DNA from: Luminiphilus sp.
GTDB lineage: Bacteria; Pseudomonadota; Gammaproteobacteria; Pseudomonadales; Halieaceae
DNA: 51,084 nt
Reading direction: 5' to 3'
Assembly (NCBI GenBank): GCA_016779445.1
Contig: JADHNP010000008.1
Location: forward strand, 1-51,084
Translations under genes and position numbers: made by a program
The notes under the pieces: generated by a model
Database searches by the model: none
What the model saw: only the letters and a program-made list of their open reading frames with translations
What the model was told of the DNA's origin: nothing
In this document: positions 1 through 51,084 of the stretch, in pieces
Layout: each line of letters starts with the position of its first letter
Numbering within the stretch: position 1 is the first letter of the stretch

Positions 1-2
1 TG

Positions 3-653
3 AGTCGTGTCCTGCGCGCGCGTGTGGGGCATCACATTGTGCTGTTTGACGGCAGTGGACACGAATTCCCTGCGCAAATCGCTGGAGTTGGCAAACATTC
101 AATAAAAGCGCTGTTGGGTGAGGCCACCTATCCCGCGACCGAGTCACCCGTAAATACTATTCTGGGGCTTTGCCTGAGCAAAGGCGATCGCTTCGACTGG
201 GCCGTACAAAAAGCCACCGAGCTGGGAGTCAGCGTCATTCAGCCTCTGGAAAGCGAACGCGTGGACTTTGCTATTCCAGAAGATCGAATCGAGAAAAGAG
301 TAGCCCACTGGCAGCAGATTGCTATCAGCGCCTGCGAACAAAGCGGTCGGGTGAGGGTGCCAAAATTATCTCCACCGAGCACATTACTGCACTGGGTGGG
401 GGCAGTATCGGCGGACGAAAAATGGGCCCTTGATGGTGCAGCCGGACTGCAAACACTACCAGAGACCGCACCCAAAACACTCGCCTTACTGGTGGGCCCC
501 GAAGGCGGATTGACTGACAGCGAAATCAGCGCTGCGCAGCAATCAGGATTTCGGTCGCTGCGCCTGGGTCCCAGAGTACTGAGAACTGAGACTGCCCCCG
601 TCGTGGCACTAACGCTAGTCAATTCTCGGTGGGGTGATATCAAACACTCCTAG
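3..653 (+). CDS. rsmE: 16S rRNA m3U1498 methyltransferase RsmE (5' end cut by window edge)
   Basis: RsmE is the SPOUT-fold, SAM-dependent enzyme that methylates N3 of U1498 in 16S rRNA on the small ribosomal subunit. The open frame runs in from the left edge without a stop. The first residues read as the PUA-like domain that normally starts about 25 residues earlier, so the true start lies outside the window. A GTG at 24 is in frame but would cut into that domain. The SPOUT knot is clear near the C-terminus: LVGPEGGLTDSE at about 154-165 and LGPRVLRTETAPVVAL near the end, both family hallmarks. It converges on the hydrolase gene downstream with a gap of only 7 bases. Confidence 0.93.
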   Translation, partial: SRVLRARVGHHIVLFDGSGHEFPAQIAGVGKHSIKALLGEATYPATESPVNTILGLCLSKGDRFDWAVQKATELGVSVIQPLESERVDFAIPEDRIEKRVAHWQQIAISACEQSGRVRVPKLSPPSTLLHWVGAVSADEKWALDGAAGLQTLPETAPKTLALLVGPEGGLTDSEISAAQQSGFRSLRLGPRVLRTETAPVVALTLVNSRWGDIKHS

Positions 654-660
654 ACGTATT

Positions 661-1917
661 TCAACTGCTGCGCTCGTGTTCGGCCCGAACCCACTCTAGC
701 CAGATCGCAGCCGCGTTTAGGTAATGGCTCGTTCGTGGGGAATGGAAAATCTCAAAAGCGTGCTGCGCTCGAGGCAACTCGGCATATACAAGGGGCTGGG
801 ACGATCGGGCACTGAATTCCGCGACAAAACGTCTTACTTCTTCCACCCAAACAAGAGAATCGTGAGTACCCTGAACAACACAGATGGGCGGTGCGCTCTC
901 CACGACACCCGGGCGGTCCACCCAAGAGATCGGCGATCCGTCTTCAAACACTTCGGGCGCCTCTTCGCGTGTTCTCTGAATAATCTTACGGGCAATAAAA
1001 GCATCCATGCGATCTTGCTGGCGGATGCCATAACGGTTGGTGAAATCGACAGCCGGATACAGTGCCAAAACACCCTGCAAAGCGGTGTCGGCGCCCTCGA
1101 AACCCTGTTGCCAGTCTGGATGACCGGGCGACAACCCGGCAAGTAAAGACAGATGACCGCCAGCAGAGCCCCCAGTAATCACGATGAAATCCGGATCCCC
1201 ACCATATTCAGCGATATGGGATTTCACCCAGGTAATCGCTTTTTTGACATCGATAATCTGCGCGGGAAAAGCCGCTCGCGGCGCCAACCGATAGTTGATA
1301 GAAACGCCGATCCAACCAGACTCCACCATGCGGTGTAGAAGAGGTTGAGCCTGCTCAGACTTATGTCCAACCATCCAGGCACCACCGTGCACTTGTAGCA
1401 AAACGGGGCGACGCTCTCCGTCCCTCACCGGCAAATAGAGATCCAAAAGCCCACGCTTTCCTGCCTCCGTATAGGCGAGGTTTCTGACGTACTTGACACC
1501 AGCACGTCGAAATCGAAACGGCCATAACCACTCCTTACTGAGAATCTGCTGCCTTACCTTATTGCGGCGAGAAGAGGGGATCCGCTCAAAATAATCGGGG
1601 CCCAGCGCGAGGCTGAGTGCCCGCTGGAATACGGCACCTGCATCAAATGCATCGCGCAATGCCCATGCCAGTAACACCCAACTAGCCATGAAAGCCGATA
1701 ACCCCAACCCAAATCCGGTCGAATCGGTACCGACAAACAGTATCCATAGCGCCACAAATGCTAACTGCAAACCCGCCACCCAAATGGCCAGCTCGCCGAT
1801 CATCCATCCGGAAAAAAACCAGATCCAGACGCCCCAACCAATGGTCCGCACCTTCAGCACAACCGTCAGGGCACACATCAAACCCATGACGCCACCAACA
1901 ACAAACAAACTGTCCAT
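661..1917 (-). CDS. Membrane-anchored alpha/beta hydrolase (HSL / Abhydrolase_3 type)
   Basis: The 418-residue product has two parts. Residues 1-100 hold three or four hydrophobic segments, suggesting inner-membrane anchoring. From about 145 there is an alpha/beta-hydrolase domain of the hormone-sensitive-lipase / carboxylesterase type. The HGGAW oxyanion motif is at 177-181, the nucleophile Ser251 sits in GGSAGGH, and likely triad partners are Asp353 (GTHDS) and His386 (AQHAF). This predicts a serine esterase or lipase acting on small or acyl esters; the substrate cannot be read from sequence. The gene diverges from gshB across 99 bases that contain a nested palindrome. I recognise no specific gene name. 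Confidence 0.85.
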   Translation of the reverse strand: MDSLFVVGGVMGLMCALTVVLKVRTIGWGVWIWFFSGWMIGELAIWVAGLQLAFVALWILFVGTDSTGFGLGLSAFMASWVLLAWALRDAFDAGAVFQRALSLALGPDYFERIPSSRRNKVRQQILSKEWLWPFRFRRAGVKYVRNLAYTEAGKRGLLDLYLPVRDGERRPVLLQVHGGAWMVGHKSEQAQPLLHRMVESGWIGVSINYRLAPRAAFPAQIIDVKKAITWVKSHIAEYGGDPDFIVITGGSAGGHLSLLAGLSPGHPDWQQGFEGADTALQGVLALYPAVDFTNRYGIRQQDRMDAFIARKIIQRTREEAPEVFEDGSPISWVDRPGVVESAPPICVVQGTHDSLVWVEEVRRFVAEFSARSSQPLVYAELPRAQHAFEIFHSPRTSHYLNAAAIWLEWVRAEHERSS

Positions 1918-1955
1918 AACCTGGCCTAAAAATAATCTGCATTCCGGGAACGGGG

Positions 1956-1987
1956 ATCTTGCGGCGGCCGGCCGCGGATCGCAAGAT
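1956..1987. repeat. Nested palindrome between divergent hydrolase gene and gshB
   Basis: An 8-bp perfect inverted repeat, ATCTTGCG (1956-1963) and CGCAAGAT (1980-1987), encloses a second perfect 12-bp palindrome, GCGGCCGGCCGC (1964-1975). It lies in the 99-base spacer between two divergent start codons. No T-run follows on either strand, so it is not an ordinary terminator. A shared operator, or a structured leader for either gene, are the simplest readings, both inferred. Confidence 0.6.
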
Positions 1988-2016
1988 AGCTGATCCTATT
2001 CGACAAGGACGCTGAC

Positions 2017-2979
2017 ATGAGCCGCAAGCTCGGCGTAGTAATGGATCACATCGAGACGATCCAATATAAAAAGGACACCACCTTAGCGGTTCTGTGGGCA
2101 GCACAGGATCGAGGTTGGTCTTTATTTTATATGACACCTGACGCACTTTTTCTCGATGGCGAGCGCCCGATGGCGGTAGCGCAATCACTGACAGTGCATC
2201 GAGACCCCGATCACTGGTTTGATCTATGTCACCCGCAGGATATCTCCCTCGCCGAGCTCGATATTTGCCTGATGCGCAAAGACCCTCCCTTTGATATGGA
2301 GTACATTTACGCCACTTATTTGCTCGAGCGTGCTGAGCGACAAGGCACATTGATCGTTAACCGTTGTCATAGCCTTCGTGATTGCAACGAGAAGCTGTTC
2401 GCAACTGAGTTCCCCGAATGCTGCCCTACCTTGCTGGTCAGTAGGGATATGTCAAAGCTCAAGGCCTTCCATCGACAGCATCAAGATGTGATTTTCAAGC
2501 CACTGGACGGCATGGGTGGCAGCGCCATATTCAGGGCCCGCGAAGACGACCCCAATGTGAGCGTCATTCTGGAGACGCTAACCCAGTCCGGACGACAAAC
2601 GATTATGGCGCAATGCTATTTGCCAGCTATTAGTGAGGGCGATAAGCGAATCCTGATGGTTAACGGTGAACCCATTCCCTATTGTCTGGCCCGAGTCCCA
2701 CTAGCGGGAGAGAGCCGCGGCAATTTGGCCGCAGGTGGATCGGGTCGTGTTCAACCGCTCTCAGAAAGAGATTTGTGGATCGCTTCACAAGTAGGCCCCA
2801 CCCTGAAACAGCGTGGCCTGTACTTTGTGGGTTTAGATGTTATTGGGGACTACCTCACAGAAATCAACGTCACCAGCCCAACATGCCTCCGCGAGATTGA
2901 AGCGGGGTCGGGGCTCGATATCGCGGGGCAACTGCTGGATACCCTGGAGGAACATCTGACTGGTGAGGTCAAACTCTGA
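2017..2979 (+). CDS. gshB: Glutathione synthetase
   Basis: GshB joins gamma-glutamylcysteine and glycine with ATP, the second step of glutathione synthesis in the cytoplasm. The 320-residue product has the usual family length. Its N-terminus (LGVVMDHIETIQYKKDTT) matches the conserved substrate-domain start, and the ATP-grasp domain shows FKPLDGMGGSAIFR at about 160-173 and the late metal-binding stretch around EINVTSPT. It leads a plus-strand run gshB-tonB-yqgE-ruvX, the order known from Pseudomonas. Its TGA stop overlaps the probable CTG start of the next gene by the sequence CTGA. gshA is not in the window. Confidence 0.97.
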   Translation: MSRKLGVVMDHIETIQYKKDTTLAVLWAAQDRGWSLFYMTPDALFLDGERPMAVAQSLTVHRDPDHWFDLCHPQDISLAELDICLMRKDPPFDMEYIYATYLLERAERQGTLIVNRCHSLRDCNEKLFATEFPECCPTLLVSRDMSKLKAFHRQHQDVIFKPLDGMGGSAIFRAREDDPNVSVILETLTQSGRQTIMAQCYLPAISEGDKRILMVNGEPIPYCLARVPLAGESRGNLAAGGSGRVQPLSERDLWIASQVGPTLKQRGLYFVGLDVIGDYLTEINVTSPTCLREIEAGSGLDIAGQLLDTLEEHLTGEVKL

Positions 2980-3653
2980 GCCAGACCCTCACCTTATCGG
3001 CCAGCTATCAACAGCGCCAGTTTCGGTCAGCATTCATATTCTCGCTGGGTGTGCACCTGGTTTTTATTTTTGGTTTTCTGGTCTCGCCGGCGGGCAAGGA
3101 AGTGATTGCCGCAGCCAACCGCAGTGTGACTGTGCTACTGATACCCGCCGCCGACGCACCCAAAGAGGCGCTCGCGCATGCCCCAGCGCATCAACATGGG
3201 CGCTCAGAACCTCTCGATAGCGATTCCCAAATGCCTGCAACCTTGCCACCCAAAAGGCGGTCTCTGGCACTAAATGAGGGCATGCAGAGCACCGGCTCAG
3301 TTGCATCTGGGGCGGTTTTCTCTCAGCAACCCTCTGCGCTTGTCGCCGCGCGTGAAGCATTGGAGGCGGAATATGTGCGTCGTTGGCAAATCGAGATCGA
3401 GCAATTCGGTAACTCAGCTTATCCGGATACTGCCAAGCGCTTTGGCAATGGCAATGTGCGACTGCGGGTTAAGGTCGATTTAGATGGTAACCTGAAAGAC
3501 ATACAAGTGCTCTCGACTTCAGGCATAGCGGCACTGGACCGCGCTGCGATCGAGACCGTCGAGCGCCTCGCCCCATTCGATGCATTTCCAACCGCCCTCG
3601 CCAATTCAGTGGCCGAGTTGGATATTATTCGAACTTGGCAATTCAGGTACTGA
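2976..3653 (+). CDS. TonB-family energy transducer, probable CTG start
   Basis: This is a TonB-like protein: a single N-terminal membrane anchor (SAFIFSLGVHLVFIFGFLV), a periplasmic linker, and a C-terminal TonB domain from about residue 125 with VRLRVKVDLDGNLKDIQVL and a final AELDIIRTWQFRY. It occupies the slot of the TonB homologue next to gshB in Pseudomonas. No ATG exists upstream of the anchor. A GTG at 3051 would delete half the membrane helix and has no ribosome-binding site. CTG at 2976 overlaps the gshB stop and has GAGG seven bases upstream, so I place the start there (225 residues). ExbB/ExbD are not present. The start is inferred; the family is secure. Confidence 0.82.
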   Translation: MSQTLTLSASYQQRQFRSAFIFSLGVHLVFIFGFLVSPAGKEVIAAANRSVTVLLIPAADAPKEALAHAPAHQHGRSEPLDSDSQMPATLPPKRRSLALNEGMQSTGSVASGAVFSQQPSALVAAREALEAEYVRRWQIEIEQFGNSAYPDTAKRFGNGNVRLRVKVDLDGNLKDIQVLSTSGIAALDRAAIETVERLAPFDAFPTALANSVAELDIIRTWQFRY

Positions 3654-3670
3654 GAAACAGGCAATGCCCT

Positions 3671-4264
3671 ATGAGTCTTGAGGAACAACACCCGTCCGAA
3701 ACGGCTCCGGCTACCGGAGCATTTCAAGGACAGTTGCTCATCGCCACACCGGTAATTGGTAGTGGCTTCTTCAATCGTTCCCTCACCTACCTTTGTCACC
3801 ACGATGCCGACGGCGCAATGGGTATTGTCATTAACCAGCATCTCGACCTCGCGCTATCTGACATGCTGGAACATCTGGATATCGAGAGTATCTCTGACCT
3901 GTCGGATTGCCCCGTGCTGGCCGGAGGGCCTGTGGGAACGGAACAGGGGTTTGTCTTGCACCGCGGAGATCCAGAATGGGAAGGCAGTCAGTCCGTAGGC
4001 GAAGATCTCAGCCTGACTACGTCTCGAGATATTCTCTGTGCGTTGGCGCTTGGCGATGGACCAGAGGATTATCTGGTGGCGCTGGGCTATGCCGGCTGGG
4101 GGCCCGGGCAATTGGAACAAGAAGTTTCCGGAAACAGTTGGCTAACCGTGCCCGCTGACAGAGGCATACTGTTTCAAGTTGCTACCAACGACAAACTTAC
4201 CGCGGCAGGAAAGCAACTAGGTATCGACATCGATCTGTTGACTGCCCAGGCGGGCCATGCCTGA
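3671..4264 (+). CDS. yqgE: YqgE/AlgH family protein
   Basis: The 197-residue product belongs to the UPF0301 YqgE/AlgH family of small cytoplasmic proteins, whose biochemical role is unsettled. Visible family features are GQLLIATPVIGSGFFNRSLTY near the start, HHDADGAMGIVINQ, a central GGPV, and the C-terminal ALGYAGWGPGQLEQE. An in-frame start at 3635 would lie inside tonB, so the ATG at 3671 is preferred because it gives the usual N-terminus. The pairing with ruvX immediately downstream (2-base gap) is conserved across gammaproteobacteria and suggests co-transcription, not necessarily shared function. Confidence 0.93.
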   Translation: MSLEEQHPSETAPATGAFQGQLLIATPVIGSGFFNRSLTYLCHHDADGAMGIVINQHLDLALSDMLEHLDIESISDLSDCPVLAGGPVGTEQGFVLHRGDPEWEGSQSVGEDLSLTTSRDILCALALGDGPEDYLVALGYAGWGPGQLEQEVSGNSWLTVPADRGILFQVATNDKLTAAGKQLGIDIDLLTAQAGHA

Positions 4265-4266
4265 AC

Positions 4267-4686
4267 ATGACGCGGCCAGAGTCACTCATTGCGCTTGATT
4301 TCGGGCTTCGCAACATCGGTGTGGCGGTGGGAAACTCGCTGTCGCGCACCGCTCAGCCTTTGACAATCGTATCGGCCAGAGACGGCGTCCCCGATTGGTC
4401 GGTTTTAACGGCGCTGACGAATGAGTGGAAACCCGATCGGATTATTGTGGGTCATCCGCTGAATATGGATGGCTCTGCCAGCGAACTGAGTCAGCGAGCG
4501 TCAAAATTCGCACGGCAGGTAGAAGGCCGGCTCGGGCGCCCTGTTACGCTTGTGGATGAGCGGCTATCGAGTCGCGAGGCGAAAGCATTGGCGCTATCAC
4601 AAGGCCATCACGGTGACTTCGCAGCAGACCCCATCGACGACCATGCCGCTGCAATCATCTTGACCACCTGGCTAAACGACCTCTAG
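4267..4686 (+). CDS. ruvX: RuvX / YqgF Holliday-junction-resolvase-like protein
   Basis: This 139-residue RNase H-fold protein of the YqgF family is linked to processing of pre-16S rRNA 5' ends and was also described as a putative Holliday junction resolvase. The first acidic catalytic residue lies in LIALDFGLRNIGVAVG (Asp11), a second in LVDERLSSREA, and the third in DDHAAAIIL near the C-terminus, so the catalytic set looks intact. It ends 3 bases before the convergent pilT stop, with no room for a conventional terminator hairpin. Confidence 0.94.
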   Translation: MTRPESLIALDFGLRNIGVAVGNSLSRTAQPLTIVSARDGVPDWSVLTALTNEWKPDRIIVGHPLNMDGSASELSQRASKFARQVEGRLGRPVTLVDERLSSREAKALALSQGHHGDFAADPIDDHAAAIILTTWLNDL

Positions 4687-4689
4687 GTA

Positions 4690-5730
4690 TCAAGCGGTAA
4701 TACTGTCTGGCTGCCGTGCCTTCTCTCTGGCCGCCTCGACCGAAACGACCCTCTTGTCGACCAGACTCTGCAAACATTGATCCATTGTTTGCATGCCCAC
4801 CGCCTGTCCTGTTTGGATAGCAGAATACATTTGTGCAACTTTGCCCTCGCGGATGAGGTTTCTGATAGCCGAGGTTCCACGCATGATCTCGTGCGCCGCC
4901 ACACGGCCGCCACTCTTGCGCTTGAGCAGTGTTTGGGAAATCACCGCCTGAAGTGATTCAGAAAGCATTGATCGGACCATCGCTTTCTCATCAGCAGGGA
5001 ATACATCAATGACCCGGTCAATTGTTTTCGCAGCAGAAGTGGTGTGCAGGGTGCCGAATACAAGATGGCCTGTCTCGGCAGCAGTTAACGCCAATCGGAT
5101 CGTCTCAAGATCACGCATTTCGCCAACCAAAATAATGTCGGGATCCTCTCGCAGTGCAGATCGAAGTGCTTCGGAAAACCCCATAGTGTCCCGATGTACC
5201 TCTCTCTGATTCACGAGACAACTCTTACTCTTGTGGACAAACTCGATAGGGTCCTCGATGGTCAAAATATGGTCGTATCGGTTGTCGTTGACGTAATCAA
5301 CCATCGCTGCAAGCGTAGTGGACTTACCCGAACCTGTGGGGCCAGTGACCAACACCAGACCCCGGGGTAACAGCGAGATATCGCGAAAAACCTGACCCAT
5401 ACCTAGGTCTTCCATCGTCAGAACCTCGGAGGGGATAGCGCGAAATACCGCTCCCGCACCCCTGTTCTGATTAAAGGCATTGACTCTGAAGCGCGCAATG
5501 TTTGGCACATCAAAAGAAAAATCGGTCTCCAAGAATTCCTCGAAATCCTTGCGCTGCCGATCGTTCATGATGTCGTAAATCAGCGCCTGTACTTCTGGGT
5601 GGTCCTGAGGAGGGACATTGACGCGTCGTATGTCACCATCAACCCTTATCATCGGGGGCAAGCCCGCTGAGAGGTGCAGGTCCGACGCGCCTTGCTGGAC
5701 GCTAAAAGCGAGTAATTCCGTGATATCCAT
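4690..5730 (-). CDS. pilT: Type IV pilus retraction ATPase PilT
   Basis: PilT is the cytoplasmic hexameric ATPase that powers pilus retraction, giving twitching motility and DNA uptake. The 346-residue length is typical. Walker A is GPTGSGKST at 130-138, Walker B is DPDIILVGEMRD at 196-207, and the PilT-specific AIRNLIREGK motif lies near residue 286. The N-terminus (DITELLAFSVQQGASDLHLS) distinguishes it from PilB. In Pseudomonas pilU follows pilT; here the next gene is ruvX, converging, so pilU is not adjacent. It diverges from yggS across a short spacer where no convincing promoter could be called. Confidence 0.96.
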   Translation of the reverse strand: MDITELLAFSVQQGASDLHLSAGLPPMIRVDGDIRRVNVPPQDHPEVQALIYDIMNDRQRKDFEEFLETDFSFDVPNIARFRVNAFNQNRGAGAVFRAIPSEVLTMEDLGMGQVFRDISLLPRGLVLVTGPTGSGKSTTLAAMVDYVNDNRYDHILTIEDPIEFVHKSKSCLVNQREVHRDTMGFSEALRSALREDPDIILVGEMRDLETIRLALTAAETGHLVFGTLHTTSAAKTIDRVIDVFPADEKAMVRSMLSESLQAVISQTLLKRKSGGRVAAHEIMRGTSAIRNLIREGKVAQMYSAIQTGQAVGMQTMDQCLQSLVDKRVVSVEAAREKARQPDSITA

Positions 5731-5792
5731 TTCACATGCTCCGCTATTACCGGGCTACCACATGGCGCATCAACTTCCTTATGATGCTGTCC

Positions 5793-6485
5793 ATGATGCC
5801 GATCGATCTCGTCCGTAATATATCAGAAGTCACCCGCCGAATAAGCGCTGCGGAGATTGCCGCCGGACGAGAGCAAAGCAGCGTTTCGCTGCTCGCTGTC
5901 AGCAAGACTAAACCTCCCGAGTTAATCCGGCTAGCCCACGCACATGGTCAAACTGCCTTTGGTGAGAATTATGCGCAGGAAATGGTGGAAAAAGCCCAGT
6001 TACTGGCAGATTTGCCTTTGGAGTGGCATTTCATCGGCCCCATTCAAAGCAACAAAACCGCGGGCATCGCAACGTATTGTGACTGGGTACACAGCGTGGA
6101 TCGGCTCAAAATTGCGCGGCGCTTGAGCGAACAGCGGCCCGCAAACAAAAATCCGCTCAACGTATTGATACAAGTCAATGTCTCGAGGGAACCCAGCAAG
6201 TCAGGCGTATTGCCAGAGGCATTGCCCGATCTTGCTCGGCGTGTGCGCGCGTTACCGGGGATCTCGCTCCGCGGTCTCATGGCAATACCAGCGCCTATGG
6301 GGACAAATGAAAACCCACGGCAACCCTTCAAAGCACTCCGCGAACTGAAAGAAAGCCTGGCGCTCACCACACCGGGTTTTGATATCTTGTCGATGGGTAT
6401 GTCGGCGGATTTGGAGGAGGCCATCGCAGAGGGCGCCAATATTGTTCGTATAGGAACAGATATTTTCGGCGCACGGTATAATTAG
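5793..6485 (+). CDS. yggS: PLP homeostasis protein YggS/PROSC
   Basis: YggS binds pyridoxal 5'-phosphate and keeps B6 vitamer and amino-acid pools in balance; it has an alanine-racemase-like barrel but no known catalytic activity. The PLP lysine lies in LLAVSKTKP (residues 33-41), and FGENYAQEM, WHFIGPIQSNK and SMGMSADLEEAI are all family motifs. Several in-frame ATGs exist (5736, 5781, 5784, 5793, 5796). The start at 5793/5796 gives the usual N-terminal length and avoids an unrelated leader. It heads a plus-strand run through proC, yggT, metX, metW, rdgB and hemW, as in Pseudomonas. Confidence 0.92.
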   Translation: MMPIDLVRNISEVTRRISAAEIAAGREQSSVSLLAVSKTKPPELIRLAHAHGQTAFGENYAQEMVEKAQLLADLPLEWHFIGPIQSNKTAGIATYCDWVHSVDRLKIARRLSEQRPANKNPLNVLIQVNVSREPSKSGVLPEALPDLARRVRALPGISLRGLMAIPAPMGTNENPRQPFKALRELKESLALTTPGFDILSMGMSADLEEAIAEGANIVRIGTDIFGARYN

Positions 6486-6514
6486 TGCCTCGCGGCTTGG
6501 ATACCAATCAACAC

Positions 6515-7330
6515 ATGCAGTCTCATATTGCCTTTCTTGGAGCGGGAAACATGGCCAGTGCCATGATAAATGGTCTGCTGACCACTGGCTTCTCGCCCCT
6601 ACAACTTCGTGCTGCTGACCCCAGCGAGGAGGCGCTTGAGGGGCTACGCGCGCTCGGCATCCAGCACCTCAACACCTCGTCCGAGCATCTATGCGATGGC
6701 GCCGACCTAATTGTAGCCGCTGTCAAACCGCAAATCATGTCAGAGGCGCTTTCCCCACTGAAAAACCGACTGAGCGAGGGCACCGCATTACTTTCTATCG
6801 CAGCTGGGATCCCCGTTCGATCACTGCAGCGATATATAGGAGATTCAACCCCCGTCATTCGCTGCATGCCCAATACCCCCGCTATGGTCGGCAAAGGCGC
6901 AAGTGCCTTATATGCCTCCACCCAGGTCACCACAACCCAGCGCGCGTTGGCCGAAGCGGTTACCGACTCGGTGGGCATGACCGTGTGGGTAGCCGAGGAA
7001 GCGCTCTTAGACGCTGTCACCGCCGTCTCGGGCAGCGGGCCGGCATATTTTTTCTCATTAATAGAGGCCGTCTCGCAAACCGGTGTCGAGCTCGGGCTGG
7101 AGCCCGAAACCGCTCTGGCGCTGACGCTACAAACGGCTATTGGTGCGGCTGAACTTGCTCAGCATTCCGACATGCCGGTGGCAAAACTCAGGGAAAATGT
7201 CACCAGCCCGGGGGGCACTACAGAACAAGCACTTCTTGCGCTCAAAGACGGCCACTTCGACGCCGTTGTATCTGAGGCAGTGCGCCGCTGCGCGGAACGT
7301 GCCAAAACACTCGGTGAGGAGTTTGGCTGA
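6515..7330 (+). CDS. proC: Pyrroline-5-carboxylate reductase
   Basis: ProC reduces 1-pyrroline-5-carboxylate to proline with NAD(P)H, the last step of proline synthesis. The 271-residue product starts with a Rossmann motif (IAFLGAGNMASAM). It carries IRCMPNTPAMVGKGASA in the middle, the domain-swapped C-terminal signature TSPGGTTEQALLAL, and the substrate region AVSGSGPAYFF. A GTG at 6485 would add ten residues before the Rossmann strand, so ATG 6515 is chosen. It is separated from yggS by about 30 bases and from yggT by one base, consistent with one transcript. Confidence 0.95.
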   Translation: MQSHIAFLGAGNMASAMINGLLTTGFSPLQLRAADPSEEALEGLRALGIQHLNTSSEHLCDGADLIVAAVKPQIMSEALSPLKNRLSEGTALLSIAAGIPVRSLQRYIGDSTPVIRCMPNTPAMVGKGASALYASTQVTTTQRALAEAVTDSVGMTVWVAEEALLDAVTAVSGSGPAYFFSLIEAVSQTGVELGLEPETALALTLQTAIGAAELAQHSDMPVAKLRENVTSPGGTTEQALLALKDGHFDAVVSEAVRRCAERAKTLGEEFG

Positions 7331-7331
7331 A

Positions 7332-7925
7332 ATGGGTGCGGGCACAGAAATTTCACTTTATCTCATACGCAATCTTGGTGCGTTTCTCCTTCTGTTGGTG
7401 GTTGTGCGAGGCGTCATGCATGCCTCACGAGTCAATTTCTTTAACCCACTGTCTCAGTTGGTGGTGCGATTGACCAACCCTCTCCTATCTCCGCTTCGCA
7501 CTCTGTTACCCGCCTCCGGCAGAATTGATTGGGCAGCCTGGGTACTGGCCATGGCGGTTCAAGTAATGATCCTGGTGGCAATCGCTTTGATTGCAGGAGA
7601 ACGATGGGCCTTACCAGATCCACTCACACTACTGCTCTGGGGTGTCATAGGGGTTTTAGGCCTGTTGGTGAATTTCTATTTTTTTACTTTGATTGCAATG
7701 ATCGTCGTGAGCTGGATAGCACCGGGCAGTCGTCACCCGGCCATCGAGCTGATCTGGCAAATTTCTGAGCCCGTTATGGCGCCGTTCCGAGCGCTATTGC
7801 CCAACATGGGCGGGATCGATTTTTCACCCATTCTGGTTTTTGTCACACTTAACGTCCTACAAATTGCACTCAGGCATCTCGCCATGTCGGCGGGTTTGCC
7901 CACGGGTCTGGTGTTCGGTATTTAG
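7332..7925 (+). CDS. yggT: YggT family membrane protein
   Basis: The 197-residue protein has two YGGT repeats, each with paired transmembrane helices separated by a conserved loop (FFNPLSQLVVRLTNPLLSPLR in the first; HPAIELIWQISEPVMAPFRA in the second). YggT proteins are inner-membrane proteins of uncertain function, implicated in osmotic tolerance and, in other lineages, in membrane or division-related processes. The start at ATG 7332 follows the proC stop by one base; an upstream in-frame ATG inside proC is ignored because it would add 64 non-homologous residues. The stop abuts metX. Confidence 0.92.
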   Translation: MGAGTEISLYLIRNLGAFLLLLVVVRGVMHASRVNFFNPLSQLVVRLTNPLLSPLRTLLPASGRIDWAAWVLAMAVQVMILVAIALIAGERWALPDPLTLLLWGVIGVLGLLVNFYFFTLIAMIVVSWIAPGSRHPAIELIWQISEPVMAPFRALLPNMGGIDFSPILVFVTLNVLQIALRHLAMSAGLPTGLVFGI

Positions 7926-7928
7926 GTG

Positions 7929-9071
7929 ATGAAGCCGGACTTGTCAGCACAGAGCGTGGGGTTGGTAACGCCTCAGGTGGCGCACTTCGACACGCCCTTT
8001 CAGTTATCCAATGGTGCCACGCTGGATCAGCATCAGCTCATTTTTGAAACTTATGGAGAGCTCAATGCATCCGGCACAAACGCGGTTTTAATCTGTCACG
8101 CTTTGTCGGGCTCGCACCATGCTGCCGGGATTCATGATGCTACTGAACAACGCCCCGGTTGGTGGGATCTTGCTATTGGCCCGGGGAAACCCATCGACAC
8201 CAACCGTTTATTTGTCGTGTGCTCAAATAACCTGGGAGGTTGTGATGGCTCAACCGGTCCCAACACCCCGATGCCGGGAACCAGCACCCCATGGGGGTCA
8301 CAGTTCCCACAGCCGCAGGTACGAGATTGGGTCCGCAGTCAAAAGCTGTTGGCCGAATACCTAGGCATATCTCGCTGGGCGGCAGTGGTCGGCGGCAGCC
8401 TTGGCGGCATGCAGGCGCTCCAGTGGGCCATCGATTTCCCCGACTGGGTTGAACACTGCGTAGCGCTGGCGTCAGCCCCCGGATTGACCGCACAAAATAT
8501 TGCTTTTAACGAGATTGCGCGACACGCCATTCTGTCCGACCCGGATTTTCGCGGTGGCAATTATCTCGCCCAAGACGCGCTCCCTGTTCGCGGGGTAGCG
8601 CTAGCACGCATGGTCGGACATCTGACCTACATGTCTGCCGATGGTATGAGTGATCGATTTGGCAGGGAGCTCAGGGAGGAGAGTTTCTCGCGAGACGGTG
8701 ATCAAGAGCGCGTATTTCAGGTTGAAAGCTACCTGCGCCATCAAGGCGCACGATTTTCAACCCGTTTTGATGCCAATACTTATGTGCTGATGACTCGAGC
8801 TCTGGATCTCTTTGACCTGTCAGAGGGGTACACCAACCTCACCACAGCCCTGTCCCGAGCAGAAGCCAACTTCCTACTGCTGTCCTTCAGCTCCGACTGG
8901 CGGTTCGCACCACAGCGGTCGATCGAGATACGTGATGCGCTGATGGCAGCCGGTAAAGCGGTGACCTGTGCCAATATTCAGACTGATAACGGTCATGACG
9001 GCTTCCTGCTCCCGCACCAAACATACGAGCGATTACTCGCCGAGTGGATGCAGAGAGTTGGGCGCTCATGA
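7929..9071 (+). CDS. metX: Homoserine O-acyltransferase MetX
   Basis: MetX activates homoserine by O-acylation (acetyl or succinyl) as the first committed step of methionine synthesis. The alpha/beta-hydrolase fold is clear: ICHALSGSHHAAG at 55-67, the family motif CDGSTGP at 105-111, the nucleophile Ser157 in GGSLGG, Asp323 in SSDWRFAP and His356 in NGHDGF. Whether acetyl-CoA or succinyl-CoA is used cannot be told from family membership. A GTG at 7926 directly precedes the ATG at 7929; the ATG is preferred. It overlaps metW by ATGA, implying translational coupling. No SAM or SAH riboswitch was seen upstream. Confidence 0.95.
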   Translation: MKPDLSAQSVGLVTPQVAHFDTPFQLSNGATLDQHQLIFETYGELNASGTNAVLICHALSGSHHAAGIHDATEQRPGWWDLAIGPGKPIDTNRLFVVCSNNLGGCDGSTGPNTPMPGTSTPWGSQFPQPQVRDWVRSQKLLAEYLGISRWAAVVGGSLGGMQALQWAIDFPDWVEHCVALASAPGLTAQNIAFNEIARHAILSDPDFRGGNYLAQDALPVRGVALARMVGHLTYMSADGMSDRFGRELREESFSRDGDQERVFQVESYLRHQGARFSTRFDANTYVLMTRALDLFDLSEGYTNLTTALSRAEANFLLLSFSSDWRFAPQRSIEIRDALMAAGKAVTCANIQTDNGHDGFLLPHQTYERLLAEWMQRVGRS

Positions 9072-9670
9072 TAAATCGTTTAGATCTCAAGACCGTGCTC
9101 GATTGGGTTCCCGAGGGCTGTAGCGTACTGGACCTGGGCTGTGGCGACGGTGCTTTTCTGCAGCGACTCTGCAATGACCGACACGTTATCGGTGTGGGTG
9201 TTGAAATTGATGCCGATAATTTGATCAGCGCGGTGCAGAAGGGCCTAGATGTCATTCAGGAAGATATTAATGACGGCCTTAATTGTTTTCCAAATCATCG
9301 CTTCGACGTGGTCATGTTGACGCACGCCCTGCAAGAGCTGACGCATCCGCATATAGCCTTGGCGCGTATGGTTCAAATTGGCAAACAAGCTATCGTATCG
9401 TTTCCTAATTTTGGGCATTGGTTTTGTCGCATGCACCTTGGATTCACGGGTCGCATGCCCATGTCCCGCGCAATGCCGCGCAATTGGTATGACACCCCCA
9501 ACATCCATTTTTGCACTGTCAGGGATTTTGAAGCGCTGTGTTTGGAACTAGAGATCGACATTATCGAGCGGGCCACCATTGCGGGTTCAGGCCAGCATTT
9601 GTTGGCGAAAATATGGCCCAATCTTTTCGCCACCAGTGCGGTCTATCGCATCTGCCGCTCTGGGCAGTAG
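9068..9670 (+). CDS. metW: MetW, methionine biosynthesis partner of MetX
   Basis: MetW is a methyltransferase-fold protein almost always encoded next to metX in Pseudomonas-type bacteria and required for, or stimulating, MetX function. The SAM-binding-like motif VLDLGCGDGAFLQRL lies at about 20-34, followed by GVGVEIDADN and the long family stretch around VSFPNFGHWFCRMHLGFTGRMP. The ATG overlaps the metX stop (ATGA). Its last 58 bases also encode, in another frame, the start of the downstream exported DUF4426 protein. No methyl-acceptor substrate can be inferred from sequence. Confidence 0.95.
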   Translation: MINRLDLKTVLDWVPEGCSVLDLGCGDGAFLQRLCNDRHVIGVGVEIDADNLISAVQKGLDVIQEDINDGLNCFPNHRFDVVMLTHALQELTHPHIALARMVQIGKQAIVSFPNFGHWFCRMHLGFTGRMPMSRAMPRNWYDTPNIHFCTVRDFEALCLELEIDIIERATIAGSGQHLLAKIWPNLFATSAVYRICRSGQ

Positions 9671-10089
9671 CGCTTTGGGCTTTACTCTGTGTGGGGGCCA
9701 ACACCACCCACGCCCAGCAGTCCACACGCTACGATGAATTTGAGCTTCATCACAGTATTGTCTACACCACATTTGTCGCGCCAGAAGTCGCCGCAGAATA
9801 CGGTATCACCCGAGGCGCCGACAAAGCCATGCTGACCCTATCTGTGCGTGATGCGACGTCAGGCGATGTGGCGGGCCGACCGATGCAGATTAGTGGCCGG
9901 ACATGGGACCTGATCACAGGTGGCGAGATGGATGTGCGAGAAATTCGTGAAGGTCGTGCGACGTATTACATCGTGCCTTTCGAGTTTCTGGATCGAGAGT
10001 ACCGCTTCTTCGAATTCTCATTTCAGCCCGAAGGTACCGAGAAACTGTACGAACATAAAATGAAAGTGCAGTTGTGGCGACAGGACTAA
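9613..10089 (+). CDS. Exported DUF4426 protein
   Basis: The 158-residue protein begins with a signal peptide (hydrophobic LPLWAVALWALLCVGA followed by THAQQ, a likely signal-peptidase I site). The mature part of about 120 residues contains FELHHSIVYTTFV and a closing YEHKMKVQLWRQD, matching the uncharacterised DUF4426 family that sits between metW and rdgB in Pseudomonas. It is probably periplasmic. The only start that gives a complete signal peptide is ATG 9613, which overlaps the 3' end of metW by 58 bases in a different frame. The function is unknown; conserved synteny suggests co-expression only. Confidence 0.8.
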   Translation: MAQSFRHQCGLSHLPLWAVALWALLCVGANTTHAQQSTRYDEFELHHSIVYTTFVAPEVAAEYGITRGADKAMLTLSVRDATSGDVAGRPMQISGRTWDLITGGEMDVREIREGRATYYIVPFEFLDREYRFFEFSFQPEGTEKLYEHKMKVQLWRQD

Positions 10090-10095
10090 CGGCTG

Positions 10096-10689
10096 ATGAC
10101 AGAAAAGCTGCCGACTCTGGTTGTTGCTAGCCACAACACGGGAAAAATCACCGAATTTGAGCGTATTTTGTCCGCCTGGTGGCGCATTCAGCCCCAAGCC
10201 ACCTTGGGGGTTACCGCCATCCCAGAGACCGGTCTTTCCTTTATCGAAAACGCAATGCTGAAAGCCAGACACGCCTGCCGTGAAACGGGCAAGGCTGCTT
10301 TGGCAGACGATTCCGGCTTGGTGGTGCCCGCCTTGGGCGGTGCGCCGGGTCTATACTCAGCGCGCTATTCAGGCGCCGGTGATGCGGCCAATAATGCCCT
10401 GCTACTCCAGAATATGCGTGCCTTACGCGGCGAGCGTCGTGAAGCGTTCTACATCGCCGTTTTGGTGCTTATGCACGGGCCCGAGGACCCTGCGCCGATC
10501 GTCACTGAGGGGCGCTGGTACGGACATATCGCTGACGCCCCGCGCGGCCATCACGGCTTTGGCTACGACCCCCTGTTTATCCCACAAGGTGAAACACGTC
10601 ACGCCGCAGAACTCAATCATGAAGAGAAAGACCGAATGAGCCATCGCGGTATGGCGGTAACGCAACTGCTAAAGCGCTGCCGCGAATGA
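10096..10689 (+). CDS. rdgB: dITP/XTP pyrophosphatase (RdgB/HAM1)
   Basis: RdgB hydrolyses non-canonical purine triphosphates (dITP, XTP, ITP) to monophosphates, keeping them out of nucleic acids. The 197-residue protein shows the family start LVVASHNTGKITEFERIL, the catalytic ADDSGLVVPALGG at about 72-84, and the C-terminal HHGFGYDPLFIP with SHRGMA. It starts six bases after the DUF4426 gene and overlaps hemW by ATGA, so translation of rdgB and hemW is probably coupled, as in many gammaproteobacteria. Confidence 0.95.
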   Translation: MTEKLPTLVVASHNTGKITEFERILSAWWRIQPQATLGVTAIPETGLSFIENAMLKARHACRETGKAALADDSGLVVPALGGAPGLYSARYSGAGDAANNALLLQNMRALRGERREAFYIAVLVLMHGPEDPAPIVTEGRWYGHIADAPRGHHGFGYDPLFIPQGETRHAAELNHEEKDRMSHRGMAVTQLLKRCRE

Positions 10690-11840
10690 TCGATGCAAAA
10701 AAAATACCCCTTTCGCTATACATTCATCTCCCGTGGTGCGCCCAGAAATGCCCCTACTGTGACTTCAACAGCCATGAGGGGTTCTCAGACAGTTATCAGG
10801 AGCCCTATGTCATAGCCTTGCTGTCAGATCTGGAAAGCCAGCTGCACTGGGTAGCAGGACGGCCGCTCGAAACGATATTTATCGGTGGCGGCACACCCAG
10901 TCTGTTTAATGGGCAGTGGATAGACCGCCTCCTGTCAGGCATAGCGAGACTAGTCTCGATTTCGCAAACCGCAGAAATTACCATGGAAAGTAATCCGGGC
11001 AGTGCCGAGGTGGATCGCTTTAGGGACTACCGAGGGGCGGGCGTTACACGCCTCAGCATAGGCGTGCAAAGCTTTGACGACGCAGCACTGACGCAACTCG
11101 GAAGAATTCATACCGGAGACGAGGCGAGGAGAGCACTGGAATGGGCGGATAAAGCGGGATTTAGTCGCTGGAATATTGATCTGATGCATGGCCTACCGGG
11201 TCAAAACAGCGCGCGCGCCAATGCTGATATCGGTGAAGCAATCAAATTCAGTGCGGGCCATATCTCACGCTATCAGCTCACCATTGAGCGAAACACCCAG
11301 TTCTGGTCTACGCCGCCGCCATTGCCCGACGAAAACACGCTGGCGAAAATCGAAGTCACCGGAGAGGAACGGTTGTTTGAGGCCGGATTTTCGCAATATG
11401 AAGTTTCTGCATTTTGCCGGCCTGGCAACGAGGGTCGCCATAACGTCAACTACTGGACCTTCGGTGACTATGTGGGCATTGGCGCGGGCGCGCATGGCAA
11501 ACTAACGTGCCCGGATGGCAGCATCATGCGAACTCAGCGAACCCGATCGCCAGCGGATTACCTTGATCACGCGCGCTCAAACCCCTTTGACGCGCCGGCG
11601 ACCAAAGCGATAGCAGTAAGCGATCTCCCTGGGGAATTTGCCATGAATGCGCTGCGACTGCGAAGCGGTGTCGCCATCGATTGCTTTGCGGAGCGCACCG
11701 GGCTGCCTGAAAAAGTTCTCAAACAACGCGCAGAAAAAGCCCTTGAAAGCGGCTGGTTGGCCGATTGGGAGAGCGGCCGGTTCGTTACAACGCCACTCGG
11801 TTACCCCTTTTTGGACAGTGTTTTAGCCACACTGGTGTAA
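10686..11840 (+). CDS. hemW: Radical SAM protein HemW (heme chaperone)
   Basis: HemW is a radical-SAM protein related to coproporphyrinogen dehydrogenase HemN but acting as a heme-binding chaperone. The iron-sulfur cysteines are Cys18, Cys22 and Cys25 (WCAQKCPYCDF). The HemW-type CDF ending and the heme-binding-type HNVNYWTFGDYVGIGAGAH near residue 257 separate it from HemN. Also seen are IFIGGGTPSLF and SIGVQSFDDAAL. The 384-residue length is normal. Its stop lies two bases from the convergent trmB stop. Confidence 0.93.
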   Translation: MIDAKKIPLSLYIHLPWCAQKCPYCDFNSHEGFSDSYQEPYVIALLSDLESQLHWVAGRPLETIFIGGGTPSLFNGQWIDRLLSGIARLVSISQTAEITMESNPGSAEVDRFRDYRGAGVTRLSIGVQSFDDAALTQLGRIHTGDEARRALEWADKAGFSRWNIDLMHGLPGQNSARANADIGEAIKFSAGHISRYQLTIERNTQFWSTPPPLPDENTLAKIEVTGEERLFEAGFSQYEVSAFCRPGNEGRHNVNYWTFGDYVGIGAGAHGKLTCPDGSIMRTQRTRSPADYLDHARSNPFDAPATKAIAVSDLPGEFAMNALRLRSGVAIDCFAERTGLPEKVLKQRAEKALESGWLADWESGRFVTTPLGYPFLDSVLATLV

Positions 11841-11842
11841 CC

Positions 11843-12538
11843 CTAGACGCGATAGTAGATCCAATCCCAAACCCCGTGTCCAAGTCGCTCACCGCGAGCC
11901 TCGAATTTGGTGAGCGGTCGGTAAGCGGGTCTCGGAAGGGGCTTCATCAAGTTGCCCCCAGCGCTACTCATCTCCGGTGCACCATCCAGCACGTCAAGCA
12001 TATGCTCGGCATAAGGCTCCCAATCGGTAGCAAGATGAAGATATCCACCTGGACGTAATACCCTTATCACAAGCTGAATAAACTCCGGCTGAATAAGGCG
12101 CCGTTTATGGTGCCGCTTTTTATGCCAGGGATCCGGGAAAAAGATGTGGACCGCATCGATGGAGCTCGGCTCAACACATCGCTCCAGCACCTCGACAGCG
12201 TCGTCAGCGTAAACGCGCAGATTGTCACAATCCAAAGCGAGCAATTGACTCAGAAGACGGCCAACGCCAGGCCGATGTACCTCTATCCCAACAAACTGTG
12301 CTTCAGGCTCAGCCAGCGCCATGTGTAAGAGACTGTCGCCCATTCCAAAACCGATTTCGATTACGCGTCGTCCGGTAAACCCAAAGCGGGCATCCCAATC
12401 GAGAGGGCCATCTTCGAGATGCAGGCCAAAACAGGGTAAACCGTCACGCCAGCCACGTTCCTGCCCGGGCGTCATGCGCCCAGCACGCATTACAAAACTT
12501 CTGATTCGGCGCGAGATGGGAGTTTGCGGAGAAGGCAT
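11843..12538 (-). CDS. trmB: tRNA (guanine-N7-)-methyltransferase
   Basis: TrmB forms m7G46 in tRNA using SAM. The 231-residue product carries the SAM motif VIEIGFGMGDSLLHMA (about 59-74), VGIEVHRPGVG, and the family signature FFPDPWHKKRHHKRRLIQ near residue 150, with the catalytic-region aspartate in PDPW. It is the last gene of a minus-strand run reading ftsY-ftsE-ftsX-rpoH-trmB, 28 bases downstream of rpoH, so it may share the rpoH transcript. Confidence 0.96.
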   Translation of the reverse strand: MPSPQTPISRRIRSFVMRAGRMTPGQERGWRDGLPCFGLHLEDGPLDWDARFGFTGRRVIEIGFGMGDSLLHMALAEPEAQFVGIEVHRPGVGRLLSQLLALDCDNLRVYADDAVEVLERCVEPSSIDAVHIFFPDPWHKKRHHKRRLIQPEFIQLVIRVLRPGGYLHLATDWEPYAEHMLDVLDGAPEMSSAGGNLMKPLPRPAYRPLTKFEARGERLGHGVWDWIYYRV

Positions 12539-12566
12539 CCAGAAACCGCCCTCTTGATGAAATAGG

Positions 12567-13442
12567 CTAAGCGATTAGGACCGTACGCAGTTTTTTCATC
12601 GCGTTGGCCTCCAGCTGCCTGATTCGCTCGGCCGAGACATCATAAAGCGCCGCCAACTCGTGTAGCGTGGATTTATCGTCGGTCAACCAGCGCCGCTCCA
12701 AAATGTCGCGACTACGGTCGTCTAGATCAGCCAGTGCCAATTGCAAACGCGCGGTGCTATCCTTCGCAAAATCAGCCGCTTCAACCAGCTGTTCAGGATC
12801 CACTTGCGTATCGGCAAGGAAGTACTGGGGAGCTTGCCAACCCTCCTCATCATCACACTCGGGAGGTGCGTCGTAAGCCACGTCCCGACTGGCAAGTCGG
12901 CCCTCCATTCGAGTCACTTCCGCTTCATCCACACCGAGGTCTGCCGCGATGGCCCGAGTTTCCTCCGCTGATAACCAACCCAATGATTTTTTTTGACTGC
13001 GCAAATTGAAGAATAATTTCCGTTGCGCTTTAGTCGTCGCTACCTTAACGATTCGCCAATTGCGCAAAATATATTCGTGCATCTCCGCCTTGATCCAATG
13101 AACAGCAAAAGAGACCAGCCGCACGCCTTTGGCCGGATCAAAGCGCTTAACAGCCTTCATCAGTCCGACATTTCCCTCTTGGATCAAGTCCGCCTCTGCC
13201 AGTCCGTAACCCGAATAGCTCCGCGCTATATGGACGACAAACCTTAGGTGCGCCAAGACCAACTCACGGGCTGAGTCGACGCAATCATCATAAAAAAGCC
13301 GCGCCGCCAATTCACGTTCACGCTCAACCGATAGCACAGCGATGCCGCTAACGGCCTGAACATAGGCCCCAAGGTTGGCGCCCGGCGCCATATTCAGTAC
13401 CGCGCTGTTTGGCAGCGCCAGTGCCTGCTTGGTTTCTGTCAT
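12567..13442 (-). CDS. rpoH: Heat-shock sigma factor sigma-32
   Basis: RpoH directs RNA polymerase to heat-shock promoters. The 291-residue product has region 2 with [19 protein letters not shown] (85-103) and [20 protein letters not shown]. The diagnostic RpoH box QRKLFFNLR (140-148) follows, and a region 4 helix-turn-helix near the end ([20 protein letters not shown]). The start ATG at 13442 is preceded by a strong ribosome-binding site, GGAGGA, six bases upstream. A perfect CIRCE operator lies 33 bases upstream of the ATG, between ftsX and rpoH, pointing to HrcA control in addition to the post-translational control usual for sigma-32. Confidence 0.97.
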
Positions 13443-13474
13443 GTTCTCTCCTCCAACGAGGTAATGGCGCTATT

Positions 13475-13501
13475 TTAGCACTCTAACGGCCAGAGTGCTA
13501 A
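13475..13501. promoter_or_regulatory. CIRCE operator (HrcA binding site) upstream of rpoH
   Basis: TTAGCACTC (13475-13483) is followed by exactly nine bases and then GAGTGCTAA (13493-13501). Both arms match the CIRCE consensus at all 18 positions with the canonical 9-nt spacer. The element lies in the 86-base gap between the ftsX stop and the rpoH start. There is no T-run on the minus strand after it, so it is not an ftsX terminator. HrcA binding is inferred from the match; hrcA is not in the window. Confidence 0.93.
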
Positions 13502-13528
13502 ATACAAAAGACTATGTATTTCAAAGGC

Positions 13529-14482
13529 TTACTGCTTATCTAGCTGCCTAAAGTGCCTTTGACAAGCCATCCAAGAGGCAATCCAGCCCAGAACCACCGC
13601 TACCGCCAACAGCCCCAACGGGTAGTGAATGCCAGGCCACTGTAAGCGCTGCTGACTCTCGTAAAGGATAAATAGCGCGTTAACTGGTCCCGCCAACCAG
13701 CCACAGAACAGCCACAACATCACTGCGCCCAGTGCGCCTCCGCCCAGCCCGTACCACAACCCAGTATATAAAAACGGCCTGCGCGCAAATGCTGAGGAGC
13801 CGCCGATCAGCCGGACGACTAAAATCTCGTCTCCTCGGGCGACAACCGTAAGCCTGAGGATATTTCCCAGCGCAAGCACTGTCGTCAGCAGCATCATTGC
13901 GCCCACTGCCAGCACCCATCTTGATGCCGCGCGGAGCCCCTCCTCCAGCCGGATCATCCAAAGCGTATCCAGCACGACTTGGTCCACACCGTTGCTGCTC
14001 TCGAGTCGCTTGGCGAGAAGCGTACTGTCTTTTTCTGGGGCGGTGTTGTGCAGCGATACCAGCAAAGTGTGTGGAAGAGGGTTACGTGGGAGTGACTCGA
14101 GTAAAGGATTCAGTCCAGTCAGCGCAATGAATTGTGATAGCGCTTCGTCTCTGGGGATAAGCTTAACCCGCGCGACTTCAGGCCAATTCGTTATCGCTTG
14201 CTGTAAGTGCGTTGCATCATCCAAATCCATTTGTTCCGTCAGCAGCAACGAAAACTGCGGGGGCCGCTCAAAATGAGAGGTCACCGAATTCAGATTATTT
14301 ACAGTGAGTAAAAGGCTGGCGGGCAATGCGAGTGAGAGCGCCACCAGAAGCCATGTCATGAAGGTGGAGAGCGGTCGTCCCTGCAGCTTCTTCCAACTGC
14401 TTGCGGCGGCAGACTGATGCTGAAGAAGCCACACCGGCCACCAACGCCACAGAAGTCGCTCGCGAAGCAGGGATATTTTCAT
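13529..14482 (-). CDS. ftsX: Cell division protein FtsX
   Basis: FtsX is the membrane half of the FtsEX ABC-type complex at the division septum, which relays ATP hydrolysis to periplasmic activation of peptidoglycan amidases. The 317-residue protein has a cytoplasmic N-terminal stretch, one transmembrane segment at about 43-63 (TWLLVALSLALPASLLLTV), a periplasmic domain of roughly 100 residues, and three further membrane segments in the C-terminal half with a cytoplasmic-loop stretch (ILRLTVVARGDEILVVRLIG). Its ATG overlaps the ftsE stop (ATGA), indicating translational coupling. Confidence 0.95.
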   Translation of the reverse strand: MKISLLRERLLWRWWPVWLLQHQSAAASSWKKLQGRPLSTFMTWLLVALSLALPASLLLTVNNLNSVTSHFERPPQFSLLLTEQMDLDDATHLQQAITNWPEVARVKLIPRDEALSQFIALTGLNPLLESLPRNPLPHTLLVSLHNTAPEKDSTLLAKRLESSNGVDQVVLDTLWMIRLEEGLRAASRWVLAVGAMMLLTTVLALGNILRLTVVARGDEILVVRLIGGSSAFARRPFLYTGLWYGLGGGALGAVMLWLFCGWLAGPVNALFILYESQQRLQWPGIHYPLGLLAVAVVLGWIASWMACQRHFRQLDKQ

Positions 14483-15141
14483 GATGCATCACCCGCGACC
14501 AAGCTGCCCGAACTGAGGGTGACAATTCGATGGCGGAGTCGGCAAATCAAGGGCATATCGTGTGTGGCAATCAGGACCGTCACGCCCACCTGATTGAACG
14601 CCTCGAACAAAGACATAATCTCAGACGATAGCTGGGGGTCAAGATTTCCGGTGGGTTCATCAGCAATCAGAAATTCAGGCCTCGCTACCACCGCCCTGGC
14701 GATCCCAACGCGCTGTTGTTCCCCGCCTGACAGGCTGGCGGGGTCCGCTCGCTCACTCGCAAGTAAACCCACTTTATCCAGAGCTGCTCTCACTCTGCGG
14801 GTTATGTCACGAGGAGAAAAGCCGGCTATCTCCAGCGGCAGTGCCACATTGTCGTGCACACTGCGGTCAAACAGTAGCCGGTGATCCTGAAATACCACGC
14901 CAAATCGCCTGCGATATCGGGCGACCGCACCACCGGTTAAATGCGTTATCCGATCTCCATTGACCCTGATCTCTCCACCTGTAGGGCGATCCAATAATAA
15001 CAATAGCTTTAGCACCGTGCTCTTGCCGGCACCAGAGTGGCCAGTCAAAAAGGTCATTTCGCCTTGGTCAACAGCCAGATTCAGATTACGCAGCGCGTGC
15101 TGATCTCCGTGTCGCCGGCTGACACGATCAAACTCAATCAA
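14479..15141 (-). CDS. ftsE: Cell division ATP-binding protein FtsE
   Basis: FtsE is the ABC ATPase partner of FtsX. In 220 residues it shows Walker A GHSGAGKST (34-42), a Q-loop in VVFQDHRLLFDRSVHDNVA, the signature LSGGEQQRVGIARA, Walker B FLIADEPTGNLD, and the switch histidine in IATHD. The start is a TTG at 15141 (reading MIEFDRVSRRHG, matching the family N-terminus), with AAGGTGG about ten bases upstream; no in-frame ATG fits. It follows ftsY by a 39-base gap, the conserved ftsY-ftsE-ftsX order. Confidence 0.95.
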   Translation of the reverse strand: MIEFDRVSRRHGDQHALRNLNLAVDQGEMTFLTGHSGAGKSTVLKLLLLLDRPTGGEIRVNGDRITHLTGGAVARYRRRFGVVFQDHRLLFDRSVHDNVALPLEIAGFSPRDITRRVRAALDKVGLLASERADPASLSGGEQQRVGIARAVVARPEFLIADEPTGNLDPQLSSEIMSLFEAFNQVGVTVLIATHDMPLICRLRHRIVTLSSGSLVAGDAS

Positions 15142-15180
15142 TGGTGTAATCCACCTTACGCTTCACAACTTGCCCCAAGC

Positions 15181-16239
15181 TCACTCATCCAACAGGGCAT
15201 TAACAAAGTCTGTTGCCGAAAATTCACGCAGATCCTCAGGTCTCTCACCCACGCCCACATAGCGAATGGGCTGATTGAGGCGATTGGCGATCGCAAACAG
15301 CACACCTCCCCGAGCCGTGCCGTCTAACTTGGTGACCGCGACACCCGTCACGCCAACAGTTTGGTCAAATTCGATTGCCTGAGACACCGCGTTTTGCCCT
15401 GTCCCCGCATCCAGCACCAACAGCGTTTCGTGAGGCACACTTGGGTCACGCTTGCGCATCACCCGCACGACTTTCGCAAGCTCATCCATCAGATGCGCTT
15501 TGTTTTGTAGACGCCCGGCAGTATCAGCAATGAGTACGTCTGCTCCCCTCGCATTGGCCGCCTCCAATGCGTCGTACAGTACCGAAGCACTATCAGCGCC
15601 AGTATGCTGGGCTATGACCGGCACATCGTTTGCAACCCCCCATGCCTCTAGTTGCTCCACCGCAGCCGCGCGGAAGGTGTCCCCTGCAGCAAGCATCACG
15701 CTATGCCCCTGCGCCTTAAATCGATGCGCCAACTTGCCGATAGTTGTGGTTTTACCTGCACCATTAACGCCCACTACCAAAATCACAAAGGGGCTATGAT
15801 CCGATATGGCCAGCGGTATCTCTCGATCGGCCAGCAACTCTGTCAGAGTGGCCTTTAGTGCCGACATCACTGTTTCAGACGCAGCAAGATCCTTCCGATC
15901 AAGGCGCTTTCGGAGTGACTCCAGTACGTGGCGGGTAGTTTCCACACCCAAATCCGCCATAATCAATTGCTCTTCAAGCGCTTCCATTAAGGCGGGATCA
16001 AGTTGTTTTTTGCCCAGCACCAGACTAGCCAGACCCTCGGAGAGCTGAATGCGGCTCCGGCCTAGTCCGACTCGCAGCCGCTGAAACACCCCTGATGAGC
16101 TGCGCGCCTCGGCCTCTTGCGATAAGCCATTGTCGTGACCCACTGCGTCGGCCATGTTGCTGGTCTCGGCATCATCGCCGGAACTGGCCATTTCATCGGG
16201 CGCCGAGTCGAGTTTTGCGCGGCGTTTGAATAGCTTCAT
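15181..16239 (-). CDS. ftsY: Signal recognition particle receptor FtsY
   Basis: FtsY is the SRP receptor GTPase that docks ribosome-nascent chains at the Sec translocon. The 352-residue protein has a short acidic N-terminal A-region (residues 1-50), shorter than that of E. coli, then the N domain and the SRP GTPase G domain. The G1 motif is GVNGAGKTTT (157-166), with DTFRAAAVEQLE, DTAGRLQNKAHLM, TKLDGTARGG and a closing GVGERPEDLREF. It starts the minus-strand run ftsY-ftsE-ftsX-rpoH-trmB and diverges from rsmD. Confidence 0.97.
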   Translation of the reverse strand: MKLFKRRAKLDSAPDEMASSGDDAETSNMADAVGHDNGLSQEAEARSSSGVFQRLRVGLGRSRIQLSEGLASLVLGKKQLDPALMEALEEQLIMADLGVETTRHVLESLRKRLDRKDLAASETVMSALKATLTELLADREIPLAISDHSPFVILVVGVNGAGKTTTIGKLAHRFKAQGHSVMLAAGDTFRAAAVEQLEAWGVANDVPVIAQHTGADSASVLYDALEAANARGADVLIADTAGRLQNKAHLMDELAKVVRVMRKRDPSVPHETLLVLDAGTGQNAVSQAIEFDQTVGVTGVAVTKLDGTARGGVLFAIANRLNQPIRYVGVGERPEDLREFSATDFVNALLDE

Positions 16240-16277
16240 GATTCAACATCTCACTGGATGGCAGGGCGCCCCATGCG

Positions 16278-16306
16278 TTGTAGTGAGGCCCTTACGCGAT
16301 TACAGT
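16278..16306 (+). promoter_or_regulatory. Possible sigma-70 promoter for rsmD
   Basis: TTGTAG (16278-16283) and TACAGT (16301-16306) are separated by exactly 17 bases, about 28 bases upstream of the rsmD ATG. The -35 match is weak (three of six) and the -10 moderate (four of six), so this is a tentative call based mainly on spacing and position. Confidence 0.3.
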
Positions 16307-16333
16307 TTAGCACCCCGTCAACTAGGAACCAGC

Positions 16334-16915
16334 ATGGGACGTGGTCGATCGCCAACAACCGCGGCGCTACGAATAATCGGTGGTGAATGGCGCGGTCGAA
16401 AAATTCCTTTCCCTCAGCACCCAGGCTTAAGGCCCACTGGAGACCGGGTTCGCGAAACGCTTTTCAATTGGCTGGCACCTCACCTCGCAAACGCACGGTG
16501 CCTCGACTTATTCGCCGGATCTGGCATTCTGGGTATCGAGGCGCTTTCCCGTGGCGCCGCGCACTGTGATTTCGTCGATAACCGGCTCGAGAACACTCAG
16601 CGAATCGACCGGCAACTGGCAGCGCTCCAAGGTCAAAGCAGAGCATCCGGGCATTGTAGTGATGCATTGGCATTACTAAGCGCCGGTAACGCCCCCTGGG
16701 ATATCGTATTTATCGATCCGCCCTTCGACGGCTCACTGGGCGAATCCGCATTGAAAGCGCTAGCGCGACACAGGTGCTTGCACCAAACAAGTTGGGTGTA
16801 CTTCGAAACCAGACGATCTCAACCAGAATGCGTCCCTGAAGAGGACTACTGTATTTTCCGAAAGAAAACGGCCGGCGATGTCCAGTATCAGCTCCTGCAG
16901 CTTCGGCCAGGCTGA
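16334..16915 (+). CDS. rsmD: 16S rRNA m2G966 methyltransferase RsmD
   Basis: RsmD methylates N2 of G966 in 16S rRNA during small-subunit assembly. The 193-residue product begins ALRIIGGEWRGRKIPFP, continues with GLRPTGDRVRETLFNWL, has the SAM motif LDLFAGSGILGIEALSRGA and the catalytic IV motif DIVFIDPPFDG. The ATG at 16334 is preceded by AGGA at 16324-16327 and gives the family N-terminus; longer in-frame starts run into the ftsY leader. Divergence from ftsY and position upstream of coaD match Pseudomonas and E. coli relatives. Confidence 0.95.
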   Translation: MGRGRSPTTAALRIIGGEWRGRKIPFPQHPGLRPTGDRVRETLFNWLAPHLANARCLDLFAGSGILGIEALSRGAAHCDFVDNRLENTQRIDRQLAALQGQSRASGHCSDALALLSAGNAPWDIVFIDPPFDGSLGESALKALARHRCLHQTSWVYFETRRSQPECVPEEDYCIFRKKTAGDVQYQLLQLRPG

Positions 16916-16964
16916 ATATACATGATCCTGTGGCCAGCAAGACTTGTTTACAAGACTTGTGTAG

Positions 16965-17477
<513 letters not shown>

Positions 17478-17516
17478 CGAGCCCGATACCACACTGATGT
17501 CTGCAGGGCCGATGGT

Positions 17517-18326
17517 CTAGCGCTGACAAACCGAACAAAAAACGGTGCTACGGCCGCCTTGCCGAACTTCCCTGAGTGTGGTGTCGCAGACTCTACATGG
17601 CTTGCCTTGTCGCCCATACACTCGCAGCTTTTGGGCAAAATATCCGGGTTGGCCATCGCCACCAACAAAATCCCTCAACGTCGTGCCACCTTGTTCTATT
17701 GCGTTTGCCAGTACCTCCTTGATTGCCCCGGCAAGGCCCTCATATCGGACCGCCGCCACCCTACCAGCGGCTCGCTTGGGATGAATTCCAGACATAAATA
17801 ATGCTTCATTGGCGTAGATATTGCCGACACCCACCACCACTTTGCCGTCCATAATGAACTGCTTTACCGGAATGCGCCGCCCACGTGAGTGATGATAAAG
17901 ATAGTCGCCAGAAAACGACGGGGAGAGTGGCTCGGGACCCAAGCTGTCCAAAAGTGGATGCGACACACCTTCCAACCAATGCATACTGCCAAAACGTCTT
18001 GGATCGTGATAGCGCAGGCAAAGATGATCATCGAGCACGATATCAACATGATCATGAAAAAGTGCCGGCGCTGTTGCGGGCATGATCCTGAGGCTCCCCG
18101 ACATACCCAGATGAACCATTAGCGTCCCCCGGTCGGTGTCAATAAGGATGTATTTCGCGCGGCGACGCACTCCCAGAAAACGCGCGCCAGTGAGGCTTCG
18201 CTCGAGGTGCCCCGAAATAGGCCATCTCAGCCGAGCCTCTCGGATAATTACCGCTACCACCTGTCGATCGGTGATATGAGGAGCGATACCGCGGCAGGTG
18301 GTTTCGACTTCTGGCAGTTCTGGCAT
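17517..18326 (-). CDS. mutM: Formamidopyrimidine-DNA glycosylase (Fpg)
   Basis: MutM excises oxidised purines such as 8-oxoguanine and FapyG and nicks the DNA by beta/delta-elimination. The 269-residue product starts [14 protein letters not shown] with the catalytic Pro2 and Glu3. It contains [20 protein letters not shown] with the conserved lysine, the helix-two-turn-helix stretch [14 protein letters not shown], and ends with a zinc finger (CRVC and CSVC). It lies downstream of the rpmB-rpmG pair on the same strand but is separated from it by a terminator, so it is probably transcribed independently. Confidence 0.97.
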
Positions 18327-18433
18327 GGCTGGCTGGACCTGGCTCTTGATATGTCGCCAATAGCTAGTGCAAATCAGATGTTACTTGAGCTGGGGCGTGC
18401 AGACTTGAGCCTTCGCATCAAAATTGAAGCCCC

Positions 18434-18464
18434 AAAAAAACGAAACCCCGGTAAGAGGCCGGGG
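18434..18464 (-). terminator. Rho-independent terminator after rpmG
   Basis: On the minus strand a 6-bp all-GC stem (CCCCGG pairing with CCGGGG, 18446-18451 and 18459-18464) with a 7-base loop is followed by TTTCG and then seven T residues (18440-18434). It lies 20 bases past the rpmG stop and ahead of mutM, so it should end the rpmB-rpmG transcript. Confidence 0.85.
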
Positions 18465-18484
18465 CTAACGCAATGAAAAAACCG

Positions 18485-18640
18485 TTACTTGATCTTTCCT
18501 TCTTTATAGACAACATGCTTTCGGGCGACAGGATCGTACTTCTTCATTTCCAGTTTGTCTGGCATGGTCCGCTTATTTTTATCAGTGGTATAAAAATGAC
18601 CCGTACCGGCCGTTGAGTTCATTCGGATTTTTTCTCGCAT
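18485..18640 (-). CDS. rpmG: 50S ribosomal protein L33
   Basis: This 51-residue basic protein of the large ribosomal subunit reads [14 protein letters not shown] at the start, then [20 protein letters not shown], and ends [11 protein letters not shown]. All of these are typical of gammaproteobacterial L33. There are no zinc-binding cysteine pairs, so it is the zinc-free form. The gene lies 11 bases downstream of rpmB on the same strand, the universal rpmB-rpmG pair, and is followed by a clear rho-independent terminator. Confidence 0.97.
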
Positions 18641-18651
18641 CAGTCAGCCCC

Positions 18652-18888
18652 TCACACTTTTTCGCCGCGCGCGCGCAACTCTTCCAATACCGAGTCGATG
18701 CCGCGTTTATCGATAATCCGCATACCCTTGGAGGATAGCCGCAAAGAAACAAAGCGCTTCTCGGATTCTACCCAAAAGCGATGGTTGTGCAGGTTGGGCA
18801 GGAACCGCCGCTTGGTTCGGTTCTTAGCGTGCGAAACATTGTTACCGGTTGCGGGCCGCTTGCCCGTAACCTGACAAACTCGTGCCAT
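18652..18888 (-). CDS. rpmB: 50S ribosomal protein L28
   Basis: L28 is a large-subunit ribosomal protein; the 78-residue length is exactly that of the gammaproteobacterial family. It reads [20 protein letters not shown] at the start, then [17 protein letters not shown] and a basic C-terminal half. A longer in-frame start upstream adds unrelated residues and is rejected. A strong promoter (TTGCAC, 17 bases, TATAAA) lies about 34 bases upstream of the ATG. The gene diverges from coaBC. Confidence 0.98.
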
Positions 18889-18921
18889 GGGAATCCCCGT
18901 CGAGATCCAGAAAGGGCGCGT

Positions 18922-18950
18922 TTTATACCAGAGGCGCTCCGGGGGTGCAA
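18922..18950 (-). promoter_or_regulatory. Sigma-70 promoter of rpmB-rpmG
   Basis: On the minus strand TTGCAC (18950-18945) and TATAAA (18927-18922) are separated by exactly 17 bases. The sequence after the -10 box is GC-rich (ACGCGCCC), the discriminator type associated with stringent (ppGpp) repression of ribosomal genes. The predicted start is about 25 bases upstream of the rpmB ATG. Confidence 0.8.
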
Positions 18951-19038
18951 GCGAGGCCGAATGATCACTCATCGAAGTGTGCAAAAACCCCTGCAAATGC
19001 TACGGTGCGGGCCTACTGAACGTCGAGCTTGGGGGCCT

Positions 19039-20259
19039 ATGGGCCATTTACGACAACGCCGGATACTTGTGGCAATAGCGGGTGGGATCGCCGCTTATAA
19101 AGGCGCGGAGCTGGTTCGTCTACTGAAGAAGCAGGGGGCCGACGTCCGCGTAATCCTCTCTCGAGGGGCTCGCGAGTTCATTACACCCCTGACCATGCAA
19201 GCCCTGTCTGGCGAGCCCGTGCACACAGAACTCCTCGATGAGTCCGCTGAAGCGGGCATGGGCCACATCGAACTGGCACGATGGGCAGATCTATTGGTCA
19301 TTGCGCCCGCAACCGCCGATGTCATCGCGCGTCTGGCACATGGGCGAGCAGACGATTTAATGACAACGGCTGCACTTGCCACCGCCGCGCCTGTCGCTGT
19401 CGCACCGGCAATGAATCAGCAGATGTGGGCAAATGCCGCCACGCAAGAAAACCTGATCCTACTGACACAAAGAGGCATTCAGATTATTGGCCCAGACCAA
19501 GGCGAGCAGGCCTGTGGTGATGTAGGTCCCGGGCGGCTGCTCGAACCGGCTCAAATACTGCAGGCACTCCAGAGCCGCTTTTCCAGTCGGCAACTGGACA
19601 ACAAAAAAGTCGTGATTACGGCGGGCCCAACGGTTGAAGCAATTGATCCGGTGCGCTTTCTCAGTAATCACAGCTCTGGAAAAATGGGATACGCTCTGGC
19701 TCGGGCTTGCGCGGAAGCGGGGGCCGAGGTCACCTTGATTTCCGGCCCCGTGCATTTAAGTCCACCAGATCGTGTCAGGCTGCTGTCAGTCACTTCGGCT
19801 ATCGAAATGCATGATGCCTCCATTCAGGAGGCTGACGGCGCAGATCTCTTTATCGGAGCGGCAGCTGTCGCCGATTTCCGCGTATCAAATCCTGCTAGGG
19901 AGAAAATAAAAAAAAATGCACAGCCTGATCTCACGCTCACGCTGGTTGAAAACCCGGATGTCATCGCAGCCGTCTGCCAGCTAGCCCGCCGCCCGACTCT
20001 CGTGGTTGGTTTTGCGGCGGAAACTTCAGACTTGTTATCTCATGCCCGAGAAAAACGGGTGAAAAAGGGTCTCGATTTGGTCATAGCCAATGATGTCAGC
20101 GATCCTCACACCAGCTTTGGATCTGACCAAAATGCGGTTCATCTCATTGGGGCTTTGTCGGAGCAACACCTTGCGCTCGCCAGTAAGCAGGTCATTGCAG
20201 AAAAAATTGTCAGCATATTGGCGGAAAGACTGTCTGAACCAGCGGCCGCATCCAGCTAG
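19039..20259 (+). CDS. coaBC: Bifunctional CoaBC (PPC synthetase / PPC decarboxylase)
   Basis: CoaBC makes 4'-phosphopantetheine from 4'-phosphopantothenate and cysteine in two steps. The N-terminal flavoprotein decarboxylase shows GGIAAYKGAELVRLL, the catalytic His in HIELARWADL, the APAMNQQMW motif and the active-site Cys in GEQACGDVGPGR. The C-terminal synthetase begins about residue 190 with ITAGPTVEAIDPVRFLSNHS and has the KIKK lysine. ATG 19039 gives 406 residues, the same as E. coli; earlier in-frame ATGs add unrelated sequence. It diverges from rpmB. dut and algC, which separate coaBC from argB in Pseudomonas, are absent here. Confidence 0.96.
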   Translation: MGHLRQRRILVAIAGGIAAYKGAELVRLLKKQGADVRVILSRGAREFITPLTMQALSGEPVHTELLDESAEAGMGHIELARWADLLVIAPATADVIARLAHGRADDLMTTAALATAAPVAVAPAMNQQMWANAATQENLILLTQRGIQIIGPDQGEQACGDVGPGRLLEPAQILQALQSRFSSRQLDNKKVVITAGPTVEAIDPVRFLSNHSSGKMGYALARACAEAGAEVTLISGPVHLSPPDRVRLLSVTSAIEMHDASIQEADGADLFIGAAAVADFRVSNPAREKIKKNAQPDLTLTLVENPDVIAAVCQLARRPTLVVGFAAETSDLLSHAREKRVKKGLDLVIANDVSDPHTSFGSDQNAVHLIGALSEQHLALASKQVIAEKIVSILAERLSEPAAASS

Positions 20260-21258
<999 letters not shown>

Positions 21259-21345
21259 CTCGCGAGGACCGTCATTGCGCCCAAGCGCAGGACTGATTAG
21301 CATCTGTCCACACGCGTTCGGTCGGTCACACAATGAGCAGTGCTG

Positions 21346-21978
21346 ATGTCAGCTAATCACACAGACAGTCCCGTCAGCCGACAAGAGCAGATCCTTCAAG
21401 CACTCGCGACAATGTTGGAAGAGGCGCCGCTTGAGAAAATCACGACGGCAAAACTGGCTGCCTGTGTTGGCGTTTCCGAAGCAGCTTTGTACCGACACTT
21501 TCCTTCCAAAGCGAAGATGTTTGAATCGCTGATTGCCTTCGCCGAAGAGACATTATTCGTGCGCATCAGTCGAATATCAGAACAACAAACCGATGCATTA
21601 AGCCAATGCCATCATCTACTCCGGTTATTTTTGGAGTTTTGCGAAAAAAACCCTGGTATCACTCAACTGCTCACCGGACGCGGATTAATGGGCGAAGCCA
21701 GTAAGCTCCATGATCGAGTATCGCAGCTATATGATCGGCTGGAGACGCAGTTGCGACAATATCTCAGAGAGGCTGAGTTACGAGAGGGGTTGCGACCTCG
21801 CCTGCCAATAGCCAGCGCCGCCAACCTAATGCTGATCTCCGCCGAGGGTAAGATCAGTCAATTTTGCCGAAGCAGCTTTAAACGACAACCGACGGAGGGC
21901 TGGGAGGAGCAATGGCTGATTCTGAGTGAACATCTAATGCGGCCTGCAAGCTCTGTCGGTGCAAGCAGATCCGAGTAA
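21346..21978 (+). CDS. slmA: Nucleoid occlusion factor SlmA (TetR family)
   Basis: SlmA binds specific chromosomal sites and blocks FtsZ ring assembly over the nucleoid. The 210-residue protein has an N-terminal TetR helix-turn-helix (TTAKLAACVGVSEAALYRHFPSK, about 31-53), closely like E. coli SlmA. A helical C-terminal domain follows with NPGITQLLTGRGLMGE and LRQYLREAELREGLRPR. Position between coaBC/argB and pyrE matches the conserved coaBC-slmA-pyrE neighbourhood. A GTG two codons earlier (21340) is possible; ATG 21346 is preferred. It converges on pyrE across 147 bases with no clear terminator. Confidence 0.92.
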   Translation: MSANHTDSPVSRQEQILQALATMLEEAPLEKITTAKLAACVGVSEAALYRHFPSKAKMFESLIAFAEETLFVRISRISEQQTDALSQCHHLLRLFLEFCEKNPGITQLLTGRGLMGEASKLHDRVSQLYDRLETQLRQYLREAELREGLRPRLPIASAANLMLISAEGKISQFCRSSFKRQPTEGWEEQWLILSEHLMRPASSVGASRSE

Positions 21979-22125
21979 CACGGAAACCACCTCACCAAGG
22001 CCATCCCATATAATGCCTTAGCGCGCTGCTCAATCGCAGAGAGGCATTTGTTTGCGACGAAACGCGGCCTGACTCACTTGGCTCAGGTCTTGACGGGATA
22101 GCCCAACGTGCTTTTAGGCACAACT

Positions 22126-22782
22126 CTACATAACCCCATAACGCTCTCTATATCGCTCAAGTGCATCACGACAAGCCATCATCTCAGGGTTGCCGTCCAC
22201 CCACTCAATGATATCGTGCAAAGAGATCACACTGGTTACGGAGATACCACTGTGTTGTTCTACCTGCTGGACTGCAGACAGCGAAGTATCTCCTCTTTCA
22301 CAACGGTCGAGCCCGATCAGAACAGCCGCGCCTGTCGCGCCCGCTGCATCCAGAATAGCCATTGACTCTTTAATAGCCGTGCCAGCTGTTATCACATCAT
22401 CAACGATCACGACATTTCCCTTCAAGGAGCTGCCTACGAGGCTTCCGCCCTCGCCATGGGTTTTTGCTTCCTTGCGGTTGAAGGCAAAAGGCATGTCGAC
22501 GCCAAACTCATCTGCCAACGCGATCGCCGTGGTGGCAACCAGCGGGATGCCCTTGTAGGCGGGACCAAAGAGCATATCCGCCGACACAGTAGCTTCCATC
22601 AGGGCCGCCGCATAGCAACGCCCCAGTCGGGCCAAGGCCGAGCCGGTTGAAAAACGCCCCGCGTTAAAAAAATAGGGGCTGATACGACCGGATTTGAGCT
22701 CGAACTCGCCAAACTGCAGAACGTCACACTCCAAGGCCAGCTCGATAAACTGCTGACGGTATGGCTTCTGATCTGTCTTCAC
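22126..22782 (-). CDS. pyrE: Orotate phosphoribosyltransferase
   Basis: PyrE attaches orotate to PRPP, giving orotidine 5'-monophosphate in pyrimidine synthesis. The 218-residue product shows [16 protein letters not shown] (substrate-binding), the flexible catalytic loop [13 protein letters not shown], and the PRPP-binding motif [17 protein letters not shown]. It converges with slmA and diverges from crc across 123 bases. No E. coli-style attenuator or upstream rph leader is present, since rph lies on the far side of crc and points towards it. Confidence 0.97.
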
Positions 22783-22905
22783 AACTCACTCCATGATGAC
22801 TATACGGGTTGCGACTACGACCAACGGTACGGAATAATCGATTAGCCGCGGTCTGCCTATTGGCTTTCCACGTATGATAGGTGATCGTCACAAACAGGAC
22901 TAGCA

Positions 22906-23667
22906 ATGAGGGTCATCAGCCTCGTCACGGAAGGCATTGAGAGAGCGGCTGAGGCGGGCTGTCTTGAGTGGCTGTTTGCGCAAGACGCAGACATTATTTG
23001 CCTCCAGGATACGCACTGCGCAGAGCACACGTTAAAGGGCAACGCTTTTTTCCCAGAAGGTTATCACCCCTACTTTCTTGACCATTACGACGACCCTCGG
23101 CGCAACGGTGTCGCGATTTACTGTCGCACACTACCAAAAGCCATTATTTGGGGTCTGGGATTCGCAGACTTTGACTCTCAAGGGCTGTATATCCAAGCTG
23201 ACTACGATCAATTCAGTGTCGGCTCCGTGCTGGTGCCCACTGGCAGGGCGAACACGCAAGCAATGGAGACCAAGCTAAGCTTCCTCTCACAATTAAGCAC
23301 TCACCTAGCAAAAGTGCGCCATAAGCGAAGGGGCTATATTTTATGTGGGGGCTGGGAACTGATGGCTCATCATGCTGATGCCGAGGACGCAGGCAACAGC
23401 GCCGCACTCCCGGGTTTATCCGCGACGGAACGAGGATGGCTACTGGATCTCTACGATTCCGGGTACACAGACGCGTTCAAGGCGATTGACAGAGAACCCG
23501 ACGCCTACTCGTGGTGGCCTGATGGTGATGAGGCGGGCGGGCTCAGAACTGATACACACATCATTTCTGATGTACTCGTCGATCGCGTCAGTGCAGCCAA
23601 AATCTATGACGAAGAGGTCTTCTCCCACCACGCACCCGTGGTCATTGATTACGACCTGACGATCTAA
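22906..23667 (+). CDS. crc: Catabolite repression control protein Crc
   Basis: The 253-residue product has the exonuclease III / endonuclease-exonuclease-phosphatase fold but a degenerate active site. The catalytic-glutamate motif LQE is LQD (Asp35), the GDxN motif is replaced by GGW (148-150), and the final SDH motif is SHH (240-242). This pattern, the start [20 protein letters not shown] and the pyrE-crc-rph location match Pseudomonas Crc. There Crc acts with Hfq to block translation of catabolic mRNAs instead of cutting DNA. An active nuclease is unlikely. It overlaps the convergent rph stop by four bases. No Hfq or CrcZ-like RNA is in the window. Confidence 0.88.
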
Positions 23668-24398
23668 CCCTCACTGAGCGCGTCGCGCTGAGCTGCCGTA
23701 ATGACAACCCCCGCCGCCGCCGCCAAATCCACCAAACGAGCCAGCTCTTCTTGTGTAAAAGTGGCACCCTCTGCGGTTCCCTGCACCTCAACCAAACCGC
23801 CCGACTCAGTGAGCACAACATTCATATCGCTGTCAGCGCGAGAATCTTCGGCATAATCTAGGTCAACAACGGGTGAGCCATTCCATACACCCACCGATAC
23901 CGCACAAATCAAATGCCGCAGCGGGTCAGCCTCTAACTCTCCAGAGCGCTGCAGAGCATTCAACGCGTCCACCACAGCCACACAGGCACCCGATATGGCG
24001 GCCGTTCGCGTACCACCATCGGCCTGAATCACATCACAATCTACGGTCAACGTGCGCTCACCGAGCAGCCGCAGATCCAGTGCCGCACGCAATGATCGGC
24101 CGATAAGCCGCTGAATCTCCACCGTCCGCCCACTTTGCTTTCCACGGGCGGCCTCACGGTCCATCCTCGAACCGGTCGAGCGCGGCAACATGCCATACTC
24201 GGCAGTCAACCAACCCTCTCCCTTGCCTCGTAAAAACCCCGGAACGCCCCCGCTCACACTCGCCGTACAGATCACCTTGGTCTGACCAAAAGAGACCAGC
24301 ACAGAGCCCTCTGCGTGACACGTAAAACCTCGCTCAAATTGAATCGCTCGCGTTTCGTGATGTGCGCGACCACTAGGCCGAACCGGTGTCTGGCTCAT
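23664..24398 (-). CDS. rph: RNase PH
   Basis: RNase PH is the phosphate-dependent 3'-5' exoribonuclease that trims tRNA 3' ends. The 244-residue protein has the family start [20 protein letters not shown], the substrate-binding region [20 protein letters not shown] with the conserved arginines, [18 protein letters not shown], and [19 protein letters not shown] with the catalytic aspartates. ATG 24398 has AGGAGA about seven bases upstream; the longer in-frame start at 24425 lacks this. It diverges from yicC and overlaps crc by four bases at its 3' end. Confidence 0.97.
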
Positions 24399-24479
24399 CT
24401 TGTTTCTCCTGGCGGGACACGGCATCCCCTGTCTCGTGCTGCTGTTACACTAAACAGGGTTAAATTGCAGGAAAATGCC

Positions 24480-25343
24480 GTGACTCAAAGTATGACGGGC
24501 TTTGCCCGCGGGAGTGTAACAACGGGGACGCAAATGGTCACCGTCGAATGCCGTTCGGTCAATAACCGCTTCCTCGATGTCCAGTTTCGTATGCCCGATA
24601 CACTGAGAGAATGTGAAGCAACATTTCGGCAGCAGGTTGGTAAGGCGTTTTCAAGAGGCAAACTGGAGCTTTCCATCCGGACACATGAAAAAACCAGTAG
24701 CGACCCCGCAACCATTGACCATGAACGCCTCGATACGCTTAAGTCAGCATTGGTGGAGATTGCTGACAGATTTCCGGATTCCCGCTGTCCCGACCAGCTG
24801 TCGATCATGCTCGCCCCGGGCGTGCTGATCGAGCAAGCTTCTAACCTTGACGCCCTTCAGGCAGCGGCCACAGAGGCGCTTGGCACATGCCTCTTGGAGC
24901 TCAGAGAGCAGCGCTTGTCAGAGGGGCAAAAATTAGCCCTCATGGTCGAGGAGCGTTGCGCTGCTATCCGCACCCAGCTTGATCTGTTAAAAGCACAACT
25001 CCCGGCATTACAGACGGCACATCGGCAAAAACTTTTGAGCCGACTGGCCGCTCTGGATCTAGAAGCAGATCCGAAAAGGCTGGAGGAGGAAATTGTCTAT
25101 GTGCTTCAACGTGCCGATGTCGAAGAAGAAATGGATCGGCTGGGCGCTCACCTTAATGCCATTGAGACGGCGCTGAGCGGAAGCGCGCCTTGTGGCCGAC
25201 GACTGGACTTCCTGATGCAAGAACTTAATCGAGAAGCGAACACCCTCAGCTCCAAATCTACGGCACTCAACACAACCAATACTGCGGTAGAGTTCAAAGT
25301 GCTTATCGAGCAGATGCGTGAACAAATTCAAAATATTGAGTGA
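24480..25343 (+). CDS. yicC: YicC family endoribonuclease
   Basis: YicC proteins are recently recognised endoribonucleases implicated in small-RNA turnover. The 287-residue product has the conserved N-terminus SMTGFARG, the stretch VTVECRSVNNRFLDVQFRMP, and the C-terminal DUF1732 region with EEIVYVLQRADVEEEMDRL and GRRLDFLMQELNREANT. The start is GTG at 24480 with CAGGAAA upstream, giving the same length as E. coli YicC. It diverges from rph and lies nine bases upstream of gmk, the conserved yicC-gmk-rpoZ-spoT arrangement. Confidence 0.95.
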   Translation: MTQSMTGFARGSVTTGTQMVTVECRSVNNRFLDVQFRMPDTLRECEATFRQQVGKAFSRGKLELSIRTHEKTSSDPATIDHERLDTLKSALVEIADRFPDSRCPDQLSIMLAPGVLIEQASNLDALQAAATEALGTCLLELREQRLSEGQKLALMVEERCAAIRTQLDLLKAQLPALQTAHRQKLLSRLAALDLEADPKRLEEEIVYVLQRADVEEEMDRLGAHLNAIETALSGSAPCGRRLDFLMQELNREANTLSSKSTALNTTNTAVEFKVLIEQMREQIQNIE

Positions 25344-25352
25344 CTAACCAAA

Positions 25353-25982
25353 GTGAATATCAATCCCTCCAGAGGACAACTACTCATCATCTCAGCACCC
25401 AGTGGCGCTGGCAAAACGTCCCTTATCAAAGCGCTTGTCGACTCCGACGATCGGATTGAAGTATCGGTATCACACACAACCCGACCCCAGCGCCCGGGTG
25501 AGAAAGATGGGAAGAACTATTTTTTTGTATCCGAGACTACATTTCTATCACTACGAGAAAACGGCGCGTTCTTTGAATGGGCAGAGGTGTTTGGCCACCA
25601 CTATGGCACGGGCATCGCTCAGCTGGAGGCACGTCTTGCACAAGGCGCCGATGTGGTGCTTGAGATTGACTGGCAGGGTGCGCAGCAGGTTCGCAAGTTA
25701 GTGCCCGACAGCGCGTGGGCATTCATATTGCCCCCTTCCATTGATTCACTCAAAGCCCGACTTGATTCCCGAGGGCAAGATAATGACGACACGATCGGGG
25801 TGCGCATGGCCGCAGCACAGGCCGAAATGTCTCACTGGGAGGAAGCAGATTATCTGATTATCAACGAAAACTTTGATATCGCGTTAACGGACCTTCGTGC
25901 GGTAGTACAGTCGTTACGATTACGTACCAGCCAACAGCGCCTGGCGCTGAACGAATTGATTGCACACCTGCTGCCATCATAG
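25353..25982 (+). CDS. gmk: Guanylate kinase
   Basis: Gmk converts GMP to GDP. The 209-residue product has the P-loop [15 protein letters not shown] near the N-terminus, the GMP-binding region [20 protein letters not shown], and [14 protein letters not shown]. The start is GTG at 25353, nine bases after the yicC stop. With spoT nearby, it belongs to the cluster that controls guanine nucleotide and ppGpp pools. Confidence 0.97.
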
Positions 25983-26027
25983 GCCGGAATAAAGCATGGG
26001 AACTGCCAAATTTACGCAGAGAGGGCG

Positions 26028-26054
26028 TTGATAACCCTATTCCTGCGCTATACT
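26028..26054 (+). promoter_or_regulatory. Probable sigma-70 promoter of rpoZ
   Basis: TTGATA (26028-26033) and TATACT (26049-26054) lie upstream of rpoZ, with five of six consensus matches in each box. The spacer is 15 bases, shorter than the optimal 17, so strength is uncertain. The predicted start leaves a leader of about 40 bases before the rpoZ ATG. Confidence 0.5.
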
Positions 26055-26101
26055 ACGCGGCCGCGAAAAACAAGCATCAGACATCAGGAGAACACATCGT
26101 T

Positions 26102-26359
26102 ATGGCCAGAGTTACCGTTGAAGATTGCTTGGACAACGTAGACAACCGCTTTGAATTGGTCATGTTGGCATCCAAGCGGGCCCGCCAGATCGCCACTGGT
26201 GGTCGCGACCCACTGGTGGAAGATGCCTCTGACAAAGCCACCGTGATCGCTTTACGAGAGATTGCTGAGGGATTAATCACTCCTGAGGTACTAGCCCGAG
26301 AAAGCGAAATCGAAGCAGAAGAAGAATTGGCCGCCAGCTTCGAAACACCCGTTCTCTAA
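26102..26359 (+). CDS. rpoZ: RNA polymerase omega subunit
   Basis: Omega helps fold and retain the beta' subunit of RNA polymerase and forms part of a ppGpp site. The 85-residue protein reads [20 protein letters not shown] at the start, then [12 protein letters not shown] and [14 protein letters not shown], all family hallmarks. The ribosome-binding site CAGGAG is about 13 bases upstream. It lies between gmk and spoT as in most gammaproteobacteria, and has its own probable promoter at 26028-26054. Confidence 0.98.
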
Positions 26360-26377
26360 GCGCGAGGATCGCTGGCG

Positions 26378-28594
26378 GTGGTGGCATCAACACTACAGAC
26401 GCTCAGCAATTCCATTCCGGGTTTTACGCCTCGTTTAAGCTCACACCCCCGGAATCAAAAAGAGCATGCGGCACCATTTGCCAACAGTTCCTTTGCGGCG
26501 TTCGAGCAGCTAATCGCCGATTACCTGCCGCTGGAACAATCCCAGCGGGTGAGGCGTGCCTACTATTACTCAGAGCAGGCGCATTACGGCCAAACTCGGC
26601 GTAGCGGCGAACCCTACGTCACTCATCCCCTTGCGGTAGCTAGCATTCTGGCCCGCATGCACATGGATGCCCAAAGTTTAATGGCCGCGCTGTTACACGA
26701 TGTCATCGAAGACACCGGTGTCAGCAAAGATGACATCGGCGCGCAATTTGGTAAAGAAGTGGCCGAGCTGGTAGACGGCGTCAGCAAACTTACCCACGTC
26801 GAGTTTGACTCCGTAGAGCTACGACAGGCAGAAAACTTCCAGAAGATGACGCTGGCCATGGCAAAAGACATCCGTGTCATTCTGGTCAAGCTGGCTGATC
26901 GCCTTCACAACATGCGCACCCTAGGCGTGCTGAATCGCGAAAAAATAAAGCGCATTGCCAGCGAAACACTGGATATATACGCACCCATTGCGATGCGCCT
27001 CGGTATGAATGAAGTGCGTATGGAATTTGAGGATCTTGGACTCAAAGCGCTCTACCCAATGCGTGCACGCCGCCTGGAAGCTGCCCGACGAGCAGCGAGC
27101 GGCAACCGCACGCATTTGATTGATCAGATCAGGAGCCAACTGAGCCAAACTCTGGTTCGGGAAGGTCTCAATGCCACCGTTGCAGGGCGCGAAAAGCACC
27201 TTTTCAGTATCTACAAAAAAATGAAAGCAAAGCGGAAAGGTTTTTCAGAGGTCATGGATATTTTCGCTTTTAGGCTACTGGTCGACTCCGTAGACGACTG
27301 TTACCGCGCGCTGGGTATGGTGCACAGTCTTTACAAACCCGTACCCGGAGAATTCAAAGACTACATCGCAATCCCAAAGGCCAATGGTTATCAATCTTTA
27401 CACACCGTTTTAAAAGGAATGCATGGTGTCCCCATAGAAATTCAAATCCGGACCCATGAAATGGAAGACATGGCAAATAATGGTATTGCCGCCCATTGGC
27501 TATATAAGAGTGAAGAAACCGGTGCCAGCATGTCGCACACCCGCGCCCGCGAGTGGGTACAAGGGCTACTCGAAATGCAGCAACGGGCAGGGGATTCCCT
27601 CGAATTTATCGAAAACGTCAAAATCGATCTGTTCCCAGATGAAGTGTATGTCTTCTCGCCGCGCGGAGATATTCTTGAATTGCCTAAAGGGGCTTGTGCT
27701 ATCGATTTTGCCTACGCCGTGCACAGTGATATCGGAAATCACTGTGTTGCAGCGCGGGTCGCAAAGCAGCTGGTGCCCCTCTCCGAGCCCCTCGAGAGTG
27801 GCGTTACCGTAGAAATTGTGACCTCCCCGTCGGGAAGGCCCAGTCCGTCCTGGCTAAACTGGGTAGTCACTGCCAGAGCGCGCACACATATCCGTCACTT
27901 CCTGAAGGATCAGCGTCGCGAGGATTCTTTGGATCTGGGCAGAAACCTGCTGGATCGGGCACTGATGGCGAAACAGTCGCGTCTCAGCGCGATTGATGAT
28001 GACACCCTGAAAGTCGCCCTTGCGGCGATGGGCAAGGTAGACATGGAGTCGCTGTTGATCGATGTGGCACTAGGTAATACTTTGCCACACATTGCGGTAG
28101 CTCACCTGACCAGCAAACAGGAAGATTCTGCCGTCTCGGGAGAGATCGCCACCCTCGGGATTCGGGGCACAGAAGGGATGGGCGTCACTTATGCCAAATG
28201 TTGTTGCCCACTGCCTGGGGATGCTATTCAGGGATACCTCGGGCAAGAGAAGGGCCTGATGGTACATCGGGACAGTTGCCGCAATCTTGCCGAACTGCGA
28301 GAACAACCAGATCGCCTCATTTCACTGCATTGGGACGAGAGTATCGAGCGTTCATATCCCGCTGCCGTCAGGGTACAGGCCGAAAACCGGCGCGGCATGA
28401 TCGCGTTACTGGCGACACGCCTCAGCGCCATTGGCCTCAACATTGACCGTATCGCAACTCAAAACAAAGACGTGGAGTTCACCTTTGTCGATCTGGAACT
28501 TCAAGTGACCAGTCGGACTCACCTTGCTCGTGTGATGAAGCGCCTTAGAACAGTGGACGGCGTGCTCAAGGTAGTGCGCAGCACGCGTCGCTAA
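26378..28594 (+). CDS. spoT: (p)ppGpp synthetase/hydrolase SpoT
   Basis: SpoT makes and degrades the alarmone (p)ppGpp. Domains in order: HD hydrolase with HDVIEDT intact at 107-113; synthetase with GREKHLFSIYKKMK, FAFRLLVD and KANGYQSLHTVLKG; TGS with VYVFSPRGDILELPKGACAI; and a C-terminal ACT domain after the cysteine-containing YAKCCCPLPGD. Hydrolase activity is expected; synthetase strength cannot be read directly. The start is GTG at 26378 (or 26381). Compared with E. coli SpoT the N-terminus is about 37 residues longer and no internal start restores the usual length. It follows rpoZ by 18 bases. Confidence 0.95.
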   Translation: MVASTLQTLSNSIPGFTPRLSSHPRNQKEHAAPFANSSFAAFEQLIADYLPLEQSQRVRRAYYYSEQAHYGQTRRSGEPYVTHPLAVASILARMHMDAQSLMAALLHDVIEDTGVSKDDIGAQFGKEVAELVDGVSKLTHVEFDSVELRQAENFQKMTLAMAKDIRVILVKLADRLHNMRTLGVLNREKIKRIASETLDIYAPIAMRLGMNEVRMEFEDLGLKALYPMRARRLEAARRAASGNRTHLIDQIRSQLSQTLVREGLNATVAGREKHLFSIYKKMKAKRKGFSEVMDIFAFRLLVDSVDDCYRALGMVHSLYKPVPGEFKDYIAIPKANGYQSLHTVLKGMHGVPIEIQIRTHEMEDMANNGIAAHWLYKSEETGASMSHTRAREWVQGLLEMQQRAGDSLEFIENVKIDLFPDEVYVFSPRGDILELPKGACAIDFAYAVHSDIGNHCVAARVAKQLVPLSEPLESGVTVEIVTSPSGRPSPSWLNWVVTARARTHIRHFLKDQRREDSLDLGRNLLDRALMAKQSRLSAIDDDTLKVALAAMGKVDMESLLIDVALGNTLPHIAVAHLTSKQEDSAVSGEIATLGIRGTEGMGVTYAKCCCPLPGDAIQGYLGQEKGLMVHRDSCRNLAELREQPDRLISLHWDESIERSYPAAVRVQAENRRGMIALLATRLSAIGLNIDRIATQNKDVEFTFVDLELQVTSRTHLARVMKRLRTVDGVLKVVRSTRR

Positions 28595-28703
28595 AAGCCG
28601 ATGCTATTACGTCGTGTGCCGAAAATAACGCGGCGACTATGTTGCGCGTTCCGCTAGACACGTATTCAATAAACACCTCTTTACATCCCTAAGGAAGCAC
28701 ATT

Positions 28704-29087
28704 GTGTCCAACCGTGCCGTGATCGCCACCCAAGCCGCTCCACAAGCTATCGGTCCCTATTCTCAGGGTATCAAGGTAGGAAATACCGTTTGGATTTCCG
28801 GACAGATACCGCTTGTTGCCGAGACGATGGAAATGGTCAAAGGGGATATCACTGCAGAAGCGACACAAGTATTCAAAAATCTCCGTGCCGTCGCAGAAGC
28901 GGCGGGGGGTGAGCTGAACGATGCCGTAAAAATCAACATCTCCCTGACCGACCTTGGTGATTTCGACGCCGTCAACGCCGTCATGGCTGCACATTTGTCG
29001 GAACCCTTCCCGGCGCGTGCGTGCGTTCAGGTTGCCGCGCTTCCCAAAGGAGCCCGGATCGAGCTCGAAGCTATTCTTGTTTTGTAA
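28704..29087 (+). CDS. ridA: RidA family reactive intermediate deaminase
   Basis: RidA hydrolyses reactive enamine/imine intermediates, such as 2-aminoacrylate released by PLP enzymes, to keto acids and ammonia. The 127-residue protein has AAPQAIGPYSQGIKVGNTVW, then ISGQIPL, and the catalytic Arg in PARACVQVAALPKGARIELE. The start is GTG at 28704 with AAGGAAG (28691-28697) upstream. It lies 109 bases after spoT, the conserved spoT-ridA neighbourhood of Pseudomonas. Confidence 0.96.
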   Translation: MSNRAVIATQAAPQAIGPYSQGIKVGNTVWISGQIPLVAETMEMVKGDITAEATQVFKNLRAVAEAAGGELNDAVKINISLTDLGDFDAVNAVMAAHLSEPFPARACVQVAALPKGARIELEAILVL

Positions 29088-29107
29088 AGTTCAAACGACT
29101 TAGTCTC

Positions 29108-29953
29108 TCAATTAAGTGACTGATGTGCCGACACCACTTGGGCATAACCCTCGCGCCAAGTAGGATAGGTCAGTTCGAACCCCAGTTTTTTAAATAGGCG
29201 ACTCCGACAACGCCGATTTGCCCTAATGCGCCCACTGGAAGCGTCCTCAACGAGGGAAACTCCCCATTGCTTAGCAAGCCAGCGTTCAATGTCGTAAGTC
29301 GGTGTTGCGTCGCCATCGCTAGCTACAATAGTTGGGGGAACCCAATCACCCTCACTATCACGTAGCAAGCAGTGGACAATGAGTTTCGATAGATCATCGC
29401 GATGAATCCGGTTGCCGAACGGCGACCCGGGCGCGCTTCCCCGCCCCGACAGTACGTTTCTCACCAGCATGCCTTCGGGGTTTCCATAAACACCCGCCGG
29501 CCGAATAATGCTCGCTGTCGCCGAACGCCGCACACATGCCTCGGCACTGACCATTGAAACAGCCTGAGCTTCCTGCGTATGCAGCGCAGAATGCTCGTCG
29601 ACCCAGCCCCCCGCCGCCTCTCGGTAAACCCGCGTGGAAGAAACCCAGACCACCCTTCGACACCGTTTCAGCCATCGCTGAGCACCCAAATGCTGAGCCG
29701 CCTGAAAAAATCCGCTTCGATAACCGATCGCATCAAACGATTGCGGCGTAGGCGTCACCAGAACGTAGTCCGGCTGGCATTCACCCAGAGCGCTGTATGT
29801 TTCTGCCTGGGTCATGTCAATTTCAAGGCGAGTGAACAGTTCCGGAAGCTTTTCGGGCGCTCGCCGTGCTCCCGCCACGGTCCAACCCACGTCGGTGAGC
29901 GCGCGTCCTACCCGTGTTCCGATATCACCACATCCAAGAATCAGTAGCCTCAT
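29108..29953 (-). CDS. NAD(P)-dependent SDR/epimerase-like protein (YeeZ type)
   Basis: The 281-residue protein is an atypical extended short-chain dehydrogenase with an N-terminal Rossmann motif (LLILGCGDIGTRVGRAL; glycines at 7, 9 and 12). It also has VWVSSTRVYREAAGGWVDE, RPAGVYG and HRDDLSKLIVHCLL, resembling YeeZ and other nucleoside-diphosphate-sugar-epimerase-like proteins. In the usual YxxxK position the tyrosine/lysine pair is not obvious, so catalytic competence is uncertain. The substrate is unknown. It diverges from recG and converges on ridA across 20 bases. Confidence 0.82.
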   Translation of the reverse strand: MRLLILGCGDIGTRVGRALTDVGWTVAGARRAPEKLPELFTRLEIDMTQAETYSALGECQPDYVLVTPTPQSFDAIGYRSGFFQAAQHLGAQRWLKRCRRVVWVSSTRVYREAAGGWVDEHSALHTQEAQAVSMVSAEACVRRSATASIIRPAGVYGNPEGMLVRNVLSGRGSAPGSPFGNRIHRDDLSKLIVHCLLRDSEGDWVPPTIVASDGDATPTYDIERWLAKQWGVSLVEDASSGRIRANRRCRSRLFKKLGFELTYPTWREGYAQVVSAHQSLN

Positions 29954-30024
29954 GGCTTCGCGCTCATCCTGAAGAATCGCTAAGATGCGAGCCTATCACG
30001 GCATTGAGTGGCGTCGGGAACCCC

Positions 30025-32088
30025 TTGAGCGAGACCATCTTACAAAACCCCGTTACGGTACTCCGCGGTGTGGGGGAAAAATTGACGCTACGGCTGTCAG
30101 AGATTGGTATCCATTCTCTGGAAGACCTGCTCTTTCATTTTCCGCTTCGCTATCAGGATCGTACTCACACTACCCCGATCGGAGGAGCACTTGATCAACA
30201 CGATGCCGTGATCAAAGGCGAGGTACTCGCTGCCGCTGTCACGATGGGGCGCCGCCGCACATTGGTCGTCAAGGTAGAAGATACTACCGGCGTGTTAACA
30301 GTGCGTTTCTTTCACTTTCGGCAATCGCAGGTTGCACAATTTCGACAAGGGGTACCAATACAGGTTTACGGAACCGTGAGACGGCTCGCTGGCTCGCTAG
30401 AAATGATTCATCCCGAGTATCGCTTGGGTCACAGCGCGAACCTGCTGGAAGACGCACTGACGCCCGTCTATCCCACAATCAGTGGCCTAGGCCAGACGAC
30501 ATGGCGAAACCTCTGTCAACAAGCCCTGAAAATGCTGCAGGAAGCACCCCCAGAGGATCTACTGGCAGGAATCACCGACGATGACATCACACTGCATGAA
30601 GCCATTGCGTTTCTTCACAATCCCCCGCGGACTGCTGCGCTGAGCGACATTCAGCAAGGACTTCATCCGGCTCAGTCAAGGCTGGCGCGGGAGGAGCTGA
30701 TTGCTCATCAGCTCACCATTCAGGGTGTTCGTGACCGAGAGCGGCGTCACTCGGCGCCTAGAATCACGGGCTTTTCTCCGTTATCCCGCCAATTTCTAAA
30801 GAACCTACCGTTTTCGCCGACTAACGCACAAGAGCGCGTCGCTGAAGAACTGGCCCATGATATGGCACAGGGGTCGCCGATGCTTCGACTGGTACAGGGA
30901 GATGTCGGGTCGGGTAAAACGCTGGTCGCAGCCAGGGCCATTCTCGATACCGTTGCCGCTGGCTACCAAGTTGCGTTTATGGCACCAACAGAGCTGCTTG
31001 CCGAACAGCATTTCCAGAGCCTTGAAGCCTGGTTAACACCACTTGCGCTTTCCGTGAACTGGTTGAGCGGTCGTATCAAGGGAAAAGCGCGCAAAACAAT
31101 TTTAGGTGAGCTGGCCGCGGGAACAGTCAGCATTCTGGTGGGAACTCATGCCCTATTTCAGGATGAAGTCGTATTTCGCCGTCTGGGTTTGATTGTAGTG
31201 GATGAACAACACCGATTTGGTGTGCATCAGCGGCTCCACCTCGCGGCCAAGGGTGTAGATGGCGGTCACCCGCATCAACTAGCCCTCACAGCCACACCCA
31301 TTCCGCGGTCACTCGCAATGGTTACCTATGGCGATTTGGACTGTTCCGTAATCGACGAGCTGCCGCCGGGCCGAACACCCATTACCACCACCCTGATCGA
31401 TACTGACCGCAGAGAAGCTGTGATTCGCAGAGTCGGAGCGGCCTGCGGAAATGGCAGGCAGGCCTATTGGGTGTGCACCGCCATCGAGGAGAGCGACTCT
31501 CTGGATTTGGAAGCAGCAGAGGCGACCAGAGATTACCTCGGCGAAGCGCTCCCTGAGGTCCGTATTGGTATGGTTCACGGCCGCATGAAAGCGCCTGAAA
31601 AAGCCGAGATGATGGCGAACTTTAAATCAGGCTTTATTCAGCTGTTGGTCGCAACAACCGTCATCGAAGTGGGCGTCGATGTCCCCAATGCCAGCCTCAT
31701 GATTATTGATAACGCCGAACGGCTCGGGCTGGCTCAGCTACACCAATTGCGCGGTCGTGTCGGCCGCGGCGTTGTAGAGAGTCACTGCTTGCTACTATAT
31801 CGACAGCCACTGTCTGAAACAGCGCGAGAACGGCTACAAGTCATGCAGCAAACTCATGATGGCTTTGTGATTGCCGAGGCGGATCTGCGCATCCGGGGTC
31901 CGGGGGAGCTCTTGGGGACCAGGCAAACCGGCATGGCACAGTTCCGCATTGCGCGCTTGCCGGAACATGAGTCTCTATTGATCGAGGCACAAGCCATCGC
32001 CAACAATCTCTATACTGAGGACTCCGCGCGCACCAAAGCGCTCATCGCCCGATGGGCGGGTCCGAGAGCGGACTTTGCCCGTGTTTAA
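30025..32088 (+). CDS. recG: ATP-dependent DNA helicase RecG, probable TTG start
   Basis: RecG is the branch-migration helicase that remodels stalled forks and Holliday junctions. Domains in order: N-terminal wedge/OB domain (VLRGVGEKLTLRLSEIGIHS and PLRYQDRTH), Walker A GDVGSGKTLVA, the DEQH box VVDEQHRFGVHQR, TATPIPRSLAM, helicase C motifs VATTVIEVGVDVPNASLM and QLHQLRGRVGRG, and the C-terminal TRIP/wedge-contact region. Homology with E. coli starts exactly at the TTG codon at 30025, giving 687 residues; no ATG or GTG fits. ubiA follows after 68 bases. Confidence 0.94.
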   Translation: MSETILQNPVTVLRGVGEKLTLRLSEIGIHSLEDLLFHFPLRYQDRTHTTPIGGALDQHDAVIKGEVLAAAVTMGRRRTLVVKVEDTTGVLTVRFFHFRQSQVAQFRQGVPIQVYGTVRRLAGSLEMIHPEYRLGHSANLLEDALTPVYPTISGLGQTTWRNLCQQALKMLQEAPPEDLLAGITDDDITLHEAIAFLHNPPRTAALSDIQQGLHPAQSRLAREELIAHQLTIQGVRDRERRHSAPRITGFSPLSRQFLKNLPFSPTNAQERVAEELAHDMAQGSPMLRLVQGDVGSGKTLVAARAILDTVAAGYQVAFMAPTELLAEQHFQSLEAWLTPLALSVNWLSGRIKGKARKTILGELAAGTVSILVGTHALFQDEVVFRRLGLIVVDEQHRFGVHQRLHLAAKGVDGGHPHQLALTATPIPRSLAMVTYGDLDCSVIDELPPGRTPITTTLIDTDRREAVIRRVGAACGNGRQAYWVCTAIEESDSLDLEAAEATRDYLGEALPEVRIGMVHGRMKAPEKAEMMANFKSGFIQLLVATTVIEVGVDVPNASLMIIDNAERLGLAQLHQLRGRVGRGVVESHCLLLYRQPLSETARERLQVMQQTHDGFVIAEADLRIRGPGELLGTRQTGMAQFRIARLPEHESLLIEAQAIANNLYTEDSARTKALIARWAGPRADFARV

Positions 32089-32156
32089 CGCGCCGCTGTC
32101 GCATCACTCCGCTCCGCCCGCTAGACTGTGCGCCTCTTGGAGACGGCTCTACCGGA

Positions 32157-33077
32157 ATGATGGAAGCGACACCCCCGATAACTGAAAGCAGCAAAATAAC
32201 GAGTAAGTGGCGCGGCGCTGTTGAAATCACACGCTTCGATAAGCCCATCGGCACGCTTTTGCTTCTCGCTCCCACACTGTGGGGTGTTGTGCTAGCGAGT
32301 GAGGGTCGCCCCTCTCTGGCCATGCTATGTATCTTTGTGGCAGGTGCCATTGTTATGCGTGCTGCCGGCTGTATCGCTAACGATCTCGCGGACCGCAACC
32401 TTGATGGTCACGTGGAACGAACACGCCTCCGACCACTGGTAACCGGCGCTCTGTCTGTCAAGGAGGCTTTCGGATTACTCGGCGCACTCCTGATTTTAGC
32501 CCTCATCTTAGTCGCGCTAACTAATGCGCTCACGATGAAGCTATCGTTCGTCGGTGCCGGTCTGGCACTGATCTATCCATTTATGAAACGAATTACCCAC
32601 TGGCCACAAATCGTTTTAGGTCTCGCTTTTTCGTGGAGCATCCCCATGGCATTTGCCGCCAGTCAGTCGGCGCTGCCGCAGGAGCTCTGGTGGTTGTTTT
32701 GCGCCAATGTGTTGTGGACCCTTATTTACGATACCCAATATGCAATGGTGGATCGCGAGGATGACCTCGCCATCGGCATCAAATCCACCGCCATCCTTTT
32801 TGGCGATATGGATGTCAGGGTCATCGCCTTACTGCAATGTCTATGCCTTTTCGCTTTCTGGCGCTGTGGCGTCGCATTTGAACTCGGGCGCTTTTATGAC
32901 CTTGCCATTATTGGTGTCGCATTGATGTTTATTTGGCATTTATGGCTAATTCGAGGTCGGGACACGGCGCGGTGTTTTATCGCTTTTAACCAAAGCAAAT
33001 GGATTGGGTTGATCGTACTTGCAGGGCTTTGTGCGCACTTCTGGTTGGGCGATAACGCGGTGCTCTCAGCAAATTGA
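32157..33077 (+). CDS. ubiA: 4-hydroxybenzoate polyprenyltransferase UbiA
   Basis: UbiA prenylates 4-hydroxybenzoate in the membrane, an early step of ubiquinone synthesis. The 306-residue product has about eight to nine hydrophobic segments and both aspartate-rich motifs: NDLADRNLD at 75-83 and YDTQYAMVDREDD at 191-203. ATG 32157 or 32160 is the start; an earlier in-frame ATG lies inside recG and is rejected. ubiC (chorismate lyase), which often accompanies ubiA, is not adjacent. The stop overlaps the TTG start of the DUF482 gene (TTGA), suggesting coupling. Confidence 0.95.
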   Translation: MMEATPPITESSKITSKWRGAVEITRFDKPIGTLLLLAPTLWGVVLASEGRPSLAMLCIFVAGAIVMRAAGCIANDLADRNLDGHVERTRLRPLVTGALSVKEAFGLLGALLILALILVALTNALTMKLSFVGAGLALIYPFMKRITHWPQIVLGLAFSWSIPMAFAASQSALPQELWWLFCANVLWTLIYDTQYAMVDREDDLAIGIKSTAILFGDMDVRVIALLQCLCLFAFWRCGVAFELGRFYDLAIIGVALMFIWHLWLIRGRDTARCFIAFNQSKWIGLIVLAGLCAHFWLGDNAVLSAN

Positions 33078-34219
33078 AACCGCTCACAGCCACCACCTAC
33101 CGCTCTCTGGAGGAGATTGGATCCACCACTTGGCAAGCGTATTTTGATCAGTGCGAACCGTTTCTGAGTTGGCCGTTTCTTCGCGGGCTAGAATCTTCAG
33201 GTTGCACGACAGCACAAAGCGGCTGGCAGCCTGCGCATATCGGCTTCGAGCAAGATGATGCCTTACTGGGGTTAGTCCCTGCCTATCTCAAGACGCATAG
33301 CTACGGTGAATATGTGTTTGACTGGTCGTGGGCAGATGCTTGGCAACGTATGGGGCTCGACTACTACCCGAAGCTGGTCACAGCTATCCCTTTTACGCCT
33401 GCGACAGGCCAGCGCTTTGGATATGACTCGCAAGCGAACCAAAATCTAGAGCGGATGGCAGTGGGGATGCAGGCACTGTGTAAACAACTTAACGTATCGA
33501 GCTGGCACGTATTGTTTATTGGGGCAGCCGAGTCGGCGCGACTGTCACAGTGCGGCATGCCTCAGAGGCTAACCACACAATTCCATTGGTTTAACCGAGA
33601 ATACCGCGACTTTCAGGATTTTCTTGATCGGTTCAGTAGTCGAAAGCGCAAGAACCTGAGAAGAGAGCGCGAGCAGGTCAAGCGCCAGGGGCTAGTGCTC
33701 AAAACGTTGAAAGGAGACGCTATTTCTCAGGAGAACTGGCTGTTTTTTCACCGCTGTTATCAAACGACGTATGCCAAACGATCAGGGCATGGTGGCTATC
33801 TTACCGAGCTGTTTTTCACTGAAACCTGCCCTGCTCTCGGGGAAAGCCCCATTATGGTGATTGCCGAGGCCGAGGGGCTGCCGGTCGCTGCCGCACTATT
33901 TTTTGAAGGAAATGACACGTTGTACGGCCGCTATTGGGGCTGTCTGGCAGAGTACGATTACCTTCACTTCGAGGCCTGTTACTACTGCGGCATTGAGTAC
34001 TGCATTGAAAAAGGCCTGTCCCGTTTCGACCCTGGCGCGCAGGGTGAACATAAAATCCAGCGTGGCTTTGAGCCCATCTTGACCTACTCCAATCACTGGA
34101 TTGTCGATGAACGGCTTCGGGAGGCGGTGGCACAATTCGCGGCTCAAGAGCGCGAGCATGTGCAGGCATATCAACGAGAGGCGTCGACCCTTCTTCCTTT
34201 TAAACTCGAAGAAAATTAA
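33074..34219 (+). CDS. DUF482 / FemAB-like GNAT acyltransferase family protein
   Basis: The 381-residue protein belongs to the DUF482 family (peptidogalycan-type, GNAT/FemAB-like fold), whose substrates are unknown. Visible family stretches are CEPFLSWPFLRGLESSGC near the N-terminus, FDWSWADAWQRMGLDYYPKL, FSSRKRKNLRREREQVK, and YGRYWGCLAEYDYLHFEACYY. It is predicted to be cytoplasmic, with no signal or membrane segment. The start is TTG at 33074 overlapping the ubiA stop (TTGA). An acyl or aminoacyl transfer role is plausible from the fold but not shown. It overlaps the convergent yaaA stop by four bases. Confidence 0.85.
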   Translation: MKPLTATTYRSLEEIGSTTWQAYFDQCEPFLSWPFLRGLESSGCTTAQSGWQPAHIGFEQDDALLGLVPAYLKTHSYGEYVFDWSWADAWQRMGLDYYPKLVTAIPFTPATGQRFGYDSQANQNLERMAVGMQALCKQLNVSSWHVLFIGAAESARLSQCGMPQRLTTQFHWFNREYRDFQDFLDRFSSRKRKNLRREREQVKRQGLVLKTLKGDAISQENWLFFHRCYQTTYAKRSGHGGYLTELFFTETCPALGESPIMVIAEAEGLPVAAALFFEGNDTLYGRYWGCLAEYDYLHFEACYYCGIEYCIEKGLSRFDPGAQGEHKIQRGFEPILTYSNHWIVDERLREAVAQFAAQEREHVQAYQREASTLLPFKLEEN

Positions 34220-35001
34220 TCCGCTTTGGGCACCGCATCTCGCAGAAAAACCCAATTGGCACTGTCTGAATCTTTGGCGCTGAAGTAATAACCATCGCCA
34301 GTGAAGTCCTTCAGCCCGCTGGGCTCGTTCAAACCCTCTTGAACAATGTACCGCGCCATGGCCCCACGCGCTTTCTTGGCAAAAAAGGAAATCATTTTGT
34401 ACTGGCCATTCTTCAGGTCTCGGAATTGAGGCGTGATAACTTCCGCACTTAGCGAGGCGCTTTTTACGGCTTTGAAATACTCGTTGGAAGCCAAATTAAC
34501 CAAGATGTCGCTTCCACTCGCCCTAAGATGCTTGGCGAGAACTTCAGAAATGCGGGTACCCCAGAATTCATACAGGTTTTTACCACCACTATTCTCAAAT
34601 GGCAGGCCCATCTCGAGGCGGTAGGGCTGCATCAGATCCAACGGGCGCAACAACCCATAGAGACCAGACAAAATGCGCAGATGCTTTTGGGCAAAGGCCA
34701 GTTCAGCTGCACTCAAGGTCTCGGCCGCCAACCCCGTGTAGACGTCGCCTTTGAAGGCCAATACGGCTTGCTTGGCATTTTGCAGGGAGAAATTGGGCTG
34801 CCAATTCATAAACCGCTCGTGATTCAGCGCCGCAATATTCGCCGAAACCCCCATCAAAGCCTGAATATCCTCAGGATTCATGGTCTGTGCTTGGCCGATC
34901 AGCGAAGCCGCCTCATCAATAAATAGCGGCTGGGTCGACTTGCGTGTGGTCGGCTGGGTTTCGTAATCAAGCGTCTTGGCAGGGGACAGAACGGAAAGCA
35001 C
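34216..35001 (-). CDS. yaaA: Peroxide stress protein YaaA
   Basis: YaaA (DUF328) limits intracellular free iron and oxidative DNA damage in E. coli and binds DNA. The 261-residue protein shows LSVLSPAKTLDYE at the start, AILAFKGD-type QAVLAFKGDVYTGL, LSGLYGLLRPLDLMQPYRLE, NLASNEYFKAV and MISFFAKKARGAMARY. The start is GTG at 35001, preceded on the minus strand by a near-perfect ribosome-binding site, TAGGAGG, six to seven bases upstream. A longer start at 35067 lacks this. It diverges from dctQ. Confidence 0.95.
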   Translation of the reverse strand: MLSVLSPAKTLDYETQPTTRKSTQPLFIDEAASLIGQAQTMNPEDIQALMGVSANIAALNHERFMNWQPNFSLQNAKQAVLAFKGDVYTGLAAETLSAAELAFAQKHLRILSGLYGLLRPLDLMQPYRLEMGLPFENSGGKNLYEFWGTRISEVLAKHLRASGSDILVNLASNEYFKAVKSASLSAEVITPQFRDLKNGQYKMISFFAKKARGAMARYIVQEGLNEPSGLKDFTGDGYYFSAKDSDSANWVFLRDAVPKAD

Positions 35002-35079
35002 GTGATGACCTCCTATGCAATCTATGAGGTCAGAATGATAACCTTGCACGCCTCTGATAAAAACCACGGTATTGGGATC

Positions 35080-35592
35080 ATGACCGACATACCCCTAACG
35101 GGAACAATTGATCGAATGATGATCCGTTTGGAGCGCATAACAGCGTGGTGCGTGCCCGTCATGGCCCTGTTGGTATTTTGTATTGTGCTGCTCCGGTATG
35201 GCTTCAACACAGGAGCAATTGCGGCACAGGAGTCTGTTCAATATCTTCATGCGACCGTATTCATGCTCGGCGCGGCAATCGCCCTGGCAGCAGACCAGCA
35301 CGTCCGCGTAGATATCTTTTATCGGCATTTCACCCCGAGGCAGCGCGCTTGGGTTAACACAATGGGCCACATTATTTTTACTCTCCCGCTTTGCGCGCTG
35401 ATTGGGTGGGGCTCCTTCGATTATGTGCTGGATAGCTGGAGCGCCCAAGAGGTCTCACCCGAACCCGGCGGCCTGCCTTTTGTTTTCATCCTCAAAACGC
35501 TCATTCCGGCCATGGCACTCTTGCTTGGAATACAGGCGGTTTCTCACGTGCTGCTTGGCATCAACATTTTACAGAGACGGGAGCCCAGTTGA
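35080..35592 (+). CDS. TRAP transporter small permease (DctQ-type)
   Basis: The 170-residue membrane protein has four hydrophobic segments and belongs to the DctQ family. It is the small membrane subunit of tripartite ATP-independent periplasmic transporters, which import organic acids using an ion gradient. Recognisable are CIVLLRYGFNTGAIAAQESV and ADQHVRVDIFYRHFTPRQRAW, typical of DctQ loops. ATG 35080 is chosen over earlier in-frame ATGs that would add an unrelated leader. The stop overlaps the dctM ATG (TGATG). The binding protein is probably the gene at 37430-38599 on the other strand. Confidence 0.9.
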   Translation: MTDIPLTGTIDRMMIRLERITAWCVPVMALLVFCIVLLRYGFNTGAIAAQESVQYLHATVFMLGAAIALAADQHVRVDIFYRHFTPRQRAWVNTMGHIIFTLPLCALIGWGSFDYVLDSWSAQEVSPEPGGLPFVFILKTLIPAMALLLGIQAVSHVLLGINILQRREPS

Positions 35593-36956
35593 TGGAAGGG
35601 CAACTCGCGCTTGCGATGTTTCTAGCGGTGTGCTGCGCGTTATTACTGGGGTTTCCCGTCGCGCTGACACTGGGTGGAACCGCTCTGGGTTTTGCCTCTC
35701 TTGGCATTCTGCTGGGTCACTTTGACCCCGACTACCTGAACGCACTGACAGGTAGAATATTCGGCACTATGGGTAATGAAACCCTGGTGGCCGTGCCGCT
35801 TTTCATCATGATGGGTGTGATCCTAGAGCGGGCAAAAATTGCCGAGGATTTACTCTCTCATATGGCCGGCCTGTTTGGCGAACGCCCCGGTGGTTTGGGT
35901 GTGGCGGTGGTGGTGGTGGGAGCGCTGCTCGCCGCCAGTACGGGCATCGTGGGAGCCACAGTCATTACAATGGGGGTGCTGGCGCTGCCGACCATGTTGC
36001 GCGCAGGCTATCACCCCCGCATCGCTACCGGCACAATCTGTGCAACAGGCACGCTAGGACAAATCATTCCTCCCTCCATTGCACTGGTGCTGCTAGGCGA
36101 CATCATGTCGGCCGCCTATCAGCAAGCTCAATTGAGAATGAACATCATCAATACCCAGACTGTCTCGGTCGGGGACCTGTTCGTAGGGGCAATGGTTCCA
36201 GGCTGCTTACTGGTGTTGCTCTACATCATCTATTTGCTGATTAGAGCCGTCCTCGAGCCTGCCAGCGCGCCACCGGCAACCGTGAAGCGTACCGATCTTG
36301 GCGCTACGATCGCCGCAGTATTACCTCCGATCGGACTGATCGCACTGGTACTGGGTTCAATTCTTTTGGGAGCGGCGACACCCACCGAAGCTGCCGGCGT
36401 GGGTGCCGTGGGCGCTATGGCCCTCGCATTAGGCCGTGGCGCCCTGACGCTGAGCAGTTTGCACGACATATCTCGCTCGACCCTTTACACCACCAGCATG
36501 GTGTTTCTGATTCTGATCGGTGCTGCCGTGTTTTCTCTCGTATTCAGAGGCTTTGGCGGGGACCTTCTGATTGAATCATTTTTTCAGGAACTGGGCGGTG
36601 GACCTAATACCGCCTTGCTCGTAGTCATGCTGGTCATGTTCCTGCTTGGTTTTATTCTGGATTTTATCGAAATCACCTTTGTAGTGGTCCCGGTGGTCGG
36701 CCCCATTCTGTTGTCGATGGGGTTTGATCCCATCTGGTTGGGCGTCATGATTGCTGTCAATCTGCAGACGTCTTTTTTGACCCCTCCCTTTGGGTTCGCC
36801 TTGTTCTATCTGCGCGGCGTTGCACCAGACTCGGTCAGTACCCGAGACATTTATGCCGGCGTATTGCCTTTCGTTGCCATGCAGCTGCTGCTCCTGCTGG
36901 TGATGTGGTGGTGGCCTAATCTGGTGCTTTGGCTGCCCGAGGCATTAGGGCGATAA
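35592..36956 (+). CDS. TRAP transporter large permease (DctM-type)
   Basis: The 454-residue protein has about twelve hydrophobic segments and is the ion-coupled transport subunit of a TRAP system. Family motifs are GFPVALTLGGTALGFA, AASTGIVGATVITMGVLALP, GTLGQIIPPSIALVLLG, PTEAAGVGAVGAM and QTSFLTPPFGFALFYLRGVAP. The long version with a roughly 40-residue insertion between the two halves (around residues 175-230) resembles DctM proteins of the 2-oxoacid (TakM) or mannitol/chloroaromatic type. It is translationally coupled to dctQ and followed 88 bases later by a thioesterase gene. Confidence 0.92.
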   Translation: MEGQLALAMFLAVCCALLLGFPVALTLGGTALGFASLGILLGHFDPDYLNALTGRIFGTMGNETLVAVPLFIMMGVILERAKIAEDLLSHMAGLFGERPGGLGVAVVVVGALLAASTGIVGATVITMGVLALPTMLRAGYHPRIATGTICATGTLGQIIPPSIALVLLGDIMSAAYQQAQLRMNIINTQTVSVGDLFVGAMVPGCLLVLLYIIYLLIRAVLEPASAPPATVKRTDLGATIAAVLPPIGLIALVLGSILLGAATPTEAAGVGAVGAMALALGRGALTLSSLHDISRSTLYTTSMVFLILIGAAVFSLVFRGFGGDLLIESFFQELGGGPNTALLVVMLVMFLLGFILDFIEITFVVVPVVGPILLSMGFDPIWLGVMIAVNLQTSFLTPPFGFALFYLRGVAPDSVSTRDIYAGVLPFVAMQLLLLLVMWWWPNLVLWLPEALGR

Positions 36957-37044
36957 TGCAATCACAGCTACAAAACGACTCACGGCGTCTACGTGCTTCA
37001 CCGACGTCCTCCCCCAAGCCATCAACACAACATTAAGGCCCAAC

Positions 37045-37443
37045 ATGTCTGTCGAAGAACTCGATACCAACCCACTCCCGTGCGGCGAATTGGCTTTACA
37101 AACCATCGCTATGCCCAAAGATACCAATGCTAACGGAGATATCTTTGGCGGATGGTTGCTTTCACAAATGGACTTGGCCGGCAGTATCACAGCGGCAGAA
37201 CTGGCGACGGGGAGGGTCGCAACAGTGGCGATAGAGGGCATGTCTTTTCTCACGCCGGTGCACGTCGGCGCTGTCGTCAGCTGCTACTGCGATGTTCTGG
37301 AGATAGGCCGGAGTTCGGTACGCATCCTGGTTGAAGTATGGATCAACGCCCGGCAGGACGGCGAGCCAATCAAGGTGACCGAAGGCGAATTTATCTATGT
37401 GGCCATTGATGCGAACAAGCTGACACGGCCTATTCCGCAGTAA
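37045..37443 (+). CDS. Acyl-CoA thioesterase (YciA-like hotdog)
   Basis: The 132-residue single-hotdog protein matches the YciA/ACOT family, which hydrolyses a range of acyl-CoAs. The catalytic region is MPKDTNANGDIFGGWLLSQM with the conserved Asn and Asp, followed by VAIEGMSFLTPVHVGAVVSCYC. It lies between dctM and the convergent dctP, overlapping the dctP stop by 14 bases. Co-location with a carboxylate transporter might suggest a link to organic-acid catabolism, but that is inference; the gene may simply be a neighbour. Confidence 0.92.
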   Translation: MSVEELDTNPLPCGELALQTIAMPKDTNANGDIFGGWLLSQMDLAGSITAAELATGRVATVAIEGMSFLTPVHVGAVVSCYCDVLEIGRSSVRILVEVWINARQDGEPIKVTEGEFIYVAIDANKLTRPIPQ

Positions 37444-38599
37444 GCTTCACTGGCGGCAACAAGCGGTCACGCCCATTGAGGTAAGCGCGTTCAGAAATTT
37501 CGTGGTAGGTGCGTACTTTTTCAGAAAAGGCAAAATAAGACGCGGCAATTTTCTTTGCCATTGGATCCGCGTCAACCAACGCTTGAATCGCAATCTGACT
37601 CTGCTCATACAACGCGTCCATGACATCATCTGGTAATGGCAACACCTCGGTATCAAAATCCCGCAGCAGGATCTGCAGCGACTCGCTATTATTGGCAGTA
37701 AAATCATCCAGCATGTCGGTATTAGTCGCGCGAGCTGCGATCCGGACAATAGCCTGTAAATCTTCCGGCAATGCTGCCAGCGCCTCAGCATTAACGATAG
37801 TTTCCAGCATAGCGCCGGGTTCGTGCCAACCCGGATAATAGTAATAGTCGCCCACTTCCATAAGCCCGAGCGTACGATCATTAAAGGGGCCAACCCACTC
37901 TACGGCATCAATCACGCCCGTTTGCATCGAGGTGTAAACCTCGCCACCCGCGATCCGCACAGCAGACCCTCCAGCGGCATCAAATACCTCTCCCGCAAGA
38001 CCAGGAATGCGCATTTTTAGACCGGCAAGATCCTCTCTACTGTTAAGCCGCGTATTAAACCAGCCCGCCATTTGCACGCCCGTGCTACCGCCCGCGTAGG
38101 GAATCACGCCAAACGGGGCGTACAGCTCACGCCACAACGCCAAACCCCCTCCATAGTGGAGCCAGCCATTGGCTTCTTGAGCTGTCATGCCGAACGGCAC
38201 AGCCGTAAAAAAAACTGCCGCCGGTATTTTGCCCTTCCAGTAGTAAGAAGCGCCGTGCCCTGCTTCGGCGACACCCCGTGACACAGCGTCGAACACCTCG
38301 AAAGCGGGTACGATTTCTCCGGCACCAAAGACTTTGATGCGAAGCCGGCCCCCCGAAGCCTCGTTGACTCGGCGCGCGAAATTTTCGGGCGCGGCGCCTA
38401 GCCCAGGAAGACCCTTCGGCCAGGTAGTAACGAGTTTCCATTCAATGACTTTGGGAGCGGATTGCAGACCCAAGGCATCGTTTTGCGTAAGATCGCCCTG
38501 CGATGAGTCGACTCGATCGAGCGTCCAAAGCGCTACCACAGCAACCAAAGCGCCGGTCAATGCTACGACCACCAGCGGCAATATCTGTCTCTCGCGCAT
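37430..38599 (-). CDS. TRAP transporter substrate-binding protein (TakP-like)
   Basis: This 389-residue DctP-family binding protein has an N-terminal hydrophobic segment (LPLVVVALTGALVAVVALWTL), either a signal peptide or an uncleaved anchor; no lipobox cysteine is visible. The mature domain shows EWKLVTTWPKGLPGLG, ASYYWKGKIPAAVFFTAVPFGM, the ligand-contact arginine region LKMRIPGLAGEVF, and YTSMQTGVIDAVEWVGPFND. This resembles TakP-type proteins that bind 2-oxo monocarboxylates such as pyruvate. It is on the opposite strand to dctQM, an unusual split, and lies 12 bases after uvrD on the same strand as uvrD. Confidence 0.9.
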   Translation of the reverse strand: MRERQILPLVVVALTGALVAVVALWTLDRVDSSQGDLTQNDALGLQSAPKVIEWKLVTTWPKGLPGLGAAPENFARRVNEASGGRLRIKVFGAGEIVPAFEVFDAVSRGVAEAGHGASYYWKGKIPAAVFFTAVPFGMTAQEANGWLHYGGGLALWRELYAPFGVIPYAGGSTGVQMAGWFNTRLNSREDLAGLKMRIPGLAGEVFDAAGGSAVRIAGGEVYTSMQTGVIDAVEWVGPFNDRTLGLMEVGDYYYYPGWHEPGAMLETIVNAEALAALPEDLQAIVRIAARATNTDMLDDFTANNSESLQILLRDFDTEVLPLPDDVMDALYEQSQIAIQALVDADPMAKKIAASYFAFSEKVRTYHEISERAYLNGRDRLLPPVKLTAE

Positions 38600-38611
38600 A
38601 ACGCTCCTACC

Positions 38612-40768
38612 TCATAGCACTGTTAGGTTGGCGTATTGAAGCACAAGCCACTTGCTACCTTCATTGAAGCTCACCTCAACTCGAGCATTACTCCCTTGTC
38701 CCTCAAATTGAGTGATCACCCCCTCACCAAAAACTTGATGCAACACGCACTTGCCCAATTCAATACCCTCGGGCGGCGGCTCGGCCAGCGAGCCATGAGC
38801 CAGTGATCCGAGGGGCCGCGCTACCATACCGTTCAAACGCACCTCCTCCAATAATTCGCCGGGAATCTCCCGGATAAACCGAGAGGGCGTGTTGTACATA
38901 TCTCCGCCATATAGGCGGCGATTCTCTGCGTAGGTCACCACCAGCTTTTTCATGGCTCGAGTAATACCAACATAAGCGAGCCGGCGCTCCTCCTCTAACC
39001 GACCCGGCTCCTCAAGCGACATTTGATGGGGGAAGAGGTTCTCCTCCATGCCCGCTATAAAGACCAGTGGGAACTCAAGACCTTTGGCGGAGTGCAGAGT
39101 CATCATCTGAATGCTGTCTTCATAGGGATCTGCCTGCCCCTCACCCGCATCCAGCGCGGCACTATCAAGAAAGGCCTGCAGAGGAGAAATGGTTTCGTCC
39201 TCAGGCTCAAACAAGCGCGTAGCGGTAACGAGTTCCTGCAGGTTCTCCACACGAGCCTGACCCCGCTCCCCTTTTTCGGCACGGTGATACTCGAGCAGCC
39301 CAGATATTGCGATTACGTGCTCGGTAAATTCATTGAGGGGAAGCGTCTCGGCAGCACGATCGAAGTCTTCGATAAGGGCCTGAAATTTGGCCAATGCCGC
39401 GAGAGCTCTAGCAGGAAGCAGTTCTCGCTCCAGAACAAGACAGCTCGCCCGCCACAAAGAAACCTGTTCTGAACGAGCGACCTCTCTGAGTTTTTCGACG
39501 GTCTTGGCACCAATACCCCGCGGTGGCGTATTAAGGACTCTCTCCAAAGCTGGATCATCGTCTCGGATTTGCGCCACGCGCAGATAAGCGAGCGCATTGC
39601 GGATCTCCAGTCGTTCATAAAAGCGCTGCCCGCCGTAAATACGGTAAGGAATGCCCTCTCGAAGCAAGGACTCCTCTAACACTCGAGACTGCGCATTGGA
39701 GCGATAAAGAATAGCGATGGATCGCCGCGGTTCACCGTCGGCAAACCATTTTTCTGCCTGCTCTACGATGTAGCGCGCCTCATCCTGCTCGTTGAAACCG
39801 GCATAGAGTGTGATCGGGTCACCGCGCTCGCCTTCAGTCCACAGGTTTTTTCCCAAGCGCCCGGCATTGCGCGCTATCAAGCCATTGGCTGCATCCAAAA
39901 TGGTGGCAGTGGAACGATAATTTTGCTCCAGTCGCACCGTTACGGTGCCCTTAAAATCCTCGGCAAATCGCTGAATATTCTCTACTCTGGCGCCGCGCCA
40001 GCCGTAAATGGATTGGTCATCGTCGCCCACCGCCACCACCGGGATAGTGTTCCCCGACAAAACCCGCAACCAGGCATACTGAATCGTGTTCGTGTCCTGA
40101 AACTCGTCTACCAGAATAGTTTTGAAGCGTTGCTGATAATGCTGGAGCGTCTCGGGGGACTTTAACCATAATTCGTGGGCTCGAAGCAGGAGTTCTGCAA
40201 AGTCCACCAAGCCGCCTCGCTCACAAGTTTCTTCATAGGCGGCATAGATGCGCAACATCGTTTTTGCATACAAATCTCCCTCTGGTGCCTCCACGTGGCG
40301 AGCACGGAGTCCCTCGTCCTTTTGCCCATTTATGAACCACTGCGCCTGCTTGGGTGGCCAACGCGCCTCATCGAGGTCGAGCTCACGACAAATCCGTTTC
40401 ACCACTCTCAACTGGTCGTCGCTGTCCAGAATCTGGAACTGCTGTGGCAGACCCACCTCCTGCCAATGAGACTTGAGTAATCGGTGCGCGAGACCGTGGA
40501 AAGTGCCTACCCAAAGCCCGTGGGTTGGCATTTGCAACATGTCCTCAATGCGCCCACGCATTTCGCGAGCCGCTTTGTTGGTGAAGGTCACCGCCAATAC
40601 AGAGTGGGCAGAAAAACCCTCAGCGCGAATCAGCCAGGCAATGCGATGCACCAATACTCGTGTCTTGCCAGAGCCTGCACCAGCCAAAACGAGCAAATTT
40701 CCCCCAGACGTGGTGACCGCCTCGCGTTGGGCAACATTAAGGGGGCTCAAAATATCGGATACATCCAT
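38612..40768 (-). CDS. uvrD: DNA helicase II UvrD
   Basis: UvrD is the 3'-5' SF1 helicase of nucleotide excision and mismatch repair. The 718-residue product starts MDVSDILSPLNVAQREAV as in E. coli UvrD and has all SF1 motifs: LVLAGAGSGKTRVLVHRIAW (I), VTFTNKAAREM (Ia), ILVDEFQDTN (II), VGDDDQSIYGWRGA (III), LEQNYRST (IV), LEFPLVFIAGMEENLFPH (V) and VGITRAMKKLVVTY (VI). The 17-residue upstream extension from 40819 is rejected. The C-terminus contains the UvrD-type KCVLHQVFGEGVI Tudor-like tail. No LexA box was recognised upstream. Confidence 0.96.
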   Translation of the reverse strand: MDVSDILSPLNVAQREAVTTSGGNLLVLAGAGSGKTRVLVHRIAWLIRAEGFSAHSVLAVTFTNKAAREMRGRIEDMLQMPTHGLWVGTFHGLAHRLLKSHWQEVGLPQQFQILDSDDQLRVVKRICRELDLDEARWPPKQAQWFINGQKDEGLRARHVEAPEGDLYAKTMLRIYAAYEETCERGGLVDFAELLLRAHELWLKSPETLQHYQQRFKTILVDEFQDTNTIQYAWLRVLSGNTIPVVAVGDDDQSIYGWRGARVENIQRFAEDFKGTVTVRLEQNYRSTATILDAANGLIARNAGRLGKNLWTEGERGDPITLYAGFNEQDEARYIVEQAEKWFADGEPRRSIAILYRSNAQSRVLEESLLREGIPYRIYGGQRFYERLEIRNALAYLRVAQIRDDDPALERVLNTPPRGIGAKTVEKLREVARSEQVSLWRASCLVLERELLPARALAALAKFQALIEDFDRAAETLPLNEFTEHVIAISGLLEYHRAEKGERGQARVENLQELVTATRLFEPEDETISPLQAFLDSAALDAGEGQADPYEDSIQMMTLHSAKGLEFPLVFIAGMEENLFPHQMSLEEPGRLEEERRLAYVGITRAMKKLVVTYAENRRLYGGDMYNTPSRFIREIPGELLEEVRLNGMVARPLGSLAHGSLAEPPPEGIELGKCVLHQVFGEGVITQFEGQGSNARVEVSFNEGSKWLVLQYANLTVL

Positions 40769-40967
40769 AAGCTTAGTGTAACGGAATGCGCTCAATCTCT
40801 TGAGAAAATACTGGCCCAATGCTTTTCATAAGCGGTTTATTCCTAACGCTTTCATTGGTATAAACACGCTATGACGCGATAGCACCATTGAGATAAAGGC
40901 AGTCTACAAACGGAAGGCTTCTGCTCAGCAGAGATCGCGATAACAAATTTTCAAATGAGGAACGATT

Positions 40968-41327
40968 ATGACAATTCGCACTGCCTTTTTAACACTCAGC
41001 CTGCTGGCCTTACCCGTGAGTACTGTTATCGCCTGCGATGCACCATCCGCGCCCGTAGTGCCTGATGGCGACAGCGCTTCGCTGGAGGAAATGGTTGCTG
41101 CTCAGGCCGGGATCAAGGCCTTCCAAGCATCTAATGCCGAGTATTTGAAATGTGTAGATGAGCAAATGGCAACGGAAAAGAATTTGGAAGATGAGGGTGA
41201 CGAGGGCGCCCAAGAACGTTACGCGCTCGCCGCAGCTGACTACAACGCGGCAGTATCGCGCGAAGAACAGGTGGCGGCAGACTTTAATACTGAGATCCGC
41301 GCCTATAAGTCAGCCAACCCTGATTAA
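40968..41327 (+). CDS. Small exported protein with two cysteines, function unknown
   Basis: The 119-residue protein has a signal peptide (MTIRTAFLTLSLLALPVSTV) ending VIAC at Cys23. That sequence could be a lipobox (with Asp at +2) or a signal-peptidase I site just before the cysteine. The mature part is acidic and helical (DGDSASLEEMVAAQAGIKAF, then EYLKCVDEQMATE) with a second cysteine near residue 63, so a disulfide is possible. I recall similar unannotated proteins with a PDGxxA...EM..AQ pattern in gammaproteobacteria but know no function. A ribosome-binding site GAGG lies seven bases upstream of the ATG. It is GC-balanced like the core genome, unlike the AT-rich insert that follows. Confidence 0.72.
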   Translation: MTIRTAFLTLSLLALPVSTVIACDAPSAPVVPDGDSASLEEMVAAQAGIKAFQASNAEYLKCVDEQMATEKNLEDEGDEGAQERYALAAADYNAAVSREEQVAADFNTEIRAYKSANPD

Positions 41328-41368
41328 CGCCTAATCTTGGCAAACAAATACACCGAATAGGGCGCGGT

Positions 41369-41578
41369 CTACTCCACCGTGATTGGTTGGTTGTATATGT
41401 AACTGTCTCTTTGTTTTTCACTTTTAAAAACTGCTAAACAAGTTGCAATCCACAGCACAAGATAAAGAGGAAGGATATGTTCCGCTCCAATTCCAAAAAA
41501 CACCGCTCCAGATAAACCCCCGATAACAAGAATTCCTTGAAGTAACACAAGTGTTTTTATTGATATATTAAGTTTCAT
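41369..41578 (-). CDS. Small membrane protein (69 aa), orphan, in AT-rich cassette
   Basis: The product has two predicted transmembrane segments (residues about 9-30 and 34-52) and a short charged tail ending QPITVE. I do not recognise the family. It has a good ribosome-binding site (GAGGAAC, six bases before ATG). Base composition is strikingly AT-rich compared with flanking genes, pointing to horizontal origin. Its last three residues and stop lie in copy C of the repeat derived from the end of glmS (GlmS ends SVTVE), so its C-terminus may have been supplied by the integration site. Confidence 0.6.
   Translation of the reverse strand: MKLNISIKTLVLLQGILVIGGLSGAVFFGIGAEHILPLYLVLWIATCLAVFKSEKQRDSYIYNQPITVE
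41371..41380. repeat. glmS-end direct repeat, copy C
   Basis: ACTCCACCGT, the outermost of three identical plus-strand copies (41371, 41612, 42127). On the minus strand it contains the last codons and stop of the 69-residue gene (ACG GTG GAG TAG), and it marks the boundary between the AT-rich insert and core-like DNA. Confidence 0.8.
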
Positions 41579-41611
41579 CTTTGTTCCTCAAAAACTGTTA
41601 CAAACAAAATC

Positions 41612-41621
41612 ACTCCACCGT
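41612..41621. repeat. glmS-end direct repeat, copy B
   Basis: ACTCCACCGT, the internal copy between the two small membrane-protein genes. Read on the minus strand it encodes KFVTVE followed by TGA, a close echo of the GlmS C-terminus KSVTVE, although no gene reads through it; the frame is open for only about eleven codons. Confidence 0.8.
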
Positions 41622-41692
41622 AACGAATTTATTTTGAGTGCAGAATTAAGAGTATGATTTTTCTGAACTCTTTGTGAAACTTTAAATAAAAT

Positions 41693-42097
41693 TCAATTTC
41701 TTTTCTGTTCATCTAATTTAACTCTGTTTTTTGGTAAACACAATATAACAGTGACGATAAATGAAATTATTGAGATTGGCATGGTAAATGCCAAGACATG
41801 CATGGTTGTCTCAACCAGTTCTGTTGCCGTTCCATCAATGACATCATCAAATCTCCATGCCCAACTCCTGTAGTGAAGGCAAAATGCAAAACCCCAGGCA
41901 CCGCATAAAAGACCAATAGCATTTGAGTCCTTAATTGTTAGATATCCACCAGTTATCAGCAAAGTAACTGCAATAAGGTCAGGTAAATATCCAGCAAATG
42001 TTTGTCCAAACTTTATGGTAAACAGAGTCTCAAGTGTGAAGTGAACGAGCGCAATAAAAATAGTAAAGATGGAAAATTTATAAAGAAATGATTTCAT
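41693..42097 (-). CDS. Membrane protein (134 aa), orphan, in AT-rich cassette
   Basis: The product has four predicted transmembrane helices (roughly residues 5-27, 38-57, 62-80 and 104-125) and a basic tail (KNRVKLDEQKRN). I recognise no family. It starts 28 bases downstream of the glmS stop on the same strand; ATG 42097 is preceded by a GTG codon and no clear ribosome-binding site, so translation may depend on glmS. AT-rich composition and the flanking direct repeats point to acquisition by transfer. It could be a small transporter-like or immunity-like membrane protein, but nothing in the sequence decides this. Confidence 0.6.
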   Translation of the reverse strand: MKSFLYKFSIFTIFIALVHFTLETLFTIKFGQTFAGYLPDLIAVTLLITGGYLTIKDSNAIGLLCGAWGFAFCLHYRSWAWRFDDVIDGTATELVETTMHVLAFTMPISIISFIVTVILCLPKNRVKLDEQKRN

Positions 42098-42124
42098 CAC
42101 TATAGGTTAATTCGGCACTCAAAC

Positions 42125-43945
42125 TTACTCCACCGTCACACTCTTAGCGAGATTGCGGGGCTTATCAACGTCTGTGCCCTTGGCTACGGCAACATGATAT
42201 GACAGCAGCTGTAGCGCTATTGTGTACGCAATGGGGCCAACAAAGGGGCTGCAAGCGGGCAATGCCAGCACCTCGCAACCCGGCCCCGATTCATAGCCTG
42301 CATTTTCACTGGCAAAAACGAACAGCTGACCACCGCGTGCACGCACTTCCTCTAGATTAGAGCGCAGCTTTTCCATGAGCCGATCATCAGGCGCCACGGC
42401 AACGACCGGCATATCCTCATCTACCAACGCCAAGGGACCATGTTTCAGTTCACCTGCGGGATAGGCTTCGGCATGAATATAGGAAATTTCCTTGAGCTTC
42501 AGCGCACCCTCCAACGCGATGGGGTAATAAATACCCCTCCCTAAAAAAAGCGCATGATGTTTATTGGTAAACTGCTGGGACAGCGTCTTTATCAGGCTAT
42601 CTTTTTCTAGTATCTGGGCCGCAATGGGCTCTATTTCCCTAAGGACGTTGGCTATGTCGGTCTCTGCCAACGAGGCGGCTGAATGGTGGCGGGCCAAACA
42701 AAACGTCAGGCTGAGTAAGGCAGCTAGCTGGGTAGTAAACGCCTTAGTGGATGCAACACCGATTTCGGCGCCTGCTTGGGTCAGATAAACCAGCTCGCAT
42801 TCGCGCACCATGGCGCTGTGGTCCACATTACAAATAGCGAGCCGCGCTAACACACGGCTTGCGTCGACATGCTGTAATGCGGCGAGCGTATCTGCCGTCT
42901 CGCCCGACTGGGAAATACCCACCACCAAGGTGTCGGGTAACGTAACTGATTCTCGGTAGCGATATTCAGAGGCCACCTCCACCTGACAAGGCAAGCCTGC
43001 TATTGACTCAATCCAATGACGTGCCACGAGTCCTGCATGGTAACTGGTCCCACAGGCCAATATTTGCACCGCGGCTATCCGAGGAAATAGGTCCGCTGCA
43101 CGGGCACCGAAAAAGCTGTCTGAAGGCACACCCTGGTTTACAGTCTCCCGAAGACGCGCGGGCTGCTCATATATTTCTTTGAGCATGTAGTGCTCATGTT
43201 GACCGAGATCATCCTCATCGCTTTGCAAGGCCAGGCGCGTAAGAGCCCGGTCAACTTGCTCACCAGCAGCATTATAGATAGTAAACTTATCGGCGGTGAG
43301 CTCGGCGACATCGCCATCTTCCAAGTACACGAAAGTGTCCGTTACGGATTTCAGAGCGAGGGTATCGGACCCCGCAAAATGCTCGCCAATACCCACACCC
43401 AACACAAGCGGACTGCCTTGACGTGCCACGATAACCGTATTCGGTTCTTGCCGGTCAATGATGGCCAGGGCATAGGCGCCTTCCAATTGCCGAACAGATT
43501 TTATGACTGCGGAGAGTAAATCACCCTCCTTATGCATCGCTTGGGCAATCAGATGTGCGGCCACTTCAGTGTCGGTTTCCGAGTAAAACTGACAGCCCGA
43601 GACCTTTAAGGCATCCCGGAGTACCGCGTGATTCTCGATAATACCGTTATGAACAACAGCGATACGATCAGAGGCAATATGGGGGTGGGCATTTGCAACC
43701 GAGGGTTCTCCGTGTGTCGCCCACCGCGTGTGCGCAATGCCCACGCCGCCCTGAATAGGTTCAGCAGCTTGAGCTGCTTCGAGGGCAGCGACGCGGCCCG
43801 CACGCTTGTGGGACTGTAGATTGCCACTGCGGTCAATTAACGCCAAGCCCGCCGAGTCATAACCGCGATACTCGAGTCTTCTGAGACCCTCTAGCAAAAT
43901 CTCCGTACAGTCTCTGCGTGCCGTCACCGCAACAATGCCACACAT
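42125..43945 (-). CDS. glmS: Glutamine-fructose-6-phosphate aminotransferase
   Basis: GlmS makes glucosamine-6-phosphate from fructose-6-phosphate and glutamine, the entry to cell-wall amino sugars. The 606-residue product has the N-terminal glutaminase (MCGIVAV with catalytic Cys2; IAHTRWATHG) and two C-terminal SIS domains (CGTSYHAGLVARHW, VGISQSGETADTLAAL, ASTKAFTTQL), ending NLAKSVTVE. It overlaps the glmU stop by one base (TAATG), so the two consecutive amino-sugar steps are probably co-transcribed. Its 3' end is the likely target of the AT-rich insert. No glmS ribozyme is expected or seen. Confidence 0.97.
   Translation of the reverse strand: MCGIVAVTARRDCTEILLEGLRRLEYRGYDSAGLALIDRSGNLQSHKRAGRVAALEAAQAAEPIQGGVGIAHTRWATHGEPSVANAHPHIASDRIAVVHNGIIENHAVLRDALKVSGCQFYSETDTEVAAHLIAQAMHKEGDLLSAVIKSVRQLEGAYALAIIDRQEPNTVIVARQGSPLVLGVGIGEHFAGSDTLALKSVTDTFVYLEDGDVAELTADKFTIYNAAGEQVDRALTRLALQSDEDDLGQHEHYMLKEIYEQPARLRETVNQGVPSDSFFGARAADLFPRIAAVQILACGTSYHAGLVARHWIESIAGLPCQVEVASEYRYRESVTLPDTLVVGISQSGETADTLAALQHVDASRVLARLAICNVDHSAMVRECELVYLTQAGAEIGVASTKAFTTQLAALLSLTFCLARHHSAASLAETDIANVLREIEPIAAQILEKDSLIKTLSQQFTNKHHALFLGRGIYYPIALEGALKLKEISYIHAEAYPAGELKHGPLALVDEDMPVVAVAPDDRLMEKLRSNLEEVRARGGQLFVFASENAGYESGPGCEVLALPACSPFVGPIAYTIALQLLSYHVAVAKGTDVDKPRNLAKSVTVE
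42127..42136. repeat. glmS-end direct repeat, copy A (original, inside glmS)
   Basis: ACTCCACCGT at the end of glmS; on the minus strand it covers the final codons ACG GTG GAG and the first base of TAA. These codons are strongly conserved because GlmS proteins end in SVTVE, making them a stable target for site-specific integration. Confidence 0.85.
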
Positions 43946-45312
43946 TAATCAGTCTCCTCCGGCTTTTTAGGCCGGCGCCATCCATCCACATTGCGCTGCC
44001 TGCCTCTGGCAACCGCCAGTTGATCTGGCGCGACGTTATCGGTAATCGTGGAGCCGGCGGCGACAAAACCACCGGCATCAATGGTAACGGGCGCGACTAA
44101 CGTGCTGTTGGATCCGACAAATACCGACTCACCCAGCACCGTCCGATATTTATTGGCGCCGTCATAATTACAGGTGATCGTGCCGGCACCGACATTACTC
44201 TTCGAACCGACATCCGCATCACCCAGATAGGCCAGATGGCTGGCTTTGGCAGCTCGCCCTAGGTGAGTATTTTTGATCTCGACAAAATTCCCTACTTTCG
44301 CAACCTCATCGATGACCGTGCCGGGGCGGATGCGCGCGTAAGGCCCAATGCTCGCACCCGCTTTTATCTCTGCGCCCTCTATATGCGTAAAAGGATGTAC
44401 CTGTGCGCCTTCGCCAATATTGCTATTCGAAATTATGCAGTTCGCACCAATCGACACGCCACCGGCCAGGGTGACCGTTCCCTCAAAAACTGTGTTGACA
44501 TCAATGCACACGTCGCGCCCACAGTGCAAAGCCCCGCGTATATCCACGCGCGACCGATCAGCAATCAACACGCCTTGAGACATAAGCTGATCAGCCAGCG
44601 CCCCCTGATGTAACCGTTCGAGTTGCTCGAGCTGCTGCGGTGTATTGACGCCCAAACAATCCAGCGCACGATCTGACTGCACCACTGTTACCGTTGCGCC
44701 ATCCTCTCTGGCAAGTTTCAGCACCTCGGGCAGGTAATACTCACCCTGTGCATTGTCATTGGTGAGTCTCTCAAGGTACTGACAAAAAGCCGCAGCGGGA
44801 GCAGCAAGAACTCCCGTATTGATCTCAGAGAGGCGTCTTTGATCAGCGGTAGCATCTTGCTCCTCAACCACACCCTGAAAAGCGCCTTCAGCGTCACGAA
44901 GCACCCGCCCGTAACCGGTGGGATCCGGCACGTAAGAAGAAAGCATCGCCATGCCTGAAGATGCGGCGCGAATTACTTCGTCGAGCGAATCGCGATGTAT
45001 CAGGGGGACATCGCCAAAAAGCACCAACACGGTACTTTCTGAATCACAATTATGAATCGCCTGCTGCACCGCATGACCGGTTCCAAGCTGCTGTTGCTGG
45101 AGATGGCACTCCACATCTGGAGCACTTACAACCGCTTGAACCGCATCGGCATCGTGCCCAACGACCATATGGATGCGCCTGGCCCCCACCTCCCGCGCTG
45201 TACCCAAGACATGGCTGACCAATGGCTGCCCAGCGAGCAAGTGCAGTACCTTTGCTGTGCTGGATTGCATCCGGCTGCCGTGGCCGGCTGCCAGAATGAT
45301 TACTTCAAGCAT
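43945..45312 (-). CDS. glmU: Bifunctional GlmU (uridyltransferase / acetyltransferase)
   Basis: GlmU acetylates glucosamine-1-phosphate and then couples it to UTP, giving UDP-N-acetylglucosamine. The N-terminal nucleotidyltransferase has LAAGHGSRMQSSTAKVLH (8-24, with the catalytic Arg and Lys). The C-terminal left-handed beta-helix has hexapeptide repeats (for example VKIGNFVEIK-like VGNFVEIKNTHLG) and the acetyltransferase region GTITCNYDGANKYRT. The 455-residue length is typical. It lies 117 bases downstream of atpC on the same strand, the order known from Pseudomonas and E. coli. No convincing terminator was found in that gap. Confidence 0.97.
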   Translation of the reverse strand: MLEVIILAAGHGSRMQSSTAKVLHLLAGQPLVSHVLGTAREVGARRIHMVVGHDADAVQAVVSAPDVECHLQQQQLGTGHAVQQAIHNCDSESTVLVLFGDVPLIHRDSLDEVIRAASSGMAMLSSYVPDPTGYGRVLRDAEGAFQGVVEEQDATADQRRLSEINTGVLAAPAAAFCQYLERLTNDNAQGEYYLPEVLKLAREDGATVTVVQSDRALDCLGVNTPQQLEQLERLHQGALADQLMSQGVLIADRSRVDIRGALHCGRDVCIDVNTVFEGTVTLAGGVSIGANCIISNSNIGEGAQVHPFTHIEGAEIKAGASIGPYARIRPGTVIDEVAKVGNFVEIKNTHLGRAAKASHLAYLGDADVGSKSNVGAGTITCNYDGANKYRTVLGESVFVGSNSTLVAPVTIDAGGFVAAGSTITDNVAPDQLAVARGRQRNVDGWRRPKKPEETD

Positions 45313-45429
45313 AGGGGGTCCGGTTAAATAGATTACGCTGCAGACATGATGATAACCGCTACGCTTTTTGCAAGCTCGGAGCGATCAATCACCCAATAAA
45401 CACCGGAAATAGCGCGGTTTTGCCGAGGA

Positions 45430-45858
45430 TTATCCGCGACCCGAGCGGTTTTTTACCTTTCGCAGGGTTGCCAACTGAGCGGTTGCCTCGGCAAGTTGCG
45501 CTGAGGCACGGCCGTAATCAATCTCACCTTGTTGGTTAGCGAGGGTATCCTCCGCATCCTTTCGGGCGAGTTCTGCAGCAGCCTCATCAATATCGTCTGC
45601 CCGCACCGCCGTATCCGCTAGCACCGTGACGACATCACCCTGAACTTCAATGAAGCCTCCCGAAGCGTAATACACCTGCTCAGCACCGCCCTGCTCAACA
45701 ATGCGGATAGGCCCGGGAGTCAGGCGCGTCAGTAACGCAGCATGACCGTAGCACACGCCGAGCTCTCCCTCCTCGCCAGTGGCGGCCAAGAACTCTACCA
45801 ACCCCGAGTAAATCTGCGCCTCGGCACTGACAATATCGCAGTGTAGGGTTATCGCCAT
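45430..45858 (-). CDS. atpC: ATP synthase epsilon subunit
   Basis: Epsilon is part of the central stalk of F1 and an intrinsic inhibitor of ATP hydrolysis. The 142-residue product shows [20 protein letters not shown] at the start, [20 protein letters not shown], then [20 protein letters not shown], and a C-terminal two-helix domain rich in Ala, Glu and Arg. It is the last gene of the atp operon and starts 20 bases after atpD. Confidence 0.97.
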
Positions 45859-45878
45859 AATTCAGTTCCCTCGGCGCC

Positions 45879-47297
<1,419 letters not shown>

Positions 47298-47342
47298 CTA
47301 GTATGACGAGCATATCGCCACGTATTTTTTGGGTCGCGCGCT

Positions 47343-48206
47343 TTAGCCGATGGCCGCAGCACCCCCCACGATTTCTGCTAGCTCTTGGGTGATCGCTGCC
47401 TGTCTGGCCTTGTTGTAAACCAATTGCAGCTCGTCAATCAGTTCCCCAGCATTATCAGTGGCATTCTTCATTGCGATCATGCGCGCAGCCTGCTCACAAG
47501 CCCCATTCTCAACCACCGCTTGATATACCAAAGATTCGATATAACGAATCATTAATGCGTCGAGAAGTTCCCGCGCGTCCGGCTCGTAAATATAGTCCCA
47601 GTGATGAGACAACGACTCTCTCGCTTCTGGCTTCAGTGGCAGCAGCTGATCCACTCGCGGTGCTTGAGTCATGGTGTTCACAAAATCATTGCCTGCCAGG
47701 AACAGGGCGTCGATATGGCCATTCGTGTAAGCATCAAGCATGGTTTTAACGCCGCCGATTAAATCCTCAATCGATGGTTCCTCGCCAAGATCCCTGACAG
47801 ACGCCGTGACGTTGCCCCCTACGCTGGCAAAAAAACCTGCCGCTTTGGCACCCACCAAGCACAACTCAACCTCGACGCCGTTATCTTGCTGCGCTCGCAT
47901 GGACTGAATAGCCGCTTTAAACAAATTAATATTCAGGCCGCCACACAGCCCTCTGTCAGTTGAGACAATGATGTACCCCGCCCGCTTGATTTCTCGTGCC
48001 TGCATATAAGCATGCCGGTACTCGGGCGTAGCATTGGCGATATGTCCCACCACGGCGCGCATGCGTTGGGCATAGGGCTTGCCCAGCTCCATGCGGTCCT
48101 GCGCACGTCGCATCTTGCTGGCAGCGACCATTTCCATGGCGCTGGTGATCTTTTGAGTACTTTGAATACTCGAGATCTTGGTGCGAATTTCCTTGCCAGC
48201 AGCCAT
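47343..48206 (-). CDS. atpG: ATP synthase gamma subunit
   Basis: Gamma is the rotor shaft of F1. The 287-residue product has the family N-terminus [20 protein letters not shown] followed by [13 protein letters not shown], the central [16 protein letters not shown], and the C-terminal helix [20 protein letters not shown] with [12 protein letters not shown]. It lies six bases after atpA and 66 bases before atpD on the minus strand. Confidence 0.98.
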
Positions 48207-48212
48207 ACAGCG

Positions 48213-49757
48213 TTACCAGGTCTGAGTAGACTTAAAGGCCTCAAGAGCAGACTTAAACACAGCTTCACGCTCGTCATTCCAGTCGCCGTCGGCCTCTATC
48301 TGCTGCATCACATCAGCACTCTCGGCGCGCATATAGCTGAGCAAGGCCGACTCAAAATCGCCAATTTTTGCGACTTCTACATCCTGAAGATATCCCTCAT
48401 TCCCGGCATAAAGGAGCACCCCCATCTCCGCAATCGACAGTGGGGCGTACTGCTTTTGCTTCATCAATTCGGTAATCCGCTCGCCATGGTCCAGCTGCGC
48501 TTTCGTCGCGTCGTCCAAGTCCGAGGCGAATTGTGAGAACGCCGCGAGTTCTCGGTATTGAGCCAATGCGGTTCTAATACCCCCCGAGAGTTTTTTCACA
48601 ATCTTGGTCTGCGCTGCGCCGCCTACCCGAGAAACAGAAATACCTGCGTTCATCGCCGGTCGAACACCCGAGTTGAACATATCGGCCTCGAGAAAAATTT
48701 GGCCGTCCGTAATAGAGATGACGTTAGTCGGAACAAAGGCAGAAACATCGCCAGCCTGAGTCTCAATAACAGGAAGGGCCGTCAGGGACCCCGTTTGTCC
48801 TTTCACAGCGCCGTCAGTGAACTGTTCAACATAGTCGGCATTCACGCGCGCCGCGCGCTCAAGCAGGCGTGAGTGCAAATAGAACACATCACCCGGGTAA
48901 GCCTCTCGACCGGGCGGTCTTCTTAGCAGCAGTGAGATTTGGCGATAAGCCACGGCCTGCTTGGAAAGATCATCGTAAATGATGAGAGCGTCTTCACCGC
49001 GATCACGGTAGTACTCGCCCATGGTGCATCCAGCAAAGGGCGCCAAGTATTGCATGGCGGCCGGGTCAGAGGCATTGGCCGCGACCACAATCGTATGCGC
49101 CATGGCGCCATGCTCTTCGAGCTTGCGGACAACAGACGCCACCGAGGAAGCTTTCTGGCCCACTGCGACGTAAACGCATTTAATGCCGGTGCCTTTTTGA
49201 TTAATGATGGCATCAACTGCGATAGCGGTTTTCCCAATTTGGCGATCGCCAATAATCAGTTCTCTTTGGCCGCGTCCGATTGGCACCATGGCATCAATAG
49301 CCTTAAGCCCTATTTGAACCGGTTGATCGACAGATTGACGGGCAATAACCCCCGGGGCGATTTTCTCAATCGCGTCGGTCATCTTTGTCTCAATGGCTCC
49401 CTTTCCATCAATGGGGTTGCCTAATGAGTCAACTACTCGTCCTTGCAGCTCCGGACCGACTGGCACCTCGAGAATGCGGCCCGTACAACGGCAGGTTTGG
49501 CCCTCTGCCAACTGCTTATAATCGCCTAACACCACCGCGCCAACAGAGTCGCGTTCAAGGTTAAGCGCCAAACCAAGCACACCGCCTTCAAATTCGATCA
49601 TCTCACCGTATTGCACCTCGGTAAGACCATGAATACGGATAATGCCGTCCGTAACCGATACGATAGTGCCCTCATTGGTCGCTTGCGAGGTGACTTCAAG
49701 CGCATCGATCCGCTGCTTGATGAGATCGCTGATTTCCGAGGGGTTGAGCTGTTGCAT
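48213..49757 (-). CDS. atpA: ATP synthase alpha subunit
   Basis: Alpha forms the F1 hexamer with beta and carries the non-catalytic nucleotide sites. The 514-residue protein has the N-terminal [33 protein letters not shown] (Walker A), [20 protein letters not shown] and the signature [19 protein letters not shown]. It lies 13 bases downstream of atpH. Confidence 0.98.
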
Positions 49758-49770
49758 GACTATTCCTCTG

Positions 49771-50307
49771 TCATTGATTCAACGAGCCAGCCAACTTGTT
49801 CAGGCGGCCGCGAATGGAGCCATCGATCACCAGATCATTGGCCCGAATAAGAGCCCCCCCCAACAGGGAGGGGTCAGTTTCAGAAGTCAGGGTGACGCTT
49901 CGTGCCAACCTGGCCTTCATAGATTCCGTAAGTTGATCTGCTTCGATCTCACTGAGGGGGTAGGCCGACACCACATGAACTGCGACCGCGCTTTCCACCG
50001 ACCGCTTGAGCTGCTCAAAAAGCATCGAGACTTCGGGTAATAAAGCAAGCCGACCATTATCTGCCAAAACGTGAAGCAAATTGCCTACTGCCGGCGGCAA
50101 GGACTCCCCCGCCAGCGCCATCAAGGTCGCCGCGCGTTGCGCCGCGGTCTGGTCTGGATGTCTGAGCGAGGCGGCCACCTTGTGGTCTGCTGTCAGCGCG
50201 GCAAGTTGCGCCAGAGACGCTTGCCAAACACCCAGTTGGTCCGCCGCGCGAGCGTGCTCGAAGGCGGCTCGTGCGTATGGTCTGGCAAGTGTGGTGGGCT
50301 CAATCAC
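49771..50307 (-). CDS. atpH: ATP synthase delta subunit
   Basis: Delta links the peripheral stalk to the top of F1. The 178-residue product has [20 protein letters not shown] at the N-terminus and the C-terminal family signature [19 protein letters not shown]-type ([20 protein letters not shown]), followed by a short tail ([13 protein letters not shown]). It lies three bases downstream of atpF and 13 bases upstream of atpA. Confidence 0.97.
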
Positions 50308-50310
50308 AGC

Positions 50311-50781
50311 TTATGGTCCTGCAGAGAGCGTCTTGAGCAGATCGGCATGTTTCTCCGCGTCGATTTCGGCACCAAGAACTTTCTCGGCCCCGGCAACCGC
50401 CAGCGCACTGACCTGTGTCATCAGTTGCTCCTGTGCTCGCGCCCGCTCCTGCTCTATGTCAGCAGAAGCGGCAGCCTTAACTCGCTCTGTCTCAGCAATG
50501 GCGACCTGCTTGGCCTCTTCCACAACCGCCTGGGCGCGTTTATTAGCCGCTTCGACTATTCCCGCGGCTTCCCGCTTGGCTTCTGCCAATTGCTCGGTCG
50601 CTCGCTTCTGTGCCAGCTCAAGGTCGTGACCGGCGCGATCTGCAGCGGCAAGGCCTTCGGCGATTTTGCTTTGGCGCTCTGCCATGGCGGCAGTGATCGG
50701 CGGCCAAACATAACGCATACAAAACCCAACAAACGCTATAAACGCGACGAGTTGTCCGATCAAGGTGAGATTAATGTTCAC
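50311..50781 (-). CDS. atpF: ATP synthase b subunit
   Basis: Subunit b forms the peripheral stalk. The 156-residue protein has one N-terminal membrane helix ([20 protein letters not shown]) followed by a long, Ala/Glu/Lys-rich coiled coil (residues about 35-145). The N-terminus [10 protein letters not shown] is typical of gammaproteobacterial AtpF, and the length equals that of E. coli. It lies 60 bases downstream of atpE on the minus strand. Confidence 0.97.
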
Positions 50782-50841
50782 ACGCTGCTCCTGTGGTGTT
50801 CTGGGGACACGTCTTGTTGCGCCCCGGAAAAAAGAAGGCTT

Positions 50842-51078
<237 letters not shown>

Positions 51079-51084
51079 CTAAAA

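Follow-up and report, generated by a model that had tools for sequence, protein, structure and literature searches.

The window, by which we mean the whole 51,084-nt stretch of Luminiphilus sp. DNA analysed here, carries ftsE, ftsX and rpoH in succession on the minus strand, with a predicted HrcA operator (CIRCE) between ftsX and rpoH (Table 1). RpoH shares 99 percent identity with its counterpart in the Halieaceae MAG CPC75 and 74 percent with the HTCC2080 protein.

Table 1. Positions of genes and regulatory features around rpoH in the window.
Feature	Positions	Strand	Support and remarks
rpoH, heat-shock sigma-32, 291 aa	12567-13442	minus	TIGR02392 377 bits (cut-off 323.1); NF005143 406 bits (cut-off 241)
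rpoH ribosome-binding site GGAGGAGAG	13446-13454	minus	between CIRCE and ATG; from sequence reading
TGCTAAAAT, extended -10-like box	13472-13480	minus	downstream CIRCE arm plus three bases
CIRCE, predicted HrcA operator	13475-13501		arms 13475-13483 and 13493-13501; spacer 13484-13492
TTAGCA, -35-like	13496-13501	minus	start of CIRCE; 18 nt spacing to the -10
gap between ftsX stop and CIRCE, 27 nt	13502-13528	minus	sigma-E-type -35 here in most relatives, none clear in the window copy
ftsX	13529-14482	minus	TIGR00439 264 bits (cut-off 255); upstream of rpoH, co-directional
ftsE	14479-15141	minus	TIGR02673 269 bits (cut-off 264.85); 4-nt overlap with the ftsX start

The operator reads TTAGCACTC-TAACGGCCA-GAGTGCTAA, without a mismatch over its 18 arm positions and with a 9-nt spacer, and lies 32 nt from the rpoH ATG and 27 nt from the ftsX stop. 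These values bear out the initial annotation, which had reported a CIRCE perfect in both arms and in spacer length just upstream of rpoH. Its estimate that an exact match is expected about once per million windows is also sound; for 18 fixed bases, 51,058 positions and equal base use we recomputed a chance expectation of 7.4e-7 per window, or 1 in 1.35 million. No other match at up to three mismatches is present in the window or in the assembly (2,468,255 bases), and none of 100 dinucleotide shuffles of the window gave a match at this threshold. The reversed pattern, used as a control, matched at two places in the same assembly, at three mismatches. An origin of the CIRCE as a chance palindrome was rejected in view of the chance expectation, the shuffles and the uniqueness in the assembly.

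We compared 80 named rpoH loci and took the nearest 67 (L071-L137, 68-99 percent identity) as a Halieaceae set; most of their titles give Halieaceae or one of its genera, and some give only Gammaproteobacteria or are otherwise titled. Sufficient upstream DNA for testing was available for 66 of the 67, and all 66 have a CIRCE at rpoH, 60 with no mismatch and six with one. Non-conservation in near relatives would have refuted the initial annotation, and the element is kept in all of these 66. The arms are near-invariant over the 66 loci, with individual positions 91-100 percent identical. The first spacer base is T in every locus; positions 2-9 are at 35-74 percent. Four of the remaining 13, more distant loci (L141, L142, L149 and L150) carry a CIRCE at up to two mismatches within the 400 bases searched; at this threshold and over this length none was found in the loci titled Pontibacterium, Amphritea, Marinobacterium and Neptunomonas.

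In a sample of the order, all 11 other genomes of the family have two CIRCEs, one of which is at rpoH in 11 out of 11. The second is at groES in all nine family members whose second site was read (G077 and G201 not included). Furthermore, a CIRCE at rpoH is found in many gammaproteobacterial families. A class-wide scan, biased towards the composite site because its pattern contained GAACTT, placed 12 of 30 fetched loci at rpoH, 17 at groES and one at neither. The initial annotation had regarded CIRCE as normally located at groE or dnaK/grpE. The arrangement at rpoH is not unique to the window, given these families and a CIRCE upstream of rpoH that has been published for the Deltaproteobacterium Geobacter sulfurreducens (PMC545781, Table 8). 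As in the window, the Geobacter rpoH site is a perfect TTAGCACTC-N9-GAGTGCTAA, there at -51, and the groESL of that species also has a CIRCE (PMC545781). Geobacter sulfurreducens carries a further CIRCE at hrcA-grpE-dnaK-dnaJ, whereas the 4-kb hrcA locus (L002) of the window's genome has none at up to two mismatches. An overlapping promoter is not mentioned for the Geobacter rpoH CIRCE in the accessible portion of that paper.

The absence of hrcA would likewise have refuted the initial annotation, and the gene was found in the window's genome (G000:C69:15316-16317; 311 bits against a cut-off of 197.2). It is adjoined downstream by grpE, identified from a reading of the protein, and rpoE is also present (G000:C20:1982-2533; 286 bits, cut-off 236). 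Across 293 genomes of the order, hrcA was detected in 76 and a CIRCE at up to two mismatches in 90, with 74 genomes having both, two hrcA only, 16 CIRCE only and 201 neither (Fisher p 1e-50, not corrected for relatedness); the reversed control pattern matched 11 of the 293. In the two genomes with hrcA only (G022 and G186), rpoH could not be found either. When we located the site by rpoH coordinates, a CIRCE was present upstream of rpoH in 21/21 hrcA-positive genomes (12, 7, 1 and 1 with 0, 1, 2 and 3 mismatches, respectively) versus 0/19 hrcA-negative genomes at up to three mismatches. Each of the 21 positives had, however, previously been seen to contain a CIRCE at some place in the genome, and 17 of the 19 negatives had been seen to contain none, which makes this second comparison a weak one; more weight belongs to the 293-genome table.

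These comparative data already contradict the proposal that the site is a chance palindrome or a functionless remnant, to which we attach virtually no credence. Although 12 relatives in which an rpoH CIRCE is accompanied by no detectable hrcA might be cited for a remnant, the chance expectation is minute, the element is kept across many families, and the window's own genome encodes HrcA.

The CIRCE at rpoH carries promoter-like bases. Numbering its positions from 0 towards rpoH, the downstream arm gives TGCTAA at 21-26, and at rpoH loci this arm together with the three bases after it reads TGCTAANNT, an extended -10 box. The window pair, TTAGCA-18-TAAAAT with TG before the -10, scored a 9/12 consensus match in a promoter scan and meets the sigma-70 extended -10 pattern (TGN-TANNNT, with a -35 at 16-18 nt). 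The third base after the CIRCE (position 29) is T in 66/66 loci of the Halieaceae set and 63/64 other rpoH loci, compared with 5/38 groES CIRCEs, and the mirrored base on the opposite side of the operator is T in 11/66 and 4/64 of the rpoH loci. TGNTANNNT is thus found at the box register (TGN-TANNNT) in 129 of 130 rpoH CIRCEs as against 5 of 38 at groES, and in the class-wide sample all 12 rpoH loci have the third-base T and the extended -10. The 130 loci were gathered by the presence of CIRCE and rpoH, and part of the order-wide CIRCE loci were selected for CIRCE presence. As the 130 are related and some are nearly identical (the 64 that lie outside L071-L137 have 61 distinct upstream ends), p-values are uncorrected for phylogeny.

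Because the base that completes the -10 is kept at nearly all rpoH loci but at few groES loci, we now favour, from sequence alone, a housekeeping-type (sigma-70) promoter for the window copy despite its overlap with the CIRCE. The weak point of this reading is the -35-like TTAGCA, which matches only 4/6 sigma-70 consensus positions and is present in any CIRCE. As a rule, transcription starts about 7 nt after the -10 box. Such a start would lie just past the CIRCE, and hence bound HrcA would be expected to cover most of the promoter core. The initial annotation's reading of the site as an operator is supported, but it had overlooked the promoter sequences of which the operator forms a part.

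Most relatives have, in addition, GGAACTTTT or a close form of it immediately before the CIRCE. GAAC starts at -14 to -16 in 49/66 loci of the Halieaceae set (with two more at -13) and in 58/64 others, that is in 107/130 rpoH loci in all versus 0/38 groES loci. Similarly, TCNRA occupies CIRCE positions 7-11 in 39/66 and 41/64 rpoH loci (80/130) versus 4/38 groES loci; on the other strand it occurs in 1/66 and 12/64 rpoH loci and in 8/38 groES loci. Most relatives therefore fit a sigma-E pattern of GAAC(TT), N15-16 and a TC-type -10, with the final two bases of the upstream arm forming the beginning of the -10. Eight of the 12 class-wide rpoH loci have GAAC at -15 or -16 by our own count, again in the composite-biased scan. 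In HTCC2080 the rpoH locus (L087) combines the CIRCE and the extended -10 with a sigma-E-type -35, TGAACTTTT, and its sigma-E -10 reads TCTCT. Since a sigma-E-like match upstream of rpoH was also obtained, with a loose pattern, in 5 of 19 hrcA-negative genomes, the sigma-E-type rpoH promoter is probably independent of CIRCE. The rpoH P3 promoter of E. coli is sigma-E-dependent.

The related AlgU consensus is given as GAACTT-N16/17 followed by TCtgA (PMC10651043) or TCTNN (PMC7641640), and rpoH of P. aeruginosa is described as AlgU-controlled (PMC7641640). Its promoter resembles that of most relatives of the window in having a GAACTT -35 and a TC-type -10 about 15-16 nt downstream (PMC7641640), but in the relatives an HrcA operator lies over the -10 box, and the window copy is without the -35. 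The spacing in the relatives is mostly N15 or N16. N15, the commonest in Halieaceae, is one below the AlgU N16/17 of those sources and counts against the sigma-E reading.

For the window copy itself a sigma-E promoter was not supported, the best -35 score being -5.2 (background p 0.15) with a -10 candidate that reads TCTGG. Scores in L071-L083 reach at most 3.15 (p 0.012), so that no clear -35 is evident in the window's clade; GAAC is in place in 51 of 53 loci of L084-L137, the 51 on which the scoring matrix was trained. As the window and 13/13 of L071-L083 retain an intact extended -10, while the sigma-E reading fails in the window, the window's clade probably relies on this box. Separately, an extra dyad of the CTGAA...TTCAG type occurs within about 25 nt upstream of the CIRCE in nine loci (L073-L077, L079, L080, L082 and L083); its outer pair does not match in L073-L075 and is either C-G or T-A in the rest. 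In the window's wider clade this dyad overlaps the position that a sigma-E -35 would take; it is not evident in the window.

A groEL gene was not matched with TIGR02348 or PF00118 in the window's assembly. As this assembly is only 86.8 percent complete the absence is most likely a gap, with which any groE CIRCE would have been lost, and the loop of GroE, HrcA and sigma-32 is accordingly incomplete in the genome as assembled. The circuit suggested by the initial annotation can hence be seen there only in part, namely in the rpoH CIRCE and hrcA, and its groE portion is inferred from relatives. In nine of nine Halieaceae groES loci (L034, L035, L037, L039, L041, L043, L045, L048 and L050) a sigma-32-type promoter follows 6-7 nt after the CIRCE, and four of the nine have TTGAC at -27. 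With this arrangement sigma-32 could direct groESL transcription from a promoter immediately beyond the operator, and HrcA bound there may either leave such transcription untouched or impede it. The hrcA-grpE gap of the window's genome also contains a sigma-32-type promoter (CTTGAAA, then CCCCCA). One further locus, L061, has two overlapping CIRCE-like sites with one and two mismatches, in tandem at a single groES promoter.

The operator, its conservation, its co-occurrence with hrcA, the promoter-like overlaps and the sigma-32-type promoters at groESL and grpE can all be read from the sequence. From them we infer, with high though not complete confidence, that the CIRCE is a working HrcA operator that represses rpoH transcription by covering its promoter; binding, repression, GroEL sensing and the use of either promoter are deduced, and there are no binding or expression data that bear directly on repression by HrcA. 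In the proposed model free GroEL would keep HrcA folded and DNA-bound, in line with the stimulation of HrcA by GroE described for other species (PMC6032397, PMC8119881), and HrcA on CIRCE would block RNA polymerase at rpoH and groESL. Once unfolded protein occupies GroEL, HrcA would release the DNA and rpoH would be transcribed. Sigma-32 would then raise GroESL, GrpE and DnaK, by which HrcA activity would be restored and rpoH turned off again, so that GroE, HrcA and sigma-32 would form a negative feedback loop acting via rpoH transcription. The arms of the rpoH CIRCE resemble a promoter of the housekeeping type (TTAGCA, 18 nt, TGC-TAANNT), which is present in the window, and in relatives with the sigma-E-type -35 a single site would respond to both envelope stress and chaperonin load.

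Read-through from ftsEX into rpoH is possible, and it could be that HrcA occupies the CIRCE to little effect, with most rpoH mRNA arising from such read-through or from another promoter. The three genes are co-directional, the distance from ftsX to the CIRCE is short, and a scan of 13200-14700 reported no terminator-like site on their strand; near-invariant arms at every testable Halieaceae rpoH locus, with promoter-like bases around them, nonetheless make this unlikely. Still less likely in our judgement is a main role of the CIRCE at the RNA level, where it would form a hairpin in the rpoH leader and influence mRNA stability or translation instead of serving as a DNA operator. Its dyad is perfect and near the ribosome-binding site, and some genomes without hrcA keep it, but the arms are fixed in sequence and do not covary, and CIRCE presence tracks hrcA. 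Moreover, under either promoter reading transcripts are inferred to start inside or just after the CIRCE, and the mRNA would therefore not contain the whole hairpin.

Repression by HrcA through the rpoH operator, which remains our preferred reading, shares the operator and repressor family of the classic HrcA-CIRCE system at groESL of Caulobacter and Helicobacter, as described in PMC8119881 and PMC6032397, and groESL is a target in the window's relatives as well. Unlike in those systems, the operator in the window is also placed at the sigma-32 gene, and its arms serve at the same time as putative promoter bases. No report of an HrcA operator overlapping an rpoH promoter was found in the literature searched, nor one that treats sigma-E, rpoH and hrcA jointly. 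Of earlier work, the 2003 study of Permina and Gelfand bears most closely on this question, and it may already include some gammaproteobacterial rpoH genes with a CIRCE. With a CIRCE at rpoH already published for Geobacter, what appears to be new here is its interweaving with predicted promoter boxes. The best-known control of E. coli sigma-32 is at the protein level via DnaK, GroE and FtsH (PMC6032397), and many gammaproteobacteria appear to have a transcriptional loop as well, in which the chaperonin-sensing HrcA acts on rpoH. If this is true, cytosolic and envelope stress would be integrated at rpoH, and the coexistence of hrcA with sigma-32 would be explained. In the marine bacterium of the window, as in many relatives, two heat-shock circuits known from textbooks thus appear to be joined as one.

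Repression by HrcA alone does not explain the 12 genomes that have a CIRCE at rpoH (0-2 mismatches; G195 by coordinates) while hrcA is undetected. They belong to the 16 CIRCE-only genomes; the other four (G107, G138, G233 and G259) have two-mismatch matches with neither rpoH nor groES adjoining, which look like chance. An assembly gap as the cause of the missing hrcA was tested via the grpE neighbourhood in the 12. In eight (L248, L249, L252 and L256-L260) recN lies beside grpE with no space for hrcA, and in G195 (L250) a 48-aa hrcA remnant is left between recN and grpE. The remaining three grpE loci (L251, L254 and L255) gave no hrcA match and their neighbourhood is unresolved, whereas both positive controls (L253 and L261) had hrcA at grpE. 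All nine partial RecN proteins match RecN models at E 6.6e-80 or better, eight of them under the full-length cut-off. L203-L205 likewise have no hrcA between recN and grpE, with a CIRCE kept at rpoH.

Genus g23 (G016, G091 and G145), in which hrcA was not detected, has arms that differ at 0-1 of 18 positions, and third positions of its rpoH genes are 46-60 percent identical. Should hrcA have been lost once in the ancestor of this genus, something other than HrcA must keep the arms, although with genomes 96, 79 and 65 percent complete we cannot wholly dismiss an hrcA that has moved elsewhere and escaped assembly. The promoter overlap is a candidate for this retention; it does not obviously require all 18 bases. 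More generally, several relatives may keep CIRCE after loss of hrcA because its arms are promoter parts. That the rpoH arms are also core promoter elements, so that CIRCE outlives HrcA and either promoter function or an unknown protein keeps them, is a tentative idea which we think has a real but minority chance of being correct. In G087 and G195 a groES CIRCE is still present, with two mismatches. No CIRCE was found in other sampled members of the family of G249, a genome that is 99 percent complete and in which hrcA was not detected; G249 itself has a one-mismatch CIRCE at rpoH (L027) with GAACTTTTT before it.
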